From a marine bacterium B5-7 (GTDB lineage Bacteria > Pseudomonadota > Gammaproteobacteria > Arenicellales > CAJQKF01), in contig BQJD01000035.1 in NCBI GenBank assembly GCA_021604525.1, positions 1-39,099 on the forward strand: a DNA stretch of 39,099 nucleotides, written 5' to 3'. Shown piece by piece: positions 1 through 39,099 of the stretch. The position numbers were made by a program, and so were the translations under genes. A model generated the notes under the pieces. That model was not told where the DNA came from and made no database searches. It worked only from the letters and a program-made list of their open reading frames with translations. The stretch's first letter is position 1; the number at the start of each line of letters is the position of its first letter.

Positions 1-3
1 GTA

Positions 4-29
4 GCCCGGATTCTGAATAGAATCCGGGC
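4..29 (-). terminator. Perfect hairpin after the 31-codon mini-gene
   Basis: An 11-bp perfect inverted repeat (4-14 with 19-29, arms GCCCGGATTCT / AGAATCCGGGC) with a 4-nt loop lies 10 bases past the stop of the leftward mini-gene. It could end that transcript. The window edge hides the bases that would show a U-tract, so a dispersed gammaproteobacterial repeat of the 'gtagcccggat' kind is equally possible. Confidence 0.5.
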
Positions 30-39
30 ATCCTGCTAG

Positions 40-135
40 TTAACGCTGTAATAACAACAGCGATTTTAGCAAGATGATCAGCCCCAAGCTAATGGGGGAT
101 CGCCATGCAGGGTACGCCGAACCGGGGTACATCAT
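40..135 (-). CDS. 31-residue hydrophobic mini-protein, unknown function
   Basis: This is a short leftward open frame. Its ATG at 135 is preceded a few bases upstream by a strong AGGAGA ribosome-binding site, and the frame closes with TAA at 40-42. The product begins MMYPGSAYPAWR and continues into a hydrophobic stretch (about residues 13-29, rich in I and L with one Lys), which looks like a single membrane segment. Hairpins lie on both sides: one just after the stop, and one at 182-205 that ends the upstream DUF5343 gene. I do not recognise the protein. The case rests on the ribosome-binding site, the clean hydrophobic profile and the flanking terminators. It may be co-transcribed with the DUF5343 gene by read-through. 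A chance frame remains possible. Confidence 0.45.
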   Translation of the reverse strand: MMYPGSAYPAWRSPISLGLIILLKSLLLLQR

Positions 136-181
136 GCTTTCTCCTATTAAGTAATGTGCCTCTCAGACACGGGTTGAAATT

Positions 182-205
182 GGGGTGCCGTTACAGCGGC
201 ACCCC
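182..205 (-). terminator. Terminator-like hairpin after the DUF5343 gene
   Basis: A 9-bp perfect GC-rich stem (GGGGTGCCG at 182-190 with CGGCACCCC at 197-205, 6-nt loop) begins three bases after the stop codon of the leftward gene. On the minus strand it is followed only by AATTTC, so the U-tract is weak and termination may be partial. Confidence 0.6.
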
Positions 206-207
206 TC

Positions 208-930
208 CTAATTTTCACTTTCAATGTCTGACGAGATTTCTTGTTTTTCAATGATTGGAAAACAAAAATCGAGAACCGTGCCAAAGGTCACTAGGAACTG
301 ATCTCGTCTTTCCTTCTGCCAACCCTGGCCTTCAGTTGGAAGGCTTTTCATCAAACCTGCAATTGCACTTGGCATCTGCGAAAAGTGATCTGCGGCCTCA
401 TTTTTGGGTGGCACCTTTTTAGAGCGAGTACGCGTAAAGACGGTTTTCCCATTATTTGACGTATTTTTAGAGGCCTTGAGTTTTTTTCGTTCTGTTTTTA
501 CTTCCTCGCGAAGCCCAGCGGCTTCACAAAGTCCAATAAACAGTGAAACCATTCGATTTTGCTGTCCCATTGGCTTATAGGTTCTGAATGCATCACGTAT
601 CTTAGTGTCATCATCCTCCATCGGATCAACGTAACTAAACACATCTGCGTACGCACTACGCAACCATTCTTGCAATCGTTGTTTGTATTCTTCTTCAGGA
701 GAAAGCCGGATGCCTTCAAAGGTATCGGTTGGATTGCCTTCTTCGTCAATTAAATCCAACACAAGCAAGGCTTGCAAAGTTCGGCTGATAAGGCTGTCAG
801 ATATGCCTGCTCGGCCTAATACTTCTGCATTTATTGGAGATTGCATTCCCCGATGGCGATACCTGTTAATTATATCCAGCATTCCAGATGCCGGAGCATA
901 GGGGGCAGATACTTCGCTGGTGACAGCCAT
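208..930 (-). CDS. DUF5343 family protein
   Basis: The 240-residue product resembles the DUF5343 family, found in prokaryotic accessory regions and of unknown biochemical role. The N-terminal 60 residues (Tyr-Ala-Pro near residue 11, then an alternation of short helices ending in LVLDLIDEEGNPTD) look like a winged-helix fold. They are followed by a helical segment with the typical 'Y..vF' element (AYADVFSYVDP, about 93-103). A basic Lys/Arg/Asn/Ser-rich linker (about 145-175) separates this from a C-terminal helical part (QMPSAIAGLMKSLPTEGQGW). The ATG start at 930 fits the promoter at 961-989. The gene stands alone between hairpins, in DNA more AT-rich than the catabolic genes to the right. 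A nucleic-acid-binding role is an inference from the fold impression only. Confidence 0.75.
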   Translation of the reverse strand: MAVTSEVSAPYAPASGMLDIINRYRHRGMQSPINAEVLGRAGISDSLISRTLQALLVLDLIDEEGNPTDTFEGIRLSPEEEYKQRLQEWLRSAYADVFSYVDPMEDDDTKIRDAFRTYKPMGQQNRMVSLFIGLCEAAGLREEVKTERKKLKASKNTSNNGKTVFTRTRSKKVPPKNEAADHFSQMPSAIAGLMKSLPTEGQGWQKERRDQFLVTFGTVLDFCFPIIEKQEISSDIESEN

Positions 931-960
931 TGAACTAATCCAAATATGTGAGACAAGTGA

Positions 961-989
961 ATTCTAAATACAGTAACACGCTATGTCAA
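961..989 (-). promoter_or_regulatory. Sigma70 promoter of the DUF5343 gene
   Basis: On the minus strand there is a consensus -35 box TTGACA (984-989), a 17-bp spacer and a -10 box TAGAAT (961-966). Predicted transcription starts near 954, about 24 bases before the ATG at 930. Confidence 0.75.
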
Positions 990-1046
990 TGTCTGTAATA
1001 GTTGTTGTATGTTACACATGTTATTTTAAATTAATAAGGTAAATAA

Positions 1047-1310
1047 TTGATTTATAAAGATATATTAAGACAGACACCACTAACGTTACAAAAGACAATG
1101 ATTAACAGTGACAATAATTTTTCTAGAAGTGACCAGGATACACCGACAATTGTGCATCGCCCAGATGGACGATATCTAGCCCATTCAGGATTTGGAAGTA
1201 AAATTATGATAGGCGTCTATGGGGTTAGTGAGAAGGGCGCGTTGGAAACATACTTGAATCGCGTTCGATCTTGGCGAGAGTCAATAGAGATTCAGGAAAG
1301 GATTAGTTGA
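1047..1310 (+). CDS. Unrecognised protein, possible 5' part of a gene broken by TGA
   Basis: This 87-codon frame opens with TTG at 1047, seven bases after an AAGGT site; a later ATG at 1098 is an alternative. It ends with TGA at 1308-1310. I do not recognise the product (it contains HRPDGRYLAHSGFGSKIM and IGVYGVSEKGALETYL). The next frame (1323-1886) lies in exactly the same reading frame, and only this one TGA separates them. The two may be halves of one protein of about 280 residues inactivated by a nonsense change, or less likely a read-through gene. The stretch is AT-rich and has no known neighbours, which suggests acquired DNA. Confidence 0.4.
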   Translation: MIYKDILRQTPLTLQKTMINSDNNFSRSDQDTPTIVHRPDGRYLAHSGFGSKIMIGVYGVSEKGALETYLNRVRSWRESIEIQERIS

Positions 1311-1322
1311 ACAACCCACTTT

Positions 1323-1886
1323 GTGCAACTGCTACATAATTCCGGAATTAATCTTCTTGTGGCTGACCATGGGTTAATGCCCGGACATAGTAGATTATTC
1401 GCAGGCACGCTACTACCGGAATTTTTTAAGGGCATAACAGTTAACCTATGTATGGATGCAGGATGTCAAATTGCGAAAAACGAATTTTACATTAAAAGCC
1501 TGGCTAACGGATTTAAGTCACCCGTAATCGCAAGCGAAGTCAATGTTCATTATCCGATTTCGAATGATTCCCAACATGAAATAATGAAGGGTATGGTGAA
1601 AAGATATATGGCTAATGGGTTCAATGATGCATATGTAAATGAATTGCATGATAGATTTGGCAGGCACCCCTTCTCCTCGTATATACCCGGCGCCAAGATG
1701 CTCAAGATATTTTTGAAATCTGATGTGTTGATACCACCCGGCAGTAGTGGAAGAGCAGAGTTATGGACTGCCTATCGAGATAGGAACGGAAACTTGAATA
1801 GTTTCCATAATCGCATGGAAGATATTGCGTTCTGGTATAAATTTGTTTTGGCAAACGAATTCAGAAAGTATGTTCCGGACAAATAG
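1323..1886 (+). CDS. Unrecognised 187-residue protein, possible 3' part of the same broken gene
   Basis: The frame begins at GTG 1323, four codons after the TGA that ends the preceding frame and in phase with it. No good ribosome-binding site is visible before the GTG, which favours the view that this is the downstream half of one interrupted gene. The product (LLVADHGLMPGHSRLF, later EVNVHYPISNDS and GSSGRAELWTAYRDRNGN) has ordinary soluble-protein composition, no signal peptide and no membrane segment. I assign it no family. A following 62-codon frame (1904-2092) shows no supporting signal and is not called. Confidence 0.45.
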   Translation: MQLLHNSGINLLVADHGLMPGHSRLFAGTLLPEFFKGITVNLCMDAGCQIAKNEFYIKSLANGFKSPVIASEVNVHYPISNDSQHEIMKGMVKRYMANGFNDAYVNELHDRFGRHPFSSYIPGAKMLKIFLKSDVLIPPGSSGRAELWTAYRDRNGNLNSFHNRMEDIAFWYKFVLANEFRKYVPDK

Positions 1887-2115
1887 CCGAACTTGAATTA
1901 CTGATGACAGGTCTTACAAGCCTGATCTACATTCGGTATTTGGATCTTTCGCCGCTGTTCGGTTTATTGCTGACAAATATGCAAATGGTTGGTTGCATAA
2001 ATCACTCGACCCATACGGGTTGGTTCACTCAAGTTAAAGTCGTCAGTAAAGTTTTCTCAATTGATGGCAGCGAGTTTTGCTGTAGAAGATAGACACGCTA
2101 TTCAATTCTAAATCA

Positions 2116-3408
2116 CTAACCTGCCTGCTGCTCTTCACCTCGTTCCTCAGGAGCCGCGCCGAGTTCTCGCCAATTGGTTTTCTTCTCTACGACTCCCTGA
2201 TACGAAGCGATATGGGAGTAGGGGATACGTGGTTCGTTTGTGCCGATTGCGGGACCGCCGTTGCGGACGATGCGGGCGGCATCGACCATCAGTCGGCGAA
2301 ACTCCACCACGGCAATATCGCTGGCGCCAAGAAGCTCCTGGGTGCGATCGATAATCGAGCCCATGGATGTCCACATGGCGATGTCCTGATTGGGGATGCC
2401 GGGAATGCCAGTGAAGTTACCCTCCCTCATTGATTGTCGATCCTGACCGAAATCGTTTTCGATTGTTCGACGACTGGTAAAGTCGTCATTCAAGTCCTTG
2501 CCTGGAACAGCTCGGTTGAAATCCCTCCATGTGGCTGTCTCCGGACAATTGACTCCACCCCAGGCAATAAAGTGAAACGTCGAATTATGATCATCTTCGG
2601 GGACGATCACGCTGGCGACGTTATACGAGGTATTGGGCGGGATGAGGGCAACAAATGGCGCGATATAAACCGTGACACGAACGTATTCATGAGTGGCCGC
2701 ATTCTTGATCGGACGACGAATCGCCGCATAACGAAAACCAAAATCGGTTAGCTGACTGACCAGACGTGGCGATTTATCCGTCGATGGCCTGAGCCACTGG
2801 GTGTCGTTGGCGCCGGCACTGTCGACGCGTGCAGGCACCATATCACTTGAATGAAGGCTCGATGAATGCGCCGAGTCAATCTGGCCTTCCATGACCTGTG
2901 CCCAGTTACAGGGAACGCGTATCTTGAGAATTGACACAGGCGTTTTGTCGTCCGGTGAAAAAGCGGGACGATTGAATTCCGGCACGCTATCGTCTGGACC
3001 CATGTAGACCCACACGAAACCACCGCATTCGTGCACGGGATAAGATTTGTGTTTAACCTTTTCTTTCAGTTTACTTTCCGGCGGTTCGCTGGACATGTCA
3101 ACACAGTTGCCATCGACATCGAACTTCCAGCCGTGATAGAGGCAACGCAGTCCACTGTCTTCATTCCTGCCGTAAACCAGTGACGCTCGACGATGAGGAC
3201 ATAATTCGTCGAGCGCGCCCAGACGACCTTCACTGTCACGGAATAAAACCAGGTTGTCACCCAGTAATCGCACTCTAAGTGGTTTCCCGTCGGGCTCTGA
3301 CAGTTCCTCGGACAACGCAGCAGGTATCCAGTGGCGACGCATCAACTGACCCATGGGCGCATCGCCGACAACACGGGTCAGCAGGTCATTTTCTTCGGCT
3401 GTCATCAT
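2116..3408 (-). CDS. Rieske non-heme iron oxygenase, phthalate 4,5-dioxygenase-like large subunit
   Basis: The 430-residue protein is a ring-hydroxylating oxygenase of the phthalate dioxygenase type (Pht3-like). Such enzymes add O2 to an aromatic acid to give a cis-dihydrodiol, using electrons from the reductase encoded divergently next door. The Rieske 2Fe-2S ligands are visible as CPH (C70, H72) and CLYHGW (C89, H92). The catalytic iron site is D178-x-x-H181-x4-H186 after NWAQVMEGQ. The C-terminal half has the family signature around DFGQDRQSM, IPNQDIAMWTSMG and IIDRTQELLGASD. Length is normal for this single-component-oxygenase subgroup. The ATG at 3408 and the next codon, also ATG, are both possible. 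Phthalate itself is inferred from the three neighbouring enzymes; related aromatic carboxylates are not excluded. Confidence 0.85.
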   Translation of the reverse strand: MMTAEENDLLTRVVGDAPMGQLMRRHWIPAALSEELSEPDGKPLRVRLLGDNLVLFRDSEGRLGALDELCPHRRASLVYGRNEDSGLRCLYHGWKFDVDGNCVDMSSEPPESKLKEKVKHKSYPVHECGGFVWVYMGPDDSVPEFNRPAFSPDDKTPVSILKIRVPCNWAQVMEGQIDSAHSSSLHSSDMVPARVDSAGANDTQWLRPSTDKSPRLVSQLTDFGFRYAAIRRPIKNAATHEYVRVTVYIAPFVALIPPNTSYNVASVIVPEDDHNSTFHFIAWGGVNCPETATWRDFNRAVPGKDLNDDFTSRRTIENDFGQDRQSMREGNFTGIPGIPNQDIAMWTSMGSIIDRTQELLGASDIAVVEFRRLMVDAARIVRNGGPAIGTNEPRIPYSHIASYQGVVEKKTNWRELGAAPEERGEEQQAG

Positions 3409-3481
3409 GATTCCGTTTCCTCCTCAGGTTATCGACGCCAGACGATCGATCATCTTCGAATTGTGTATCTGTGAAAGTAAA

Positions 3482-3510
3482 ATCTTAGATATCTAAGACT
3501 AAACAATCAA
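3482..3510 (-). promoter_or_regulatory. Promoter of the oxygenase gene
   Basis: On the minus strand TTGATT (3505-3510) and TAAGAT (3482-3487) are separated by 17 bp. The palindrome at 3483-3498 covers the -10 box and part of the spacer, an arrangement suited to repression. Transcription would run left into the oxygenase gene starting at 3408. Confidence 0.55.
3483..3498. promoter_or_regulatory. Operator copy 1 (16-bp perfect palindrome)
   Basis: TCTTAGATATCTAAGA is a perfect palindrome whose 12-bp core TTAGATATCTAA recurs at 3700-3711 in the same divergent intergenic region. Each copy overlaps a predicted promoter. Short AT-rich palindromes of this kind are typical of dimeric winged-helix repressors such as MarR or GntR types. 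No regulator gene is in the window. Confidence 0.65.
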
Positions 3511-3686
3511 GCACTGAATGTCATCGACCGGGTATTTTTTATTTAGAAGGGGGGTGCAGCGGCTGGATAAAGCACATTGCAAGTCGCCAATAGACGTTGC
3601 GACCAAGTGAGGGTGCCATTTTGTTTTCGTTGGAATCCCGATATAAACCATATATAAATTACTGTTGAAGTTATGCGGTTCCTGCC

Positions 3687-3714
3687 TTGACTTTATAACT
3701 TAGATATCTAAACT
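3687..3714 (+). promoter_or_regulatory. Promoter of the reductase-dehydrogenase-decarboxylase genes
   Basis: TTGACT (3687-3692), a 16-bp spacer and TAAACT (3709-3714) precede the rightward catabolic genes. The second operator copy (3700-3711) sits in the spacer and touches the -10 box, mirroring the arrangement on the opposite strand. Confidence 0.55.
3700..3711. promoter_or_regulatory. Operator copy 2 (12-bp perfect palindrome)
   Basis: TTAGATATCTAA is identical to the core of the operator at 3483-3498. The two centres are about 215 bp apart, so one dimeric regulator could control both divergent transcripts, possibly with looping. Confidence 0.65.
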
Positions 3715-3776
3715 GATTTACGGCTCCCGCCAATTTTCTTCACTTCCACACCACCGGAATAATTGTTCCTCGACCT

Positions 3777-4739
3777 ATGTCAGAAAATACTAATCTGGAA
3801 TTTTTCAATCTTGAGTTGATCCGTAAAACTGAAGTCGCGCAAGACACGTGGTTGTTCGAGTTTTCTCGACCGGATCGCGCGTTGCTACCCACATTTGAAG
3901 CGGGATCGCATGTGACAGTGGTGACACCGTCGGGAGCACGGCGCCAGTACTCGCTGTGTGGTGACCAGGTGAAAACAGACACCTACATGATCGCCATAAA
4001 GGCCGAGCGGGAAGGGCGTGGTGCCTCAATCAGCATGGTTGATGACACGTCGGTTGGTGATCGGTTGGATGTATCGACACCCGAAAATACTTTTCCGATG
4101 GTCGATGCCAACGACTACCTTTTTATTGCAGGTGGTATTGGCATAACGCCGATTCTGTCGATGATCAGACAACTGAAGCGCAGTGGACATACAGCTTATC
4201 GGCTGATTTATGTTGCTCGGGATCGCTCTCTGGCAGCCTTTGCCGACGACCTTGAAACTCTGGGCGGCGACCGGGTGATGATCCATTGCGATGAAGGTCA
4301 GGCGGATAATTTTTACGATTTCTGGCCGTTATTCGAAACGCCCGGCAAGTCCCATGTCTATTGTTGTGGTCCGAGACCGCTGATGGAGGAGATAAAGGCG
4401 GTCTCCGGACATTGGTCGCCGGAACGTATGCATTTCGAGGATTTTGCCTCGGACGTGCGCGCCATACGTGACAACGACACTGCATTCACCGTTCGCCATG
4501 CCGATACCGGTGAAGAGATCCAGATACCTGCTGATGCAACTATCCTTGAAACCCTGCGTGACAAGGGTCATGCACTGCCGAGTTCATGTGAGAGCGGTAC
4601 CTGCGGCACATGCCGAACCGAACTTGTTGAAGGCGAGGCAGATCATCGAGATATGGTGCTTGAGGAACATCAGCGAGATAGTTACATCATGATCTGCGTT
4701 TCTCGCGCTTTATCCGACAAGCTCGTACTCAGGTGGTAA
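3777..4739 (+). CDS. Oxygenase reductase, flavin plus C-terminal 2Fe-2S (phthalate dioxygenase reductase family)
   Basis: The 320-residue protein passes electrons from NAD(P)H through flavin and a plant-type 2Fe-2S centre to the oxygenase (Pht2/VanB-like). The flavin-binding RQYS motif lies at 56-59. The nucleotide-binding strand-loop GGIGITP lies at 119-125. The C-terminal ferredoxin domain has cysteines C271-x4-C276-x2-C279 and C307. This domain order (flavin, NAD, ferredoxin) is the class IA arrangement found with phthalate dioxygenase and vanillate demethylase. It is transcribed away from the oxygenase gene, heads a tight run of three genes, and begins at the ATG behind the operator-controlled promoter. 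It is cytoplasmic, with no signal peptide. Confidence 0.9.
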   Translation: MSENTNLEFFNLELIRKTEVAQDTWLFEFSRPDRALLPTFEAGSHVTVVTPSGARRQYSLCGDQVKTDTYMIAIKAEREGRGASISMVDDTSVGDRLDVSTPENTFPMVDANDYLFIAGGIGITPILSMIRQLKRSGHTAYRLIYVARDRSLAAFADDLETLGGDRVMIHCDEGQADNFYDFWPLFETPGKSHVYCCGPRPLMEEIKAVSGHWSPERMHFEDFASDVRAIRDNDTAFTVRHADTGEEIQIPADATILETLRDKGHALPSSCESGTCGTCRTELVEGEADHRDMVLEEHQRDSYIMICVSRALSDKLVLRW

Positions 4740-4746
4740 AACTTAA

Positions 4747-5949
4747 ATGAACGACGACACACGACGGGTCGGCTTGGGAGTCGTGGGCCTTGGTCGGGGC
4801 TTCACCCTGATGTTACCGACACTATTGCGCGATCGTCGATTTCGCCTGGTTGCGGCGATGACGCCGGGTGTAGAGGCGCGAACAGCCTTCGAGCGGGATT
4901 TTGGTGGAAACAGTTACGAGACACTTGAGGCGATGCTCGATAATCCCGACGTCGAAGCGGTATATATCGCCAGCCCGCATCAGTTTCACTGCGAGCAGAC
5001 GATTGCCTGCGCCCGTGCCGGCCGTCACGTACTGGTGGATAAACCCCTGGCGCTTAGCGTTGAAGACGGCCTTGCCATGGTCGCGGCCACCCATGCCGGT
5101 GGGGTACATCTTGTGGTCGGGCCAAGTCACAGTTTCGATGCACCGGCATTGGCTGCACGACGAATGGTCGCCAGCAACCAGTTTGGTGCGGTGCGAATGA
5201 TCCACTCATTCAACTACACGGATTTTTTATATCGACCAAGACGACCGGAAGAACTCGATAGCGAACGTGGTGGCGGGGTGATATTCAGCCAGGCTGTCCA
5301 TCAGGTTGACGTGGCGAGACTGCTGGCCGGCGGGTTGGTCACACGGGTTCGCGGCTTAACCGGAAATTGGGATCCCGACAGGCCTACGGAAGGTGCGTAT
5401 AACGCGCAGCTTGAATTCGCAAACGGCGCCTTCGCCAGCTTGACCTACAGTGGTTATGGCCGATTCGATAGCGATGAGTTCATGGATTGGTACGGAGAAC
5501 CTGGTCACAACAAGAACCCGCAGGACTACGGAAAAGCGCGCCACTTGCTTAAGCAAACAGAGCAACATGGTAGCGAGACCGCGCTAAAACGTACACGTAA
5601 CTACGGCCATGTGGATACGGACCGTTTTACGCAATGTCCCCTGCCGCCTGCCCACGAGCATTTCGGTGTCGTTATCATTAGTTGCGAACGCGCCGACCTT
5701 CGATTGAAGGCCGATGGCGTGATGGTTTTTGAAGATCATGAACGCCGTTTTGAACCGGTTGCGCCTCCTGTCATACCGCGGGTTGAAGTGATGGACGAGC
5801 TATATGATTGCGTTATTCACAACCGTCGTCCCACCCATTCAGGCGCATTCGGGCTGGCCACTCTTGAAGCATCTTTGGCTATATTAGCCTCTGCAAAATC
5901 CGCTGAGACGATTTCCATGAAACACCAGGTTGGCGTTGCCGACACTTGA
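4747..5949 (+). CDS. Gfo/Idh/MocA dehydrogenase, phthalate 4,5-cis-dihydrodiol dehydrogenase-like
   Basis: The 400-residue NAD(P)-dependent oxidoreductase starts seven bases after the reductase gene. The N-terminal Rossmann fold is clear (GVVGLGRG at 11-18), as is the sheet-edge YIASPHQFH typical of the Gfo/Idh family. The usual family EKP motif is DKP here (98-100). The C-terminal part begins with FSQAVHQVDVARLL, where the His and Asp suit a catalytic role. In the phthalate route the equivalent enzyme (Pht4) rearomatises the 4,5-cis-dihydrodiol to 4,5-dihydroxyphthalate. That step is assigned here by family and by position between the reductase and the decarboxylase. Sequence alone would leave other polyol substrates open. 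Confidence 0.8.
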   Translation: MNDDTRRVGLGVVGLGRGFTLMLPTLLRDRRFRLVAAMTPGVEARTAFERDFGGNSYETLEAMLDNPDVEAVYIASPHQFHCEQTIACARAGRHVLVDKPLALSVEDGLAMVAATHAGGVHLVVGPSHSFDAPALAARRMVASNQFGAVRMIHSFNYTDFLYRPRRPEELDSERGGGVIFSQAVHQVDVARLLAGGLVTRVRGLTGNWDPDRPTEGAYNAQLEFANGAFASLTYSGYGRFDSDEFMDWYGEPGHNKNPQDYGKARHLLKQTEQHGSETALKRTRNYGHVDTDRFTQCPLPPAHEHFGVVIISCERADLRLKADGVMVFEDHERRFEPVAPPVIPRVEVMDELYDCVIHNRRPTHSGAFGLATLEASLAILASAKSAETISMKHQVGVADT

Positions 5950-5963
5950 ACCGAGAACCTGCC

Positions 5964-6956
5964 ATGCCCCAGTTGCAATTATCTTTTGCTATCGGTGACT
6001 ACGACCGAAATCGTCCCCTGATTGATCGACGTGTGCCGATAGACGGTGTCGATCCTGTGTTCATGACACTATCTCCGGAGGAGATTTTTTTTCGTGCCTT
6101 CAGACATCAGGCCTTCGATGTCTGTGAGCTTTCTTTTGGCTCTTATGTTGTCAGCGTTGATAAAGATGATTCACATTACATTGCAGTGCCGGCATTCCTG
6201 TCGCGGGCGTTCCGACATACCTCAATACTGATTCGTACAGATCGCGGCATTGAACGGCCAGAAGATCTTAAAGGACGACGCATCGGCATTGCCGAATACC
6301 AGTTGAGCGCCAATGTCTGGGCGCGGGGGATTCTGCAGGATGATTACGGCGTGCAGCCGAGCGACATTCAATGGGTCCGTGGCGGCATGGAAACCCCGGA
6401 GCGTCCAGAGAAGATCAAACTGCAGTTGCCGGATGATATTCAGATCGAGAACGCGGCACCAAGCCGGTCGCTTAATTCATTGCTGGCCGAGGGTGAGATT
6501 GACGGTTTTATCGGACCGCGAACGCTGTCCTGTTTTGATAGCGGTCATCCACACGTTGGCAGGTTGTTTACCAATTCAATTGAAGATGGCTCCGAGTATT
6601 ATCGACGTACCGGCGTCTTCCCGATCATGCATCTTCTGGGTGTACGCAGAAGTCTTGCCGAGCAGCATCCATGGCTGCCCAATGCATTATTGAAGGCGTT
6701 TACCGATTCCAAGAATCTGGCTATTGAGCACTTGAAAGATACCTCTGCCACCAAGGTGACTTTACCGTTTGTGGAAGAACAACTGGCAACTGCTAAAAAA
6801 TTGCTGGGAGACGATTTCTGGTCCTACGGTGTACCCAACAATCGCGCCACCCTGGATGCTTTTCTGGATCAGCATCACCGCCAGGGTTTGTCGTCGCGAC
6901 GTATACTGATCGAGGAACTGTTTCATCCATCGACACTCGAGTCCTACAGCATCTGA
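5964..6956 (+). CDS. 4,5-dihydroxyphthalate decarboxylase-like protein (periplasmic-binding-protein fold)
   Basis: The product of about 330 residues resembles Pht5, which decarboxylates 4,5-dihydroxyphthalate to protocatechuate. Such proteins have the fold of ABC-transporter substrate-binding proteins (SsuA/THI5 type) but lack an export signal. The product fits this: it starts directly with MPQLQLSFAIGDYDR and has no signal peptide. Recognisable family segments are AFDVCELSFGSYV, RPEDLKGRRIGIAEYQ and GEIDGFIGPR. The open frame extends back to a TTG at 5946 that overlaps the dehydrogenase stop. I prefer the ATG at 5964 because homologues start at this point. It is the last gene of the three-gene rightward run. 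No ring-cleavage gene follows, so protocatechuate would be handled elsewhere. Confidence 0.78.
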   Translation: MPQLQLSFAIGDYDRNRPLIDRRVPIDGVDPVFMTLSPEEIFFRAFRHQAFDVCELSFGSYVVSVDKDDSHYIAVPAFLSRAFRHTSILIRTDRGIERPEDLKGRRIGIAEYQLSANVWARGILQDDYGVQPSDIQWVRGGMETPERPEKIKLQLPDDIQIENAAPSRSLNSLLAEGEIDGFIGPRTLSCFDSGHPHVGRLFTNSIEDGSEYYRRTGVFPIMHLLGVRRSLAEQHPWLPNALLKAFTDSKNLAIEHLKDTSATKVTLPFVEEQLATAKKLLGDDFWSYGVPNNRATLDAFLDQHHRQGLSSRRILIEELFHPSTLESYSI

Positions 6957-6999
6957 AACAATCGCAATCCAATGTAATGACCCTCAACGACACACCCTG

Positions 7000-7869
7000 A
7001 TGCGTCTTGGTGACCGACCGATGCATGGTATTGCCATGCTGTTGTCGAGCCTGTTGCTCATGGCGTTTCTGAGCGCGCTGGTTAAGCAGGTTTCTTTGAG
7101 TCGTCCACTCCCCGAAATATTGTTCTTCAGATTTGCGGCATCGCTCATCCCACTGACTCTGATACTTCGACGCTCTGGTGGCCTGACTGTTCTGCGTACC
7201 AGTCAGCCGGCTCAACACTTACTACGTTCGTTTTTTGGGATCTCTGGACTCGGACTATATTTTTATGCCCTTGGTACGATTCCGATTGCTGACGCCACAG
7301 CACTGGGTTTTTCGGCACCGATGTTTATTACCATCTTCTCCATTATATTTCTCGGTGAGCAGGTGGGGCTGACACGATGGATCGCGGTTGTCACAGGATT
7401 TGTCGGAGTGTTCCTCATTGCAAATCCCGGTGTCCATGGCATTAATCTGGGCACAATCGCTGCAGTTGCCTCAGCCGTGTTTGGCGGTTTGGTGTCAGTG
7501 TGGATCAGGCGCTTGAGTCTCAAGGACCCGGTAGTTACCATCGCTATTTTATATAACAGCGCGGGTATGCTGGTTGCCCTGGCGTGGTTGTTGTCAGTTG
7601 GTTGGTCGCTACGAGCCGACCTCGGCTTGGTATTGATGATTGCCATTGGTTTAATTGCCGGTGCGCAGCAGTTCTTGATGACCAGTTCATTTCGTTATGC
7701 TGAAGCGAGTTTTCTGGCGCCATTTGAATATGTGCTACTTGTTTTCTCAGCGGCATTGGGCTGGTTTTTCTTCTCCGAAGTGCCTTCAGCCAATGCAATC
7801 ATCGGTGCATTGATCATCAGTGCCAGTGGTGTTTTCATCGTTCGCCGCGGGAAAAAAGATCGGGCATAA
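7000..7869 (+). CDS. EamA/DMT-family transporter
   Basis: The protein of about 289 residues is almost wholly hydrophobic, with about ten predicted membrane helices in two EamA repeats. The first repeat contains SRPLPEILFFRFAASLIPL and GLYFYALGTIPIADATALGF. The second ends FEYVLLVFSAALGWFFFSE. EamA proteins move small metabolites across the inner membrane. The substrate cannot be read from sequence. The gene lies 43 bases after the decarboxylase gene on the same strand and might serve the aromatic pathway, but that is only a positional inference. The start could be ATG 7000 or ATG 7021. Confidence 0.85.
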   Translation: MRLGDRPMHGIAMLLSSLLLMAFLSALVKQVSLSRPLPEILFFRFAASLIPLTLILRRSGGLTVLRTSQPAQHLLRSFFGISGLGLYFYALGTIPIADATALGFSAPMFITIFSIIFLGEQVGLTRWIAVVTGFVGVFLIANPGVHGINLGTIAAVASAVFGGLVSVWIRRLSLKDPVVTIAILYNSAGMLVALAWLLSVGWSLRADLGLVLMIAIGLIAGAQQFLMTSSFRYAEASFLAPFEYVLLVFSAALGWFFFSEVPSANAIIGALIISASGVFIVRRGKKDRA

Positions 7870-7939
7870 TCCTGAGCATTCAATGGATATCTCGAATCCG
7901 CTTTACGAACCCATATAGCTTGCTGCTTTAAAATTTGCC

Positions 7940-8818
7940 ATGTACGACTTTAATGAAACCCTTGATGAGGCGCGTCGGAGAAATGTTAACGACACGTTGC
8001 GTGAAGATATCGGAATGGGGGACTGGACCGCGCAACTGGTGTCGGAGGATATTGTCACACGTTCACGAGTTGTGGTTCGACAGGATGCGGTGTTATGCGG
8101 TGTTGCCTGGTTCGAAGAGTGCTTTACTCGCCTCGATGAAACGGCGCAAATAGACTGGAATGCAGGTGATGGCGATGACCTTGCCTCTGGTGATGTCGTT
8201 TGTGAAATCAATGCCAGTGCACGGGCCACGCTAAGTGCGGAGCGATCGGGGCTTAACTTTTTGCAGATGTTATCGGCAGTTGCTACCGAGGCACGCAAGT
8301 ATGCCCGGGCAATTGAAGGCCTGTCGTCCAATCCACGTGGTTGCTACATGCTAGATACACGCAAGACATTACCTGGTCTCCGTCAGGCACAGAAATATGC
8401 GGTACGCAGCGGCGGTGGAACCAACCACAGGATGGCACTTTGGGACGGTATACTGATCAAGGAGAATCATATTGCTGCAGCCGGTGGTATCGCGGAAGCA
8501 TTGCATGCGGCCCGGCAGTTGAAATCAGGCGTTGATATTCAGATAGAGGTGGAAGATCTGGAACAACTCGAACAGGCATTGGCGGCCGGTGCCGGTTATG
8601 TTCTGCTGGATAATTTCTCCCTCGATACCATGCGTGAAGCGTGCAAGATTACAGATGGACGGGCAGTACTCGAAGTATCCGGTGGCGTTGATCTTGATAG
8701 TGTTCGTGACATCGCCCGCACCGGGGTTGATCGGATATCAAGCGGCAAGCTGACCAAGGACATTGCCGCCATCGATTTTTCCATGCGTGTGATCGAACAG
8801 ATATCATTTGCTCGGTAA
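7940..8818 (+). CDS. nadC: Nicotinate-nucleotide pyrophosphorylase (carboxylating)
   Basis: NadC converts quinolinate and phosphoribosyl pyrophosphate to nicotinate mononucleotide in de novo NAD synthesis. The 292-residue length is typical. The family block DTRKTLPGLR (about 139-148) is followed by KYAVRSGGGTNHR, DGILIKENHI, the acidic EVE strand, VLLDNF and LEVSGGV. Together these line the quinolinate and PRPP site. The N-terminal beta-sandwich part contains EDIGMGDWT, as in orthologues. It ends just before the converging MFS gene. No nadA or nadB is in the window. Confidence 0.95.
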   Translation: MYDFNETLDEARRRNVNDTLREDIGMGDWTAQLVSEDIVTRSRVVVRQDAVLCGVAWFEECFTRLDETAQIDWNAGDGDDLASGDVVCEINASARATLSAERSGLNFLQMLSAVATEARKYARAIEGLSSNPRGCYMLDTRKTLPGLRQAQKYAVRSGGGTNHRMALWDGILIKENHIAAAGGIAEALHAARQLKSGVDIQIEVEDLEQLEQALAAGAGYVLLDNFSLDTMREACKITDGRAVLEVSGGVDLDSVRDIARTGVDRISSGKLTKDIAAIDFSMRVIEQISFAR

Positions 8819-8831
8819 CAACATTCAGTTG

Positions 8832-10037
8832 TTAACTTACAGGCAGTTCCTTAATACTTGATCTCGATAGTCCGTAAGTCAGTGCCAGTGCCAGCATGGA
8901 CAATACCAGCATCATCATGAAAACCATCCTGTAGTCTCCATCCAGATCGAACGCAAGTCCTCCGGCCAAAGCGCCCAGTCCTCCCGCACCATGATGGACC
9001 ATGGTAACTACACCAGTTAATGCGCCAAGGTTCTTGTCACCGAAGAAGCGCCGCGTATATACCACGGTTAACGGTGCGGTAATCCAGAATGTCGATCCAT
9101 ATAGCAGGGTGAATGCTGCAATGGCGAACAACGAATTTGAGAACAGAATCATTAAAAAGATAACGATCCGTATCACGAAACAAATCGCTGTTGGCCATAT
9201 CGGACCGAGTCGATCCGACAGGTGCCCGGTTACCAATACACCGGCGAGACCGGCAAGACCCATGAAGGCATACAGGTTTCCAGCGAGTAATGCATCGACG
9301 CCGCTATCACTGGCAAACGCGACAACGTGAGTTGCCACGAAGAAATCCTGAAATCCGCAGACAGCATAAAGAAGGAGCAGTAGCCATAACTTCGACGAGA
9401 ATAAATTATTGCTGACGGCTTGATTGCCAACATGGGTGGCTGTCGTTTCTGTGGTGTGTCGATTGTGCGTCTCTTTAAGCAGAGCGATTAATAGCAAAGG
9501 TACCAACAGAACCAGGGCCATTGCAGCGAGCAACAGAAATGAGCCGCGCCAGCCTATAGCCGCTAGTTGATTGGTTAGTATGAGAATCACCACTAACTGG
9601 CCAACACCCATGCCGGATATGGTAATACTGTAGGCGAGGCCCACGCGTTCAGGGAACCAGCGCGTAATAAGTACTCCGATAGGCGTAAGTGATGTTCCCG
9701 CAGAGGCGAGCGCAAAGCCGACACCGTAATACAGCGCGACTTCCATAGGTGTCGTTACCCGACTCATCAAGGCAACGCATATGGCAGACAGCAAAAGCGC
9801 GCAAAACAGGATGGCTAGCGCGTTGAATCGATCAACCAGTCGACCAACAATGGGTAGTGCCAACGCCGATACCACCATGAACAGGGTGACCGCGAGTGAC
9901 AGGGATGTACGACTCCAGTCAAGATCCTCCGCCATGGGTTTCAGCATCAGTCCCATGGTGAATCGCGATCCGCCATTGAATAGCAGAACGATAAATCCAA
10001 CCGCAAGTACGGCGGCAGCGATGTTTTTCCGTTTCAT
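8832..10037 (-). CDS. Major facilitator superfamily transporter
   Basis: The protein of about 401 residues has about twelve membrane helices. MFS loop motifs are visible, such as GRLVDRFNALAIL after helix 2 and GHLSDRLGPIWP in the second half. The frame is open back to 10124, but I place the start at the ATG at 10037 (MKRKNIAAAV). It lies eight bases after the stop of the upstream EamA gene and gives a normal MFS N-terminus before the first helix. It is the last gene of a leftward RDD-EamA-MFS operon. The fold resembles monocarboxylate/oxalate-type MFS members, but the substrate is unknown. Confidence 0.85.
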   Translation of the reverse strand: MKRKNIAAAVLAVGFIVLLFNGGSRFTMGLMLKPMAEDLDWSRTSLSLAVTLFMVVSALALPIVGRLVDRFNALAILFCALLLSAICVALMSRVTTPMEVALYYGVGFALASAGTSLTPIGVLITRWFPERVGLAYSITISGMGVGQLVVILILTNQLAAIGWRGSFLLLAAMALVLLVPLLLIALLKETHNRHTTETTATHVGNQAVSNNLFSSKLWLLLLLYAVCGFQDFFVATHVVAFASDSGVDALLAGNLYAFMGLAGLAGVLVTGHLSDRLGPIWPTAICFVIRIVIFLMILFSNSLFAIAAFTLLYGSTFWITAPLTVVYTRRFFGDKNLGALTGVVTMVHHGAGGLGALAGGLAFDLDGDYRMVFMMMLVLSMLALALTYGLSRSSIKELPVS

Positions 10038-10044
10038 GAATGGA

Positions 10045-10953
10045 TCAGGTATGAATGACGATGACCAGTATACCGGCGCTGACAAGAATGATACCGAACG
10101 TTTCAAGCAGCGATACTTTTTCACGAAACACCGCTACCGTAGCGATATAAGTAAACACGAGTTCAATCTGACCCAAAGCGCGAACATAGCCTGCATTTTC
10201 AATGGTGAATGCAGTAAACCAGCCGATGGATGCAATCACTCCAGACAGACCAACAAGGCCTGCCCAACGCCAGTTATGTAGCACACATGTGAGTTCTCCC
10301 GGCTCTCGAACAACCAGCCAGCCGCCCATCAGTATGGTTTGTATGACAAGACTGACTGCCAGGGTGAATGCGGCCGCCATGATGAAGCTGTCGTGACCGA
10401 GCGCCAGTGAAGCACCGCGGAAAAAGACCACCGAGGCACCGAGCCATGCCGCACATGCGAGCCCCATCAAAGTCGACTTCTCGGCTAAGCCACGGATCAT
10501 TCCGCGAAATGACAGATGCGATTGACCAATGCTTAATACCATCAAGCCGAGTGCACTGACACCGATGGCAATGGCTCCATAAGTGCCGGGCATATCACCA
10601 AGAAGCAATGCACCGAACACCATCACCATGACAACTTCGAGCTTCGAGAAAGTTGTGCCAACGGCGAAACTGCGATATGAGAACATCGTCAGTAGAGTCA
10701 CGGTAAAGATGATCTGGCTTAAACCACCAAGCAAACAATACAGAAGAAAACGAGGGTTAAGGTCAGGCAGCTCGAAATCTGTAAAGCGTTCAAGGGCTAC
10801 GACATAGGCAATCGAGAAAGGCAGTGCATAGAAGAATCGGGCATAGGCAGCGCCGCTATTGGACAGCCGATCCTTAAGGTGTTTCTGAATCGCAGAACGC
10901 AAATTCTGAAAAAACGCCGCAACGATAGTGATCGGAATCCACAATTCGATCAT
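10045..10953 (-). CDS. EamA/DMT-family transporter
   Basis: This 302-residue polytopic membrane protein has two EamA repeats. Helix-rich segments include FAVGTTFSKLEVVMVMVFGALLLGD and, near the end, GYVRALGQIELVFTYIATVAVFREKVS, a hallmark-like last loop of the family. It starts at ATG 10953, fifteen bases after the RDD gene, and is followed closely by the MFS gene, so all three are probably one transcript. Substrate unknown. Confidence 0.85.
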   Translation of the reverse strand: MIELWIPITIVAAFFQNLRSAIQKHLKDRLSNSGAAYARFFYALPFSIAYVVALERFTDFELPDLNPRFLLYCLLGGLSQIIFTVTLLTMFSYRSFAVGTTFSKLEVVMVMVFGALLLGDMPGTYGAIAIGVSALGLMVLSIGQSHLSFRGMIRGLAEKSTLMGLACAAWLGASVVFFRGASLALGHDSFIMAAAFTLAVSLVIQTILMGGWLVVREPGELTCVLHNWRWAGLVGLSGVIASIGWFTAFTIENAGYVRALGQIELVFTYIATVAVFREKVSLLETFGIILVSAGILVIVIHT

Positions 10954-10968
10954 GATACTTTCCTTGCG

Positions 10969-11427
10969 TTAATCGGGTTTATCGATTGGCTTGACTACGA
11001 CCTGATCAAGAATGATGTAGGTGCCGGAGATTTTATCGTGTAGCGCTTCACGTTTACGATCGACAATAATCCACAGGAAACCTGCCCCGGCAGGCAGCCA
11101 TGACAAAAGTGAAGCTCCGAGTCGCTTAAGCAGTTTCAATAACGTCGGGCTGCCAGAATTGCTCACCAATCGTAACCTCCATGCTCGCATTCCGAGTGTT
11201 TGACCGCCAACACGCCAAAACCCGATGAAGTAGGTTACACCAACTGCCAGTAAATAAACTTGTATGAGCAATTTTACCCAAGGTATTTCGCGAGTCTGTG
11301 CCGACAGGATAACTAGCGGTATGCCGGCAACGAAGTACACCCCCAACAACAGCAATGTGTCATAAAACATGGCACCAAGCCGTCTTGGAAATGAGGCGCG
11401 TTGAGTCTTGATTAATTTGTCAGTCAT
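10969..11427 (-). CDS. RDD family membrane protein
   Basis: The small membrane protein of about 152 residues has the RDD signature: SFPRRLGAMFYDTLLL at the first helix, GGQTLGMRAWRLRLV after the second, and a C-terminal WIIVDRKREALHDKISGT. RDD proteins are integral membrane proteins of mostly unknown, possibly transport, role. The frame can start upstream at a TTG (11451). I choose the ATG at 11427 because an AGGT lies just before it and it fits the usual family length. It is the first gene of the leftward operon. Confidence 0.85.
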   Translation of the reverse strand: MTDKLIKTQRASFPRRLGAMFYDTLLLLGVYFVAGIPLVILSAQTREIPWVKLLIQVYLLAVGVTYFIGFWRVGGQTLGMRAWRLRLVSNSGSPTLLKLLKRLGASLLSWLPAGAGFLWIIVDRKREALHDKISGTYIILDQVVVKPIDKPD

Positions 11428-11798
11428 TTGACCTAATGTTGTTGATCGCAAAAGTTGTACACAGTCTATTACCGATCATTAACTATGCATTTTGCGGGTG
11501 TTTTCTTTTAAGCCTCGCAAAGTACATTGTATAACTAATTGAAAACGATAAATAAAAAGAGAATTCTAATATACCGACTAAAAATTTCCTTTCGACGACC
11601 GGTACTTGACTATTAGCAATGGGAGAAGTTGTTCACAGACTTATCCACAGGCCGGAATCCGCTGAGTTGCCAGTGATTTGTTGTTTGAAACGCTTCTACC
11701 GTCTATGCCTGAAGAAAGCAATCCTGTATTTAAAGTAGGTCGGGTTGTCGGGTTCGAATCCATGTCTTTACCAGAATTGGATCCATGGTCAAACAGGG

Positions 11799-11906
11799 TT
11801 AATTCGAAAGAAGTGATTGAACCCATATAGCATTGGAGATAAGGGCGTCGTCATGGTGGTGTCTGCCAATTAACTGAATGCCGATCGGCAGATCCATTGT
11901 CTGGCT
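11799..11906 (-). pseudogene. Remnant of an amidase C-terminus
   Basis: In the roughly 630-bp gap between the RDD and rsgA genes, the minus strand has a 35-codon open stretch reading MDLPIGIQLIGRHHHDDALI and ending at TAA 11799-11801. This is the conserved C-terminal strand-loop of amidase-signature enzymes (typically 'GLPvGiQLvGrr.dD'). The stretch is preceded in frame by a stop at 11907-11909, and no catalytic Ser-Ser-Lys region is visible. It looks like the tail of a deleted amidase gene. The rest of the gap is AT-rich and holds no other gene I can support. Confidence 0.55.
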
Positions 11907-12056
11907 TTATTCAACGCATCTCTCGCTGGTTATCGGATACTGTTCTACAAGATTATGCAGGACATAAAAAGGCTATGTGATTATGCTTGCCGGAATTACC
12001 GCCATGACCAGTCAGTTAAAGATTACAATAATAACGCGGGATGTTTAAGAACCGCA

Positions 12057-13097
12057 TCACCCTCGTTTGATTTTTTTGGTTTCCTGTTGCACTCGTTTAT
12101 AAAGCATGCCCATTTCACGATCTTTTGCGCGGCGGTCCACGAGACTTCCTTCGTTCAATGCCTGCTCGCGTATCAGTTTGCAGTAATTCGTAAAGCGACG
12201 TTTATCCAACTCGCCAACCTCAAGCGCATGTTGCACGGCGCAACCAGGTTCTGCTCCATGTCGGCAATCGTCGAATCGGCAGTGTTCGGACAGATTCTCG
12301 ATATCTGCAAATGTGGCATACACCCCTTCTTCGCAACCGGTGAGCTGTACTTCGCGCATCCCTGGTGTATCGAGGAGCATTGCACCGCATGGCATGGAAA
12401 GCAGAGAACGACGTGTCGTCGTGTGGCGGCCCTTGGCGTCACCCTCCCGAATCTCGCGGGTGGCCTGTACTTCTTCTCCCATCAGTGTATTACTCAAGGT
12501 CGACTTGCCTGACCCGGATGAACCTAACATGACAACAGTTTGACCTTGCTGGCACCACGGTAACAATACGGACACGCTGCTGCTTTCGAGACAATTGACC
12601 ATTTCAACATTCAGCAGGCAGTCAAGTGCTTGAACCTGGTGTTGAAAGCTTTCAGGCCGAAGGCAGATATCCGCTTTACTCAGTACCACAACAGGTTCTG
12701 AACCGGCTTCATGGACGATGCTCAGATAACGTTCGATTCGATTCAGATTGAAGTCGTCATTTAAGGAACAAACAATAAACGCGGTATCGACATTGGCGGC
12801 GATTAACTGCTCCGATTGTTTGCTTCCGGCTGCTTTGCGACGAAAACAGCTTTTACGTTGCAATACTCGTAAGATACCATTATCCGTATCGAGCAATACC
12901 CAGTCACCGACAGTGAGTTGGGGTGTCGATTTTGTAACAGTTATATTCAGTTTGCCTTCGCCGGCTTCAACTTCAAAAACTGATTTGTGCTGTCCGATGA
13001 CCCGGGCAGGATTCGATGCCCCCCATTCTTCAAGGGATAATTGTTGCTGAAAAAAATTATCCCAACCCATGTTGAGCAATGATATGTGTTGAGACAT
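12057..13097 (-). CDS. rsgA: Ribosome small subunit-dependent GTPase A (RsgA/YjeQ family)
   Basis: RsgA-family GTPases act in late 30S ribosomal subunit maturation. The product of about 346 residues has the family's permuted G-domain order: VVLSKADIC (G4) comes before GSSGSGKSTLSN (P-loop), then DTPGMREVQL (G3). The N-terminal part is an OB-fold (about 20-100). The C-terminal zinc module shows C-x4-C-x-H-x5-C (HCRFDDCRHGAEPGC). The frame extends to 13127, but the ATG at 13097 has an AGGTG site at good spacing and gives the common N-terminus LLNMGWDNFF. This longer subtype is often a second copy beside the main rsgA, which cannot be tested here. Confidence 0.9.
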   Translation of the reverse strand: MSQHISLLNMGWDNFFQQQLSLEEWGASNPARVIGQHKSVFEVEAGEGKLNITVTKSTPQLTVGDWVLLDTDNGILRVLQRKSCFRRKAAGSKQSEQLIAANVDTAFIVCSLNDDFNLNRIERYLSIVHEAGSEPVVVLSKADICLRPESFQHQVQALDCLLNVEMVNCLESSSVSVLLPWCQQGQTVVMLGSSGSGKSTLSNTLMGEEVQATREIREGDAKGRHTTTRRSLLSMPCGAMLLDTPGMREVQLTGCEEGVYATFADIENLSEHCRFDDCRHGAEPGCAVQHALEVGELDKRRFTNYCKLIREQALNEGSLVDRRAKDREMGMLYKRVQQETKKIKRG

Positions 13098-13315
13098 TAT
13101 GATGGCACCTGGGTGTGTATGCGCCACTCATTCAACAATGCGTGGGATGGAATGCGGAGCCTGTGCATAATAACATGCAACTTGATATTTCCAATTATTT
13201 CCGATGACTGAGATTACTGTTGCTTGACTCATCAGCATACGAATGGATTTGACAACATAGTGTGTGTTGCCTATAGAGATTTGTAATGTTCCACCCGTAC
13301 TGTAAAGGTAACCAA

Positions 13316-13867
13316 ATGCGAAGATTCAAGATCAGTCTGCCTGCTGTAATTTTGTCGCTGCTTCTGCCGATATTTTTGTCTGGTGTCGCGTATTCAGATG
13401 TTGAAGTATTGCAGGTCAGTCCAATGGAATTGACCAAAGCGGATGTTCGCCAGCTCAATAGTAATCCGGCGATTCTAAGCATAAGCGGCAACATACAATC
13501 CGAACAGAAGATATTAAGGCTTGATAATGAAACGATCCGGAAAATGGGTCTGTCTTCCTACATGGTTCGTGATCCGTGGCTGGAATCCAGGGTCACCTAT
13601 ACTGGCGTGTTGCTTTCACATCTCCTTGAACTCACAGCCTCTGAAGACTACAGCAGTGTGCTGGCAATCGCCTCTGACGGTTATCGTTACGAGATACCTG
13701 CCACGGAAATCCAGCGCTGGCCTGTACTGCTTGCGATTGAAAATACACCGGGAGAGTTTGGCGACAAGGGTCCATTGCGAATCATCTTTCCCTACGACGA
13801 CCATACCGATATCACCATGGCCCGCAACATGTCGGTGTGGTCAGTAGCCGAGCTGGTGGTTCAATAA
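13316..13867 (+). CDS. Secreted protein with molybdopterin-oxidoreductase-like (SUOX) fold
   Basis: The protein of about 183 residues starts at an ATG with AAAGGT six bases upstream, chosen over the ATG at 13286. A signal peptide is evident (basic MRRFK, hydrophobic core, then VAYS before mature DVEVLQ). The mature part carries segments typical of small periplasmic proteins related to the sulfite-oxidase molybdopterin domain: YTGVLLSHLLELT, SDGYRYEIPATEI, and a terminal GPLRIIFPYDD followed by MARNMSVWSVAEL. Mature residues include no cysteine, so the usual molybdenum ligand of that fold is absent. A catalytic molybdenum role is therefore unlikely, and a sensory or accessory role is an inference. 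It stands alone between the divergent rsgA and the Bat operon. Confidence 0.65.
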   Translation: MRRFKISLPAVILSLLLPIFLSGVAYSDVEVLQVSPMELTKADVRQLNSNPAILSISGNIQSEQKILRLDNETIRKMGLSSYMVRDPWLESRVTYTGVLLSHLLELTASEDYSSVLAIASDGYRYEIPATEIQRWPVLLAIENTPGEFGDKGPLRIIFPYDDHTDITMARNMSVWSVAELVVQ

Positions 13868-13994
13868 ATTATCACCGGCATTGATAGTGCAACAGCATGA
13901 TGTTGCTAAAACCGGCGTCAAAATGTCTATAACCCACCCATGTGGAGTTAAATACTCTCTCAAATACTCATATCGTTAACGATGGTTGCGTCTT

Positions 13995-14023
13995 ATCCTT
14001 AACAACTCGACATCATCCTTAAC
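13995..14023 (+). repeat. Direct repeat ATCCTTAAC x2 upstream of the moxR gene
   Basis: Two exact ATCCTTAAC copies (13995-14003, 14015-14023) start 20 bp apart, about two helical turns, 80-110 bp before the moxR start. A related CTTTAAC follows at about 14070, and a 12-bp palindrome ATCGTTAACGAT lies at 13972-13983. This could be an activator or repressor binding region for the Bat operon; the factor is unknown. Confidence 0.4.
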
Positions 14024-14102
14024 GCTAATCTTTGGTACAAATATCTACTGACAGATACAGGTACCTTCTTTAACAATTCCAACTGATGACCAGACAGACG
14101 TC

Positions 14103-15119
14103 ATGAATGACATCCAGCGCAATCCCAATGATATTTCCATAACGCCGCTCGATTTAAGGAACGCTATAGACAGTATCTCCGCATGGCTGAGATTGATGAT
14201 CATTGGGCAACCGGTCCTGGTTGAGCGATTGCTTATCGGTTTGCTTGCTGATGGCCACCTGTTGGTTGAAGGTGCGCCTGGTCTCGCCAAGACGCGCGCC
14301 GTGCGTGCACTCGCCGATTGTGTCGAGGGTGAATTTCACCGCATTCAGTTTACCCCTGACCTGCTGCCGGCAGATCTGACCGGAACTGAAGTGTACCGTC
14401 CCGAGACAGGAACATTTGAATTCCAGCGCGGACCGCTGTTTCACAGCATTTTGCTTGCCGACGAAATCAACCGTGCGCCAGCCAAGGTGCAGTCAGCGCT
14501 GCTTGAATCCATGGCTGAGCGACAGATAACGGTTGGTCGTCACAGTTACCCGCTACCCGACCTTTTTCTGGTCATGGCGACCCAGAATCCAATTGAGCAG
14601 GAAGGGACATACCCGTTACCCGAAGCGCAACTTGACCGATTTTTGCTGCAGTTGAATATCGGCTATCCTGACTTTGAAAGTGAGCAAAATATACTCAAGC
14701 TGGCACGTCTTGAGGCAAGTGATGCACTGGATCATAAGGCGGTGAATCCACCGCCGATGCTAACCAGAGAGCAGTTGTTTTCTATCCGTCGTAAAGTTCT
14801 TGGCCTGTACATGTCGTCTGAAGTTGAAAATTATATTGTCCGGGTTGTCCTCGCCACGCGTCGTTCTGGATATCTTCCCGACGATCTCGAGCGGATGATT
14901 GAATACGGTGCCAGTCCGCGTGCAACTATCGCGCTGGACCGTTGTGCGCGTGCTCATGCCTGGCTTCGTGGTCGTGATTTCGTGACCCCCGAAGATATAC
15001 AGCGACTGGCTCCTGACGTGCTTCGTCATCGTTTGGTGCTCAGTTATGAAGCGGAGGCAGATGGTATCGACGCCGATCAATTCATTGGAGAACTGCTAAG
15101 TCGTGTTGCTGCACCGTGA
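14103..15119 (+). CDS. MoxR-family AAA+ ATPase
   Basis: The 338-residue AAA+ ATPase probably acts as a chaperone for the VWA proteins encoded downstream. Walker A is GAPGLAKT (57-64) and Walker B is LLADE (117-121), followed by INRAPAKVQSALLESM. The sensor-1 region is LVMATQNPIEQEGTYPLPEA, and the C-terminal lid contains GASPRATIALDRCARA. All of these are diagnostic for the MoxR clade. It is the first gene of a Bat-type operon, and its stop overlaps the next start (GTGA at 15116-15119). Confidence 0.93.
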   Translation: MNDIQRNPNDISITPLDLRNAIDSISAWLRLMIIGQPVLVERLLIGLLADGHLLVEGAPGLAKTRAVRALADCVEGEFHRIQFTPDLLPADLTGTEVYRPETGTFEFQRGPLFHSILLADEINRAPAKVQSALLESMAERQITVGRHSYPLPDLFLVMATQNPIEQEGTYPLPEAQLDRFLLQLNIGYPDFESEQNILKLARLEASDALDHKAVNPPPMLTREQLFSIRRKVLGLYMSSEVENYIVRVVLATRRSGYLPDDLERMIEYGASPRATIALDRCARAHAWLRGRDFVTPEDIQRLAPDVLRHRLVLSYEAEADGIDADQFIGELLSRVAAP

Positions 15120-16087
15120 CTTCACTTTCAAGACCCGCTATCGGACTGGAAGGTGCGAGTTGCACATTGTCCGAGTTGCTTGCACTTCGTCACTTGAGCG
15201 AGATGCTCACTTTGGGCTCGAAGTCTTCTGGTCGTTCATTGCGAGCGGGCGGTCATATCTCGAAGATTCGTGGTCGCGGCATGAGTTTTTCCGAATCACG
15301 CCTCTATCAGCCGGGTGACGACATTCGCCTGGTCGACTGGAAAGTAACTGCCCGTAGCGGCCGTGTTCATACCAAGGTATTTGAAGAAGAAAAAGAGCGA
15401 CCGGTATTCGTTATTGCAGATCTCACAGATAGCCTTTTTTTTGGTACACGACGAGCATTCAAGCACGTGGTAGCTATCGAAATTGCGGCCCTGGTTGGTT
15501 GGGCGACACTTCAGCGGAACGATCGTATTGGCGCCTTGTTGGTGTCTTCAAAACGCCATGTGGAACTACGACCAGCAGCGGGCCGGCGAAGTCTCATGCG
15601 TTTACTGCGCATGCTGGAGCAGTTTTCAACCGGCAGCTATGCCCATAGCCAATCAATTGAATTGTCTGACGCGCTACGACGTGCTAACGAGGTGGTGACT
15701 CCAGACAGTCTGGTGTTTGTGGCGAGTGATTTTTATGGTTTCAATGACTCGGTAGCGCGACACCTGGTACGGTTGTCTGCGCATAACGATGTGGTCTTGT
15801 GTCAGGTGCTGGACCGGCTCGAACTTGAGCATCCACCACCAGGTAAATACCCCATCAGCGATGGTCGACAAATTACCGAGTGGTCGGTCGTCGGCCGTCG
15901 ATTGGGCCAGAAACATCCGGCATCTGAAATCGGCAGGCTGGGTGATTCGTTGACAGAACCGGTCTCTCGTCTGGCAAGACGTCATCGATTGTTGTACGGG
16001 GTGATTTCGGCAGGAGAATCGGTGGCTGCGCAGTTGGACCAAATTCTGAGCAAAACCCATTCTGTAACAATACCGGGCGCGGCGTAA
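15116..16087 (+). CDS. DUF58 domain protein (VWA-like)
   Basis: The 323-residue protein belongs to the DUF58 family, which accompanies MoxR and VWA genes. Its hallmark is intact: GMSFSESRLYQPGDDIRLVDW followed by RSGRVHTKVFEEEKERPVF. A degenerate VWA metal-site strand comes next (VIADLTDSLFFGT). The GTG start overlaps the moxR stop by four bases, implying coupled translation. No signal peptide is visible, so it is probably cytoplasmic and a partner of the MoxR ATPase. Confidence 0.92.
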   Translation: MTSLSRPAIGLEGASCTLSELLALRHLSEMLTLGSKSSGRSLRAGGHISKIRGRGMSFSESRLYQPGDDIRLVDWKVTARSGRVHTKVFEEEKERPVFVIADLTDSLFFGTRRAFKHVVAIEIAALVGWATLQRNDRIGALLVSSKRHVELRPAAGRRSLMRLLRMLEQFSTGSYAHSQSIELSDALRRANEVVTPDSLVFVASDFYGFNDSVARHLVRLSAHNDVVLCQVLDRLELEHPPPGKYPISDGRQITEWSVVGRRLGQKHPASEIGRLGDSLTEPVSRLARRHRLLYGVISAGESVAAQLDQILSKTHSVTIPGAA

Positions 16088-16591
16088 ATGGATGGTACCG
16101 ATCCGTTAGCCACATTGCGCGATATCCACCTACCGGATGATCCCTCCTGGTGGCCGCCCGCTATTGGCTGGTGGGCATTGGTTATTGTCTTGATTGCTGT
16201 CGTTTACATCACGGCAATCAAGGTGCGATCGATATACCGGCAACATCAGCCAGGACGCGCGGCGAGAATATTATTGTTGGATATCGAGACGCGCTATCGA
16301 AATGATGGTGACGCGGGCAGGGCTGCCCGGTCACTCAGCGAGCTGGTTCGCCGCTATCTGCTAACCCGGTTTGATCGTGAAGTTGTTGCGGGCCGGGTAG
16401 GAGAGGAATATATCGATCTGATTCGTTCACAACTGAAAGAGCTCAATGAAAAACCGGTTGTCAACAACGAGAACGATATGTTGTCGGCGCTTAATTCATT
16501 CGTGGATGCACCATACCGTCCCGATCCGGATAATGTCGATGACATGCTTGTTGTGGCACATGCGCTGTTAACCAGGCAGAACTTGAAATGA
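16088..16591 (+). CDS. DUF4381 domain membrane protein
   Basis: The 167-residue protein starts at the ATG immediately after the DUF58 stop. It begins with the family's HLPDDPSWWPPAIGWWAL, which enters one membrane helix (about residues 22-45). A basic cytoplasmic-looking helical domain follows (ARSLSELVRRYLLTRFDRE). DUF4381 genes sit between DUF58 and VWA genes in proteobacterial Bat operons, exactly as here. Its start and end are tightly packed with its neighbours; the next gene overlaps it by ATGA. Confidence 0.9.
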   Translation: MDGTDPLATLRDIHLPDDPSWWPPAIGWWALVIVLIAVVYITAIKVRSIYRQHQPGRAARILLLDIETRYRNDGDAGRAARSLSELVRRYLLTRFDREVVAGRVGEEYIDLIRSQLKELNEKPVVNNENDMLSALNSFVDAPYRPDPDNVDDMLVVAHALLTRQNLK

Positions 16592-17607
16592 ATCTGTTGT
16601 TTGCCTGGCCGTGGATGTTCCTGTTGGCGCCACTACCGCTGGCTGTTATACGTTGGTTGCCGCCGGTACAACGATCAGGCGGTGCGATTCGGGTACCGTT
16701 TTTCTCGACCATTTCAGCACTATTCACTCCTGATAGTCGTCGTTCGATCCAGAACCGATGGATTCGACTGGCTATTCTTGGACTCTGCTGGCTGACACTC
16801 ATTAGCGCCGCAGCACGTCCACAATGGATTGGCGGGATTGATTACTTTCCAATCGATGCGCGTTCGCTGATGCTGGCGATCGATGTGTCCGGCAGCATGA
16901 AGACAGAAGATCTTGAATTGGACGGTAAACCAGTCGATCGACTATCGGTGGTCAGACGGCTGGCAACGTCTTTTGTCGCTCGACGCGAAGGTGATCGGGT
17001 AGGCTTGATTCTCTTTGGCAGCCAGGCATACTTGCAGGCACCGTTGACCTTCGACCGGAAAACCGTGGCAACGTTTATCGACGAAGCACTGATTGGCATT
17101 GCCGGCGAACGCACTGCAATCGGTGACGCCATCGGGCTCGCGGTCAAGCGTCTGATTGGAGTTCCAAGTGAGCAGCGAGTACTGATTTTAATGACCGATG
17201 GCGCCAATACGGCTGGTGCGATTAATCCCGATGAGGCTGCACGACTCGCGGCGCAAGCAGATTTGACGATTTATACCATCGGAATTGGTGCTTCAAGCAT
17301 GGTGGTAGAGAGTTTGTTTGGTTCGCGTCAGATTAATCCGTCACGAGATCTTGATGAGGCACTATTAACACGAATTGCCGAGTCAACCGGTGGAAAATAC
17401 TTTCGCGCGCGATCAAGCGAGGATCTGCAACAAGTTTACGAATTGCTGGATACCATCGAACCGATACCACAGATAAGTCCGGCGACACGGCGAATCAAGG
17501 AACTGTTCTATTGGCCACTGGGTGTCGTTGTGTTTGTGATGTTTGGCTGGATGATTGCCGGTTGCGGTTTCATTTCATTCAGGCGGTCACTCTCTCGCCA
17601 AGTCTAA
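16588..17607 (+). CDS. BatA-like VWA domain protein
   Basis: The 339-residue protein has N-terminal membrane segments (about 5-25 and 60-76), a VWA domain and a C-terminal membrane helix (about 308-328). The metal-ion-dependent adhesion site is intact as D99-V-S101-G-S103 with a downstream threonine in GERTAIGDAIG and ILMTDGANT. Bat proteins are linked to oxidative and aerotolerance stress in other bacteria; the biochemical role is not settled. A reverse-oriented hydrolase gene follows and separates this gene from the second VWA gene. Confidence 0.92.
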   Translation: MNLLFAWPWMFLLAPLPLAVIRWLPPVQRSGGAIRVPFFSTISALFTPDSRRSIQNRWIRLAILGLCWLTLISAAARPQWIGGIDYFPIDARSLMLAIDVSGSMKTEDLELDGKPVDRLSVVRRLATSFVARREGDRVGLILFGSQAYLQAPLTFDRKTVATFIDEALIGIAGERTAIGDAIGLAVKRLIGVPSEQRVLILMTDGANTAGAINPDEAARLAAQADLTIYTIGIGASSMVVESLFGSRQINPSRDLDEALLTRIAESTGGKYFRARSSEDLQQVYELLDTIEPIPQISPATRRIKELFYWPLGVVVFVMFGWMIAGCGFISFRRSLSRQV

Positions 17608-17687
17608 TTGACAGAAAATTGCTGGATAACAGCTGACTCTTGTTATGTGCCTGTCTCAATATGCGCTGCAGCCATATTAAGAAAGAT

Positions 17688-18512
17688 TCACATCAGATTC
17701 TGGCCAAGAAAATTTTGAGTACGCTGCCATGCTAATGCAGCATCTTCTGAGTCGTAGCGCGCGCCAGTAGGGTTAGCAAAGGCATGATCTGCTTCATACC
17801 AGTAGATGGTCAGATTGTCTGCCTTACCGGCTTTTTGCATGGCCATTTCAAACCCGTTGACCATCGTCTTGTTGATGTTCTTGTCGAGGGTGCCAAAATG
17901 ACCTAACACAGGACCATGCAGGGATTTGAGTTTCTCTGCAGGCTGGGTTACCTGACCGTAGTAGATAACGGTCGCATCAACCGGTGTGGCAATGGATGCA
18001 TTGAGCGACCAGCCACCGCCAAAGCACCAACCCATGGTGGCTACCTTGCCACTGGATTGAGAATGATTGCGCAGCCAATCAACCCAGCGTGTCAGCGTAG
18101 CCGTGGCAACAGCCGGATCGACCGATTTCATCAATGACATCGCGCCATCGGGATTACTGGCGACGCCACCGCCGTAGAGATCTATTGCCAGGGCAAGATA
18201 GCCTGCATCGGCGAGGTCTGCGGCCACGGATTTTATCTGATCATTCAATCCCCACCACTCGTGAATAAGAATCACCGCGGGTGCTTTGGTCGCGTCCGGG
18301 CGAGCCAGTGCGGCAGATACCGAAGTACCCTCGGGTAGAGCGGTCGATACGGCTTCCAGACGGCCTGCCGCAGCTTGGGTAAGAACAGGGTAGGCAAGTA
18401 CAGTAGCGAGTGGCAACGAGCCGAGTCCTTTCAGGAACAAGCGACGCTTGTTGTCATCGAGGCCAGGGAGTGGCCAGTCTTGATTTGTCGTGCATCCATC
18501 AAGGTCACACAT
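17688..18512 (-). CDS. Dienelactone hydrolase family protein with Tat signal
   Basis: The 274-residue alpha/beta-hydrolase carries the dienelactone hydrolase triad: C163 in GWCFGG, D210 in GTLDKN and H243 in ADHAF. It also has E85 in the HEWWGLN segment that tunes the catalytic cysteine. The N-terminus has a twin-arginine motif, RRLFLK at 23-28, then a hydrophobic stretch and an Ala-rich cleavage region near residue 49, so export to the periplasm is likely. Two early cysteines (C2, C7) are unusual. It runs against the Bat operon and lies between its fourth and fifth genes. The substrate is unknown; classic chlorocatechol-pathway partners are absent. Confidence 0.88.
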   Translation of the reverse strand: MCDLDGCTTNQDWPLPGLDDNKRRLFLKGLGSLPLATVLAYPVLTQAAAGRLEAVSTALPEGTSVSAALARPDATKAPAVILIHEWWGLNDQIKSVAADLADAGYLALAIDLYGGGVASNPDGAMSLMKSVDPAVATATLTRWVDWLRNHSQSSGKVATMGWCFGGGWSLNASIATPVDATVIYYGQVTQPAEKLKSLHGPVLGHFGTLDKNINKTMVNGFEMAMQKAGKADNLTIYWYEADHAFANPTGARYDSEDAALAWQRTQNFLGQNLM

Positions 18513-18576
18513 TTTATTTCCTCTTCAAAAAATATTGTTGGTCCGGAGTCCTATTGGTCCAACTACTGGCAGGCCT

Positions 18577-18616
18577 CTACGAGTTGGATAACATTGCCGA
18601 GAGTTTATCCTCGTAG
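18577..18616. other. Long bulged hairpin between the hydrolase and the second VWA gene
   Basis: CTACGAG (18577-18583) pairs with CTCGTAG (18610-18616), and GATAA (18587-18591) pairs with TTATC (18605-18609). This gives a 12-bp stem with a 3-nt bulge and a 13-nt loop. It lies between two divergent starts and has no T-tract, so a protein-binding or RNA-structure role is more likely than termination. Confidence 0.35.
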
Positions 18617-18698
18617 ACTGTCGATTTGTTAGAATTATGAGCATATCGAAATTTTTCCACCAGTTTGTACTTGCATCGTTCGCCCAATATTTTCTGAC

Positions 18699-20561
18699 AT
18701 GACTTTCCTAAGGCCGGAATGGTTATTCATGCTACCCGGCGTTATCCTTGTTTGGCCCTGGTGGCGTCGTCGTGGTAACGACTCGCCATGGCGGTCGGTT
18801 GTCGATCCATCGTTACTGCCACATCTCCTGGTGGATCAAAACGCCCAACGGGGTGCAATTTGGCCGCTGGTCATGCTGACTGCAGGATATCTTGTTGCAG
18901 TCTTTGCATTGGCTGGCCCTGCGATCGAACGGTTCGAGTCTGCAAGTTTGGAAACAGTCCGCTCACGAATCATTGTGCTTGATTTATCGACCAGCATGAA
19001 TTCGCCCGATGTATCACCGACACGGCTTGAACGTGCCCGCTTCAAGATTCGCGATGTGCTCGATCACGACCCTGATGCATATAACGGTTTGGTGGTTTTT
19101 TCCGGCGATGCATTCACGGTATCGCCGTTGACTCGTGATGTTGCAACCCTTGCAAATCTGCTTGATGCGCTATCGACCGACATCATGCCGGTAACTGGTA
19201 ATCGGGTTGATCGGGCAATTGATATGGCACTGCGTTTGCTGGATCAAGGAGGCTCAATGCGCGGCGAAATCTTGTTGCTCAGTGACGGTGTTTCAGCGAG
19301 ATCAATAGCTGCATTGGAAAACACATCCTATGCCGACAACATCGTAAATGTAATTGCGGTTGGTACGCCAGATGGTGCGCCCATCCCATTGGATGAAGGC
19401 GGTTTTGTCAAGGACGAACAGGACAACATTCTCATTCAAGGACTGGATTTCAACTCCCTTGAAAGTCTTGCGCAAGCGGGTAATGGATTAGCAGTCAAGA
19501 TGACCAATGATGATGCCGACCTTGATGCCTTGAGTGCCTATCGTGCGGCTGACGAAAGTGCCCGGAAAGTTGAACACAATGACACAAGACATCTGACCGA
19601 CATCGGACCCTGGCTGGTACTGCTAATATTACCGATGGCGCTGTTGGCTTTTCGTCGTGGCTGGTTACTGGCATGTATTCTGTGCCTGTGGTTACCCCGA
19701 CCATCGCTTGCATTTGAGTGGACGGATCTGTGGCAGCGTGCCGATCAACAGGCAGCCAACGCGCTTGAAAAGGGTGATTTCGAGACCGCATCCGCACGAA
19801 CGACTCCGTGGCAGGGCGCGGCGTTGTACCGTGCCGGAAAATACGATGATGCCGCCGAGGCGTTTACCAATAATTCCACTGAACCTTCATCAGTTGATCA
19901 CTACAACCGTGGCAATGCGCTGGCACGAAGTGGACATTATCAGCAGGCGCTTCAAGCGTATCAGGCGGCATTGGAACAAAGCCCGGGCTTTGGGGATGCG
20001 CAATTTAATCGCGACCTGGTAGATAAGCTTTTAGCTCAGCAAAACAAGTCTTCGAATAAATCAGATGGCCAGTCAGGTGACGGCAAAGAATCGGCTAATG
20101 GCGAGCAAAATAGCGAAGATGGGATGTCATCCACAAAGGATGGCAGATCTCATGAAAATGATGCAGGCAAGGCATCAGCATCGCGTAACAATCAGGCATC
20201 ATCAAGTGGCAACAATTCACAGACTCCTGATGGTGAGGTTGAATCAGGTGTGGATTCTAAAGGTCACCAATCCGGTACTACGGACGATAAGCAAAGCGGA
20301 CAAACGATGAGTGGCAACAAACCTGAAGCCATGGAGAACGGCACCGATTCTGTAGACAGCACCTCGGTTGCGGACAATAACTCAGTGAATCCGACAACCG
20401 GAGAAGCAAAAGGCGAATCCATTGCGAAAGCCGAAGTCAGTGCCACTGATCAGCAATCAAGCCAGGAACTTCAACAGTGGTTGCGCCAGATTCCCGAAGA
20501 TCCCGAAGGCCTGCTGCGACGAAAATTCCTGTTGCAGTATCGTCAGCGACAAGGTCAATGA
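18699..20561 (+). CDS. BatB/BatC-like VWA and TPR protein
   Basis: The 620-residue protein combines two Bat functions. Membrane segments lie at about 8-22 and 55-75. A VWA domain with metal site D95-L-S97-T-S99 follows, then further membrane helices (about 305-335). After these come TPR repeats (about 380-450, e.g. YNRGNALARSGHYQQAL). A long hydrophilic low-complexity tail follows (about 450-590, rich in Ser, Asn, Asp, Gly and Gln). The last residues, LRRKFLLQYRQRQGQ, match the usual basic end of BatC-type proteins. The stop overlaps the BatD start by ATGA at 20558-20561. Confidence 0.9.
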   Translation: MTFLRPEWLFMLPGVILVWPWWRRRGNDSPWRSVVDPSLLPHLLVDQNAQRGAIWPLVMLTAGYLVAVFALAGPAIERFESASLETVRSRIIVLDLSTSMNSPDVSPTRLERARFKIRDVLDHDPDAYNGLVVFSGDAFTVSPLTRDVATLANLLDALSTDIMPVTGNRVDRAIDMALRLLDQGGSMRGEILLLSDGVSARSIAALENTSYADNIVNVIAVGTPDGAPIPLDEGGFVKDEQDNILIQGLDFNSLESLAQAGNGLAVKMTNDDADLDALSAYRAADESARKVEHNDTRHLTDIGPWLVLLILPMALLAFRRGWLLACILCLWLPRPSLAFEWTDLWQRADQQAANALEKGDFETASARTTPWQGAALYRAGKYDDAAEAFTNNSTEPSSVDHYNRGNALARSGHYQQALQAYQAALEQSPGFGDAQFNRDLVDKLLAQQNKSSNKSDGQSGDGKESANGEQNSEDGMSSTKDGRSHENDAGKASASRNNQASSSGNNSQTPDGEVESGVDSKGHQSGTTDDKQSGQTMSGNKPEAMENGTDSVDSTSVADNNSVNPTTGEAKGESIAKAEVSATDQQSSQELQQWLRQIPEDPEGLLRRKFLLQYRQRQGQ

Positions 20562-22324
20562 AGCCAACTGGATTTGTAGGAACCAGAATGCGAGATACAA
20601 GCAACCGTTCCTGGTTAGCGGATCTGTTCCTGATGGTAATTTTGATGATGACATCGGCACCGGCATGGGCTGAACTCACAGCCCATGTCGATCGCAATCC
20701 GGTGTCACTTGGTGAAACCCTGCGCCTGATTATTGAGGTCAATGGACAGCTCGATACGCGCGGTTTCGATAGCTCGATATTGAATAAGAATTTCGAGGTG
20801 TTAGGCACGACCAGTAATTCACAGATTCAAATTATAAATGGCAAGCAGCAAGTCTTGAGTCAGCTTAATATCGACTTGCTGCCGCGTGCCGCTGGTGACT
20901 TCATGATTCCGCCGCTTGAGTTTGCCGGCGATTTGACCCAGCCTGTCAGCGTAACCGTTAAACCAGCCAGTACCGATGATGTCGCCGGAGACATTTCTGT
21001 GGAGATGAATGTTGACGATCTGACGCCTTATGTACAGCAATCGGTCATATTGACGGTAAAACTGTTTTTTGCAGTTGCTATCGTTGAGGGTAATCTAAGC
21101 GATCCCCAAGATGCGCGCGTACAGATTCGACGGCTTGGGGAAGATACCCGCTATACGGCGGATCGTCAGGAGGTTCGCTATCAAGTAGTCGAGCGTCGCT
21201 TCGTGATCACTCCACGTCAAAGTGGTTCTATAGATTTCAAAGGTGTCACATTCGATGGCCGTGCAGCTATCGATAGCGGTGTCAGTGGATTTTCGATACG
21301 CGGTAAACGTTATCGCGTACATGCAGAACCATTGACCCTCGAAGTGCAACCAAAACCAAAATTCTCAACGGGCGAGTGGTTTCCCGCCAGCGATGTTCAA
21401 ATCAGCGAACAATGGCCGGAGACAGCACCAACTTTCACAGTCGGCGAGGCGATTACTCGTACGGTGCGGATCGAGGCGCATGGCGTTTTCGGTGAGCAGA
21501 TTCCAGAGCTTGAACTGCGCCTGCCGGAGGGTTCACGAGGTTATGCTGATAAGGCTTCCATCACAACGAGCATCGACAAGGATATGCCAGTGGGTGTTCG
21601 TGAACAGCGTATTGCCCTGGTGCCTGTGAAGGCGGGTCGTCAGGTGTTGCCGGCAGTGGAACTCAATTGGTGGGATACAAAAGCTGATAGTCAACGGGTT
21701 GCGCGGTTACCGGAGCGAATCATCGAGGTGCAACCGGTTCCGGATACTGATTCAGGGGTCGCATCGGGTGGGCAATCGGATACGAAACTTTCGGCTGATC
21801 AGGATTCAACGCCATCCGAAAAGCAATCAGCAGTAACAAATATATTTAGCCCTGTAGCACACGCTGACGGTTGGCGTTGGTTAAGCATCATTCTCGCGAT
21901 ACTGTGGCTGGCCACTGTTGGTCTGTGGATAGGTCAACAGCGTACCCACAGACGGAAGACAAAAGTAACTTCCATTGCAAGTCAGGCGATCCCATTACGG
22001 CAGATACAAATCATTTGTAACCGTGGTGATGTGCGGGAGATTCGCTCGGCTTTAATTGAATGGGCGCGTTCTGCCAGACCCGATCAACCACCAGCCGGCC
22101 TGGAAGATCTGGCACTCATTTGCGATGACAAAACTGTGCGGGATGCTTTGGCTCGTCTTGATGTTGCTTGTTATGCCAATTCGACCGAGGCATTTGATGG
22201 GGCTGAATTGTGGCAAGATATTCGAAGTTGGCTTCCAGGTTTTGGTCAAAGCGAGGGGACTAATGTAACCAGGCACTCTGCTTTGCCACCACTGTATCCT
22301 GAGAAGACAACAGGTGAGAGATGA
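20558..22324 (+). CDS. BatD-like protein
   Basis: The 588-residue product is a BatD-family membrane-anchored periplasmic protein. The frame is open from 20477, but the ATG at 20558 overlaps the preceding stop as ATGA and leads into a signal sequence ending APAWA before mature ELTAHVDRNPVSLGE, the typical BatD opening. Several Ig-like beta domains follow (e.g. VVERRFVITPRQSGSIDF, the family's recurring 'pr.sG...i...F' pattern). There is a membrane helix near the C-terminus (WLSIILAILWLATVGLWIG) and a short cytoplasmic helical tail. An ATG at 20588 is an alternative start. It is the last gene of the operon. Confidence 0.9.
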   Translation: MKPTGFVGTRMRDTSNRSWLADLFLMVILMMTSAPAWAELTAHVDRNPVSLGETLRLIIEVNGQLDTRGFDSSILNKNFEVLGTTSNSQIQIINGKQQVLSQLNIDLLPRAAGDFMIPPLEFAGDLTQPVSVTVKPASTDDVAGDISVEMNVDDLTPYVQQSVILTVKLFFAVAIVEGNLSDPQDARVQIRRLGEDTRYTADRQEVRYQVVERRFVITPRQSGSIDFKGVTFDGRAAIDSGVSGFSIRGKRYRVHAEPLTLEVQPKPKFSTGEWFPASDVQISEQWPETAPTFTVGEAITRTVRIEAHGVFGEQIPELELRLPEGSRGYADKASITTSIDKDMPVGVREQRIALVPVKAGRQVLPAVELNWWDTKADSQRVARLPERIIEVQPVPDTDSGVASGGQSDTKLSADQDSTPSEKQSAVTNIFSPVAHADGWRWLSIILAILWLATVGLWIGQQRTHRRKTKVTSIASQAIPLRQIQIICNRGDVREIRSALIEWARSARPDQPPAGLEDLALICDDKTVRDALARLDVACYANSTEAFDGAELWQDIRSWLPGFGQSEGTNVTRHSALPPLYPEKTTGER

Positions 22325-22936
22325 CTGAATCCTTTCTCAAGATGGCTGCAAGTCGCCAATATAGCGTTTAATGCTCGCTCAAAAGCCCACTTATCCATGT
22401 AAATTGCGCGCTCACACTCCCATTTGTCTCTCCTTGGCGGCCTTCGCTCAATTTAAGATAGGTTCTGACAATCTGGAAATCTGGGCAGGCCTGCCTCATC
22501 GTTGTAACCATTTGGCTTCACAGCCAGGTAGCCGCCCTGTGTTAAGGCCTGGGGTCCGCTTGCCTCGATCCCATGATGTCCCACAACCTATTTATCAAAA
22601 AATATGGCCACTGTAATTTTCATTACATCGTACGAATGCTTCCGCTTTAAATGACAATAAATTATGATACCCATTCTAGCCACATCAGTAGTGCATAATT
22701 TCAGCAATAGCTCTTTGAACGTTGGTTCGTATCAGTTTATTTTTACGCAATAGTATCTATATATTGACGTGTTCTATCAGATGATATGTGCTTAATGCTT
22801 GGTATATTTCTGGAATTGTGGTCCCCGGGGTTGGCCCGAAATTCTCATTCCGTAAAGGTACTCTGGCAATTCCCGAGGGGGTAGCTGCGGTCCAGTTTTC
22901 TGGAGCCCCGTATACTTCTAATCTTGGGGGTATTCG
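22325..22936. other. 612-bp gap without a supported gene
   Basis: Short frames occur on both strands (e.g. 22371-22616 on the plus strand), but none has a credible ribosome-binding site or recognisable product. The left part (22370-22620) has mixed composition that might be decayed coding DNA; the middle (22620-22760) is AT-rich. The last 100 bases probably hold the galE promoter. GGGGG at 22925-22929 precedes the galE ATG. The gap marks the change from the Bat operon to a block of different codon use. Confidence 0.5.
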
Positions 22937-23953
22937 ATGAGCGTTGGCGATTCGCGTGCGGTCCTGGTAACGGGTGGAGCCGGATACATCGGGAGCCATG
23001 CCTGCAAGGCGTTGGCACAAGCAGACTACATACCGGTTACTGTGGACAACTTCGTCAATGGATTCGAATCGGCTGTCCGCTGGGGTCCCCTTGAGTGCGC
23101 GGACATAGGTGATCGAGTCCGTCTTGACGAGGTCTTTCGCGTGCATCAACCTGTTGCCGTCATGCACTTTGCTGCCTATGCCTACGTAGGTGAATCGATG
23201 AAGGATCCAGGAAATTATTACCGCAACAACGTCGTCAATAGCCTCACGCTACTTGAGGCAGCCCGCGATCACGGCGTGAAGCGGTTCGTCTTTTCCAGCA
23301 CGTGCAACACGTATGGGGTGCCTCGCGTTACTCCGATCACTGAAGAGCATGTCCAGCTTCCGATCAACCCGTACGGTGCTTCGAAGCTCATGGTGGAGCG
23401 AATCCTCCGGGACTTTGACTCATCCCACGGAATCCGATCGATCTCCCTTCGCTACTTCAATGCTGCTGGCGCTGATCCTGATCTTGAGATCGGCGAGGAT
23501 CATGATCCGGAGACACATTTGATTCCGCTGGTGTTGATGGCTTCCGCTGTAGGGGCGAAACCGCTTGAGATATACGGTGACGATTACGAAACGCCGGACG
23601 GAACCTGCGTGCGAGACTATATTCATGTCACGGATCTGGCAGCAGCACACCTGCTGGCATTGAAGCGGCTTGAGCAGGGAGGCGAGAGTAATGCTTATAA
23701 TCTCGGTAACGGTAGCGGGTTTTCCGTACGCGATGTTATCCGCACGGCTGAGGGTGTGACCGGGCATGCTATTCCGGTCCGCACGATCGCTCGGCGTCCC
23801 GGTGATGCTCCCATTCTCGTAGGCGATGCCACGAAAGCCAGGCATGAGCTTGGCTGGCGACCCGGACACGCGGAATTGAGCTACATTCTCGAGACGGCAT
23901 GGGGTTGGCATTGTCGACAGGGTCGAGATGACCTTAAGACCTCAGTTGGCTGA
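22937..23953 (+). CDS. galE: UDP-glucose 4-epimerase
   Basis: The 338-residue short-chain dehydrogenase-type epimerase interconverts UDP-glucose and UDP-galactose (or the N-acetyl forms). The NAD-binding VTGGAGYIGSH lies at about 11-21. The serine-threonine strand FSSTCNTYG and the catalytic YGASK (Tyr-x3-Lys) are in place. RYFNAAGADPD and GTCVRDYIHVTDLA are strongly GalE-like. The start ATG has a G-rich Shine-Dalgarno sequence at 22925-22929. It is the first gene of a four-gene rightward block with a glycosyltransferase, suggesting sugar-nucleotide supply for a surface glycan. Confidence 0.92.
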   Translation: MSVGDSRAVLVTGGAGYIGSHACKALAQADYIPVTVDNFVNGFESAVRWGPLECADIGDRVRLDEVFRVHQPVAVMHFAAYAYVGESMKDPGNYYRNNVVNSLTLLEAARDHGVKRFVFSSTCNTYGVPRVTPITEEHVQLPINPYGASKLMVERILRDFDSSHGIRSISLRYFNAAGADPDLEIGEDHDPETHLIPLVLMASAVGAKPLEIYGDDYETPDGTCVRDYIHVTDLAAAHLLALKRLEQGGESNAYNLGNGSGFSVRDVIRTAEGVTGHAIPVRTIARRPGDAPILVGDATKARHELGWRPGHAELSYILETAWGWHCRQGRDDLKTSVG

Positions 23954-23986
23954 GTAACCTTATCAGAAGAGGAAAGCAAAGCAATC

Positions 23987-24145
23987 ATGAAGACGGGGGT
24001 GATCGGTTTCACGGATGTGGTGTTGGTTGCGGAGTATGTCAAAGACAAGCATCCGGTTTCAGTATTCGTTCCGAAGACCGGTGTCGACGCGAAACTTCGT
24101 TGGAACGGTAAGTGGTGCCGGGACGGTCAGGTGCTTCGAATATGA
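23987..24145 (+). CDS. 52-residue protein of unknown function, coupled to the glycosyltransferase
   Basis: This small frame starts at an ATG with GAGGAAA about a dozen bases upstream and ends in TGA at 24143-24145, overlapping the glycosyltransferase ATG (ATGA). The product begins MKTGVIGFTDVVLVAEYV and contains VSVFVPKTGVD and WNGKWCRDGQ. It has no membrane segment. I do not recognise it. The ribosome-binding site and the four-base overlap support real translation. It may be a small accessory protein or the remnant of a longer gene. Confidence 0.5.
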   Translation: MKTGVIGFTDVVLVAEYVKDKHPVSVFVPKTGVDAKLRWNGKWCRDGQVLRI

Positions 24146-25347
24146 AGATCCTTATCCTCGCACCGCATCCGTTTTACATCGTTCGCGGGACTCCGATCGA
24201 TCTGGACCTGGTTCTGAAGGTCCTTTCGGCTCGCCCTGATACCGAGATAGATCTGGTCGTGTACGCGGCAGGTGAGGATCGCGAGTATCCCCGCACTACG
24301 CTGCATCGTGTCGGAAAGGCGAAATGGATGCGTCCAGGTCGCCCGGGGTTTAGCGTGCGAAAGCTTCTGAGTACTGCCGCGATGTTCTGGAAAGCGTGTG
24401 GACTCGTGTGGAATCGCATGTACGACGTGATCCACGCAGATGAAGAAGCGGTATTCCTCGCGATGTTCTTCCGTGTGCTTCGCGGAATCCCTTATGTGTA
24501 CGACATTGATTCCTCGATCGCGGAACAGCTGATGGAGCAGATGCCATATATGGCCTGGTTGGCGGCGATTTTCGGATTTTTTGAACGGCTTGCCATGCGC
24601 GGTGCGTTGTACTGCCTGCCTGTGTGCAACAGTCTTGCCGAACTTTGCCGACGCAACGGTGTGACCCGATTTGTCACGCTGCACGATATCTCGCAGCTTG
24701 CGAACCCTGATCGCCCGAAGACCGGCAGCCTTGCGCGCGAGATTGGCGTGGACAAGACGATCTTGCTTTACGTGGGTAACCTCGAGAAGTATCAAGGGAT
24801 CGATTTGCTCCTTGAGGGTTTCGCCGTTGCAGCACCAAAGGTCGAGACAATCGATCTGGTGATCATCGGCGGCAGCGATGAGCATATTCGCAAGTACCAG
24901 GAGAAGGCGAAAAATCTCGGGGTCGCAGGGCGTGTCCACTTCCTGGGTCCGCGTCCGTTCGACCAACTCGACGAGTATCTTGCTGAGGCTGACATTCTGA
25001 CTGCCCCACGGATTCGTGGACGCAACACACCGATGAAGGTTTTTCCCTATCTCCACGCTGGACGTCCGGTCCTTGTCACCGATTTGCCAACACACTCGCA
25101 GATCCTTACCCCCGATGTCGCCTACCTCGCCAAGCCTGATCCCGAAGGGTTTGGTGCGGCAATCGTCGAACTGGCGAACGACCCTGAGTTGCGCGATCGC
25201 CTGGCCAAGGCTGGCGTTGAGTTTATAGAACGAGGCCACACGCTGGATGCGCACAAAGCTCGTCTCGACGAAGCCTACGACTGGATCGCGGATCAGATCT
25301 CCTACAAGCAGGAATCGAACCGTAAACAGGACGACGTTGTGCTTTGA
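24142..25347 (+). CDS. Glycosyltransferase family 4 protein
   Basis: The GT-B fold glycosyltransferase of about 401 residues transfers a sugar from a nucleotide donor. The N-terminal acceptor half begins MKILILAPHPFYIVRGTP, with the 'G-T/P' loop usual in GT4. The C-terminal donor domain shows LLYVGNLEKYQGIDLLLEGF, FLGPRPFDQLDEYLAEADIL and, near the sugar-nucleotide site, NTPMKVFPYLHAGRPVLVTD (E-x7-E-like region with Pro-Met-Lys). I set the start at 24142 rather than the upstream GTG at 24112 because it matches the fold's first strand and overlaps the previous stop. No signal peptide is visible; it is probably a cytoplasmic-face enzyme for a surface glycan or glycolipid. Confidence 0.88.
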   Translation: MKILILAPHPFYIVRGTPIDLDLVLKVLSARPDTEIDLVVYAAGEDREYPRTTLHRVGKAKWMRPGRPGFSVRKLLSTAAMFWKACGLVWNRMYDVIHADEEAVFLAMFFRVLRGIPYVYDIDSSIAEQLMEQMPYMAWLAAIFGFFERLAMRGALYCLPVCNSLAELCRRNGVTRFVTLHDISQLANPDRPKTGSLAREIGVDKTILLYVGNLEKYQGIDLLLEGFAVAAPKVETIDLVIIGGSDEHIRKYQEKAKNLGVAGRVHFLGPRPFDQLDEYLAEADILTAPRIRGRNTPMKVFPYLHAGRPVLVTDLPTHSQILTPDVAYLAKPDPEGFGAAIVELANDPELRDRLAKAGVEFIERGHTLDAHKARLDEAYDWIADQISYKQESNRKQDDVVL

Positions 25348-25537
25348 TGCCTGAGTCGATTTTCACGCGAACTACCATCCAGGTCGCAAGTACCCATGGC
25401 GAGGTCTGGCCCATACAGTGTTGGCACACACCGGGTTGTACGTCATCGACTTACCATACAGCCCGCTCACTGGCGTTGTGAATAAGACGCGCTACCGCTG
25501 TATTCTCAAAAGGAGCAGGACTCGTGACAAACGTTGA
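25347..25537 (+). pseudogene. Possible frameshifted small gene between the glycosyltransferase and the FAD enzyme
   Basis: An ATG at 25347 overlaps the glycosyltransferase stop (TGATG) and opens a 44-codon frame with odd composition (MPESIFTRTTIQ). The next phase, open from 25355 to TGA at 25535-25537, reads much more like a protein: VDFHANYHPGRKYPWRG, then GLYVIDLPYSPLTGVVNK and a basic end. It has no ATG of its own. A one-base slip near 25352 would join the coupled ATG to this frame. I cannot name the family. It overlaps the start of the following gene by 14 bases. Confidence 0.35.
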
Positions 25538-26972
25538 TGTGGGGTGGAATGCTCCCCTCGGTGAACGTTACGATATAGTTGTCATCGGTGGTGGTATTCA
25601 CGGTGTGTGCGTGACATACGAAGCGGCTCGTCGAGGCTTGTCCGTGCTACTACTCGAGCGCAAAGACTTTGGTAGTGGCACGTCGTCGAACAGCATGAAG
25701 ATCGTGCACGGCGGGCTGCGTTATATGCAAGACTTTGACTTCAAGCGCGTGATTGATTCAAATCGTGAGTTTCGTATTCTGCAGCACATTGCTCCAGCAC
25801 TCGTGCAGCCTTTGTCGTGTCAGTTGGATGTACGAGGTCGCGGCGTTTTATTCTCGCTGAAATTTCGCTCCGGTCTCGCACTCTATAACGCCATCGCGAA
25901 ATTCGCCGCTCGTGCGGTCCCAAGTGCGCTCGATGTTCCGGCTAGCCACTACCCTGGTTGGTACGACGGCATCATTCTCGATACCGAAGAGTTTCTACTC
26001 TCCTATCTGCACACGGCGTTTCGCGAGGAAAGCGGTAAAGTTGCCTTCCGCAATCACGTGGGCGACGTCACGGTCATGTGTCGTGAAGGGCGTGCCGTGG
26101 CCGTGACAACGGCCTCGACCGGGCCGATCGAGGCTGGTGCAATCATCGAGTGTGTCGGCGTCGCCCGTGAGGGGCAGCCCGTCGGTATGGCGATGAACCT
26201 GATCGTCGATCGCCTCGATCTGAACGCAGGCGCAATCGCGCGAGGCTTTGTACATCCGCATGATGGGCGTAGCGTGTTCACCGTGCCATGGCGTGATGCG
26301 TCCATAGTGGGTACGTTCGAGCGTTCATATTCAGGCGATCCGCGAGAGGCACTGTCAATCGATCCTGAGGTGATTGACGAGTTCCTCGCCTGGCTTGCGC
26401 CCGTGCATGCAGAGTTCGCGAAACTTACCCGAGGCGACGTGCGTTTCGTGCATGCGGGACTGCTTCCAAAGGATGCACATGAGAGCGAGGAACTGTCTCG
26501 TGCATCGAAAGTGGACGAGACTGAAGACGGTAGAATCCGGGTACTGGGAGTAAAGTATACGACCTCACGTGCATTGGCCTCGCAGGCTATCCAGCGTGCC
26601 GCCACTCACCTCGATAAATCCGTAGATGATGCGCTCGACAGGCTGGTACCACTCATATCGCGGTCGGCACTCGTTCGAGAGTTCACTGCCGAATATCCCA
26701 AGCTGTCACGGCCACTGGCTGGCGGCGAGCTCACCGAGGGTGACGTCGTGTTCGCAGTGCGACATGAGCTTGCTGTTGACCTCACCGATGTGCTCTTTCG
26801 CCGAACCCGAGTCGCAAATGCGGGGCACCCGGGAGACACACTCATTCACGCTGTGGCAGGGATGATGGCATCGCTTATCGGTTGGACCGACTCGGAGAAA
26901 CAGAAGCAGATCGAACAGTTCGAGGATGACATTCACTTCACGGGAGGTAATATTGGCACCGTCGTGCGGTAA
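25524..26972 (+). CDS. FAD-dependent oxidoreductase, glycerol-3-phosphate dehydrogenase (GlpD)-like
   Basis: The 482-residue flavoprotein begins with a GTG behind a strong AAGGAGC site. The dinucleotide-binding VVIGGGIHGVCVTYEAARRG (about 19-38) is followed by LLERKDFGSGTSSNSMKIVH and GGLRYMQ, the conserved GlpD/GlpA N-terminal pattern. Later segments FTVPWRDASIVGTFE and LGVKYTTSRALASQA also fit that family. True GlpD oxidises glycerol-3-phosphate to dihydroxyacetone phosphate at the membrane. The setting beside galE and a glycosyltransferase suggests a dedicated role in glycan or glycolipid metabolism rather than glycerol catabolism, but this is inference. Confidence 0.82.
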   Translation: MTNVDVGWNAPLGERYDIVVIGGGIHGVCVTYEAARRGLSVLLLERKDFGSGTSSNSMKIVHGGLRYMQDFDFKRVIDSNREFRILQHIAPALVQPLSCQLDVRGRGVLFSLKFRSGLALYNAIAKFAARAVPSALDVPASHYPGWYDGIILDTEEFLLSYLHTAFREESGKVAFRNHVGDVTVMCREGRAVAVTTASTGPIEAGAIIECVGVAREGQPVGMAMNLIVDRLDLNAGAIARGFVHPHDGRSVFTVPWRDASIVGTFERSYSGDPREALSIDPEVIDEFLAWLAPVHAEFAKLTRGDVRFVHAGLLPKDAHESEELSRASKVDETEDGRIRVLGVKYTTSRALASQAIQRAATHLDKSVDDALDRLVPLISRSALVREFTAEYPKLSRPLAGGELTEGDVVFAVRHELAVDLTDVLFRRTRVANAGHPGDTLIHAVAGMMASLIGWTDSEKQKQIEQFEDDIHFTGGNIGTVVR

Positions 26973-27164
26973 AGATTCAATTAGGCGTGCGTGCTTTCCT
27001 GCTGTTTAGTCATCGACAAGTTGGTCAACGTATAGTGCCTCGCTATAGCAATCTGAGGTGGCGATGTTGACAACTTCTGTCTGACAAATGAACGGATTGA
27101 CATCCACAATAGGGTAGCTATTCAGATGTTGAGAGATCATTAATACGGCTTATGCTAGTTCCGT

Positions 27165-27194
27165 ATTATCTACCACGCAATTATCTGCCACGCA
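27165..27194 (+). repeat. Tandem 15-bp repeat (two units)
   Basis: ATTATCTACCACGCA (27165-27179) is followed directly by ATTATCTGCCACGCA (27180-27194), one mismatch. It lies in the 270-bp gap between the GlpD-like gene and tRNA-Arg, about 50 bases past the tRNA 3' end. Function unknown. Confidence 0.6.
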
Positions 27195-27241
27195 TGTTTT
27201 TTCCAGATGTAGCGGTTTTGTCGCGTTGTCCTGGAATACCG

Positions 27242-27317
27242 TGGCGCCCCGGGCAGGATTCGAACCTGCGACCTACCGCTTAGGAGGCGGTTGCTCTATC
27301 CCCTGAGCTACCGGGGC
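27242..27317 (-). tRNA. tRNA-Arg (CCU)
   Basis: A 76-nt cloverleaf with encoded CCA lies on the minus strand. The acceptor stem is GCCCCGG with CCGGGGC, and the T-arm GGTTCGAATCC is standard. The anticodon loop within CGCCTCCTAAGCG gives anticodon CCT. It is uninterrupted, unlike tRNA-Arg(CCU) in some alphaproteobacteria that carry a group I intron there. It could have served as an integration site for the block to its left, but no integrase or duplicated 3' end was found. Confidence 0.97.
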
Positions 27318-27375
27318 ATTTGAGGTCGCGATCCTCGCCGATTGCCCGGATGGGGTCAAGTGTTGAAGGCATTGG

Positions 27376-29676
27376 TTAACTATCACCACCTGTGGTGACG
27401 GCACCGCTCGGGTAAAACTTGCTGTACCAGTTCCAGTTATTACTCTGCTTCAGCCATTTACTATAAAAAGGATCACGCAGATGATGTTCGCGTATCTCAG
27501 GCCAGCGAGAGCCGATACCCTCGATAACCTGCATGGGGTCAATTCGCCCATCATTGACTTCCAGATGTATATGCGGGTAGATCATCTCGTGTCGCGCGCT
27601 GTTTAACGTGACGTTACCGCTTAAGCCAACATTGGCAATCGTGTCTCCCTTGCGAACCTTTACGGTTCTGCCAGCCGCGAGTTCGCTACGTATTCTGCCA
27701 AAAGGTGAATGTTTGCGCAGGTACTCTCGGCTGAGTTCTTCTTCGCTGAGGCTGTCGATTGGTTTGTTCAGAATTATGGATGCGTATTTGCGCATGGCGA
27801 GATTATAGCCTTGGCGTAAATCGTTTCCGACAGCAGCGAGTTCTCCGCGTGTCAATAAGCTCTGGTACTGGCTGGTGGTTGGCATCCGCAGAAGATGCAT
27901 GTATGTCACCTCAATATTGTCTCGCTTGAGAATGAGATAGTTACCGGCGCCACTTTGCTGGTAGCCGGCCAGCGTGATCGTACCGTCCATTACGGCAAGC
28001 GCCGGCGCACCCAGATCGCCGCCGATATCAAGCCCTTCGTGGGCGTGACCATTGCGTCGCGCCTGGTATAGTCCCCATGGCTTAATGTCGTCTACATCGA
28101 AGCTGGCAATGGGCAGGCCCAATTTACCAAGGAACGGGCGTGATTCAAGAACATCAGCAGCGTCATCTATCAGAGCGTAGTAGTAGTGAAAAAGCGCCGT
28201 TTTATAAACCAGGGACAAGGCAATGCGCCGCTCGGTACTATCGTCGCCTACATTAATCTTGTCGCTATTGGCGAATTCTTCAATAAATCGTTTTTCTCGG
28301 GTAACCGGATTACCTTCATCGGAGTAATCGTTTGTAATCCAGCGAGTGGCGTCCGGGAGAAGACGTTTGCCGTCGATATCCACGTAGCGTTTTTGAAATG
28401 CTTCACCACCCAGGTGATAGAGATAGAGATTTTCGAGAGTGAGTTCCTGTGGCAGAAATTCGGCGCCATAAATAAGATCAAGCATTAACAGTCTGAGTTC
28501 CAGCATGTTCCACTTAACAAAGCGCTCTCGTTTTTCATTATAGAATGCGCGGCTGATCTCAGATGAACCCCAACCATACGGCAGATATTTCAGGAGTGGC
28601 CCAAGACCTTCCACGGCAAGTGTATCGAGCTTGTTTTCACTCACAGTGCTTGACAGGTCATCGAGCAAGGTAATCATGCTGTCCCTGTGCGCAGCTTCAG
28701 TGCTGATTACCCCATTGGAATCGCCAACCAGCGGTGTGTCGCGACGCAGGGACTCAACCAGCGCAGCGACGCGACTGTCGTAGTAGGCATTGGGTTCTGG
28801 TGGCTTGGGAGATGTGATGAGTTTGACTAATTCGGCCCGACGCGTGCTTGTGTAGATACTGTCGAGTCCAGGATTCGAATTTTCTTCTCGCGCTATTGCA
28901 ACAATCGCAAGAGTCATATTTACGAAGCGACGATAAGCACGGTCATAGTTGCTACCGAAATAAATAATGTCAGGATCGCGCAGACGATTTTGTATCTTGT
29001 CGTTAGAGTACGCAGGTTCAATCTCGCGAACAACAACGGCTTTCTTCTCCCGCAGGTACGTAATTAAATCAATGTCTTCACGTCCCGGGTTGAGGCCACG
29101 AGTGTAAATGGCATCTTCGACGTACCAATCCGGTTGTAGTTTCGACCACAACCAGTCAGGTACATGAGGATCCACCGGGTCGATATTGACATGGCTATTG
29201 TCGATTATACGATCGAGCATTGCCCCAAGATTTTGTCTTTCTATAACAGCCTGCCGTGGTTCAAAGAAAAGTTTGTTGGATGTAAACACCATGGAGATGA
29301 TGGCAACTGTCAACAACAGGGTGATAAACAAAACCCACATGGTCATCAAAGCCGAACGAAGCCGGACACGACGCATATAGCGATGCTCGTCGTCATTCAT
29401 GTGGATGCGCGGAAACAGGAACAGGCGCCGTGAAAGCAAAACGACGTTTGTATCGATGAGATCCGGATCAAGACCGCTTCTCACCAACTCGGTTTCAAGG
29501 TCGGCAACTATCCGGCAGCCATCTTTTAATGCCTTGCGATTACCAACCTGATCGCCTGCATAGGCATTGTCTTGAGGACGACTCGTAGAGTATTGACCAC
29601 GATTCCCTTTCGCGTCGTTAACCGGATGCAGAGTCCTGGCAGATCCTGTCTCTAGTTTTGGTTCGTTCCTAAGCAC
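27376..29676 (-). CDS. Large membrane-anchored M23 (LytM) peptidase-family protein
   Basis: The 766-residue protein has a hydrophilic N-terminus of about 108 residues, one membrane helix (about 109-131) and a long extracytoplasmic part. A unique helical region (about 140-530) precedes a C-terminal LytM domain. Zinc-site residues are recognisable: H and D in HEGLDIG (about 546) and HIHLEV (about 700), with YMHL between them. The two motifs lie about 155 residues apart, roughly double the usual LytM distance, because of an insertion after YMHL. The predicted role is a peptidoglycan endopeptidase or an amidase activator. The GTG start is the only early start; the first internal ATG is at residue 93. 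Confidence 0.82.
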   Translation of the reverse strand: MLRNEPKLETGSARTLHPVNDAKGNRGQYSTSRPQDNAYAGDQVGNRKALKDGCRIVADLETELVRSGLDPDLIDTNVVLLSRRLFLFPRIHMNDDEHRYMRRVRLRSALMTMWVLFITLLLTVAIISMVFTSNKLFFEPRQAVIERQNLGAMLDRIIDNSHVNIDPVDPHVPDWLWSKLQPDWYVEDAIYTRGLNPGREDIDLITYLREKKAVVVREIEPAYSNDKIQNRLRDPDIIYFGSNYDRAYRRFVNMTLAIVAIAREENSNPGLDSIYTSTRRAELVKLITSPKPPEPNAYYDSRVAALVESLRRDTPLVGDSNGVISTEAAHRDSMITLLDDLSSTVSENKLDTLAVEGLGPLLKYLPYGWGSSEISRAFYNEKRERFVKWNMLELRLLMLDLIYGAEFLPQELTLENLYLYHLGGEAFQKRYVDIDGKRLLPDATRWITNDYSDEGNPVTREKRFIEEFANSDKINVGDDSTERRIALSLVYKTALFHYYYALIDDAADVLESRPFLGKLGLPIASFDVDDIKPWGLYQARRNGHAHEGLDIGGDLGAPALAVMDGTITLAGYQQSGAGNYLILKRDNIEVTYMHLLRMPTTSQYQSLLTRGELAAVGNDLRQGYNLAMRKYASIILNKPIDSLSEEELSREYLRKHSPFGRIRSELAAGRTVKVRKGDTIANVGLSGNVTLNSARHEMIYPHIHLEVNDGRIDPMQVIEGIGSRWPEIREHHLRDPFYSKWLKQSNNWNWYSKFYPSGAVTTGGDS

Positions 29677-29926
29677 AATATTGTTCTACTGATAAATTGT
29701 ATAACCAGATCTTGACGACTAGCCGAATTACACCGTCTGCCTTATTTAAATTGCCGCACCAGAATTCGAACACCCCTGAACTTTACCTGATTGATACAGT
29801 ATCTCACGTACTGTTTATTTGTTAATTATAGAATTTTATTGCTTCCAGTGAGTGTCCGTTAAACCGTCAATTTGAACATATTTTCCTGGTTACGCAATCT
29901 GGATGATTATAAAACTTGTTCAATAC

Positions 29927-31522
29927 CTAGAAACCGGCAGCATGACCATCTTTCCGAGGGTCACTGGCCGCGCGGTAGCCTGCCATTGTACGGATAATAG
30001 CCTGACCGCCGCCAAATGTAGTCCAATGGTAGTCATTATCAATCTGGTGGCCTCTTTCGGTCAGAATCGGGGCGATATTGGCTGCGAATCCCGGTTCGAG
30101 ATTAATCTCACCGCTTTCGCTAATGTACCAGCGCGGTGCGTCGAATGCCTCCTGAAGTCCCTGATGCCAGGTTTCCAACCGGCAAATAATCTGCATATGT
30201 CCTTGAGGTTGCATATGTCCACCCATGACCCCGAACGGCCCTATTGGCTCATCGCCACGAGTCAGAAATCCCGGAATGATTGTGTGATACGGTCGTTTTC
30301 CGCCATCAACCCGGTTGGCATGACCGACTTCAAGGGAAAACCCGGCAGCGCGATTCTGCAGACTGATACCGGTGCCGGGGACCACGATTCCGGAACCGAA
30401 GCCGTGAAAATTCGATTGGATCATCGACACCATGGTGCCGCTGACGTCAGCGGCGCACAGATATACCGTGCCATGATCTAAAATCGGTCCAGGGCCTGGA
30501 TTCCCTGACCGTTTCGGGTCAATTTCGGCGGCACGGGCGGCGAGTCGAGCTGGATCGAGCAGGCTGGTCACCGTTTCTCGCATGTTGCGCGGGTCGGCAA
30601 TGAACGTTTTGGCGTCTGCAAAAGCCATTTTCATGGCTTCGATCATCAGGTGAATCGCATCAACAGAGTCCGGTTGATAGCGACCGAGTTCAAGATGATT
30701 GGCAATACCCAGCGCAATCAACGCTGCCAGACCCTGTCCATTAGGCGGGATTTCATGGACATCGAGGTTGCCATAAGACATTGATATCGGATCCACCCAG
30801 AATCCTTCATGGTTACCAAGATCAGTGCGTGTCATCAGCGCATCATGGCGACGCGCATCTTCTTCAATGGCAATCGCCAGTTCGCCTCGATAAAAACTTG
30901 TCCCACGAGTTTTGGCGATGGATTCTAAAGTATCCGCGTGATCGGGGCTCATGAACAGTTCGCCAATTTCCGGTGCGCGGCCGGCGGGCATGAACGTTTG
31001 CCTGAATCCGTCGAGGTGTTGATAGCGTTCTATGGCGCTGCTCCACTGGCGCTGGATAACTGGCGTCACCGCATAACCGCCACGGGCGTAGTTAATAGCT
31101 GGCTTGAAAAGCTCATCAAACGGCAGTTGTCCGAACCGATCTGATAAACGTACCCAGGAATCCACTGCGCCGGGCACGGTCACCGATTCCCAGCCTGTCT
31201 GTGGCATGGTCCTGGCTCCCATGAATCGCTCCGCGGTCCAGCCGGCTGGAGAACACCCCGAGCCATTGAAACCATATAAACGACCGTCCTGATGAACGAT
31301 GGCGAAGGCATCGCTTCCGATGCCGTTACTGGTGGGTTCGACAACCGTCAGGCAGATCGCCGCAGCGAGTGCTGCGTCGACGGCATTGCCACCGGCCTTG
31401 AGCATGTCAATGCCGGCTGTGACTGCCAATGGCTGTGAGGTGGCAACAATGTTTTGAGCAAATACGTCCGATCGCCTGCCGGGGTACTGAAACTGGTCTG
31501 GACGTATATAGTCGATTGCCAT
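29927..31522 (-). CDS. Gamma-glutamyltransferase family protein
   Basis: The 531-residue Ntn-hydrolase-type protein matches the YwrD/oxamate-amidohydrolase branch of the gamma-glutamyltransferase family. Early landmarks are ATSQPLAVTAGIDMLKAGGN and DAALAAAICLTVVEP. The self-cleavage and nucleophile threonine is probably T352 in LDHGTVYLC. It is followed by SNFHGFGSGIVVPGTGI, RPYHTIIPGF and GVMGGHMQPQGHMQ. No signal peptide is present, so it is likely cytoplasmic, unlike classical Ggt. It is divergent from the hydroxyacid dehydrogenase gene. The substrate (glutathione, other gamma-glutamyl or amide compound) cannot be told. Confidence 0.9.
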   Translation of the reverse strand: MAIDYIRPDQFQYPGRRSDVFAQNIVATSQPLAVTAGIDMLKAGGNAVDAALAAAICLTVVEPTSNGIGSDAFAIVHQDGRLYGFNGSGCSPAGWTAERFMGARTMPQTGWESVTVPGAVDSWVRLSDRFGQLPFDELFKPAINYARGGYAVTPVIQRQWSSAIERYQHLDGFRQTFMPAGRAPEIGELFMSPDHADTLESIAKTRGTSFYRGELAIAIEEDARRHDALMTRTDLGNHEGFWVDPISMSYGNLDVHEIPPNGQGLAALIALGIANHLELGRYQPDSVDAIHLMIEAMKMAFADAKTFIADPRNMRETVTSLLDPARLAARAAEIDPKRSGNPGPGPILDHGTVYLCAADVSGTMVSMIQSNFHGFGSGIVVPGTGISLQNRAAGFSLEVGHANRVDGGKRPYHTIIPGFLTRGDEPIGPFGVMGGHMQPQGHMQIICRLETWHQGLQEAFDAPRWYISESGEINLEPGFAANIAPILTERGHQIDNDYHWTTFGGGQAIIRTMAGYRAASDPRKDGHAAGF

Positions 31523-31690
31523 GGAATGTGGTGTCTTGCAGAAAAACCTTAATCAGAAAAATGTTAAGCGGGATGGTTCCCCGGATATTTAAATACTGCC
31601 TTTAGTTGTGACTCTGGATTCAGGTCGGGGCAACAGATTATCACATCCGGTTTGCGCCCTCGCATCGGCACAAACCGATACAATCCGGCT

Positions 31691-32644
31691 ATGGAAACTC
31701 AAACCGTAAAGACGGTATTTATTGGCTCTGATGAGGATCAGGATGCGTGGATGCGTGAGCTTCGCCTTGCCGATCCTGAACTCGATCTGGTCACTGTGGA
31801 ACAAATCAATGCTGACGCCATGGATCCTCAATCAGTGCGCTACGCGATCACCGGACGAATTCGTCCCAAGGTGCTTTCGATCTATCCATCGCTGCGTGCG
31901 ATTCTGTCGACATGGGCCGGGGTAGAGCACCTGCTAAGTGACCCTACCGTACCGGGTCATATTCCGATTGTGCGCATGGTCGAGCCATCGCTGACTCAGG
32001 GTATGGTCGAATACGTCACCTGTCATGTCTTGAATATATTATTGAGAACCGATCAATATCCTAAAACCGGATGGAGCCATCCACAGCGTGTCGCACCGCG
32101 TTTCGCCCGTGATATGACTGTCGGGATTATGGGTGTCGGGGTGTTGGGTAGCGCCTGCGCGCGGAGCCTCGTACGACTCGGTTTTTCGGTTAATGGCTGG
32201 AGCCGTACACCCAAGGCAATTGATGATGTGAGGATATACGCCGGATTCGATCAACTGAATGATTTCGCGCGAAACTCTGAAATTATTGTGCTGCTGTTGC
32301 CGAAAACAACGATGACAGTCGAGGTGTTGAACACACGTATTCTTTCCCTGTTGCCTCGTGGCGCGGCTGTCATTAATGTTGCCCGAGGAGAATTGATCAA
32401 TCGGGAAGCGTTGCTTGACGCCCTTGATTGTGGCCAACTTTCGCGAGCGATACTGGATGTCTTTAGCAAGGAGCCCCTCGATGACAACCATCCATATCGT
32501 CTGCATCCGAAAGTAACGGTAACGCCACATCTCGCCAGTGTGACAGATCCACGAACGGCAGCCCCGGTTATTGTCGAAAATATTCGCCGGTTTGAACGAG
32601 GCGAGCCAGTTGCGCCACTCGTCGATCGTGAACGTGGCTACTAA
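31691..32644 (+). CDS. NAD-binding D-2-hydroxyacid dehydrogenase (GhrA-like)
   Basis: The 317-residue protein resembles glyoxylate/hydroxypyruvate reductase A. The coenzyme fold shows VGIMGVGVLGSACARSLVRL (GxGxxG). Catalytic residues follow: Arg in NVARGELIN, Glu in VFSKEPLDD and His in VTPHLAS. The early block STWAGVEHLL is typical of this subgroup. The frame is open from 31652, but the ATG at 31691 gives the family N-terminus. The enzyme would reduce glyoxylate, hydroxypyruvate or a related 2-oxoacid. It is divergent from the gamma-glutamyltransferase-type gene and precedes the overlapping six-gene chain. Confidence 0.88.
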   Translation: METQTVKTVFIGSDEDQDAWMRELRLADPELDLVTVEQINADAMDPQSVRYAITGRIRPKVLSIYPSLRAILSTWAGVEHLLSDPTVPGHIPIVRMVEPSLTQGMVEYVTCHVLNILLRTDQYPKTGWSHPQRVAPRFARDMTVGIMGVGVLGSACARSLVRLGFSVNGWSRTPKAIDDVRIYAGFDQLNDFARNSEIIVLLLPKTTMTVEVLNTRILSLLPRGAAVINVARGELINREALLDALDCGQLSRAILDVFSKEPLDDNHPYRLHPKVTVTPHLASVTDPRTAAPVIVENIRRFERGEPVAPLVDRERGY

Positions 32645-32677
32645 TCTCACACCACGCAATTAACAGAGATCATTTTC

Positions 32678-33556
32678 TTGCAACACTATACTCTTGCGCG
32701 ATTCGCCCCGACACTTTTCGTTGTTTTATGGAGTACCGGATTTGTCGGCGCGAAGTTTGGACTGCCTTATGCGGAACCAGCGACATTTCTACTAATTCGC
32801 TTCATTATTGTGGCGGCAATTCTGGTAGTTATCGTGTTATGGTTACGTTTGCCATTGCCACGTCGGGCGATTGAATATTTCCATCTTTCCGTGACTGGAA
32901 TACTGGTACATGGTGTCTATCTAGGCGGCGTTTTTGCAGCCATTCATTTCGGGTTGAATGCCGGTATCAGTGCGCTCATTGTAGGGACTCAACCATTATT
33001 AACTGCCGTGATGGTTGGGCCTTTACTTGGCGAACGTATCAGCGCCCGTCAATGGTTGGGTTTCTTCGCGGGTGTAGTCGGCGTCTTCCTGGTGGTTCAG
33101 GGAAAGATATCCAGCGATGGTCAACAGATTTTGGGTGTGTCGTTCTGTGTCGCAGCGCTTATTGCCATCAGCATCGGAACCGTTTATCAAAAACGATTTT
33201 GCGCTGCCATGGATCTGCGAACGGGAACATTGATTCAGTTCGTCGCTGCGGGAATATTCATAGCCATTTTCGCGGGAATTTATGAAACAGGTGCGATCGA
33301 ATGGGATCCCCGATTCATTTTCGCGCTTGCCTGGTTGTGCATTGTCCTATCTATCGGTGCAATTACTTTATTGATGTGGTTGATACGTCAAGGCGCCGCT
33401 TCTCATGTCGCGAGTTTGTTCTATCTGGTGCCGCCACTTGTTGCATTTGAAGCATGGATATTATTCGATGAGACACTCGATAGTTCAGCAATGGCAGGAA
33501 TGGTGTTGTGCGCGCTGGGTGTCTGGTTGGTTTTACGTAAATCAACGCCAAAATGA
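32678..33556 (+). CDS. EamA/DMT-family transporter
   Basis: The 292-residue protein has ten predicted membrane helices in two EamA repeats. It opens with FVVLWSTGFVGAKFGLPYAEP, a common start in RhaT/RarD-type permeases, and later has GLNAGISALIVGTQPLLTAV and the C-terminal FYLVPPLVAFEAWILFDE. No ATG lies near the start; the TTG at 32678 is the most suitable codon. It is the third EamA protein in the window. Its stop overlaps the next gene by ATGA, so it heads, or is read into, the rarA-birA-coaX chain. Confidence 0.85.
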   Translation: MQHYTLARFAPTLFVVLWSTGFVGAKFGLPYAEPATFLLIRFIIVAAILVVIVLWLRLPLPRRAIEYFHLSVTGILVHGVYLGGVFAAIHFGLNAGISALIVGTQPLLTAVMVGPLLGERISARQWLGFFAGVVGVFLVVQGKISSDGQQILGVSFCVAALIAISIGTVYQKRFCAAMDLRTGTLIQFVAAGIFIAIFAGIYETGAIEWDPRFIFALAWLCIVLSIGAITLLMWLIRQGAASHVASLFYLVPPLVAFEAWILFDETLDSSAMAGMVLCALGVWLVLRKSTPK

Positions 33557-34179
33557 AGGCTAATTACACAAAGCAGTTGACCATGCCACTAGGATGCCCT
33601 TCGGCGGAAATATCGCTGCTCGATGGCGCACTTGATTATCAGGAAAGTTTTATAAATGAGTCATTAGCCAATGATTGGTACGATGTTTTGAGAGATGAGA
33701 TTAACTGGTGTCAGTTAAAATTTCGCTTGTTCGGACGAGAGGTTAGCTCGCCAAGGCTTACGGCTTACGTGGGTGACCCCAATGCTGTCTACACCTATTC
33801 CGGCGTTCGAAATATTCCTGCGCCATGGACGGGATTGCTTGATACCATCCGTCGTCAAGTAGAGGATTACGTGAATCATTCATTTAACAGCGTGCTTGCA
33901 AACCTCTATCGTAATGGTGACGATTCCATGGGTTGGCATAGCGATGACGAAAAGGAACTCGATGAAGCTTCCCCAATCGCTTCACTCAGCCTCGGTTGCG
34001 AACGTCTATTCAGACTTAAACATAAAGTGAATCGTACCCATCGTCTTGAAATTAATTTGCAACCGGGATCGTTGTTGATCATGCAGGCATCGTTGCAGCA
34101 CGAATGGCAACACTGTATACCGCGTCAGCGGGGCGTTGCTTCGTCACGCATCAACCTGACATTTCGGCGAATCAAATGA
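33553..34179 (+). CDS. AlkB-like alpha-ketoglutarate-dependent dioxygenase
   Basis: The 208-residue Fe(II)/2-oxoglutarate oxygenase has H129-x-D131 in MGWHSDDE, the third ligand H187 in HEWQH, and the 2-oxoglutarate-binding Arg near R199 in SSRINLTFR. N-LYRNG before the HxD motif is a strong AlkB/ALKBH2-3-type signature. Such enzymes repair alkylated bases by oxidative demethylation. Translation is coupled on both sides by four-base overlaps. The pairing with rarA next door makes a small DNA-maintenance unit. Confidence 0.92.
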   Translation: MKANYTKQLTMPLGCPSAEISLLDGALDYQESFINESLANDWYDVLRDEINWCQLKFRLFGREVSSPRLTAYVGDPNAVYTYSGVRNIPAPWTGLLDTIRRQVEDYVNHSFNSVLANLYRNGDDSMGWHSDDEKELDEASPIASLSLGCERLFRLKHKVNRTHRLEINLQPGSLLIMQASLQHEWQHCIPRQRGVASSRINLTFRRIK

Positions 34180-35483
34180 GCGACGATCAACGACCGCTTG
34201 CCGACGCCATGCGGCCACGCACATTAGCGGAATTTGTGGGGCAACAACATCTGCTGGCACCGGGTCGATCGCTTAACGCCATGATTGCGAACAAGCATTT
34301 ACAGTCGATGATTTTATGGGGACCCCCGGGTACCGGTAAGACAACTCTGGCACGTATATTAACGGGTGAAACCGGACTCGCCTTCGATTCTTTGTCGGCA
34401 GTTACCGATGGGGTGCGAGAAGTGCGAGCAGTGGTCGAACGTGCCCGTCAACGACAAGATTCGACCGTCTTGTTTGTCGACGAAGTGCACCGATTCAATA
34501 AATCACAGCAGGATGCCTTTTTGCCGCATCTTGAAAGCGGACTGCTGATCCTGATCGGCGCGACCACCGAGAATCCATCATTTGCTTTGAACAATGCACT
34601 GTTATCGAGAGCAAGCGTGCATGTATTGAAGTCGCTCAGCGATGTCGACCTCATGGCAATTGTACAAAGCGCACTGGAAGATCCAGAGCGGGGTCTGGGT
34701 TCACTATCAATCTGTATTGATGACAATGCCAGCGAGGCGCTCATCAAGGCGGCCGATGGTGACGGTCGGCGCGTATTGAATCTGCTTGAATCAGCCGTAA
34801 TGCTTGCGGAAACGAAATCCGGGGAACTCCATTTGGATGTCGCGCTGATTAGTGAAGCGGCTAGCGTATCGGTGCGACGATTTGATAAAGGCGGTGATGT
34901 GTTCTACGACCTGACGTCGGCACTGCACAAATCGATCAGAGGATCTGATCCAAATGCGGCCTTGTACTGGATGGCGCGTCTTGTCGATGGTGGCTGCGAC
35001 CCGGCCTATATTGCCCGCAGATTGATTCGTATTGCCAGTGAAGACATCGGCAATGCCGATCCGCGTGCCCTGACTCTCGCGCTTGACGCCGATGAGGCAT
35101 TCCGACGTTTGGGATCTCCCGAAGGTGAACTGGCCCTTGCCCAGGCAACGGTATATCTCGCAGTAGCCGCGAAAAGTAATGCCGTGTATCGGGCATTCAG
35201 TGATGCCAGTGCCGATACGAAGCGCTTTGGGAGTGCCGAGGTGCCGGATCATCTACGCAACGCGCCCACCCGCCTGGCCGAAAAGATGGGTCATGGCAAG
35301 GGATATCGATATGCCCATGACGAGGAGGAGGGCTATGCTGCGGGCGAGCACTATTTCCCGGACAATATTCCACAACGCCACTATTATCAGCCGGTGGATC
35401 GCGGAATGGAAACGAAGATTCGTGAAAAGCTGGCGCATTTGCGACGGCTCGACAGTCAGACGACTACGCGTCGAAGATCATGA
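34176..35483 (+). CDS. rarA: Replication-associated recombination protein A
   Basis: The 435-residue AAA+ ATPase is related to clamp-loader subunits and RuvB and acts at stalled forks. It has the family opening MRPRTLAEFVGQQHLL, Walker A GPPGTGKT (49-56), Walker B LFVDEVHRF, and ATTENPSFALNNALLSRA with the Arg finger. The C-terminal oligomerisation part includes DPNAALYWMARLVDGGCDP, IASEDIGNADP and the end element YFPDNI. I choose the ATG at 34176 (ATGA overlap) over the open extension to 34104, since MSDDQRPLADAMRP is the expected N-terminus. Confidence 0.96.
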   Translation: MSDDQRPLADAMRPRTLAEFVGQQHLLAPGRSLNAMIANKHLQSMILWGPPGTGKTTLARILTGETGLAFDSLSAVTDGVREVRAVVERARQRQDSTVLFVDEVHRFNKSQQDAFLPHLESGLLILIGATTENPSFALNNALLSRASVHVLKSLSDVDLMAIVQSALEDPERGLGSLSICIDDNASEALIKAADGDGRRVLNLLESAVMLAETKSGELHLDVALISEAASVSVRRFDKGGDVFYDLTSALHKSIRGSDPNAALYWMARLVDGGCDPAYIARRLIRIASEDIGNADPRALTLALDADEAFRRLGSPEGELALAQATVYLAVAAKSNAVYRAFSDASADTKRFGSAEVPDHLRNAPTRLAEKMGHGKGYRYAHDEEEGYAAGEHYFPDNIPQRHYYQPVDRGMETKIREKLAHLRRLDSQTTTRRRS

Positions 35484-36445
35484 CGGTGAGCCGCGTTATT
35501 CTCGATCGTCTCGCCGAGGGCAGATTCGTTTCCGGGCAGAAACTGGCGGATGAACTTAATATTTCCCGTGCTGCGATCCAGCAGCATGTGGCCACACTTA
35601 AACATCGCGGCCTTGATATCCAAAGTGTTCACGGTCGTGGTTATCGTTTGGCGCGGCCCATCGAACCGTTATCAGAATCAGTGATCCGTCAACAGTTTAA
35701 CGAGGGATCAGTAAAGCGGATTAAAGTCCTTGATGTGCTTGATCAGGTAGATAGCACCAACCAGTATTTGCGCTCGGAGCTCGACTCGGGACGCAATATT
35801 GACGCCTGTTTTGCCGAGTATCAGCTTGCCGGTCGCGGCCGACGCGGTCGTACCTGGCTGGCGGCACCATATGGCAGCATTCTGTTCTCCCTGCGTTACG
35901 AGTTGAGCGGTGGACCGGCGGCGAGTTCGGGTCTGAGCCTGGCTGCCGGGGTCGCGGCAGCGCGTGCACTTGAAAAGGCTGGCGTCGACGGTGTTGAACT
36001 CAAATGGCCGAATGACTTAATGCTGGGTGGTGACAAGCTGGGTGGCGTGCTGATTGAATTATCAGGTGAACTTGGCGAGCAATGTACCTGTATTATCGGT
36101 GTTGGCCTTAATTTATACCTGCCAGAGCGGCTGGCGAAGGCCTGTGGTCAAAAAGTGACTTCGCTTGATCAGCATAACGAAGGAACGCTGCAAAGAAATA
36201 ATCTGGCAGCGCTTTTGGTCAACTCCCTGGTCGATATTTTGGCGGAGTTCGATGTGGGCGGGTTTACGCCTTTTCGTGACGAATGGCAACGTCGTGATCT
36301 GTATCGTAATTGTGAAGTTTGTATCAGTCATGGTGAAAAAACCCTGAAGGGTGTAGCCCGCGGAGTCGCAGACGATGGCGCCTTGCTGGTTGAATCCGAT
36401 GGTAGCCGGATACATCGGATTACCACCGGTGAGGTAATGGCGTGA
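35480..36445 (+). CDS. birA: Bifunctional biotin-[acetyl-CoA-carboxylase] ligase / biotin operon repressor
   Basis: BirA attaches biotin to the carboxyl-carrier protein and, in long forms, represses biotin genes. The 321-residue product is the long form. A winged helix is present (about 1-60, LADELNISRAAIQQHVATLK). The ligase core has STNQYL, the biotinyl-AMP loop GRGRRGRTWLA and KWPNDLMLGGDKLGGVLIE. The C-terminal SH3-like domain (about 270-321) is also present. The ATG overlaps the rarA stop, and its own stop overlaps the coaX GTG. birA-coaX is a common gammaproteobacterial pair. Confidence 0.96.
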   Translation: MTVSRVILDRLAEGRFVSGQKLADELNISRAAIQQHVATLKHRGLDIQSVHGRGYRLARPIEPLSESVIRQQFNEGSVKRIKVLDVLDQVDSTNQYLRSELDSGRNIDACFAEYQLAGRGRRGRTWLAAPYGSILFSLRYELSGGPAASSGLSLAAGVAAARALEKAGVDGVELKWPNDLMLGGDKLGGVLIELSGELGEQCTCIIGVGLNLYLPERLAKACGQKVTSLDQHNEGTLQRNNLAALLVNSLVDILAEFDVGGFTPFRDEWQRRDLYRNCEVCISHGEKTLKGVARGVADDGALLVESDGSRIHRITTGEVMA

Positions 36446-37233
36446 TAGACGATTCAACGCGGACCAAACGAATACTACTGGTGGATGCCGGTAATACCCG
36501 GATGAAATGGCGGATCCACGGTGTCGATAACTCGAATGGTCACTGTTTGAATACACGCCTGGTTGACGGTGTACCCGAGGTTTGGAGCGAATGGGACGCG
36601 CCCGACGCAGTCCGGGTTTCCAGGGTCACTGGTACGAAAGGGCGATCATCAGGCGACGACTTCGACCGCTGGGTCCGATCCAAATGGGCAGTTGTGCCAA
36701 CATATGCTAGCGGACAGGACGAGTATCCGGGTGTCGTAAATCGCTACCGTAATCGTGAACAACTGGGAGTCGACCGCTGGCTGGCGGCGATCGCAGCATG
36801 GGCGATCGAGCCCATTACTACCGTGTCGGTTGACTGTGGAACTGCCGTGACCATTGATTTAATTCAGCACACCGAGTCACAGGACGGAGCGGATTGCGGC
36901 ATTTTTCATGGCGGAATCATACTGCCGGGGCTTGACCTGTTACAGTCGGCGGTGACCAGCCGGGTGCCACATCTTGAATATCGCACCTGCGGGTTCAAAG
37001 GATTTTTTGCCGATAACACCGCCGATGCGGTTGGAATGGGTATTCGTGATGCGATTATTGCCCCATTGGATCGATTCATCGAAAATTCCTGCAAATTCAC
37101 CGGCGATGTGCCACGCCTGCGTGTCTGCGGTGGTGACGCACGTTGGCTGCAGGCCAACCGGGAGGGTGACATGATCCTGCATGACAATCTGGTGCTGGAT
37201 GGACTGCAATATCTTTCGGAGTATGACGTTTGA
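36442..37233 (+). CDS. coaX: Type III pantothenate kinase
   Basis: CoaX phosphorylates pantothenate, the first step of coenzyme A synthesis. The 263-residue ASKHA-fold product has the phosphate-1 motif LVDAGNTRMKW, the GVDRWLAAIAAW segment, the VDCGTAVTIDLI strand with the catalytic Asp, and GGIILPGLDLL. The start is GTG 36442, overlapping birA (GTGA). The order birA-coaX-SPOR-tRNA-tuf is conserved in many gammaproteobacteria. Confidence 0.95.
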   Translation: MIDDSTRTKRILLVDAGNTRMKWRIHGVDNSNGHCLNTRLVDGVPEVWSEWDAPDAVRVSRVTGTKGRSSGDDFDRWVRSKWAVVPTYASGQDEYPGVVNRYRNREQLGVDRWLAAIAAWAIEPITTVSVDCGTAVTIDLIQHTESQDGADCGIFHGGIILPGLDLLQSAVTSRVPHLEYRTCGFKGFFADNTADAVGMGIRDAIIAPLDRFIENSCKFTGDVPRLRVCGGDARWLQANREGDMILHDNLVLDGLQYLSEYDV

Positions 37234-37856
37234 AGTGGTTGTTTTTTTCCCTCGTTCTGGTTAACGCCTCGCTGTACTTGTGGGCAACCGGTCACCCTGA
37301 TAGTTCTGTCGATAGCAGTCATATGGCGCAGCGGGCTATCAATGCCCGCAGTATGATCCTGCTGGCTGAGCGTAAAAGTGGTAATACCGCAAGCTCGGTT
37401 TGTATGCGAATCGGGCCGTTTTTAAGTCAATCGACTTTCGCGGACGCGTCCAGAATGCTCGACGAGATGGGTCTGAAGTTCAACAAGACCGCCGTCAGCG
37501 CACGAAAACTGAAAACCTGGCGCGTCTTTATAGAGTCTCCGAAAACTGAAGAATCACTTAAGAAAATTACCGAGACACTTGCATCGTTGGAAATTGATCA
37601 CTATCCCTACGAACAAAACGGTATGACCTACTTGTCCCTCGGACTGTTCTCGCAATCGGGGGATGCGCGGAATTTCACCCGAAAGCTCAAGGATTCGGGG
37701 ATCGAAGCCACCTATGAGCCAAAACTCAGTACACTCGGGCCACTTCGCTGGATTGAAGTGGACAAGGTCCCTGATCGCTACGCCCGCGAGCAACTGGACG
37801 CAGCCGAGTGGGGAGATACCACCGCCCATGTGACCCGATTTCCCTGCCAAACCTGA
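37230..37856 (+). CDS. SPOR domain-containing protein
   Basis: The 208-residue protein starts with a TTG that overlaps the coaX stop (TTGA). It begins with a hydrophobic signal or anchor (LFFSLVLVNASLYLW). A SPOR-like repeat follows from about residue 55: CMRIGPFLSQSTFADASRM and, later, YLSLGLFSQSGDARNFTRKL, the usual 'GxFxxxxxAxxL' pattern. SPOR domains bind denuded septal peptidoglycan. Uncharacterised SPOR proteins after coaX are common. It closes the six-gene overlapping chain. Confidence 0.85.
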   Translation: MKWLFFSLVLVNASLYLWATGHPDSSVDSSHMAQRAINARSMILLAERKSGNTASSVCMRIGPFLSQSTFADASRMLDEMGLKFNKTAVSARKLKTWRVFIESPKTEESLKKITETLASLEIDHYPYEQNGMTYLSLGLFSQSGDARNFTRKLKDSGIEATYEPKLSTLGPLRWIEVDKVPDRYAREQLDAAEWGDTTAHVTRFPCQT

Positions 37857-37905
37857 TTTTTTATCAATCTGATCGCTAATTCGGTTAATTAGACGACATT
37901 ACCGA

Positions 37906-37934
37906 TTGCGATTCGGGCCAACTTTTCTTACAAT
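37906..37934 (+). promoter_or_regulatory. Promoter of the tRNA-tuf operon with GC-rich discriminator
   Basis: TTGCGA (37906-37911), a 17-bp spacer and TACAAT (37929-37934) are followed by CGCGCCCC. A GC-rich discriminator after the -10 box is typical of stable-RNA promoters under stringent (ppGpp/DksA) control. The predicted start is near 37941, about 60 bases before tRNA-Thr. Confidence 0.65.
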
Positions 37935-37953
37935 CGCGCCCCTTTGGTTTACG

Positions 37954-37987
37954 CCCGTCAGGGGAGCCCTGATCGACGGGTGTTTTT
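37954..37987 (+). terminator. Terminator-like hairpin in the tRNA leader
   Basis: CCCGT (37954-37958) pairs with ACGGG (37976-37980), and CAGGG (37959-37963) pairs with CCCTG (37967-37971). The stem is followed by TGTTTTT. It may terminate read-through from the coaX-SPOR chain or act as an attenuator, since it lies downstream of the best tRNA promoter. Confidence 0.5.
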
Positions 37988-37999
37988 CTGCGTGCGTTC

Positions 38000-38371
38000 G
38001 CCCGCATAGCTCAGCTGGCCAGAGCAGCTGATTTGTGAATATTGCACCTCGATTGAGAAATTGGTCGAGTGGAGGTGGCTAAAACGGGGAAACCTGACCG
38101 CGCCCAGGCGCGCTGGCAATCCCGTGCTAGGCTTCATCGGGATCGGGTTGGCTGTTCGCAGCAGGCCCAAACCGGACAAGGCCGAGTGTAGAGACTTTAC
38201 ACCACCCGCCTAAGCGTTCGTAAGTTCGTATGGCGAAGAGAAAGTCCAGACTCCAAACCGGATCTTCAACATCGCCCGGCTATATGTTCGTGCGATGCAG
38301 GGAACGGGCCGTGAAAGCGGTAGCGGGTATGAATCAGCAGGTCGTGGGTTCGAATCCCTCTGCGGGCTCCA
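38000..38371 (+). tRNA. tRNA-Thr (UGU), interrupted by a group I intron
   Basis: The exons are 38000-38036 and 38332-38371 (77 nt with encoded CCA). Acceptor GCCCGCA pairs with TGCGGGC; the D-stem is GCTC/GAGC; the anticodon stem GCTGA (38027-38031) pairs with TCAGC (38334-38338). Joining the exons gives loop TTTGTAA, anticodon TGT. The discriminator is U73, as in tRNA-Thr(GGU) at 38784. The T-arm GTGGG/CCCTC has one U-U mismatch. Position before tRNA-Tyr, tRNA-Gly, tRNA-Thr and tuf matches E. coli thrU. A reading without the intron would suggest anticodon GTG, but then the anticodon stem does not close properly. Confidence 0.93.
38037..38331 (+). ncRNA. Group I (IC3-like) intron in tRNA-Thr(UGU)
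   Basis: This 295-nt element sits between anticodon base U36 and A37. The 5' site follows a U and the intron ends in G (38331), the two invariant group I landmarks. P1 can form from UGU (38034-38036) with guide GCA (38044-38046), placing U36 against G. Other pairings seen: P2 38048-38052/38065-38069; P3 38074-38078/38202-38206; P4 38084-38088/38121-38125; P7 38193-38196/38243-38246; P8 38207-38210/38232-38235. The core strings GGGGAAACCU, GGCAAUCCCGU, GUGUAGAGACU and GAAGAGAAAGUCC match those of cyanobacterial tRNA-Leu and Azoarcus tRNA-Ile introns as I recall them. No homing-endonuclease frame is present. Confidence 0.9.
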
Positions 38372-38435
38372 GAAACTGAAATTGATTAAGGTGTTGGTAA
38401 GGAACGAGAATTCCGCGATTTTGTTATTCAAAGCT

Positions 38436-38520
38436 GGAGGGGTTCCCGAGCGGTCAAAGGGGGCAGACTGTAAATCTGCTGGCTCAGCCTTCGGAGGTTC
38501 GAATCCTCCCCCCTCCACCA
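38436..38520 (+). tRNA. tRNA-Tyr (GUA)
   Basis: An 85-nt class II tRNA with a long variable arm and encoded CCA. Acceptor GGAGGGG pairs with CCCCTCC, discriminator A. The anticodon GTA is at 38470-38472 in loop CTGTAAA. It is the second tRNA of the operon, 64 bases after tRNA-Thr(UGU). Confidence 0.97.
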
Positions 38521-38596
38521 CGGTTACAACACCTTGGCGCGCAAGAGAAACGGGTTTATGTGCGCGCGATCGTAGCTGGGCGTGCCAGTGGCTCGT

Positions 38597-38670
<74 letters not shown>

Positions 38671-38783
38671 GTTTTGATGGGTGAGTTTCAACGGATGCGG
38701 CGGACTTGCGCCATTGAACTGATTGAACGCGCGAAGTGCAGTGGCTGAGAAATCAGCCGGGCGGATAGATTTGCCGCACAAGC

Positions 38784-38859
<76 letters not shown>

Positions 38860-38961
38860 GTGCCATGACGTGAGAGTGAATTCGACACGTCGGATGATAG
38901 CGCCATTGGCGCGAGATGATTTTTTTCGAACTCAAGTGATTTATTAAAGAGGTGTAGAACC

Positions 38962-39099
38962 GTGTCGAAGACGAAATTTGAGCGCTCGAAGCCGCATGTA
39001 AATGTCGGGACGATAGGGCATGTAGATCACGGCAAGACGACGTTAACGGCGGCGATGACACGGGTATTGTCATTGAAGTATGGAGGAGAAGCGAAGGCC
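38962..39099 (+). CDS. tuf: Elongation factor Tu (5' part, cut by window end)
   Basis: Forty-six codons of EF-Tu are visible: [20 protein letters not shown] followed by [12 protein letters not shown], giving the G1 loop GHVDHGKT of the GTPase that brings aminoacyl-tRNA to the ribosome. The GTG start at 38962 has GAGGTG seven bases upstream. It follows tRNA-Thr(GGU) by about 100 bases, as in tufB operons, and the tRNAs and tuf are probably co-transcribed. Confidence 0.97.

Follow-up and report, generated by a model that had tools for sequence, protein, structure and literature searches.

Conserved putative MarR-type operators between the divergent phthalate 4,5-dioxygenase genes of marine bacterium B5-7

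Two palindromes of the form TTAG-N4-CTAA lie between divergent phthalate genes in the 39,099-nucleotide stretch of DNA analyzed here (hereafter the window; contig C35). Judging from the sequences compared, these sites, O1 and O2, are probably the operators of a MarR-family regulator encoded on contig C34 that would control phthalate uptake and conversion to protocatechuate and would be released by phthalate or a pathway intermediate. Computation establishes that the sites exist and are conserved, that the pathway is encoded beside them, that a marR gene is linked to them and that operators and promoters overlap.

O1 (3483-3498) is a 16-bp perfect palindrome, TCTTAGATATCTAAGA, with the core TTAGATATCTAA at 3485-3496, and O2 (3700-3711) is an exact copy of this 12-bp core; both features had been named in the original prediction and are confirmed letter for letter. 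The two putative operators are spaced 215 bp apart within a 368-bp intergenic stretch (3409-3776), O1 about 75 bp from the start codon of an oxygenase gene and O2 about 65 bp from that of a reductase gene divergent from it. The exact 12-mer was found only at these two sites in the whole assembly (4,410,793 bases, 119 contigs), so the motif is not common genome-wide; its being common at non-promoter sites is what had been named as telling against an operator. Assuming independent bases, chance would supply ~0.22 exact copies per genome and 7e-5 per 368-bp intergenic stretch. Allowing one mismatch gave 6 genome places (four extra) against 4 for a reversed-pattern control, and the one-mismatch matches are thus at chance level as a set. 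With 2 mismatches the window again has 2 matches, a count equalled in 18 of 100 shuffles; it is therefore exact repetition, not loose similarity, that makes the motif stand out. Nor is a 16-bp perfect palindrome rare by itself, since the window has two others of at least 16 bp, both GC-rich (18 bp at 30437-30454 and 16 bp at 19977-19992). Chance does not account for the exact recurrence or, most importantly, for the way the motif is conserved across genomes.

As judged from sequence, the genes flanking these sites encode the pathway from phthalate to protocatechuate via 4,5-dioxygenation. The phthalate 4,5-dioxygenase-type oxygenase (2116-3408, minus strand) has Rieske and LigXa_C domains; its closest PDB entry is 7fjl (E 7.9e-175; entry title 'Rieske (2Fe-2S) domain protein'), which we take to be the phthalate dioxygenase of Comamonas testosteroni, and its next match is 7fhr, 'Putative Phthalate 4,5-dioxygenase' (E 3.7e-70). 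The plus strand carries an oxygenase reductase gene (3777-4739; FAD/NAD and 2Fe-2S, PaaE-like by NCBIfam and a conserved neighbour), a Gfo/Idh/MocA dehydrogenase gene (4747-5949) presumed from family and position to encode the phthalate 4,5-dihydrodiol dehydrogenase, and a gene for a 4,5-dihydroxyphthalate decarboxylase (5946-6956). Pfam would make this last protein a transporter binding protein (NMT1/Phosphonate-bd), an assignment we rejected because its PDB relative is the 4,5-dihydroxyphthalate decarboxylase 9jp7 (E 5.7e-137). An EamA-family transporter gene (7000-7869, plus strand) is possibly the last of the operon, given its direction and a 43-bp gap. The Rieske oxygenase, the decarboxylase, the reductase and the dihydrodiol dehydrogenase of a phthalate 4,5-dioxygenase (pht/oph) pathway are therefore all present, the last two by family.

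Behind this operon and in the same direction we also observed nadC, encoding quinolinate phosphoribosyltransferase (QPRTase; 7940-8818, plus strand), the only match in the genome. Phthalate acts as an inhibitor by resembling quinolinate. A nadC gene lies on the oxygenase's contig, some 4 kb away, in the congener G001, QPRTase genes were found in 18 of the best 80 phthalate oxygenase loci described below, and on a Sphingobium plasmid such a gene sits directly behind the oxygenase. The available part of one report describes a QPRTase-type gene as aiding growth on phthalate (PMC6051330). That nadC is a phthalate-specific gene here is unsupported, as it is present in a single copy and, of the 109 genomes that represent the order, 86 contain nadC matches.

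Our oxygenase search of genome contigs matched more than 80 loci, of which we compared the best 80; they come from alpha-, beta- and gammaproteobacteria and their oxygenases are 56-72% identical in the best segment. Of these 80 loci, 64 carry TTAG-N4-CTAA in the 300 bp that precede the oxygenase gene and 23 carry the exact 12-mer there, compared with 0-2 loci for 11 permuted arrangements of the half-sites. In a scan of 5376 inverted-repeat classes (256 half-sites x 21 spacers) in the same 80 loci, TTAG-N4-CTAA ranks first, ranks 2-5 are nested forms of it, and no unrelated class is seen in more than 12 of the loci. The sites number 81 in the 24.0 kb upstream of the oxygenase versus 35 in the 1139 kb elsewhere in the best 80 loci, a density difference of ~110-fold, and most of those 35 also precede pathway genes. 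Overall, 106 of the 116 sites fall at the starts of pathway, transport or regulator ORFs (-250 to +400 nt) and 10 do not, a raw tally against mechanically assigned ORF starts. Where the reductase or the TTT, MFS or TAXI transporters form separate operons, the palindrome precedes those too. Alignment of the 64 upstream sites extends the dyad to positions left free in the search, with C before and G after the motif, an A/T spacer and A/T-rich flanks.

In 47 of the 64 site-positive loci (best 80), the 300 bp before the oxygenase contain one site only. Between the oxygenase and reductase genes, the congener locus L090 has two exact 12-mers spaced 98 bp apart and the congener locus L091 has one exact 12-mer and one TTAGAAATCTAA at a spacing of 81 bp; in G068, the fourth of the genomes of the order that carry both oxygenase and MarR (below), the oxygenase promoter has only TTAGATATCGAA, with one core mismatch. 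In 16 of the best 80 loci no palindrome lies within 300 bp of the oxygenase. Ten of these carry one at another place in the locus, ahead of a separate operon or of a gene farther upstream in the operon (L052, L064, L066, L072, L081, L082, L084, L086, L087, L088), and 6 of the 80 have it nowhere in the locus (L042, L045, L048, L063, L074, L077), L074 carrying a degenerate form.

Both window sites overlap promoter-like elements, which is consistent with the earlier claim that each palindrome overlaps the -10 or spacer of one of two divergent promoters, the promoters themselves being assigned at the level of consensus. For the oxygenase gene, a putative sigma-70-type promoter at 3482-3510 on the minus strand (consensus match only, 8/12) comprises the -35 TTGATT (3510-3505), a 17-nt spacer and the -10 TAAGAT (3487-3482), a pair that lies below the cut-off of our first promoter scan. 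For the reductase operon, the putative sigma-70-type promoter at 3687-3714 on the plus strand (also by consensus match only, 9/12) comprises the -35 TTGACT (3687-3692), a 16-nt spacer and the -10 TAAACT (3709-3714). The -10 begins inside the palindrome in both cases, O1 for the oxygenase and O2 for the reductase. Among the best 80 loci, a promoter-like pair (at least 8/12) surrounds the operator in 47 of the 64 site-positive loci, compared with 10.9 +/- 2.7 of 64 (max 19, 200 rounds) when the flanks are shuffled, and the -10 starts within -12 to +11 of the operator in 36 of the 64 versus 3.0 +/- 1.6 (max 8) with shuffled flanks. The position of the -10 varies by locus, mostly just upstream of the operator or overlapping its start; in 7 loci it begins 9-10 nt inside the operator, the same as at both window promoters. 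The rarity of the motif and this same overlap in orthologous loci support the original prediction of paired operators of one common regulator at divergent catabolic promoters.

That prediction also placed the regulator away from the cluster, which holds for this assembly but not in general. Two MarR models gave 20 and 18 matches in the genome (E <= 0.01), none of them on the window contig C35. A Pfam scan covering 31 of the 64 ORFs listed for the window gave a sole HTH protein, which looks like the biotin ligase BirA. In both congeners, however, marR sits directly beside the oxygenase gene and convergent to it, with 29 and 47 bp between the ORF ends. The candidate regulator in this genome is a MarR-family protein of 197 aa encoded at C34:37014-37607; its gene appears to share an operon with one of class II aldolase type, and a TAXI-TRAP transporter is divergent from it. 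Ahead of this marR lies a third site, TTAGAAATCTAA (C34:36057), near-identical to O1 and O2. Of the MarR, GntR and TetR families suggested for the regulator, MarR is the fitting one. Relaxing the site to TTAGANNTCTAA gives 4 genomic matches, two of them in the window, one at the marR/TAXI-TRAP divergent region and one on C5; because the reversed pattern gives 3 sites, such matches count for little when a single genome is considered. The site on C5, TTAGATTTCTAA at C5:89741 (L004:1501-1512), precedes by 26 nt an ORF of 391 aa that falls in no Pfam family and has a DctM-type transporter gene as its neighbour; the site is possibly a further target or due to chance. The class II aldolase-type gene preceding marR (L129:8139-8951) has as its best NCBIfam model the 3,4-dihydroxyphthalate decarboxylase PhtC (73.5 bits, cut-off 200), a 3,4-type match that is odd next to a 4,5-pathway.

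The separation of marR from the oxygenase gene here appears to reflect a local break or rearrangement. A DUF5343 gene (208-930, minus strand) and an ORF of no Pfam family (1323-1886, plus strand) occupy the place in the window where the congeners have marR, suggesting an insertion or rearrangement. The DUF5343 protein has a weak match to the candidate defence model PDC-M34A (E 3.7e-9). The end of C34 carries an IS3-type transposase gene (L129:10510-11618) that may have caused the assembly break; as to whether C34 and C35 adjoin across this transposase, comparison of the C35 start with C34 was uninformative, with one 14-base match (E 0.75) and no shared end words.

MarR homologues were found in 63 of the best 80 loci (E 2.7e-71 to 1.9e-14), a count that includes L063, whose match sits in a long ORF. 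None was found in the other 17, of which 8 are stretches under 8 kb, so that marR may be cut off in them, and 9 are longer. The palindrome is present in 60 of the 63 loci with a MarR homologue and in 14 of the 17 without one, hardly an association, and because it is nearly as frequent without MarR these loci alone do not prove the link between the two. No regulator family besides MarR was seen among the ORF clusters spanning at least 10 of the best 80 loci, a judgement made by eye from the cluster sequences, with Pfam scans for part of the clusters; diverse regulators could have escaped the clustering. Across the order, the oxygenase (E <= 1e-120) and the MarR (E <= 1e-25) co-occur in the same 4 of 109 genomes, which represents few independent events since three of the 4 are congeners. 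We found no second homologue of the C34 MarR in this genome at E <= 1e-25, and five other MarR regions of the genome score at best 33.8 bits versus ~305 for the congeners' proteins.

The C34 protein belongs to the MarR family by Pfam (PF01047, 43.7 bits, cut-off 24.6) and no NCBIfam model scores over its cut-off. Structure prediction (pLDDT 93.6) gives it the winged helix domain of MarR proteins, in which residues 91-103 are helical, and Foldseek matches of the model include SlyA, MarR and MftR with DNA, BpsR with 6-hydroxynicotinic acid and HcaR with ligand. We aligned 52 MarR proteins, 49 from the best 80 loci (MarR ORFs of up to 245 aa) and three of the genus, and assigned 41 of them to a main group and the other 11 to a divergent group, the latter defined as E weaker than about 1e-29 plus L076. 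Residues 91-94 (E-P/S-T-T) of the recognition helix are largely retained in both groups, as are R46, R70 and W73, and W66 is retained in all but one protein. Nine of the 11 divergent-group loci have the site before the oxygenase; L042 and L048 lack it.

MarR genes have been described in phthalate clusters before. A MarR-type phtR is found in the phthalate cluster of Sphingobium yanoikuyae SHJ (PMC6051330), a MarR gene in that of Thalassospira (PMC9604089), and an 'Oph-R, MarR family' primer after Han 2008 is listed among primers of a 3,4-dioxygenase set (PMC5031561). As far as the available text of these reports goes, the Sphingobium and Thalassospira clusters resemble the window in that the MarR gene accompanies a 4,5-dioxygenase, a dehydrogenase and a decarboxylase. 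The published PhtR/OphR genes lie beside the dioxygenase genes, whereas marR is on another contig in this genome, and the available text names the gene and gives no operator, whereas here the site is defined by conservation. We found no description of the operator of a phthalate MarR in the accessible text of the open-licence literature, subscription journals being outside its scope, and nothing on oph regulation in the open-licence literature. One cyanobacterial paper contains the exact 12-mer string.

CbaR, of the chlorobenzoate cbaABC genes of Comamonas testosteroni, is MarR-like and accompanies a Rieske oxygenase of the phthalate type. We liken it to the C34 MarR by description only; it is named among repressors in the text available to us (PMC12016517). 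HpaR of the homoprotocatechuate operon is likewise a MarR regulator of an aromatic-acid operon and its model is among the NCBIfam models nearest to the C34 protein, although the score is only 36.1 bits (cut-off 121.2). The site itself is of a known MarR type, since the consensus of SlyA from Salmonella and E. coli, TTAGCAAGCTAA, has the same TTAG-N4-CTAA half-sites and spacing in the portion of the report available (PMC5797941). The SlyA-DNA structure 3q5f has a fold similar to that predicted for the C34 protein. However, the C34 protein is far from SlyA, scoring 22.3 bits with the NCBIfam SlyA equivalog model (cut-off 120), and E. coli SlyA is described there as acting by antagonising H-NS (PMC5797941).

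The leading rival reading is that the sites are operators of a different regulator, another MarR or a member of another family encoded elsewhere, with the linked MarR serving only transport or its own operon. In its favor, 14 of the 17 loci (best 80) whose analyzed stretch shows no MarR homologue still carry a palindrome, and the linked MarRs themselves are not one tight orthologue set because they fall into two groups of unequal similarity. Nonetheless, the shared occurrence of oxygenase and MarR in the 4 genomes, the lack of a second C34 homologue here at the threshold used and the largely retained recognition-helix residues in both groups argue against it, and we regard a different regulator as unlikely. 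Chance palindromes without function are scarcely credible. The two other perfect palindromes in the window and the shuffles that match its 2-mismatch count would be in keeping with chance, but this is outweighed by the 64 of the best 80 loci with the site and its ~110-fold greater density upstream of the oxygenase than in the rest of the loci; the 11 permuted half-sites and the unbiased scan of inverted-repeat classes reject a chance origin of the motif.

The same MarR could also act as an activator, or the two sites could cooperate by DNA looping. Two sites between divergent promoters would suit either, and one MarR protein, BhbR2, has been described as activating an aromatic operon (PMC12016517). 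Against an activator, the operators tend to sit over the -10 or the start site and not upstream of the -35. Looping between O1 and O2 is not supported, as the spacings of 215, 98 and 81 bp share no helical phase, and only one site is present within 300 bp in most of the positive loci. Together we consider activation or looping more improbable still than a different regulator.

MarR regulators bind as dimers to palindromes overlapping promoters, and release by a small aromatic ligand is typical of them, although not universal. For the operator reading that we prefer, we infer that the C34 MarR binds these sites, represses and responds to a ligand. One MarR dimer would occupy each TTAG-N4-CTAA palindrome and cover the -10 of that promoter, O1 acting on the oxygenase promoter and O2 on the reductase-dehydrogenase-decarboxylase operon, and the third site at C34:36057 would serve both the operon that contains marR and the TAXI-TRAP transporter divergent from it. 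With an operator over the -10, occlusion of RNA polymerase would be the natural mechanism, and phthalate or a pathway intermediate would make the repressor let go.

We tentatively suggest, with the balance tipping slightly the other way, that TTAG-N4-CTAA may be a single phthalate-regulon code across alpha-, beta- and gammaproteobacteria, one that accompanied the pathway as gene order changed many times and is read by two clearly different MarR groups, the operator staying fixed as its reader diverged or was exchanged. The two palindromes are very probably bound by a MarR-type regulator of the breakdown of phthalate, a plasticiser acid; as many other bacteria have this motif ahead of the same genes, the switch is well supported but of an ordinary kind. 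Its meaning is that a previously anonymous palindrome can now be assigned, with probability, to a known gene regulating o-phthalate catabolism, which yields a testable and portable operator-regulator pair for o-phthalate, and that orthologous loci can lead to a regulator that the window itself does not encode.
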